This document shows positions 1 through 22,669 of a stretch of DNA of 22,669 bases, piece after piece. The stretch covers positions 1-22,669 of IMG/VR virus record IMGVR_UViG_3300023170_000193, one strand, 5' to 3'. Numbering within the stretch: the first letter of the stretch is position 1; each line of letters begins with the position of its first letter. Both the position numbers and the translations under genes were made by a program. This stretch comes from a virus. Under the pieces are notes generated by a model. That model was not told where the DNA came from and made no database searches. It worked only from the letters and a program-made list of their open reading frames with translations.

Positions 1-1
1 A

Positions 2-1798
2 CCTGCAGAAGATTTTGTTGCTTCATATGGTGCATCTGATCTTGCTTCATGCCCACGATATACGCACATCATGAAGAAAACCTCTAATGAAATACTGCAG
101 TTGCAGGTTGCTGGTTTCTATCGTGATGTTGATCTGCCAGATCCAGAGCCAGAGTTCACAGACATTCAAGAGAAATACGATGAACTGGATGGAGACACTG
201 CGGTCTTAGAAGATGATGACCGTCACACAATTCTGGAGATGCATGTCACCATGAACATGCCAGAGGAGTTCGATGATCCAGACGGGATTGCCCGTCCTTA
301 CGTTGTCACCATAGATAAAAGCTCTCGTGAAATTTTAGCAATCAGACGTAACTGGTACGAAGAAGATGAAAAGAAAAAGAAGCGACTTCACTTTGTCCAT
401 TATAAATATCTTCCTGGTCTTGGGTTCTACGGCACGGGACTTATCCATCTCATTGGTGGATTGGCTAAATCGGCAACGTCTATCCTTCGTCAGCTTATTG
501 ACGCTGGTACGCTATCGAATTTACCTGCAGGTCTTAAAGCTCGCGGACTTCGCATTAAAGGAGATGATTCGCCTCTTATGCCAGGGGAGTTCAGGGACGT
601 GGATGTCCCAGGTGGTGCGATTCGTGATTCCATTACGTTCATCCCTTATAAAGAACCAAGCGGTGTACTCTATTCGCTGCTTGGAAATATCGTCGAAGAG
701 GGAAGGCGCATAGGTTCCGTTGCTGACATTCAAGTCGGTGACATGAATTCACAGGCACCAGTTGGAACAACACTTGCCCTTATGGAAAGATCCATGAAGG
801 TTATGTCTGGAGTTCAAGCTCGTATGCATGCCGCAATGAAGAACGAGCTTCGCCTTCTTGCCCGTATTATTCGGGATTATATGCCAGAAGAATACGCCTA
901 CGAAATGGACGGTGACTTTAATCGCAGAAAAGATTTTGATGCTCGCGTTGATGTTATCCCCGTTTCTGATCCGAATGCTGCTACTATGTCCCAGAGAATT
1001 ATGCAGTATCAGGCGGCTTTGCAGCTTTCTCAGCAAGCTCCCCAGCTATATGACATGGGAAGGCTGCATCGCCAAATGCTAGAGGTTCTTGGTATTCAAG
1101 ATGCTGATGATATTATTAAACTGCCAGATGATATCAAACCAGCAGACCCAGTAACTGAGAACATGATGATTCTGAAGCAAGAGCCTGTTAAGGTATTCAA
1201 GTATCAGGACCACGAGGCACACATTGCAGTTCACATGTCGGCGGCTCAAGATCCAAAGATTATGCAGATGATAGGACAGTCTCCGTTTGCGCAACAGATA
1301 CAGCAAGCAATGGCTTCCCACATAACAGAACACGTTGCCTTCCAGTATCGTCGTGAAATCGAAAAGATGCTTGGCGTTGAAATGCCAAATGAAGATGAGC
1401 CTCTGCCACAAGATGTTGAGGTGCAGGTATCAAGGCTTGCAAAAGAAGCAGCAGAAAAACTTCTTCAAAAAGATTTGGCAGAGCAGCAGCAAAAGCAAAT
1501 ACAACAGCAACAACAGGATCCCGTTATCCAGATGCAACAGCAAGAGCTTCAGCTTAAAGCTAAAGAGCTTGATCACAAAATACAAATGGACACACAGAAG
1601 TTGCAGCTTGATGCGATGGCAAAAAGTTCAAATGCACAAATTCAAGCGGAACGCATCGCCGCTGAGAACCAGCGCGAAGGGGCGCGTCTGGGAGTTAAGC
1701 TTGCTACAGACCTAGATAAGTCGCAGCGAGCAGATCAAAAAGAAGGTGCGAAACTTGGTATATCAATAGCGAAGGAGTTAACAAAGGGAGATGGATGA
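2..1798 (+). CDS. Portal protein (5' truncated by window edge)
   Basis: The frame is open from the window edge, so the Met at 71 is internal and the true start lies upstream; 598 residues are visible. Portals form the dodecameric ring at one capsid vertex through which DNA is packaged and to which the neck and tail attach. The visible part has a mixed alpha/beta body, a conserved-looking segment around LPGLGFYGTGLIHLIGG, then long helices. The C-terminal third is very Gln-rich (QQQQKQIQQQQQ) and helical, as in portals with a C-terminal barrel projecting into the capsid. Neighbouring scaffold and capsid genes support the call. Family recognition is by resemblance to portals of marine podovirus-like phages; I see no strict motif. 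Its last 8 bases overlap the next gene. Confidence 0.85.
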   Translation, partial: PAEDFVASYGASDLASCPRYTHIMKKTSNEILQLQVAGFYRDVDLPDPEPEFTDIQEKYDELDGDTAVLEDDDRHTILEMHVTMNMPEEFDDPDGIARPYVVTIDKSSREILAIRRNWYEEDEKKKKRLHFVHYKYLPGLGFYGTGLIHLIGGLAKSATSILRQLIDAGTLSNLPAGLKARGLRIKGDDSPLMPGEFRDVDVPGGAIRDSITFIPYKEPSGVLYSLLGNIVEEGRRIGSVADIQVGDMNSQAPVGTTLALMERSMKVMSGVQARMHAAMKNELRLLARIIRDYMPEEYAYEMDGDFNRRKDFDARVDVIPVSDPNAATMSQRIMQYQAALQLSQQAPQLYDMGRLHRQMLEVLGIQDADDIIKLPDDIKPADPVTENMMILKQEPVKVFKYQDHEAHIAVHMSAAQDPKIMQMIGQSPFAQQIQQAMASHITEHVAFQYRREIEKMLGVEMPNEDEPLPQDVEVQVSRLAKEAAEKLLQKDLAEQQQKQIQQQQQDPVIQMQQQELQLKAKELDHKIQMDTQKLQLDAMAKSSNAQIQAERIAAENQREGARLGVKLATDLDKSQRADQKEGAKLGISIAKELTKGDG

Positions 1799-1976
1799 CG
1801 TTTTTGCGTTGTTGAATCGAAAGATTGATGAATACGAGGAAGACATAAAAACCTTTCTCGCCGCAGGTCAGGCTGAAGACATTGCAATGTATAACAGAAT
1901 AGTGGGCAGATACGAAGCATTGCAGTTCATGAAGCAAGATCTTAACGACATAGAAAAGAGATATGTTGAAACATAG
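1791..1976 (+). CDS. Small coiled-coil protein of the portal region
   Basis: A 61-residue, mostly charged and helical protein (starts MDDVFALLNRKIDEYEEDIK) predicted to be a short coiled coil with no signal peptide or membrane segment. It overlaps the portal stop by 8 bases (ATGGATGA), implying translational coupling; AAGGGAG lies directly before the ATG, an unusually short spacing. I do not recognise a named family. Small proteins of this kind sit downstream of the portal in related marine phages. A minor head or assembly role is inferred from position only. Confidence 0.7.
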   Translation: MDDVFALLNRKIDEYEEDIKTFLAAGQAEDIAMYNRIVGRYEALQFMKQDLNDIEKRYVET

Positions 1977-1994
1977 AACTTTTTTATGTATCTT
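1966..1994 (+). promoter_or_regulatory. Candidate sigma70 promoter for the co-chaperonin/scaffold/capsid unit
   Basis: TTGAAA at 1966-1971 (5 of 6 to the -35 consensus) is separated by exactly 17 bases from TATCTT at 1989-1994 (4 of 6 to the -10 consensus). Transcription would start near 2001, just before the stem-loop at 2008-2032. The spacer holds ATAGAACTTT (1973-1982), which recurs in two other gaps. Together with the terminator at 5447-5480 this would define a co-chaperonin-to-capsid unit. Sequence match only. Confidence 0.4.
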
Positions 1995-2007
1995 TCAAAG
2001 CAGGGAG

Positions 2008-2032
2008 ACCTCGTGGCGTTGCCACGCAAGGT
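2008..2032 (+). promoter_or_regulatory. Stem-loop in the leader of the co-chaperonin gene
   Basis: CGTGGC (2012-2017), loop GTT and GCCACG (2021-2026) form a perfect 6-bp stem with a 3-base loop. ACCT (2008-2011) can pair with AGGT (2029-2032), extending it to 10 bp with a 2-base bulge. No T-run follows, so it is not an intrinsic terminator. It lies 32 bases before the ATG at 2065 and could act as an RNA-stability or processing element; function unknown. Confidence 0.45.
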
Positions 2033-2064
2033 GACTGTGAACCTTAAATCACTGCAGGTAAAAT

Positions 2065-2433
2065 ATGTATACAGGTAATAAAACTACAGAAGAAAAGGTA
2101 GCTTCCAAACTACCAATACCCCAAGGATACAAGATCCTTATCGGTGTACCAGAGGTAAGCGACAAAACAGAAGGCGGCGTATTCATGCCTGATGGGCTTA
2201 GAGCCGCAGAAGAAACGGCGTCTATTATTGGATTTGTCATGGATATGGGGGCAGATGCTTACAAAGATCATGCTAAATTTCCGAATGGTCCGTTCTGCAA
2301 GAAGGGAGATTTCGTAATCTTTCGTTCTTATTCTGGCACTAGATTTAAAATTCATGGAAAAGAGTTTCGACTCATTAATGATGACACCGTGGAAGCGGTT
2401 GTTGACGATCCAAGGGGGTACACACGGGTATGA
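2065..2433 (+). CDS. GroES/Cpn10-like co-chaperonin
   Basis: 122 residues (E. coli GroES has 97). Co-chaperonins form a heptameric lid on GroEL; phage versions such as T4 gp31 adapt the host chaperonin to fold the capsid protein. The N-terminal beta strand is PQGYKILIGV, followed by a mobile loop at about 30-46 with SDKTEGGVFMPDG. GGVFM matches the GGIVL GroEL-contacting motif, V39-F40-M41 being the hydrophobic tripeptide. The C-terminal beta barrel contains KKGDFVIFRSYSG and a closing strand ending VEAVVDD. AGG before the ATG gives an acceptable ribosome site. The stop overlaps the scaffold-like gene (ATGA). Its place two to four genes before the capsid gene fits a dedicated capsid-folding partner. 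The family call is firm; the client is inferred. Confidence 0.88.
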   Translation: MYTGNKTTEEKVASKLPIPQGYKILIGVPEVSDKTEGGVFMPDGLRAAEETASIIGFVMDMGADAYKDHAKFPNGPFCKKGDFVIFRSYSGTRFKIHGKEFRLINDDTVEAVVDDPRGYTRV

Positions 2434-3404
2434 GCAATTTAGCTGAAGAACAAGACTTCGAAGACGAAACAGTCGCAGAAGCCGTTGAAAAAGCAAAGGA
2501 AAGTAAAAAAGACGAAAGCGATTTCGAAATTGAAGTCGTAGACGATCTTCCACCAGAGCATCAAAACAGACCTCGTCAAGCAAAGGATGCTAAGGTAGAT
2601 AGCTCTCTTTCTGATGATGACGATGAGATAAAATCTTATAGTGAAGGTGTTCAAAAGCGCATTAAGAAAATAACTTGGGAGCGTGAAGAGAAAGAGCGCC
2701 AGCGTATTGAAGCAGAGAATTTGCGCGAAGAAGCTCTTCGTTATGCACAGCAGGTCAAGAGCGAAAACGAAGCTCTTCGTCAGCAGCTTGAAAGCGGCAA
2801 GAGTGTACTGCTTGATCAGGCTAAGGGAAGAGTTTCTGCGGAGATAGAAAAGGCTAAAGCAGCATATAAAGCGGCTTATGATAGCGGAGATCCCGATGCC
2901 CTTTTAGAAGCTGAGGATAGGCTTGATGAGCTACGTGATGAAAAACGTAGATACGAAAATTACAAGCCGCCCCAACAACAACAGGCTCCAAGGCCAGCGC
3001 CTCAACCCCAATATGAACAGCAAACCCAGCGACCGAAGCGACCAAGTGAACTGGCTTTGAAGTGGGCAGAAAAAAATCAATGGTTTGAAAAAGATCCTGA
3101 GATCACAGGGTACGCTTATGGACTTCATCAAAGACTTGTAACAGAAGGTGTTGCTCCAGATTCAGAAGAGTACTATACTACTATACATAACGCGGTTCGC
3201 CGTGTGTTCCCAGATAAGTTTGACGATGGGCCTATTGAGGAAGCACCCCAACGTCAAACTGGCAACGTGGTTGCCCCTGCCGCGAGAAGCGGAAAAAAAC
3301 CACGCAAAGTGCAACTGACCTCAACGCAGGTCTCTCTCGCCAAGAGACTTGGTCTGACAAATGAGCAATATGCGGCGCAATTAATGAAGGAAGCATCCAA
3401 ATGA
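2430..3404 (+). CDS. Probable scaffold (capsid assembly) protein
   Basis: 324 residues, extremely charged. Residues 1-75 are acidic and low-complexity (Asp/Glu tracts including SDDDDE). A long heptad-rich coiled coil runs from about 75 to 175 (KRIKKITWEREEKERQR onward), then a Gln/Pro-rich linker, then a more ordered C-terminal part with Trp and aromatic residues and a basic end. This architecture (acidic, coiled coil, small basic C-terminal capsid-binding part) is typical of phage scaffolding proteins, and the position between portal and capsid genes is canonical. No protease motif is visible. It is coupled on both sides by ATGA overlaps (2430-2433 and 3401-3404). Assignment is by architecture and context. 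Confidence 0.7.
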   Translation: MSNLAEEQDFEDETVAEAVEKAKESKKDESDFEIEVVDDLPPEHQNRPRQAKDAKVDSSLSDDDDEIKSYSEGVQKRIKKITWEREEKERQRIEAENLREEALRYAQQVKSENEALRQQLESGKSVLLDQAKGRVSAEIEKAKAAYKAAYDSGDPDALLEAEDRLDELRDEKRRYENYKPPQQQQAPRPAPQPQYEQQTQRPKRPSELALKWAEKNQWFEKDPEITGYAYGLHQRLVTEGVAPDSEEYYTTIHNAVRRVFPDKFDDGPIEEAPQRQTGNVVAPAARSGKKPRKVQLTSTQVSLAKRLGLTNEQYAAQLMKEASK

Positions 3405-3844
3405 CAAACAGAACCCCACGCACCACAGAGACTCGTGAAGAGTCAAAGCGCAAAGTGTCATGGCAGAGACCTTCTATGTTACCTACCCCCGAACCCAGAG
3501 AGGGCATTGAGTACCGCTGGATTCGCACAGCAACACTTGGGCAGAGTGACAATACGAATGTTTCTTCCAAATTTCGTGAGGGATGGACACCTGTTTTGAA
3601 AGGGGATCATCCAAACCTTCAAGTTGTGTCTGATATCGATTCTCGATTTACAGACAATATTGAGGTCGGTGGGTTATTGCTATGTCAGAACTCAACCGAA
3701 AATATGCAAGCTAGAAGGGATGCACAGAATGAGATGGCGACAAGTCAGATGCATGCTGTTGATAACTCCTACTTGCGTAACTCAGACCCTCGCATGCCCG
3801 TTCTGAATCCTGAGCGGTCTACGCGGACTTCGTTTGGCAAGTAA
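3401..3844 (+). CDS. Conserved phage head-region protein, function unknown
   Basis: 147 residues with a disordered, basic N-terminus (about 40 residues rich in Thr, Arg, Glu and Pro), then a compact segment with EYRWIRTATLGQSDNTNVSS and GWTPVLKGDHP, and a polar tail ending RSTRTSFGK. No membrane segment or signal peptide. It starts inside the stop of the scaffold-like gene (ATGA) and lies directly before two probable capsid genes, so a head role, for example a minor capsid or scaffold-associated protein, is likely. I do not recognise a named family. Confidence 0.65.
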   Translation: MTNRTPRTTETREESKRKVSWQRPSMLPTPEPREGIEYRWIRTATLGQSDNTNVSSKFREGWTPVLKGDHPNLQVVSDIDSRFTDNIEVGGLLLCQNSTENMQARRDAQNEMATSQMHAVDNSYLRNSDPRMPVLNPERSTRTSFGK

Positions 3845-3894
3845 CCTTTCGGGGGGGCTTGCTTGGTTGAAACTCAGATGATGAGGAAAGAGCT

Positions 3895-4509
3895 ATGGCT
3901 ACAACAGCGGCTCCTTATGGTCTCCGTCCAGTAAAACGTGCTGACGGAATGCCATACGCTGGGGCAACGTCCCAGTATCTCATCGACCCTGCTGGTGAAG
4001 CAACTAATCTATTCTACGGGCAAGTTGTTATCATTGGGGCCGATGGGTATATCGCGCTGGCTACAGGTACAGGTATGGACCTGACCTCTAACAGCATTTC
4101 AGGCACAACAGGTGTAGGCGGAATCGGCGTCTTCGTTGGTTGTGAATATGTAAACTCTTCAGGTCAACGTGTTCAAGCACAGTACTATCCGTCTGGTACA
4201 AACAGCAATAGTACTAAGATCACAGCCTATGTTGTCGATGATCCAAACGTACTGTTCCAAGCGCAGCTTGATGGTGCTGGAGCGCAGACAATCATTGGCA
4301 CGAACACAGGCTTCGCATCAGCGCAGTCTACCTCAACTGGTGATACAGTTACAGGTAACTCTACGTCTGCACTAGATGCGACTGTTCAAACCGCAGCGGC
4401 TGCATTCCGCATCGTTGCTCATGTTTCTGATCCTGCTGATGCGTATCCAGATGTACTTGTAAAGTTCAATCCGGGCGCTCACCAGATGACGAACAATGTT
4501 GGCTTATAA
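3895..4509 (+). CDS. Probable virion protein preceding the major capsid gene
   Basis: 204 residues; GAGGAAAGAGCT precedes the ATG. The protein is rich in Gly, Thr, Ser, Ala and beta-forming residues, with few Cys or charged residues. It begins MATTAAPYGLRPVKRADGMP and has segments such as GVFVGCEYVNSSGQRVQAQY and AFRIVAHVSDP. That composition suits an all-beta virion protein such as a capsid decoration or stabilisation protein. It lies 12 bases before the capsid gene, which has a strong ribosome site. Similar proteins precede the capsid gene in other marine phages, but I cannot assign a named family. Decoration role is inferred. Confidence 0.65.
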   Translation: MATTAAPYGLRPVKRADGMPYAGATSQYLIDPAGEATNLFYGQVVIIGADGYIALATGTGMDLTSNSISGTTGVGGIGVFVGCEYVNSSGQRVQAQYYPSGTNSNSTKITAYVVDDPNVLFQAQLDGAGAQTIIGTNTGFASAQSTSTGDTVTGNSTSALDATVQTAAAAFRIVAHVSDPADAYPDVLVKFNPGAHQMTNNVGL

Positions 4510-4521
4510 AGGAGTTAAATA

Positions 4522-5427
4522 ATGGCTATTTCACGCGCCCAGCTCCTTAAAGAGCTATTACCTGGTCTCAATGCGTTGTTTGGACTTGAGTACGATAAGT
4601 ACGAAAATGAACACGCAGAGATTTACGAAACTGAAAACTCAGAGCGTAGCTTTGAGGAAGAAGTAAAATTGTCCGGGTTTGCTGCAGCCCCTGTGAAAGC
4701 AGAAGGTGCATCAATTTCTTACGACAATGCACAAGAGTCGTTCACCGCTCGTTACAACCACGAAACGGTTGCAATGGGCTTTTCTGTCACTGAAGAAGCG
4801 ATGGAAGACAACTTGTACGACTCACTATCTGCTCGTTATACAAAAGCCTTGGCTCGTGCCATGGCGTATACCAAGCAGGTTAAAGCGGCTTCTTTGTTGA
4901 ATACAGGTTTTGACACCTTTAAATCAGGTGACAATGTGTTCTTGTTCGCAACCAACCACCCAACAGTGGAAGGTGGAACAAACGCAAACAAACCTTCAAC
5001 AAATGCTGACTTGAACGAAACTTCACTTGAGCAAGCAGTTATCGACATTGCAGCGTACACTGATGAACGCGGCCTGTTGATTGCGGCACGTCCACGTAAG
5101 TTGATCGTTCCACCTGCGCTTATGTTCGTCGCAACTCGCTTGCTGCAAACAGAGCTTCGCACAGGTACAGCGGATAACGACATCAACGCATTGCGTTCGA
5201 ATGGTTCGATCCCAGAAGGCTATCGCGTCAACCACTATCTGACTGACGTAGACGCCTTCTTCATCACCACAGATGTTCCAAACGGCATGAAGCACTTTGT
5301 GCGTACTGCAATGCAGACATCTATGGATGGTGACTTCGATACAGGTAACGTGCGCTACAAAGCGCGTGAGCGTTATTCATTCGGTGTATCAGATCCGCTA
5401 GGCATCTACGGATCACCAGGTGCATAA
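4522..5427 (+). CDS. Major capsid protein, Mu gpT-like (HK97 fold)
   Basis: 301 residues, close to the length of Mu gpT. The best ribosome site in the region (AAGGAGT, 7 bases before the ATG) fits a highly made protein. Recognisable features are the N-terminal helix (AQLLKELLPGLNALFGLEYD), the acidic extended arm with ENSERSFEEEVKLSGF, a central helix-rich part (FSVTEEAMEDNLYDSLSARY), and the conserved-looking segments LFATNHPTVEGG, RPRKLIVPPAL and the C-terminal RYSFGVSDPLGIYGSPGA. There is no N-terminal prodomain or protease sequence, so capsid maturation may not involve cleavage. An intrinsic terminator follows 20 bases after the stop. Family recognition is by overall pattern. Confidence 0.88.
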   Translation: MAISRAQLLKELLPGLNALFGLEYDKYENEHAEIYETENSERSFEEEVKLSGFAAAPVKAEGASISYDNAQESFTARYNHETVAMGFSVTEEAMEDNLYDSLSARYTKALARAMAYTKQVKAASLLNTGFDTFKSGDNVFLFATNHPTVEGGTNANKPSTNADLNETSLEQAVIDIAAYTDERGLLIAARPRKLIVPPALMFVATRLLQTELRTGTADNDINALRSNGSIPEGYRVNHYLTDVDAFFITTDVPNGMKHFVRTAMQTSMDGDFDTGNVRYKARERYSFGVSDPLGIYGSPGA

Positions 5428-5446
5428 TTAGTTCAATAGAACTTTT

Positions 5447-5480
5447 AGAGGGGCGGGTTTACTCGCCCCTTTTCTTTTTT
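5447..5480 (+). terminator. Rho-independent terminator after the capsid gene
   Basis: GGGGCG (5450-5455) pairs with CGCCCC (5464-5469). The stem can extend with A5449-T5470 and inner G5457-C5462, leaving a TTTA loop. It is followed by TTTTCTTTTTT. This is the only strong intrinsic terminator seen in the window, placed to end head-gene transcription or attenuate read-through into the small genes downstream. Confidence 0.88.
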
Positions 5481-5487
5481 AAAAAGT

Positions 5488-5497
5488 GTGGTATTGT
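5488..5497 (+). promoter_or_regulatory. Possible extended -10 promoter downstream of the terminator
   Basis: GTG then GTATTGT gives a TGnTATTGT extended -10 (TATTGT at 5492-5497) with no good -35 at 17 bases upstream. It would restart transcription for the genes from 5592 on. Weak, offered because a new unit is expected after the terminator. Confidence 0.22.
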
Positions 5498-5548
5498 TTG
5501 TTTGGGGCAACATTAGCCTTGCAGACAGGATTTCGCCCCCACCTGACG

Positions 5549-5580
5549 TTGCACAGACTGCTAGGCGAAACCTTGTGCAA
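5549..5580. repeat. Dyad TTGCACA-N18-TGTGCAA before a small virion gene
   Basis: TTGCACA (5549-5555) and TGTGCAA (5574-5580) form a perfect 7-bp inverted repeat with an 18-base centre, ending 11 bases before the ATG at 5592. It overlaps the ribosome-site region (AGGG at 5581-5584). A near-identical dyad lies at 17705-17738. It could be an mRNA hairpin or a protein-binding site. The rest of the 164-base gap 5428-5591 holds the terminator and no gene that I can see. Confidence 0.5.
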
Positions 5581-5591
5581 AGGGTATTAAT

Positions 5592-5816
5592 ATGGCTTCA
5601 ACCACATTTTCAGGTCCAGTGACCTCTACTGACGGATTCATTGGTGACATCAAAGTTCCAACATATACTGTAGCTTCCGCTCCATCTGCTTCTGACGCAG
5701 GTGCGGGAACCATTATTTACGTTTCTAACGGGGCTGCAGGTTCTGCAATCATAGCGTTCTCTGACGGTACAAACTGGAAGCGTTCTGATACAGGCGGCAC
5801 TATCGCAGCATCATAA
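5592..5816 (+). CDS. Small virion-type protein with shared C-terminal beta domain
   Basis: 74 residues; AGGG 7 bases before the ATG. The N-terminal about 20 residues (FSGPVTSTDGFIGDIK) resemble the short lead-in of phage structural proteins. Residues 24-74 (PTYTVASAP, then GTIIYVSNGAAGSAIIAFSDGTNW) match the C-terminal end of the protein at 22188-22586, which has PQYTVATLP and GTLIYVSDGAAGSPVVAFGDGSNW. This module is common at the tips of marine phage virion proteins. It is almost entirely this domain. Function unknown; a surface-exposed decoration or tip protein is the best guess. Confidence 0.7.
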   Translation: MASTTFSGPVTSTDGFIGDIKVPTYTVASAPSASDAGAGTIIYVSNGAAGSAIIAFSDGTNWKRSDTGGTIAAS

Positions 5817-5830
5817 TGGGGGGGTGACCA

Positions 5831-6040
5831 ATGAGTAAGTGGAAACCACCAAGTGTTGAAGAGTTAGCTGCCCGTGGTCTTGATGCGGATGGAAATCCGT
5901 TAGAAACTATAAAGACACGCGCTAGAAACACAGACGGTACGCTGAAAGCAGATGATCCTTCCACGCCTGATGTAAATGAGGCATGGGAAGAAAAGCCTGT
6001 TAAAAAGAAACGCGGTCGTCCTCCAAAGAAGAAGGATTGA
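5831..6040 (+). CDS. Small protein with C-terminal AT-hook
   Basis: 69 residues; GGGGTGA precedes the ATG. The first 55 residues are polar and probably disordered. The C-terminus is KKKRGRPPKKKD, with RGRPP at 61-65, a textbook AT-hook core flanked by lysines. AT-hooks insert into the minor groove of AT-rich DNA. The gene is the first of a run of small basic proteins between capsid and adaptor genes. It may bind packaged DNA or help DNA entry, but the sequence does not show whether it is in the virion. No named family recognised. Confidence 0.7.
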   Translation: MSKWKPPSVEELAARGLDADGNPLETIKTRARNTDGTLKADDPSTPDVNEAWEEKPVKKKRGRPPKKKD

Positions 6041-6043
6041 TAG

Positions 6044-6313
6044 ATGCGTTCTGATGTACAATCGAAACGTGTTACTGGAACGGGGTCACTTAGTGTTGGC
6101 CCCGCTCGAATCCGTCAGATCCAAGTATTAACAACTACTGGATCGCCTAGACTGACAATCACTGATGGTAACGGTGGCTCTACAGTTCTTGATCTGGACT
6201 TTATTGCATCTGATTCTCACTCAGTAAACATTCCGTCTGACGGTATTCGTGTCAGTGACGTGTACGTTTCTGCATTTACTAACATTACTGCTATGACAGT
6301 GTTTTATAACTGA
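6044..6313 (+). CDS. Small beta-rich protein, first of a tandem paralogue pair
   Basis: 89 residues with AAGGA 7 bases before the ATG and only 3 bases after the previous stop. It is rich in Val, Thr, Ser and Ile and likely a beta sandwich. Its C-terminal part (VNIPSDGIRVSDVYVSAFTNITAMTVFYN) shares the pattern IPxDGI, VYVS, N-T-A and terminal FY with the next protein, indicating tandem duplication. No signal peptide or membrane helix. Probably a small virion surface or neck protein; not recognised as a named family. Confidence 0.7.
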   Translation: MRSDVQSKRVTGTGSLSVGPARIRQIQVLTTTGSPRLTITDGNGGSTVLDLDFIASDSHSVNIPSDGIRVSDVYVSAFTNITAMTVFYN

Positions 6314-6321
6314 GGTGAGTT

Positions 6322-6606
6322 ATGGCTGGAAATGATGTATTATCTGCGCATTCTCACACATCTGCGACACTAATAGGTCGTAGGTGTAGGCTTAGGGGTG
6401 TTGTTGTAAACACGTCTTCTGGTTCAACGGGAGATGTTATTTTTTACGATAATGCTTCTGCTGCTTCTGGAACAGTTCTTCTTGAGGTGGATGAAAAGTC
6501 TCAAGGTATGAGCGATATTATTATACCAGGAGATGGCATTCTGGCTAAGAATGGGGTTTATGTTTCACTTCCAGCAAATGTAACTGCAACAATATTCTAC
6601 GAGTAA
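6322..6606 (+). CDS. Small beta-rich protein, second of a tandem paralogue pair
   Basis: 94 residues; GAGGTGAG just before the ATG is a strong ribosome site. Pattern RLRGVVVNTSSGSTGDVIFYD then IIIPGDGILAKNGVYVSLP and a terminal IFYE follows the neighbouring protein, with IPGDGI, VYVS, N-x-TA and FY at equivalent distances from the end. It is predicted all-beta and soluble. It is likely a virion component made with its paralogue, possibly as a hetero-oligomer. Function unknown. Confidence 0.7.
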   Translation: MAGNDVLSAHSHTSATLIGRRCRLRGVVVNTSSGSTGDVIFYDNASAASGTVLLEVDEKSQGMSDIIIPGDGILAKNGVYVSLPANVTATIFYE

Positions 6607-6609
6607 GCT

Positions 6610-6927
6610 ATGGCTGAAAAGAAAAAGAAGGATAGTCGGTTAGAACGCGCAGGAGTTAGTGGGTACAACAAACCCAAGCGCACACCTAATCACCCAAAGA
6701 AGTCACACATCGTTGTGGCTAAAGAGGGTGATAAGGTAAAGACTATTCGCTTTGGTCAGCAGGGTGTAAAGACAAATCAGACCGTAGGGCAGCGAAAAGC
6801 CTTTAAGTCTCGTCACGCGAAGAACATTAGTAAAGGTAAAATGTCTGCAGCTTATTGGGCTGATCGTGTTAAGTGGTCCCCTAGTAAAACTAAATCTAGC
6901 TCTCCAAAATGGAAGAAAGGTTCGTAA
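6610..6927 (+). CDS. Small, very basic phage protein
   Basis: 105 residues, dominated by Lys and Arg from end to end (MAEKKKKDSRLERAG, KPKRTPNHPKKS, QRKAFKSRHAKNISKGK, tail SSSPKWKKGS). The middle segment SHIVVAKEGDKVKTIRFGQQGVKT looks like a short beta hairpin, so it is not wholly disordered. Close relatives are frequent in marine phages, but I cannot give a family name. The charge suggests nucleic-acid binding, possibly with packaged DNA. The ribosome site is weak (GAG). The stop overlaps the next start (TAATG). Confidence 0.7.
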   Translation: MAEKKKKDSRLERAGVSGYNKPKRTPNHPKKSHIVVAKEGDKVKTIRFGQQGVKTNQTVGQRKAFKSRHAKNISKGKMSAAYWADRVKWSPSKTKSSSPKWKKGS

Positions 6928-7121
6928 TGGATATCTTGAGCAGTAAGGTTGTGATGGGGGTCGCAGCGGCTTTAATCGGTCTAGTGGGCGCGGTTTCGTA
7001 TAATTGGGCTAGTTGGACGACGGAAACCTTGATCGCTGTAGATAAACGAACTGAAGTCATGGCTGTTCAGATGCAAGCAATAAAACTGGAACTGGAGCGT
7101 TTGTATGCCGCTAACAGATAA
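6927..7121 (+). CDS. Small single-pass membrane protein
   Basis: 64 residues from the ATG at 6927, chosen over the in-frame ATG at 6909 because AAAGG lies 6 bases before it and it makes a TAATG overlap with the previous stop. Residues 8-27 (VVMGVAAALIGLVGAVSYNW) form one clear transmembrane helix, followed by an amphipathic helix ending LERLYAANR. A short N-terminus, one helix and a soluble coil could fit a holin-like, spanin-like or virion membrane-contact protein. No lysis enzyme is adjacent, so I do not assign lysis. The end overlaps the next gene by 17 bases. Confidence 0.65.
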   Translation: MDILSSKVVMGVAAALIGLVGAVSYNWASWTTETLIAVDKRTEVMAVQMQAIKLELERLYAANR

Positions 7122-7479
7122 GGGCAAAGAAATCATGCGCTCCATGAAGAAGGAGTATGGCCCTAAAAAGGGTGAGCGTGTGTTCTATGCTTCTAAGAAT
7201 AAAGGAACGATATCTGGTGTAGAAGAAATGAAATACGGCGGCTTTACTTCTACTGGTGATGACACGAAAGATCTCAACCTTATTCGAATGGGTAAAGGTG
7301 GCAAAACAAAAAGTAGAGTCAATGAGGCAGGTAACTACACAAAACCATCATTGCGCAAACGGTTGTTTGAGAAAATTAAAGCTGGCGGGAAAGGCGGAAA
7401 GCCTGGGCAATGGTCAGCCAGAAAGGCTCAAATGCTTGCAAAGCAGTATAAAGAAGCTGGGGGTGGATATAAAAACTGA
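7105..7479 (+). CDS. Small basic conserved phage protein
   Basis: 124 residues. The N-terminal motif KGKEIMRSMKKEYGPKKG then ERVFYASKNKGTISGV is a short helical module widespread in marine phages. The middle (MKYGGFTST) is Gly-rich, and the C-terminal half is strongly basic, ending GQWSARKAQMLAKQYKEAGG. GGAG lies about 8 bases before the ATG, inside the preceding gene. Lys/Arg content suggests nucleic-acid or acidic-surface binding. The stop overlaps the next start (TGATG). Named function unknown; the N-terminal module may be part of a DUF, which I cannot confirm. Confidence 0.7.
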   Translation: MPLTDKGKEIMRSMKKEYGPKKGERVFYASKNKGTISGVEEMKYGGFTSTGDDTKDLNLIRMGKGGKTKSRVNEAGNYTKPSLRKRLFEKIKAGGKGGKPGQWSARKAQMLAKQYKEAGGGYKN

Positions 7480-7742
7480 TGGGACTAAAGAAGTCGCAGA
7501 AAAGCCTTAAAGCTTGGACCAAACAAAAGTGGCGTACTAAAAGTGGAAAACCGTCTACCCAAGGTCCTAATGCTACTGGTGAACGGTATTTACCTTCTTC
7601 GGCTATTAAGTCTCTTAGCGATAGTGAGTATGCAGCTACCACAAGAGCAAAACGACAAGGAACTAAGGCAGGTAAGCAGTATGTGGCTCAACCTAAAAAA
7701 GTTGCAAAGAAAACAAAACGACACAGAAGTGTAGTGACATAG
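7479..7742 (+). CDS. Small basic protein, DUF5872-like
   Basis: 87 residues, highly basic. The pattern KSLKAWTKQKWRTKSGKPS, then GPNATGERYLPSSAIKSLS and EYAATTRAKRQGTKAGKQ, ending in a lysine-rich tail, resembles the family I know as DUF5872, found in phages and some bacteria; the name is from memory. Its biochemical role is unknown. It is coupled to the previous gene by TGATG. With three or four other basic proteins nearby it may belong to the nucleoprotein content of the virion or to packaging. Confidence 0.68.
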   Translation: MGLKKSQKSLKAWTKQKWRTKSGKPSTQGPNATGERYLPSSAIKSLSDSEYAATTRAKRQGTKAGKQYVAQPKKVAKKTKRHRSVVT

Positions 7743-7751
7743 GATAGCGTC

Positions 7752-8435
7752 ATGGCAGTAGTAACTCCAGATTTACCAGAGCTTTTTGAGGAGGCATATG
7801 AACGGGCTGGCCTCACCATGCGTACTGGCTATGACCTTAAAACGGCCCGTAGAAGTCTTAACCTTTTAACATTGGAGTGGCAAAACCGTGGGCTTAATCT
7901 CTTCACTATTGAATCGGGTACGATTGCTGTTACGGCAGGTACGGCAACGTATACCCTTCCTTCGGACACAATCGACATCATCGAACACCAAATCCGAACA
8001 GGAACAGGAACCAACCAAGTCGATACCTCGCTCGAAAGAATCAGTGTTGCAACCTACGCCCAGCAAACCAACAAAAACACGCAAGGTAGGCCGACCCAAA
8101 TCTACGTCCAAAGGCTCCCAACGGAAACAAAAGTAACGCTGTGGCCTGTGCCTGACAGTACGACAACGTACACAATATTTTACTATAGGCTTAAAGGTAT
8201 AGATGGTCTTTCCTCTGGTGTGGGCGATACTGTTACGTCTGTGCCGCCACGTTTCGTGCCGTGTCTTGTTGCGGGTATGGCTTACTACCTCTCAATGAAA
8301 AGACCAGAATCCGCAGGGAGAGCAACGGCACTAAAGCAAGAATATGAGTTTCAGTTTCAATTGGCGGCTGGTGAGGATGAAGAAACAGCGTCAATTAAGT
8401 TTGTTCCCTTTAATACGTTTGCTTTAGGTGGGTGA
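7752..8435 (+). CDS. Head-to-tail adaptor, P22 gp4-like
   Basis: 227 residues; AGGA precedes the ATG. The N-terminal helical part (FEEAYERAG, YDLKTARRSLNLLTLEW at 27-43) is followed by a beta segment TYTLPSDTIDIIEHQIR, then a beta-rich domain with ITLWPVPDS-like spacing (VTLWPVPDSTTTYTIFYYRL), and a helical C-terminus. This alpha/beta/alpha layout is shared by adaptor proteins that seal the portal after packaging (P22 gp4, T7 gp11 type). The fold call is by pattern. The other adaptor-like protein at 9190 implies a two-ring neck, or one of them is a different tail component. Confidence 0.6.
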   Translation: MAVVTPDLPELFEEAYERAGLTMRTGYDLKTARRSLNLLTLEWQNRGLNLFTIESGTIAVTAGTATYTLPSDTIDIIEHQIRTGTGTNQVDTSLERISVATYAQQTNKNTQGRPTQIYVQRLPTETKVTLWPVPDSTTTYTIFYYRLKGIDGLSSGVGDTVTSVPPRFVPCLVAGMAYYLSMKRPESAGRATALKQEYEFQFQLAAGEDEETASIKFVPFNTFALGG

Positions 8436-8749
8436 TGTCATACGCTGCTGGTAAATATGCTTTTGGGTTCTGCGACAAGACAGGGTTTAGGTATCCACTT
8501 AAAGATCTTGTTCCAGAGTTTAAAAATGGTGTGAAGACAGGATTTCTTGTCGGAAAAGATGTGGTGGATCCTGATCAGCCGCAAAACTTTCTGGGGCGCG
8601 TAAAAATATTTGACCCTCAGTCTCTGCAGAATCCAAGACCAGATACATCCGAACAGGAGAGCAGAGGGTTATTTGGCTTTAATCCTGTGTGGAATGACGC
8701 TCAGTACATGACAGCGCAAGTTGGAAGTGTTAATATATCTATATCGTAG
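8435..8749 (+). CDS. Conserved small structural-type protein
   Basis: 104 residues from the ATG at 8435, which overlaps the previous stop (TGATG) with AGGTGGG just upstream; a GTG at 8432 in the same frame is less likely. The N-terminal KYAFGFCDKTGFRYPLKDL reads like a small module with turn residues, followed by a signature-like VVDPDQPQNFLGRVKIFDPQ and SLQNPRPD. It ends in a short beta strand, VGSVNISIS. Very similar short proteins occur between adaptor genes of marine phages. Probably a neck or tail component; no named family. Confidence 0.68.
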   Translation: MSYAAGKYAFGFCDKTGFRYPLKDLVPEFKNGVKTGFLVGKDVVDPDQPQNFLGRVKIFDPQSLQNPRPDTSEQESRGLFGFNPVWNDAQYMTAQVGSVNISIS

Positions 8750-8760
8750 GAGATATAACT

Positions 8761-9183
8761 ATGAAAAAGAAACCTATAGCTATGAAAAAAGGTGGCGCAC
8801 CTAAAACAAGCTTGCGCCCTAAAGCCAGACCTCTTTCTGAAAAAGAAAAAGAAAGAAAAAAAATTGATTCAGACATGAGGCGCTTGAGGCAGAAGACTGC
8901 TATGGCGCACGGTCTTGATGACTACGGCAGGGGCAAAGCCGCATCACAAGGTAAGTTGAAGGATAAATCTGCAGAGAAAAGTGAATCTTTCTTATTTACG
9001 CTGCCTGAAGAACAAAAGAAAATGGGTGGCGGCAAAATGCACCGTATGCCAGATGGTAGTATGATGGCTGGGGCTTCCCACGGCATGAACTATGGTGGTA
9101 AGGTAAAGAAAATGAAGTATGGCGGTAAGTGTCGCGGAATGGGTGCGGCAACTCGCGGTGGCAACTTTAGTAAAGATGGATAA
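8761..9183 (+). CDS. Small basic Gly/Met/Lys-rich phage protein
   Basis: 140 residues; AGGAGA gives a strong ribosome site. The first 80 residues are lysine-rich and helical (KEKERKKIDSDMRRLRQK). The C-terminal 50 residues are a Gly-Lys-Met-His repeat with MGGGKMHRMPDGS, NYGGKVKKMKYGGK and a terminal RGMGAATRGGNFSKDG. This tail type is recurrent in marine phages and also seems to occur alone on short proteins. One Cys lies in the tail. Possible nucleic-acid binding; function unknown. Confidence 0.68.
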   Translation: MKKKPIAMKKGGAPKTSLRPKARPLSEKEKERKKIDSDMRRLRQKTAMAHGLDDYGRGKAASQGKLKDKSAEKSESFLFTLPEEQKKMGGGKMHRMPDGSMMAGASHGMNYGGKVKKMKYGGKCRGMGAATRGGNFSKDG

Positions 9184-9189
9184 GTTCAA

Positions 9190-9825
9190 ATGAACTATTC
9201 TCAGCTAGTACAGGCAGTGAAAGATTACACTGAGAATACGGAGACAACCTTCGTAAACAACATTGACGTTTTTATTCAGCAAGCGGAAGAGCGGATAAAT
9301 AGAGACGTTCAAATACCTGAACTTAGAAAGAATGCAACTGGGAATACCTCTGCAAGTGTTCCTTATCTAGGAAGACCGTCTGACTTCTTATCTACTTTCT
9401 CTTTGGCTGTAATTGATGGCAGCAACAACTACACATATCTCCTTGAAAAAGAAGTAAACTTTATAAGAGAAGCGTATCCTAGTCAGTCAACTACTGGGCT
9501 ACCAAAGTATTATGGTATGTTTGATGGGGATACATCTTCCTCAAACGGGAATTTTATATTGGGTCCGACCCCAGATGCTGCCTATAGTGTAGAAATACAC
9601 TACTATTATGACCCACCTTCTATCGTTACTTCGACAACCTCTTGGCTGGGAGACAATGCGGAAACCGCGCTTCTTTACGGCACCCTTTATGAGGCGTATA
9701 CTTTTATGAAGGGGGAGCCAGACATTTTGCAAAATTATTTGCAAAGGTATCAAAGTGCTTTAATAAACATGGCGTCTCTTGGTGTAATGATTAAGAGTGA
9801 CACGTATAGAGAGGATGCTGCATAA
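9190..9825 (+). CDS. Phage adaptor protein, SU10-type
   Basis: 211 residues. It starts with the adaptor pattern MNYSQLVQAVKDYTEN, FVNNIDVFIQQAEERINRDVQIP (helix pair), then a beta part with YLGRPSDFLSTFSLAVIDG, YLLEKEVNFIREAYP and GNFILGPTPDAAYSVEIHYYYDPP. A C-terminal helical segment carries WLGDNAETALLYGTLYEAYTFMKGE. This succession is characteristic of podovirus neck adaptors (SU10-like/T7 gp11-like), which dock on the portal. The family call is by pattern. Stop and next start overlap (TAATG at 9823-9827). Confidence 0.75.
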   Translation: MNYSQLVQAVKDYTENTETTFVNNIDVFIQQAEERINRDVQIPELRKNATGNTSASVPYLGRPSDFLSTFSLAVIDGSNNYTYLLEKEVNFIREAYPSQSTTGLPKYYGMFDGDTSSSNGNFILGPTPDAAYSVEIHYYYDPPSIVTSTTSWLGDNAETALLYGTLYEAYTFMKGEPDILQNYLQRYQSALINMASLGVMIKSDTYREDAA

Positions 9826-10253
9826 TGGCTATTACACAAGCAACATGTACCTCGTTTAAGCAAGAATTGCTTGAGGCTGTTCACGATTTTACATCTCATG
9901 TCTTTAAGATTGCGCTGTATAGCGATTCAGCAACACTAGGGGCTGGTACTACAGTTTACTCTACAGACAATGAGATAACAAACACATCAGGCACCGCATA
10001 TACTGCTGGTGGCAAAGCACTAACCACTATAGCGCCAACATCATCAGGAACGGTTGCGTTTGTGGATTTCGACAATATCAGTTGGACAAGTGCTTCGTTT
10101 ACCGCCCGTGGTGCGCTGATATATAATTCTTCCGCTTCCAATAAAGCTGTGGCTGTGTTAGACTTCGGAAGTAATCGCGTAGTCTCCGATGATACATTTG
10201 AGGTTCAGTTCCCCGTATCTTCTGCTACAACTGCTGTAATTAGAATAACATAG
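9825..10253 (+). CDS. Tail-type beta protein, first of a related pair
   Basis: 142 residues; AGAGGA 9 bases before the ATG, which overlaps the previous stop. Begins with a helix (SFKQELLEAVHDFTSHVFKIALYS), then all-beta: VYSTDNEITNTSGTAYTAGG, FDNISWTSASFTARGALIYN and NKAVAVLDFGSNRVVSDD. Length and layout mirror the next protein. Similar proteins lie in the tail regions of marine phages. No membrane segment. A neck or tail accessory role is inferred from context. Confidence 0.68.
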   Translation: MAITQATCTSFKQELLEAVHDFTSHVFKIALYSDSATLGAGTTVYSTDNEITNTSGTAYTAGGKALTTIAPTSSGTVAFVDFDNISWTSASFTARGALIYNSSASNKAVAVLDFGSNRVVSDDTFEVQFPVSSATTAVIRIT

Positions 10254-10263
10254 GAGTTTACTT

Positions 10264-10695
10264 ATGGCTAGTTTTACAAAGGTAAACGATTTTGTCGTGA
10301 ACCTCGCAAATGCAATGGACTTAGACGCAGACACGTTGGTTGTGGCTTTGTCGAACACAGACCCAACAGCGGGTACGAATGTGGTAAGTGATGGAAATGG
10401 AGTGCTGGCTAACATTTCTCAAATTAGCTACACAAACCTATCCTCTCGTACACTGCAATCCGTGACATCGACACAGACGAATGGTACGTATAAGCTCTCT
10501 GCCAATGACTTAACGCTTACTGCATCAGGTGGTTCGGTTGCTGCTTTCCGTTACATCGTTATTTATGATGACTCTGTAACATCACCTGCAGATCCTGTAA
10601 TTGGGTATTACGACTACGGCACGTCTCTTACCCTTAATGATGGTGACACGTTTACAATTGACATAGGCGCAAACGGTATCCTGACACTCACATAA
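10264..10695 (+). CDS. Tail-type beta protein, second of a related pair
   Basis: 143 residues; AGGAG 7 bases before the ATG. N-terminal helix DFVVNLANAMDL followed by TLVVALSNTDPTAGTNVV, NGVLANISQISYTNLSS and an all-beta C-terminus ending GILTLT. The same order (helix, strand, Asp/Gly/Thr loops, central F-R-IVIYDD strand, terminal TLT/RIT strand) is seen in the preceding gene, so an old duplication is likely. No signal peptide. A tail or neck accessory role by context. Confidence 0.65.
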   Translation: MASFTKVNDFVVNLANAMDLDADTLVVALSNTDPTAGTNVVSDGNGVLANISQISYTNLSSRTLQSVTSTQTNGTYKLSANDLTLTASGGSVAAFRYIVIYDDSVTSPADPVIGYYDYGTSLTLNDGDTFTIDIGANGILTLT

Positions 10696-10707
10696 GGTTA
10701 GTTCGTC

Positions 10708-12618
<1,911 letters not shown>

Positions 12619-12627
12619 GTGGGGAAA

Positions 12628-12972
12628 ATGAAAACACTAACGATAGAAACAAATGGTTCTGTAAGCATTTGTATCCTACAGGCAAATACTGAAAAAAGCA
12701 TAGTAAGCAATACAGAAGACGCTTTCTTTTCAGAAGCTGCCGTAAATGCTTTCAATGCAATAATAACGCAACTCCAGACGGAGGGGTGCCATTATGTTCA
12801 CTTTGAAAAATCAGACCATATTGAAATAAAACATAAGCGCCGCCTTGCAGAAGTAGAAGATTGGGCGGGGGATTTCCCAGATATTTTTGAAAACTTAGAT
12901 CAAGTTATAAGAGACTATGAAGCGGCAATTGCTTTAGCTCAAGCGGAAATAGAACACGCAGTATCTGAGTGA
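12628..12972 (+). CDS. Small protein of the fibre module, function unknown
   Basis: 114 residues from the ATG at 12628; AGGTGGGG sits just upstream, so it is preferred to the GTG at 12619 in the same frame. The N-terminal half looks like a small alpha/beta fold (LTIETNGSVSICILQA). The middle has HYVHFEKSDHIEIKHKRR, and the C-terminal half is a helical acidic coil (LDQVIRDYEAAIALAQAEIE). It begins 9 bases after the fibre stop. A fibre chaperone is a possible role because of this position, but I see no match to known fibre-assembly families. Function unknown. Confidence 0.6.
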   Translation: MKTLTIETNGSVSICILQANTEKSIVSNTEDAFFSEAAVNAFNAIITQLQTEGCHYVHFEKSDHIEIKHKRRLAEVEDWAGDFPDIFENLDQVIRDYEAAIALAQAEIEHAVSE

Positions 12973-12982
12973 GATTTTTAAA

Positions 12983-13705
12983 ATGCAAATTAAATTTTTT
13001 ACCGATGCCCATCTCATGGATGGTATACCAAAACCTGTGAAAGCAAATAAACATTTGCCATCATATTTTAAAGCTATTCCCCCTCAAACAACTTCTCACC
13101 CGTCAAGTGGAACTGTAAAAAGGTGTGTTCCTTTTTTAGAAGCTTGTTCGATGGGGTATATAATACCAATGTGGGCTGACATGTTTGTGACAGCTAAAGA
13201 TGGAGATTTGAATTTTGATTTTCCACCAAATTACATTCCGCAAGAAGATTTTAAGGGTAGAACAGGATCGGCATTTTCATTTCACAACATAGAGCAAATT
13301 AAAGATCACCCTCTTCAAAATAAAAAATATGGAGAACATACGTGCAAGCTACATAACCCTTGGATAATTGAAACATCCGAAGGCGTGTCCTGTTTGTTTA
13401 CATCACCTTTAAATCACATGGAAACGCGTTTAAAGATTTTAGACGGGGTTGTTGAGACGGACAAATACTACAACCACATTAATTTTCCTTTTTTATGGAC
13501 AGGTGGCGATGGTGAATTTTTTATTCCGCAGGGTACGCCATTAGTTCAAGTTATTCCTTTTCAAAGAACAGAATGTGAAGTTGGTTATGGGCAAGTAGAT
13601 TCTGAACGAAGAGATAAAACTCACGCTTCTATAGCCACTGTGATGAGGAATGGTTATAAAACACAGATACATCATAAGGGTGAGAAATTAAGGCTTGTAG
13701 AGTAA
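12983..13705 (+). CDS. DUF6065-like protein of the fibre-modification module
   Basis: 240 residues with no membrane segment. Notable pieces are KPVKANKHLPSYFKAIPPQ near the N-terminus, HNPWIIETSEGVSCLFTSP, LDGVVETDKYYNHINFPF and FFIPQGTPLVQVIPFQRTE. The NPW-x-I-x-T/G-V-S block and the G-T-P-L-V-Q-V-I-PF strand pattern suggest a double-stranded beta helix (cupin-like) core. The order resembles DUF6065, seen in bacteria and marine phages beside oxygenases; the name is from memory. AT-rich, like the next three genes. An oxygenase-linked or sugar-related role would be inference. Confidence 0.6.
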   Translation: MQIKFFTDAHLMDGIPKPVKANKHLPSYFKAIPPQTTSHPSSGTVKRCVPFLEACSMGYIIPMWADMFVTAKDGDLNFDFPPNYIPQEDFKGRTGSAFSFHNIEQIKDHPLQNKKYGEHTCKLHNPWIIETSEGVSCLFTSPLNHMETRLKILDGVVETDKYYNHINFPFLWTGGDGEFFIPQGTPLVQVIPFQRTECEVGYGQVDSERRDKTHASIATVMRNGYKTQIHHKGEKLRLVE

Positions 13706-13734
13706 AAGATTAAATATTTTCGGGAGTGGGAAAA

Positions 13735-14271
13735 ATGAGACAAAACTGGAGAATGTGGTCGGGGGCAATTAGTAATTTTCAAATTGCAAAAATAGTTTCA
13801 AAAGCTGAAAATATACAGAAGGCAGAAACATTTAACCAAGGCGGTTCCGAAGTAAGATCAAGCAGGGTGGCTTGGCTTTCTGACAATAAAGATATTTTGG
13901 ACATGTTGTTTGAATATGTTGAAGAGGCAAATCAAAACCACTTTAAAACACACGTCTATAAAAAAGCAGATATCCAGTATACGGAGTATCATGCTTCAGA
14001 AGGGGGCCATTATAATTGGCACCATGATATTGATTGGGTTCGCAATGATGGCTTGGATCGAAAGCTTAGTGTGACTGTGCAGTTGAGTGAACCACACGAA
14101 TACGAAGGGGGAAACTTTGAGTTTTCTGAGGTAGAAAGCCCAAATAGTCAAAGCCGTGCAAAAGGTACGGTTTTGGTGTTTCCCAGTTATTTAAGTCACA
14201 GGGTCATGCCCGTAACCAGAGGTATAAGAAAAAGTCTTGTTGCTTGGTTTGAGGGTCCGACTTGGCAATAG
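13735..14271 (+). CDS. 2-oxoglutarate/Fe(II) oxygenase, prolyl-4-hydroxylase-like
   Basis: 178 residues from the ATG at 13735 (GGGAGTGGGA upstream); an in-frame GTG at 13726 is less likely. The double-stranded beta-helix core shows the iron ligands H96-x-D98 (NWHHDIDW) and distal H155 (SHRVMPVTRG). The 2-oxoglutarate anchor is R165, ten residues after H155, and the closing strand is KSLVAWFEGPTWQ. This matches PKHD-type prolyl-4-hydroxylase-like enzymes, which hydroxylate protein or small-molecule substrates with O2 and 2-oxoglutarate. The stop overlaps the next start by 10 bases. Collagen stalk prolines are all at X, so the classical X-Pro-Gly target is absent. Substrate unknown. Confidence 0.85.
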   Translation: MRQNWRMWSGAISNFQIAKIVSKAENIQKAETFNQGGSEVRSSRVAWLSDNKDILDMLFEYVEEANQNHFKTHVYKKADIQYTEYHASEGGHYNWHHDIDWVRNDGLDRKLSVTVQLSEPHEYEGGNFEFSEVESPNSQSRAKGTVLVFPSYLSHRVMPVTRGIRKSLVAWFEGPTWQ

Positions 14272-16019
14272 TTTATCAGATATCTCTTCATGGGGATGCT
14301 TTTGATGCTAGGCAACTATCTTGGGAAAGTGCAATTGAACTTTCTGGCTGCAAGCCAGATCTTGCGTGGAAAGACCCAATACACAACAGATCTTTACTTA
14401 TTGGAGAATTTGGGTGTGCTGTAAGTCATCTGCGCGTATGGAGAAAAATTGCAGAGTCAGGTATTAACGGCATTATTTTAGAAGAAGATGCGGTCTTTAC
14501 CTCTATAGATCCCGTAGATGTTTCTGACAAATTAAGGGTATATCATAGCGTTTGGCTGGGGTATCGGTGGAATGATCTAGGTTACTGGTACAATGCTCAT
14601 GCGTATGCAATTACTCCAGATACGGCAAGGTATTTGTGCGAGGGGTTTTCGGATTCTATAATACCCGTAGACGAATGGTTGCCATATAAGTTAAAAGGAA
14701 AACAGAATTACTTTTATGTTCCCGAAAAGGTTCGTCAGATCCCAAGGGAAGATAGACCAAGCACAATAGAGGTGGGACCAATGAACGTGCATGTATTAAC
14801 TGTCGGTACAGATGAAACAAAAATGTGGGCGCTTGAGCAATCAGCAAAACGCTTTGGTGTAAGTTATCTTAACCTTGGAAACGGAGTTACTTGGGGCGGC
14901 GGCACGATGGAAGGCGAAGGAGGGGGACACAAAATCAATCTTGTTCGTGGTCATTTAACAAGCCTTCCAGACGAGGATATTGTTTTGTTCTGTGATGGCT
15001 ACGATGTAATGTTTGTTGATGACTTGCAAACTATTAAAGACCGTTTCTTTGGTTTTGATTGTGATATTCTTTTTGCAGCGGAAAGAAATTGTTGGCCTCA
15101 ACCTATATTAGCCGCTCAATTTCCTATGACTTCAAGCCCTTACAAATATCTGAATAGCGGTTTGTATATAGGTAAAGTTGGTATGCTTAAACAATTCTTA
15201 AACGAAGCTATTGCTGACGAACATGATGATCAATTATGGATTCAGAAACGGTTCCTCTCTGTTGACGACATTAACGTAAAGCTTGATTATGAGGGTTACA
15301 TTTTTCAGTGTGATGATGATGTTTCCTTTAATGGGATACAGGTATCAAACGGGATGTGCTGCCCTTGCATATATCATGGAAATGGTGGACCTGAAGCTAA
15401 ACAAAGATTCCTGAATTTGGCAAATAAAATTGGTTTTCAAAGCTCTGCATCTCAAGATCATCAGGTGCAATCCCCACCAATAAACTCTTTAGACTATGAG
15501 GAAGTAGCGCAAGATATTCTTGTGGTTCCATTTTGGAGTAAAGATAGGTGTCAAGAAATCATTCAAACCTCTGAGGCTGTTGGTGGATGGGGCAATATGG
15601 AAGGCGATAAGTTTCCCGCTCAAGAAATACGAGTAAGAAAACTTGGGTTATGGGACGAACTTGAGTGGGTTTGGAAGGAACAATTAGGGAAAGTAGCAGA
15701 AAAAAAATGGACTCCTATGGAACACATGGGGTTACGAGATGCGTTCACAATGCGTTATTCAATGGACACTCAGACGAGTTTAGGGTTTCATACAGATGCT
15801 TCATTGGTGACTGGCAGCGTAAAACTAAACGATGATTATGAAGGCGCGGAGCTTATTTTCCCGCATCAAAACTTCTCCAATAAAGATGTTCCCGTTGGGC
15901 ATTGCATCCTGTTTCCAAGTCAAGTGACGCATGGTCACAAGGTAGAGCCTTTGAAGTCTGGGGTAAAATACTCTCTTACAATGTGGACAAGTCGTTATCG
16001 CGGTGACGTAAATGAGTAA
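14262..16019 (+). CDS. Fused GT25 glycosyltransferase + PLOD-type glycosyltransferase/lysyl hydroxylase
   Basis: 585 residues; TTG start with GAGGG 6 bases upstream, inside the previous gene. Domain 1 (1 to about 172) is GT25, with GEFGCAVSH at 48-56 and LEEDAVF at 73-79; human COLGALT enzymes belong to this family. Domain 2 (174 to about 391) matches the LH3/PLOD glycosyltransferase: W211, GGGHK, FCDGYDVMF with D245/D248 (LH3 D112/D115), DDQL, and HGNG with H372 (LH3 H253). Domain 3 (about 420-585) is the PLOD Fe(II)/2-oxoglutarate domain: H510-x-D512 (FHTDAS), H559 (THGHK), and K569 where LH3 has R729. It likely forms hydroxylysine and adds one or two sugars to it. LH3 numbers are from memory; activity is inferred. 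Confidence 0.85.
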   Translation: MAIVYQISLHGDAFDARQLSWESAIELSGCKPDLAWKDPIHNRSLLIGEFGCAVSHLRVWRKIAESGINGIILEEDAVFTSIDPVDVSDKLRVYHSVWLGYRWNDLGYWYNAHAYAITPDTARYLCEGFSDSIIPVDEWLPYKLKGKQNYFYVPEKVRQIPREDRPSTIEVGPMNVHVLTVGTDETKMWALEQSAKRFGVSYLNLGNGVTWGGGTMEGEGGGHKINLVRGHLTSLPDEDIVLFCDGYDVMFVDDLQTIKDRFFGFDCDILFAAERNCWPQPILAAQFPMTSSPYKYLNSGLYIGKVGMLKQFLNEAIADEHDDQLWIQKRFLSVDDINVKLDYEGYIFQCDDDVSFNGIQVSNGMCCPCIYHGNGGPEAKQRFLNLANKIGFQSSASQDHQVQSPPINSLDYEEVAQDILVVPFWSKDRCQEIIQTSEAVGGWGNMEGDKFPAQEIRVRKLGLWDELEWVWKEQLGKVAEKKWTPMEHMGLRDAFTMRYSMDTQTSLGFHTDASLVTGSVKLNDDYEGAELIFPHQNFSNKDVPVGHCILFPSQVTHGHKVEPLKSGVKYSLTMWTSRYRGDVNE

Positions 16020-16560
16020 GTTTTTTGTTGAAATCGGTGCGGCAAACTTTAATACCTTGCTGCCTTTGGCAAAAGCGGGATGGCGAGGAATAGTAGTGGA
16101 ACCTGTTCCACACCTGTTTGATCAGTGTGTAGAAATGTTTTTGCCCTATGATGTTAGGGTCGTTCAAGCGGCTATTTCTGACTATGATGGGCATATAGAA
16201 TTTGCCGTTGCTAGAGACAACGGGACGTGGCTTACTGGGTGTTCCCATGTTGTTGCGGGTAATCATCTTGGTGAGAAGTTAAGTGATCATCCATTGAACA
16301 AGGATAATTTTAATGAAAGGATTACGGTAGATTGTCTCACTTTAGACAAATTGCTTAGTGGTGTAGACTCTGTGGACTTGATGAAGGTCGATGCAGAGGG
16401 ACATGAAAACAATATTTTCAACGCCTATTCGTTTCGGATAAAGCCTTCTTTCTTGAAAGTTGAACATAAGCACATAGATGACATTCATTTAAAACAAACT
16501 TTAGAACAAAATGGGTATTTGGTTTGGACAGAAAAAGATGATATATATGCAGTAACATAA
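16012..16560 (+). CDS. FkbM-family SAM-dependent methyltransferase
   Basis: 182 residues overlapping the previous stop by 8 bases, with GGTGA before the ATG. SAM-fold motifs: FFVEIGAANFNTLLPL (motif I), GIVVEPVP with the acidic ribose-binding Glu, VRVVQAAISDYDG, VDLMKVDAEGHENNIF and FLKVEHKH. The VDxEGHE signature is diagnostic of the FkbM/Methyltransf_21 group, many of which O-methylate sugars. It is shorter than many members but has the whole core. Placed directly after the fused glycosyltransferase, it may cap the fibre glycan with a methyl group. That target is inferred. Confidence 0.85.
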   Translation: MSKFFVEIGAANFNTLLPLAKAGWRGIVVEPVPHLFDQCVEMFLPYDVRVVQAAISDYDGHIEFAVARDNGTWLTGCSHVVAGNHLGEKLSDHPLNKDNFNERITVDCLTLDKLLSGVDSVDLMKVDAEGHENNIFNAYSFRIKPSFLKVEHKHIDDIHLKQTLEQNGYLVWTEKDDIYAVT

Positions 16561-16575
16561 CAAGGGATACTTTGT

Positions 16576-17697
16576 ATGCTTACTCAACGCCCTATAGCCA
16601 GCGCCCCCATAGGAACGTCAGGCACATCTGATTTTGTAATTCACTTAGATAGTGGCTCTTTCACGCTCAGTATGAAAGGTGCCGCAAAGCTCATTACCAA
16701 TGTTAAGCTGCCGGGTGAATTTTTAATAAACGGGCAAGCCATAACATTCACGACAGCTATGAACGTGGATGCGGATTCTGGTTCTTTTTCTGTTACGGGG
16801 CAAGATGTAACACTTCGTACTGGTAAGGTGGTTGAGGCAGAATCTGCAACCTATACTTACACGGGCCAAGCCATTGGCACCGCGATAGCTTTAAGTATAC
16901 CTCTGGACTCAGGCACGTTTGAGATAACAGATCAAACCGCTGTCGTTACCGCTCAACTTAACATCTCACTGGATAGCGGTTCGTTTGCTTACACAGGGCA
17001 ACCTATTTCTAAGGTAATAACGGAGGTCGTTGATTCTGGGTCGTTTACTTACTCTGGTCAAGATGTCGGCCTAACCAAAGTAATGAGCGTAAGCGCGGAG
17101 TCAGGATCCTTTGCTTTAACGGGTCAGGATGTAACGGGTGCTACCACAAGGCAAAGTGATTCTGGATCATTTAGCCTGACAGGCAACGATGTTGGCACCC
17201 GCATAGCAATGAACGTGTCCCTAGAGGACGTTGCTTTTGAGACGACGGGTCAAGACATTGGCACAACAAAAGCAATGAACATTGATCTGGACAGTGGCAC
17301 GTTTACGGTTACTGGACAGAATATTACAGAAGACATTACAGAAGTAGTTGACGCGGGATCCTTCACTTACTCTGGTCAGGTAATTAATTTCCCCATAGCC
17401 ATGAACGTGACCGCAGAGGCGGGTTCGTTTGCGCTTACTGGTGAGGATATTGATTTTGAAATTGCCTTTAGCATGGTTGCCGAAAGCGGCACCTTCACGC
17501 TTACTGGTCAAGATATAGCAAAATCTATTTCAGAGCGGTTGGATTCTGGTACATTCACATACAGCGGTCAGGACATATCCTTTAAGCAGGGTGTTTTCTC
17601 TGGAAGCTTTGAGCTTACTGTTGAGCTTACAGGTGTTCAAGTGTGGGGCCAGATTATTCCAAATCAAGATCCAAACTGGCAACAGCTTGTTGCTTAA
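16576..17697 (+). CDS. Repeat-rich beta protein of the tail region
   Basis: 373 residues; AAGGGA about 8 bases before the ATG. The bulk is 15 copies plus a half copy of a 20-22 residue unit, consensus xSGSFxLTGQDI followed by xxxxAMNVxA, e.g. DSGSFSVTGQDV, ESGSFALTGQDV, DSGTFTVTGQNI. Each unit looks like two short beta strands, so a solenoid or stacked hairpins is likely. The tail (QVWGQIIPNQDPNWQQLVA) is a short capping segment. Similar SGSF-x-TGQ repeats occur in marine phages. A tail or surface adhesin-like role is plausible; no enzyme motif. Sits between the methyltransferase and the second fibre. Confidence 0.7.
   Translation: MLTQRPIASAPIGTSGTSDFVIHLDSGSFTLSMKGAAKLITNVKLPGEFLINGQAITFTTAMNVDADSGSFSVTGQDVTLRTGKVVEAESATYTYTGQAIGTAIALSIPLDSGTFEITDQTAVVTAQLNISLDSGSFAYTGQPISKVITEVVDSGSFTYSGQDVGLTKVMSVSAESGSFALTGQDVTGATTRQSDSGSFSLTGNDVGTRIAMNVSLEDVAFETTGQDIGTTKAMNIDLDSGTFTVTGQNITEDITEVVDAGSFTYSGQVINFPIAMNVTAEAGSFALTGEDIDFEIAFSMVAESGTFTLTGQDIAKSISERLDSGTFTYSGQDISFKQGVFSGSFELTVELTGVQVWGQIIPNQDPNWQQLVA
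16648..17640 (+). repeat. About 15 degenerate 60-66 base coding repeats
   Basis: Tandem units encode [DE]-S-G-[ST]-F-x-x-[TS]-G-[QN]-[DN]-[IV], often followed by an AMNV spacer. Copy 4 (ESATYTYTGQA) and copy 10 (EDVAFETTGQD) are the most degenerate; a half copy (FSGSFELT) closes the array. Codons differ between copies, so recent expansion is unlikely. Confidence 0.85.
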
Positions 17698-17718
17698 AAG
17701 AGAAATTGCACGTATACT
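17690..17718 (+). promoter_or_regulatory. Candidate sigma70 promoter for the second fibre gene
   Basis: TTGCTT (17690-17695), a 17-base spacer and TATACT (17713-17718, 5 of 6 to the -10 consensus). The start site would be near 17725. The -10 lies inside the dyad at 17705-17738, so a repressor-type operator is possible. The -35 overlaps the end of the previous gene. Confidence 0.42.
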
Positions 17719-17738
17719 CTGAGATGAAATAGTGCAAT
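17705..17738. repeat. Dyad ATTGCAC-N20-GTGCAAT before the second fibre gene
   Basis: ATTGCAC (17705-17711) and GTGCAAT (17732-17738) form a perfect 7-bp inverted repeat around the predicted -10 and start site. It shares TTGCAC...GTGCAA with the dyad at 5549-5580. ATAGAACTTT (17737-17746) abuts the right arm. Candidate operator or leader hairpin. Confidence 0.5.
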
Positions 17739-17761
17739 AGAACTTTACAGACGGGTTCAAC

Positions 17762-19990
17762 ATGGCTTCATATTCAAACATCAATGGCATAAAAAGCATC
17801 ACCACAGGTGACGAAGCTGGCACTTGGGGGACCAGTACGAACACAAATCTTGATATCCTAGATGCAGCAAGCAGGGGATATAAGAAGATTACTGTGGCAG
17901 ATAGTAATTTTACTCTGCCAATGGACAATAATCCAACTGCTGTAGAGAATGGACACTACTTTGGCATTGAGTTTTCTGGAGCAAATAGCGCATCAAGAAC
18001 AATAACAATAGAACAAAACGATCATGCTTTAGTATATGCATTTCTAAACAACACAGGGCAAGACCTAGTAATTCAGCAAGGCGATGGAAGCGGGGGAACT
18101 GTTACCATTGGCAATACGAATGGTGCTATTGTTTTCTGTGATGGTGCTGGCACTGGGGCAAAGGTTACAAACCTGTCGTCTGCATTGAACACAAGTTCTG
18201 CGGATCAGCTTACAAATGCTAGAGAATTTTCCATTACAGGAGACATAACTGCAGCGGCTGTTTCTTTCAATGGCACCGCAAACGTGGCGCTGAGTGCAGC
18301 AATAACGGCGGGGTCAATCGTTGACGCTGATATTAATGCAAGCGCCGCCATCGCCGATACAAAGCTGGCAACGATTTCTACAGCCAGTAAGGTTGCCAAC
18401 TCTGCCACCACAGCAACAGATGCCAATACAGCTAGTGCCATTGTTGCAAGGGATGGCTCTGGTAACTTCAGCGCGGGTACGGTTACTGCGGCTCTTACGG
18501 GTAATGTCACAGGTAACGTGACGGGCAATGTTACTGGAAACGTCACGGGCAACGTCACTGGAGACGTTACGGGCAATGTCACGGGCGATCTTACTGGGGA
18601 TGTTTATGCCAGCAACGGTACAAGTAAGGTTCTTGAGAGTGGCACTGACGGTACGGATGCTACATTTACAGGTGCCGTTACGGGTACTGTTTCAGGAAAT
18701 GCGGGTACGGCGACTGCTTTAGCGTCAGCGCAAAACTTTTCCATTACGGGGGACGTTACGGCATCCGCCGTTTCTTTTGACGGAACAGGGGCCGTTGCTT
18801 TGAGCGCGGCGATTACTGCAGATACAATTGTCAATGCTGACATAAAGTCAGACGCCGCTATTGTGGATACAAAGCTCGCCACCATTTCTACTTCTGGCAA
18901 AGTTTCTAACTCTGCAACAACAGCTACTGATGCAAACACGGCAAGTGCGATTGTAGCTAGGGACGGTAGTGGGAATTTTAGCGCAGGTACAATTACAGCC
19001 GCCTTGTCAGGTAATGCATCTAGTGCGTCTCAAGTGGCTGTTGCAGAAAGTGGAAATACAAATACAGATTATGAGATTGTTTTTGTAACGGGACCAGGCG
19101 GTGGAAACGAAGCTCTTTATGTTGACAATGCAACGCTAGAGTATAACCCCTCTACTGAAACCCTTAAAGTTCCTAGAATATTGCTTGAACCTGTTACTAG
19201 TGGTGGAGCGGGTAGTATTTCATTTGAGGGCGCTACTGCCGATGCATTTGAAACAACTATAACCCCCACAGACCCCACAGCAGATAGAACGGTTACTGTT
19301 CCAGACGAAAGTGGAACTATTGTTTTAAAAGACGGGAGTGGGAATTTTAGTGCAGGTACGATTACTGCGGCCCTTTCAGGAAACGCAACTACTGCGTCAA
19401 CTTTGCAAACCGCACGAACCATAGCGGGACAAAGCTTTAATGGAAGCGCAAACATTAGCATTGGGCCTACGGACTTAACGGGGGTCACAGCTAGTGCTTC
19501 TGACATAAATACAGCGTCTACAAACTATGTTCCTTCAGGTGGAATTATTATGTGGTCGGGCGCAATTGCCGCGATACCCACGGGCTGGGTTCTTTGCGAT
19601 GGTAACAACTCAACCCCCGATTTGCGAGATAGATTTATTGTTGGCGCAGGTAGCACTTACGCTGTAGATGATACAGGTGGTTCGTCCACTGTAACACTCA
19701 CTGAGGCAAACCTTCCAAGCCACACACATGGAGCGGGTACACTAGCTACGGCTAGTGCGGGATCTCATACGCATACTACTTCAGCAACATTTAGAGAATC
19801 ATCTGGAGTTGGAGACTCTTCTTATCAAAACAAAACTGTCTATAGTGAAGGACTTTCTTCTGAAATTACAATTGACAGTGCAGGAGCGCATACGCACACA
19901 ATTAGTGGAAGCACTGGCTCAACGGGTAGCGGAACAGCCCATGAGAACAAACCACCCTATTATGCACTTGCTTACATTATGAAGACTTAA
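17762..19990 (+). CDS. Second tail fibre with tail-collar tip
   Basis: 742 residues. N-terminal virion-attachment-like domain (SYSNINGIKSITTGDEAGTWG, NTNLDILDAAS, GIEFSGANSASRTITIEQND). Then a long Ala/Thr/Ser/Gly-rich beta shaft with an internal duplication (about 156-250 and 326-420, sharing FSITGD, ADTKLATIS and ARDGSGNFSAGT), a GNVT tetrapeptide array at 247-281, and EYNPSTETLKVPRI. The C-terminus is a collar domain ([37 protein letters not shown]) and [11 protein letters not shown], closely like the collagen fibre's tip. Weak ribosome site (ACGGG). Probably trimeric and receptor-facing; no collagen sequence here. Confidence 0.85.
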   Translation: MASYSNINGIKSITTGDEAGTWGTSTNTNLDILDAASRGYKKITVADSNFTLPMDNNPTAVENGHYFGIEFSGANSASRTITIEQNDHALVYAFLNNTGQDLVIQQGDGSGGTVTIGNTNGAIVFCDGAGTGAKVTNLSSALNTSSADQLTNAREFSITGDITAAAVSFNGTANVALSAAITAGSIVDADINASAAIADTKLATISTASKVANSATTATDANTASAIVARDGSGNFSAGTVTAALTGNVTGNVTGNVTGNVTGNVTGDVTGNVTGDLTGDVYASNGTSKVLESGTDGTDATFTGAVTGTVSGNAGTATALASAQNFSITGDVTASAVSFDGTGAVALSAAITADTIVNADIKSDAAIVDTKLATISTSGKVSNSATTATDANTASAIVARDGSGNFSAGTITAALSGNASSASQVAVAESGNTNTDYEIVFVTGPGGGNEALYVDNATLEYNPSTETLKVPRILLEPVTSGGAGSISFEGATADAFETTITPTDPTADRTVTVPDESGTIVLKDGSGNFSAGTITAALSGNATTASTLQTARTIAGQSFNGSANISIGPTDLTGVTASASDINTASTNYVPSGGIIMWSGAIAAIPTGWVLCDGNNSTPDLRDRFIVGAGSTYAVDDTGGSSTVTLTEANLPSHTHGAGTLATASAGSHTHTTSATFRESSGVGDSSYQNKTVYSEGLSSEITIDSAGAHTHTISGSTGSTGSGTAHENKPPYYALAYIMKT
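18227..19015 (+). repeat. Two ~285-base direct repeats in the fibre shaft
   Basis: Copy 1 runs from about 18227 to 18505, copy 2 from about 18737 to 19013. Both start TTTTCCATTAC and encode FSITGD, ADTKLATIS, SATTATDANTASAIVARDG and GNFSAGT in the same order. A third partial copy (GSGNFSAGTITAALSGNA) lies at about 19335-19390. Such repeats let shafts grow or shrink by recombination. Confidence 0.8.
18500..18604 (+). repeat. GNVT tetrapeptide array in the fibre shaft
   Basis: Nearly nine 12-base units (GGTAATGTCACA type) encode GNVT/GDVT/GDLT. Synonymous changes between units (GGTAACGTGACG, GGCAATGTTACT) argue against a very recent expansion. It marks a flexible or beta-helical segment between the two long shaft repeats. 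Confidence 0.85.
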
Positions 19991-19992
19991 AC

Positions 19993-22191
19993 ATGCCATA
20001 CACAGATCTTCGCTTCAAACCGGGCATAAACAAAGAGATTACTTCTTTTTCTGAAGGTAATGGGTGGGTTGATTGTGATAAAATACGTTTTAGATTTGGT
20101 TATCCAGAAAAGTTAAATGGCTGGGAAAAGAACACTTCAAACTCTTTTCTTGGTGCGTGTCGTGGGTTGCATGAATGGGTTGCTCTTAGCGGCGAAGGTT
20201 TTTTAGGTGTTGGCACTCAATTAAAATACTACGTTAAACAGGGTACGGGATTTAATGATGTTACGCCCATTAGGCTTACAACTGGTGCGGGGGATGTGAC
20301 ATTTGCCGCGACGAATGGATCTTCAACGATTACAGTTACTGACGTAAATCATGGCGCTGTCGAAAATGATTTTGTAACATTTAGTGGTGCCGTTTCTTTA
20401 GGTGGCGCAATTACAGCGGACATTCTCAATCAAGAGTATCAAATTGTTTCGGTTGCGGACGGTAATACATATACGATCCAAGCAAGAACCGTAAGCAGCA
20501 TATCAAGTATAACTGAAAACGGATCCTTAAATCCGACATTGGTCGCTGCCAATTCAAGTGACACAGGCAACGGCGGTGCATCTGTTGTGGGTGTTTATCA
20601 GATAGGCACAGGTCTTAACTCTTCTGTTTCTGGTACTGGATGGGGTGCTGGACTTTGGGGCGGTACAAATAACGGCGCTCTGCAGACAACTCTTAATGAA
20701 GGTGGAACGCTTAGTGATAGTGACACTACAATCACCGTCACATCTGCCACGGGTATTGCAGCAAGCGATGTAATTTTGATAGGCGGCACTGAACTCGTTT
20801 TGGTTGGTGGGGTTAGTTCAAATGACCTTACTGGGTGTACGCGAGGGTATAATGGAACAACTGCAACATCTCATGCTGATGGCTCTGTGGTTCGTTTAAC
20901 AGACGGAAATGCTGACAGTGCCGATGACTTTAATGGCTGGGGTGAAGGTGTTGCTACAGGTACTCAAACAGCCACAACAGGTCTAAGAATATGGTCGCAT
21001 GATAATTTTGGAGAAGACCTGATATTCAATGAAAGAAATGGTCAGGTATTTTACTGGGACAAAACAAGTGGCGTTGGAACGCGTGGCGTGGAACTTTCAA
21101 CGCTTTCGGGTACACCGCGATCTGTTCCTCAGAGGTGCGCTCAAATTTTGCTATCAGACAGAGACAGGCATGTTATTGCTTTTGGGTCAGATGGGTTGGG
21201 TGCGCCCTCTGATACTCAAGGCGATGGCACTCAAGATCCAATGCTTATTAGGTTTTCAAGCCAAGAAAATCCTATAGATTGGTATCCCACAGATACAAAT
21301 ACCGCAGGGGATCTTAGAATTGATACAGGATCTAAGATTGTTCAAGCAGTAGAAACGAGGCAACAAATAGCTGTATTCACAGACATTGCTGTGTATGCCA
21401 TGCAATTTATTGGGCCACCCTTTACTTTTGGGATTAATCTTGTTTCGTCAAACATTACGATTGCAAGTCCAAAAGCTGCGGTTGCTGTGAATGATATTGT
21501 TTATTGGATGGGTAACGCAGAATTCTATAGCTATGCTGGTTCTGTTCAAAGAATACCATGCACAGTTAGGGACTACGTGTTTAACGATTTCAATACAAGC
21601 CAAATAGAAAAAGTTGTTGCTGGGTCTAATGTTTCTTTTGCAGAGGTTTGGTGGTTTTATCCATCATCAAGCTCTTCAGAAAACGACAGATACGTTGTGT
21701 TTAATTATCAAGAAAACATTTGGTACGTTGGCACGTTAAGTCGAACAGCTTGGCTGGATAGAGGGATTGGCTCTGTGCCAGTTGCAACTAGCGAGGATAG
21801 CTATCTGTATAATCATGAAACGGGTGCCAAGGCAGATGGTTCTGCTATGACAGCATTTATAGAGTCTGGCGACATGGATATTACTGATGGTAACCAGTTT
21901 AGCTTTATAAGCCGTGTTATACCTGACTTGAATTTTAGGGAAACAAACGTAAACAACACCACGGTAAACTTTATATTCAATGCGAAAAATGCACCGGGTC
22001 AAACAGCACAAACCACGAATACAGATACTATTACAAAGACATCGAATACGCCTGTAGATCAATACACGAGTCAGTATCAAACAAGAATTAGAGGGCGCAG
22101 CTTTACATTCAAGGTGGAGTCTACAGATGCTGATGTTTTGTGGAGACTTGGAATCCCTCGCGTTGACATAAGACAGGATGGCAGACGATGA
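19993..22191 (+). CDS. Packaged-DNA stabilisation / tail hub protein, P22 gp10-like
   Basis: 732 residues; 2 bases after the fibre stop. The N-terminal DLRFKPGINKEITSFSEGNGWVDCDKIRFRFGYPEKLNGW is a strong signature of the phage stabilisation protein family (P22 gp10), which forms the hexameric tail hub below the portal and adaptors. Mid and C-terminal blocks (LRIWSHDNFGEDLIFNERNG, QNPIDWYPT-like NPIDWYPTDTNTAG, MLIRFSSQENP, YSYAGSVQRIPCTVRDYVF) fit the propeller-like body. Between about 94 and 300 there are added beta modules with GSSTITVTDV and DTTITVTSATGIAASD. Length exceeds P22 gp10 by well over 200 residues, which the insertions explain. ATGA overlap with the next gene. Confidence 0.82.
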   Translation: MPYTDLRFKPGINKEITSFSEGNGWVDCDKIRFRFGYPEKLNGWEKNTSNSFLGACRGLHEWVALSGEGFLGVGTQLKYYVKQGTGFNDVTPIRLTTGAGDVTFAATNGSSTITVTDVNHGAVENDFVTFSGAVSLGGAITADILNQEYQIVSVADGNTYTIQARTVSSISSITENGSLNPTLVAANSSDTGNGGASVVGVYQIGTGLNSSVSGTGWGAGLWGGTNNGALQTTLNEGGTLSDSDTTITVTSATGIAASDVILIGGTELVLVGGVSSNDLTGCTRGYNGTTATSHADGSVVRLTDGNADSADDFNGWGEGVATGTQTATTGLRIWSHDNFGEDLIFNERNGQVFYWDKTSGVGTRGVELSTLSGTPRSVPQRCAQILLSDRDRHVIAFGSDGLGAPSDTQGDGTQDPMLIRFSSQENPIDWYPTDTNTAGDLRIDTGSKIVQAVETRQQIAVFTDIAVYAMQFIGPPFTFGINLVSSNITIASPKAAVAVNDIVYWMGNAEFYSYAGSVQRIPCTVRDYVFNDFNTSQIEKVVAGSNVSFAEVWWFYPSSSSSENDRYVVFNYQENIWYVGTLSRTAWLDRGIGSVPVATSEDSYLYNHETGAKADGSAMTAFIESGDMDITDGNQFSFISRVIPDLNFRETNVNNTTVNFIFNAKNAPGQTAQTTNTDTITKTSNTPVDQYTSQYQTRIRGRSFTFKVESTDADVLWRLGIPRVDIRQDGRR

Positions 22192-22586
22192 CTATAGCAC
22201 CAGTCCCATACTTTCCCGTACCGCCACCCACTTACTCACAGCAGTACTTAGCAGAAATAACTAGGGCTTTTTCTACGTTTGCCGCCCAAATAACGAACCC
22301 TGCTATAGCAAAGCCTGTGTTGATAGAAATACCGACATCCGCTCAAAGCGGAGATCCAGTTGGTACAGCCTACGAAAGCAACACATTACTTAGGATCAAA
22401 TCAGCAACCGCTGCAAACAACACCACTGGCATTCCACTTCCTCAATATACTGTAGCTACACTCCCTACTGTGGAGACGGGAACTCTGATATATGTATCAG
22501 ACGGGGCAGCAGGTAGCCCCGTTGTGGCTTTTGGGGATGGATCAAACTGGCTGCGTGTTGATACAAGAGCGGCAGTATCTACTTAG
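22188..22586 (+). CDS. Small tail protein sharing the C-terminal beta domain
   Basis: 132 residues starting inside the hub gene's stop (ATGA). The N-terminal half is Pro/Thr-rich with a helical segment (QQYLAEITRAFSTFAAQI). The C-terminal 50 residues (PQYTVATLP, GTLIYVSDGAAGSPVVAFGDGSNWLRVDT) match the protein at 5592-5816. The position next to the tail hub suggests a tail-tip, needle or neck accessory protein. The shared domain may be a binding or trimerisation tip. No named function. Confidence 0.7.
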   Translation: MTIAPVPYFPVPPPTYSQQYLAEITRAFSTFAAQITNPAIAKPVLIEIPTSAQSGDPVGTAYESNTLLRIKSATAANNTTGIPLPQYTVATLPTVETGTLIYVSDGAAGSPVVAFGDGSNWLRVDTRAAVST

Positions 22587-22595
22587 GAGATCACT

Positions 22596-22669
22596 ATGGC
22601 ACACACGATAATAGACGATTACAAGATCTTTCCACGGCTTATGATGCTTGTGGTTACGATCCTGACTTA
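22596..22669 (+). CDS. Start of a small membrane protein (cut by window end)
   Basis: ATG at 22596 with AGGAG 6 bases upstream. Twenty-four residues are visible: MAHTIIDDYKIFPRLMMLVV, then TILT, with the hydrophobic run LMMLVVTILT beginning a transmembrane helix. Small membrane proteins of this sort in marine phages often precede lysis genes, so holin-like is a guess. The window ends before a second helix or the stop could be seen. Confidence 0.55.
   Translation, partial: MAHTIIDDYKIFPRLMMLVVTILT

What the first reader, a model, noticed from the sequence alone, without database searches (positions are those of the whole stretch)
14262..16019. A phage protein that fuses all three collagen-lysine modification enzymes
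One 585-residue protein carries a GT25 domain (GEFGCAVSH, LEEDAVF), a PLOD/LH3-type glycosyltransferase domain with D245, D248 and H372 at the places of the LH3 Mn ligands, and a PLOD-type lysyl-hydroxylase domain with H510-x-D512 and H559. In animals, Lys hydroxylation, Gal addition (COLGALT, GT25) and Glc addition (LH3) are on separate proteins or two of three on LH3. A single bacteriophage polypeptide with all three would be a compact collagen-decorating enzyme I have not seen described.
Basis: partly seen in the sequence, partly recalled or inferred. Interest (0 to 1): 0.95.

Follow-up and report, generated by a model that had tools for sequence, protein, structure and literature searches.

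The report
Phage three-in-one collagen-lysine decorating enzyme
Many marine bacterial viruses carry one protein that joins the three enzymes animals use to hydroxylate and sugar-coat collagen lysines, encoded just downstream of a collagen-like fibre gene whose lysines lie almost only where such enzymes act, which suggests that bacteriophages make animal-style decorated collagen.

Summary
The ORF at 14262-16019 encodes 585 aa with three domains: a COLGALT-type GT25 domain, a PLOD/LH3-type glycosyltransferase (Pfam GT_PLOD, E=1.4e-43) and a PLOD-type 2OG/Fe(II) lysyl-hydroxylase domain. A family profile hits human LH3 (1.9e-59), COLGALT1's catalytic domain (2e-38 with the GT25 profile) and mimivirus L230 (8e-15), and no prolyl hydroxylase. 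An AlphaFold model (pLDDT 88) matches solved structures of all three. It is a family, not an oddity: over 100 viral contigs, plus isolated Roseobacter and Synechococcus phages. In 36 members under 90% identical, the metal-binding and 2OG-anchoring residues of all three sites are invariant. Each of 49 fusion loci with at least 4 kb upstream has a collagen-like fibre gene there. In those fibres 867 collagen lysines are at Gly-X-Y position Y and one is at X. In pattern-sampled phages, 20 of 96 lysine-rich and 0 of 99 lysine-poor collagen loci carry GT_PLOD. A second family (GT4-GT25-hydroxylase) sits in the same place in other phages. Best reading: the enzyme hydroxylates X-K-G lysines of the tail-fibre stalk and adds two sugars. 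The chemistry and the sugars are inferred. No description was found in the open-access papers searched. Closest known: mimivirus L230 (GT25+LH) and the human LH3-COLGALT1 complex.

The parts
14262..16019 (+). Three-domain GT25 - GT_PLOD - lysyl hydroxylase fusion, 585 aa, TTG start
   Evidence: relatives; catalytic residues invariant
14262..14777 (+). GT25 domain (residues 1-172), COLGALT catalytic-domain type; E74-E75-D76 is the metal motif (COLGALT1 E435-D436-D437)
   Evidence: Pfam 6.6e-10; family profile to COLGALT1 2e-38; Foldseek 9evj/9evk; EDD core stated in PMC13382579
14784..15428 (+). PLOD/LH3-type glycosyltransferase domain (residues 175-389); D245, D248, H372 metal ligands; W211, K224, Y247, W278, N298, D322, D323, Q324 match R699 active-site residues
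   Evidence: Pfam 1.4e-43; R699 6e-29 and LH3 5e-22; Foldseek 6wfv TM 0.82; R699 residues named in PMC11838735
15474..16016 (+). PLOD-type 2OG/Fe(II) lysyl hydroxylase domain (residues 405-585); H510, D512, H559 Fe triad; Y499 and K569 2OG carboxylate anchors
   Evidence: LH3 and L230 about 1e-14 by profile; Foldseek L230 6ax6 TM 0.76; L230 residues named in PMC5802723
10708..12618 (+). Collagen-like tail fibre, 636 aa: the presumed substrate
   Evidence: Pfam Collagen 4e-36; PHROG tail fibre families
11293..12012 (+). 80 continuous Gly-X-Y triplets with 29 Lys, all at position Y (mostly QK-GQ/QK-GE), none at X; no Pro at Y
   Evidence: Lys positions
13726..14271 (+). Separate small 2OG/Fe(II) oxygenase (PKHD/PiuC-like), overlapping the start of the fusion; partner hydroxylase of unknown substrate
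   Evidence: PF13640 6.5e-15; PiuC/3dkq matches; a relative in 76 of 96 loci with divergent fusions
16012..16560 (+). FkbM-type methyltransferase overlapping the end of the fusion; possible sugar O-methylation (optional partner)
   Evidence: PF05050 5.6e-16; present in 17 of 96 loci with divergent fusions
12983..13705 (+). DUF6065 protein inside the cassette, function unknown, optional
   Evidence: PF19541 2.2e-6, phrog_7084 3e-51; 12 of 96 divergent loci
12619..12972 (+). Small ORF directly after the fibre gene, 117 aa, no family; found only in near-identical relatives

Best explanation
This is a phage collagen-lysine modification enzyme that works on the phage's own collagen-like tail fibre. 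The C-terminal domain hydroxylates lysines at the Y position of Gly-X-Lys-Gly, using O2, 2-oxoglutarate and Fe(II). The GT25 domain transfers a first hexose from a UDP-sugar to the new hydroxyl. The PLOD-type GT domain adds a second hexose, probably glucose. By analogy with animals the reactions would occur on chains that have not yet folded into the triple helix. The result would be a tail-fibre stalk studded with (di)glycosyl-hydroxylysine at regularly spaced outward-facing sites. Shown here: the three domains, the conserved active sites, the folds, the strict gene linkage and the Y-only lysine pattern. Inferred: that all three reactions occur, their order, the sugars, and the benefit (a stiffer, protease-resistant or non-aggregating stalk, or a glycan surface that affects adsorption).
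For: (1) Domains: GT_PLOD, GT25 and PLOD-type LH by sequence and by predicted fold. (2) In 36 family members below 90% identity, E74/D76, D245/D248/H372, D323/Q324, H510/D512/H559, Y499 and K569 are invariant. Pfam scans find GT25 and GT_PLOD in 32 of 32 members. (3) In 50,697 phage records GT_PLOD occurs in 11, always inside the full three-domain protein. (4) All 49 enzyme-selected loci with at least 4 kb upstream have a lysine-bearing collagen-like fibre gene there, ending 379-4456 bp before the enzyme, median 1716. (5) In those fibres 867 Lys are at Y and 1 at X. 61% are followed by Gly-Gln, so KGE/KGD salt bridges alone do not explain the placement. (6) In pattern-sampled phage collagens GT_PLOD occurs in 20 of 96 Lys-rich and 0 of 99 Lys-poor loci, Fisher p=2e-7, so Thr-rich GPT stalks are not the partner. 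(7) A different fusion, GT4-GT25-OGFOD2/2OG, lies downstream of the same kind of Lys-rich fibre in six of six loci checked. (8) Purifying selection on all three domains.
Against: No biochemical or proteomic evidence exists here for hydroxylysine or its glycosides in any phage. The 2OG-anchoring residue is Lys, not the PLOD Arg; Lys is used in this role by other 2OG hydroxylases (own knowledge), so this is tolerable but a departure. The GT25 domain of the window's clade is shortened at its N terminus and could have lost or changed activity. Interdomain arrangement is not predicted with confidence (pTM 0.49). In Lys-rich collagen stretches with at least 5 kb downstream, 15 of 28 show none of the three domains within the fetched stretch, so Lys-rich collagen does not always come with this enzyme nearby.
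Confidence: 0.8

Rival explanations
1. The three domains are right, but the sugar pattern is not the animal one. For example the GT25 domain adds glucose directly (as in mimivirus L230), or only one of the two GT domains is active, so the product is a monosaccharide or a different disaccharide.
For: L230's GT25 domain transfers Glc, not Gal (PMC9614988). The window clade's GT25 has lost the canonical N-terminal motif. R699 uses UDP-glucose and will also accept glucose (PMC11838735).
Against: The catalytic residues of both GT domains are invariant across the family and dN/dS is low for both. The GT25 domain is closest to COLGALT1, a galactosyltransferase. None of this fixes sugar identity.
Confidence: 0.45
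2. The hydroxylase domain acts on another residue (proline, or a non-collagen target) and the GTs glycosylate Thr or other residues of the stalk.
For: Position Y of these stalks is about half Thr (1633 of 3275 triplets), and bacterial collagens such as BclA are glycosylated (PMC8968730). Domain family does not prove substrate. Lys569 is at the place where prolyl hydroxylases carry Lys (own knowledge).
Against: The profile finds lysyl but not prolyl hydroxylases in the PDB at E<=1. Pro is nearly absent at Y, the prolyl 4-hydroxylase site (14 of 3275). GPT-rich, Lys-poor collagens lack GT_PLOD in 99 of 99 loci.
Confidence: 0.08
3. The GT domains modify host lipopolysaccharide or another host glycan (GT25 proteins are often LPS enzymes), and the neighbourhood is coincidental.
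For: Pfam describes GT25 as LPS biosynthesis. Phages do alter host surface glycans (own knowledge).
Against: Linkage to a Lys-bearing collagen fibre in 49 of 49 loci across unlike phages, including T4-like cyanophages and a roseophage. GT25 is closest to COLGALT1 rather than bacterial GT25. Physical fusion to a lysyl hydroxylase.
Confidence: 0.04
4. One or more domains are inactive scaffold, as the accessory domain of LH3 is, so that the protein is in effect a bifunctional enzyme.
For: LH3's accessory domain and COLGALT1's N-terminal domain are related GT folds, the latter inactive (PMC13382579). L019 carries a paralogue whose GT_PLOD lost its DxxD.
Against: No family member in the 36-sequence set has lost a metal-binding residue in any of the three domains.
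Confidence: 0.15

Closest known systems
Human LH3 (PLOD3)
   Same: GT_PLOD domain and C-terminal lysyl hydroxylase domain in one chain; matching metal and Fe ligands; top whole-chain Foldseek match
   Different: LH3 order is GT - GT-like accessory domain - LH, about 740 aa, and an external COLGALT1 supplies galactose. The phage puts an apparently active GT25 first, is 585 aa, and has Lys569 in place of the 2OG-binding Arg
Human COLGALT1 (GLT25D1), alone and as the LH3-COLGALT1 complex (8zgc)
   Same: GT25 catalytic domain (family profile E=2e-38) with the E-[ED]-D metal motif; together the human complex has the same three activities
   Different: Two polypeptides in a heterotetramer in humans, one polypeptide here; COLGALT1 has a second, inactive GT domain; the window clade's GT25 is shortened
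Mimivirus L230
   Same: Viral fusion of a GT25 domain (N-terminal) with a C-terminal lysyl hydroxylase acting on viral collagen (PMC9614988, PMC5802723)
   Different: 895 aa, infects amoebae, no PLOD-type GT reported, transfers Glc. Described as two of the three activities
Mimivirus R699 and R655
   Same: R699 is a stand-alone GT_PLOD collagen glucosyltransferase whose active-site residues are conserved here; R655 is a stand-alone GT25
   Different: Separate proteins in a eukaryotic virus
phrog_61 ('2OG-Fe(II) oxygenase') and UniProt 'procollagen-lysine 5-dioxygenase' of uncultured Caudovirales phage
   Same: The same phage family is already clustered (E=7e-82, residues 15-582), and phage proteins carry automatic PLOD names (A0A6J5M1Y6)
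   Different: Annotation only: neither the three-domain architecture nor the link to lysine-patterned collagen fibres was found described in the searched literature

Membership tests
PLOD / collagen lysyl hydroxylase domain | 2OG oxygenase fold closest to LH1-3/L230 with HxD...H and a basic 2OG anchor | tested here: met
   Profile to L230/LH3 at 8e-15 and 9e-15, no prolyl hydroxylase at E<=1; Foldseek 6ax6 TM 0.76; H510/D512/H559, Y499, K569 invariant. The anchor is K, not R
PLOD / collagen lysyl hydroxylase domain | Hydroxylates X-Lys-Gly in collagen | not testable with these tools
   Indirect only: linked collagens carry Lys at Y in 867 of 868 cases
PLOD glycosyltransferase (GT_PLOD, PF25342) | Score above the curated cut-off; DxxD and His metal ligands; R699/LH3 acceptor and UDP-site residues | tested here: met
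   149 bits against 27; D245, D248, H372, W278, N298, D322/D323/Q324, K224 aligned to R699 and conserved in at least 35 of 36
GT25 / COLGALT | Pfam GT25 above cut-off; ExGC..SH and E-[ED]-D motifs; closer to COLGALT than to bacterial GT25 | tested here: met
   39.6 bits against 24; E49, C52, S55, H56, E74, D76 invariant; COLGALT1 2e-38, R655 3e-15, bacterial GT25 3e-12
GT25 / COLGALT | Canonical N-terminal INLxRRxDRR segment | tested here: not met
   Present in cyanophage-type members, replaced by YQISLHGxAxDAR in the window's clade; Pfam match covers only positions 52-100 of 199
LH3-like multidomain enzyme | Domain order GT_PLOD - accessory GT-like - LH | tested here: not met
   Order here is GT25 - GT_PLOD - LH
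Collagen-like phage tail fibre (substrate) | Long uninterrupted Gly-X-Y run in a tail-fibre gene | tested here: met
   80 triplets, Pfam Collagen 4e-36, PHROG tail fibre

The most novel reading that the evidence does not exclude
Marine bacteriophages as a class make animal-style Glc-Gal-hydroxylysine (or a close analogue) on collagen-like tail-fibre stalks with single-chain three-activity enzymes. At least two architectures (GT25-GT_PLOD-LH and GT4-GT25-LH) arose to serve the same lysine-patterned stalks, so the whole collagen-lysine pathway exists in viruses of bacteria, outside eukaryotes and their viruses.
Probability: 0.55. Interest if true: 0.92.

Novelty: new variant of a known kind. Interest (0 to 1): 0.86.

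Why it matters
Hydroxylysine and its glycosides are regarded as a hallmark of animal collagen, with mimivirus as the exception known from outside animals (PMC9614988); a 2022 review of prokaryotic collagens says prokaryotes cannot make all the vertebrate modifications and, in the passages read, names no phage enzyme for lysine (PMC8968730). A compact three-in-one phage enzyme would (a) extend the pathway to bacteriophages and bear on its origin, (b) give a new kind of virion glycosylation that may affect phage adsorption and stability in the sea, (c) offer a single-chain tool for making hydroxylated, glycosylated collagen in bacteria, which PMC9546862 says has not been possible, and (d) allow study of how one chain hands a lysine through three active sites. 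Isolated phages carry it, so it can be tested now.

Tried and rejected
Assembly chimera of separate genes: rejected, since the full fusion recurs in independent phages down to 38% identity.

Chance motif matches: rejected by profile E-values and fold.

Prolyl hydroxylase for the third domain: no prolyl hydroxylase in the profile search and no Pro at Y in the window's stalk. Structure search does list prolyl hydroxylases, but below the lysyl hydroxylases.

Host origin: a scan of 84,980 species genomes gave one hit, a contig of a Marinimicrobia MAG with the same fibre-enzyme arrangement. 199 genomes of that phylum searched with PF25342 added none. Plasmids gave only partial matches to single domains.

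The original L230 paper is not held. Searches for earlier descriptions in phages found none. The library is open-access only, so absence is not proof.
Full report
WHAT IS THERE. The ORF 14262-16019 on the + strand is open for 585 residues. It overlaps the end of an upstream small 2OG oxygenase gene (13726-14271) and the start of a downstream FkbM methyltransferase gene (16012-16560), as expected in a tightly packed phage operon. The window is a 22.7 kb virus record with phage portal, major capsid and tail-fibre genes.

DOMAINS BY SEQUENCE. Pfam finds GT_PLOD (PF25342) at 1.4e-43, GT25 (PF01755) at 6.6e-10 and the 2OG oxygenase domain (PF13640) at 2.2e-5; the last is slightly below its cut-off. 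A single-sequence search of the PDB already hits human LH3 in both its GT and its hydroxylase domain (3e-31 overall), mimivirus R699 (5.5e-28), the L230 hydroxylase (1.3e-7) and human COLGALT1 (1.7e-6). With a 32-member family profile these become LH3 1.9e-59, R699 2.4e-43, COLGALT1 1.3e-23 and L230 4e-15. The hydroxylase domain alone retrieves L230 and LH3 at about 1e-14, then PiuC at 2.5e-4, and no prolyl hydroxylase at E<=1. The GT25 domain alone retrieves COLGALT1 at 2e-38, mimivirus R655 at 3e-15 and bacterial GT25 at 3e-12. The COLGALT1 stretch matched is the C-terminal, catalytically active one, whose metal motif is E435-D436-D437 (PMC13382579); it aligns with E74-E75-D76 here.

ACTIVE SITES. 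By the alignment, the R699 residues reported to bind metal, UDP or sugar (PMC11838735) correspond to W211, K224, D245, Y247, D248, W278, N298, D322, D323, Q324 and H372 of the phage protein. In 36 relatives below 90% identity each is conserved in at least 35. The hydroxylase triad H510, D512, H559 and Y499 match L230 H825, D827, H877 and Y814 (PMC5802723). The residue at L230 R887 is Lys569, invariant in the family. For GT25, E49, S55, H56, E74 and D76 are invariant. dN/dS approximations are low for all three domains (for example 0.12/2.1 for GT25 and 0.24/1.7 for GT_PLOD against L007).

FOLD. AlphaFold with the 32-sequence alignment gives mean pLDDT 88.3 and pTM 0.49: good domains, uncertain arrangement. 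Foldseek against the PDB places the middle domain on the human LH3 GT domain (6wfv, TM 0.82 by target length, 2.5 A) and on R699, the last domain on L230 LH (TM 0.76) and the first on COLGALT1 (9evj/9evk, 3.3-4.0 A over about 190-230 columns). The closest viral prediction is a 610-aa protein at 41% identity over the full length.

A WIDESPREAD PHAGE FAMILY. A narrow scan of IMG/VR gave 13 loci. A profile-guided scan found 303 relatives and kept the best 80. Among 50,697 phage records, 11 carry it, all over at least 80% of its length: Roseobacter phage CRP-6, Synechococcus phages S-CAM9, S-PRM1, S-8S53/55/56 and a single-cell marine virus. Searching with the GT_PLOD domain alone gives the same 11 records, so in known phages this domain has been seen only within the fusion. 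In 84,980 bacterial and archaeal species genomes only one contig matched. The three domains' distance matrices are correlated (Mantel r 0.56-0.84, 0 of 2000 permutations as high), as expected if they have largely travelled together.

THE SUBSTRATE. Upstream in the window, 10708-12618 encodes a tail fibre with 80 uninterrupted Gly-X-Y triplets. All 29 of their lysines are at Y and none is at X. Across loci selected only for the enzyme, all 49 with at least 4 kb upstream contain a Lys-bearing collagen-like ORF there. Over 51 distinct ORFs and 3275 triplets there are 867 Lys at Y and 1 at X. In animals the lysines modified are those at Y (PMC13382579). Lysine at Y is also favoured in collagens for helix stability (own knowledge), so a control was needed. 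Phage collagens sampled by a GPT pattern and without the enzyme in the fetched stretch have 21 Lys at X and 156 at Y in 7345 triplets, that is fewer lysines and about 12% at X against 0.1% here (Fisher p=4e-16). Also, 532 of 867 Y-lysines are followed by Gly-Gln rather than the salt-bridging Gly-Glu/Asp.

REVERSE TEST. Contigs were pulled by collagen DNA patterns alone. GT_PLOD occurred in 20 of 96 loci with Lys-rich collagen and in 0 of 99 with Lys-poor collagen (p=2e-7). Most fetched stretches are short, so the 20 is a lower bound. With at least 5 kb downstream the numbers are 10 of 28 and 0 of 23. Several of the Lys-rich remainder carry a different fusion: GT4-GT25-OGFOD2-like/2OG (about 770 aa) or GT4-OGFOD2-like/2OG (about 575 aa). 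In six loci of the 770-aa kind the upstream collagen again has 0 Lys at X and 39-250 at Y. Two unlike enzymes with the same hydroxylase-plus-glycosyltransferase logic next to the same lysine pattern is strong circumstantial support for a shared chemistry.

HOW IT PROBABLY WORKS. Lysines at GxKG in newly made fibre chains are hydroxylated by the C-terminal domain, glycosylated by GT25 and extended by the PLOD-type GT, before or during trimer folding. In humans this takes two proteins in an LH3-COLGALT1 complex (PMC13382579); in mimivirus L230 has two of the activities (PMC9614988) and R699 the third (PMC9546862). The phage protein would do all three in one chain shorter than LH3. Which sugars are used, and whether both GT domains are active in the window's clade, where GT25 has a remodelled N terminus, are open. 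The adjacent small 2OG oxygenase (a relative in 76 of 96 divergent loci) and the FkbM methyltransferase (17 of 96) may add further modifications.

KNOWN OR NEW. Each domain belongs to a known family. The closest described enzymes are L230, R699, LH3 and COLGALT1. The phage family exists in databases as phrog_61, hypothetical proteins or '2OG oxygenase', and some phage proteins carry an automatic 'procollagen-lysine 5-dioxygenase' name. The CRP-6 genome paper mentions neither collagen, nor glycosyltransferase, nor oxygenase. No paper describing a phage collagen-lysine pathway or the triple fusion was found in the open-access library. I therefore rate it a new variant of a known kind with high interest. 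The step from architecture to activity is the main uncertainty and is directly testable in isolated phages.

Noticed in passing
L184:7222-9525, L172:1227-3554, L329-L335; L103:5235-6968, L110:4158-5870; L122:3-1541: A second phage fusion family, GT4 (GT-B) - GT25 - OGFOD2-like/2OG oxygenase (about 770 aa), with a shorter GT4-OGFOD2-like/2OG form (about 575 aa) and a GT4-GT25 ORF that runs off its contig end (513 aa), lies next to Lys-rich collagen fibres; in the six full-length loci checked the collagen had 0 Lys at X and 39-250 at Y.
   Followed up: partly
L019:3763-4941: Directly after the fusion in Marine virus AG-345-L05 lies a paralogue with an apparently good GT25 domain and a GT_PLOD domain that has lost its DxxD metal motif, resembling the GT-like accessory domain of LH3.
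   Followed up: no
window 13726-14271: Small PKHD/PiuC-like 2OG oxygenase just upstream of the fusion, present near 76 of 96 divergent fusions; substrate unknown, possibly another stalk residue.
   Followed up: partly
window 12983-13705: DUF6065 / phrog_7084 protein inside the fibre-modification cassette, in 12 of 96 divergent loci; no known function.
   Followed up: no
L099, L147, L100, L138: Clusters of three or four separate Lys-rich collagen-like fibre genes in one phage stretch, with all collagen Lys at Y.
   Followed up: no
window 16576-17697: 373-aa protein made of degenerate repeats around 'SGSFTxTGQDV', in the same operon and conserved near 40 of 96 divergent fusions; no confident family.
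   Followed up: no
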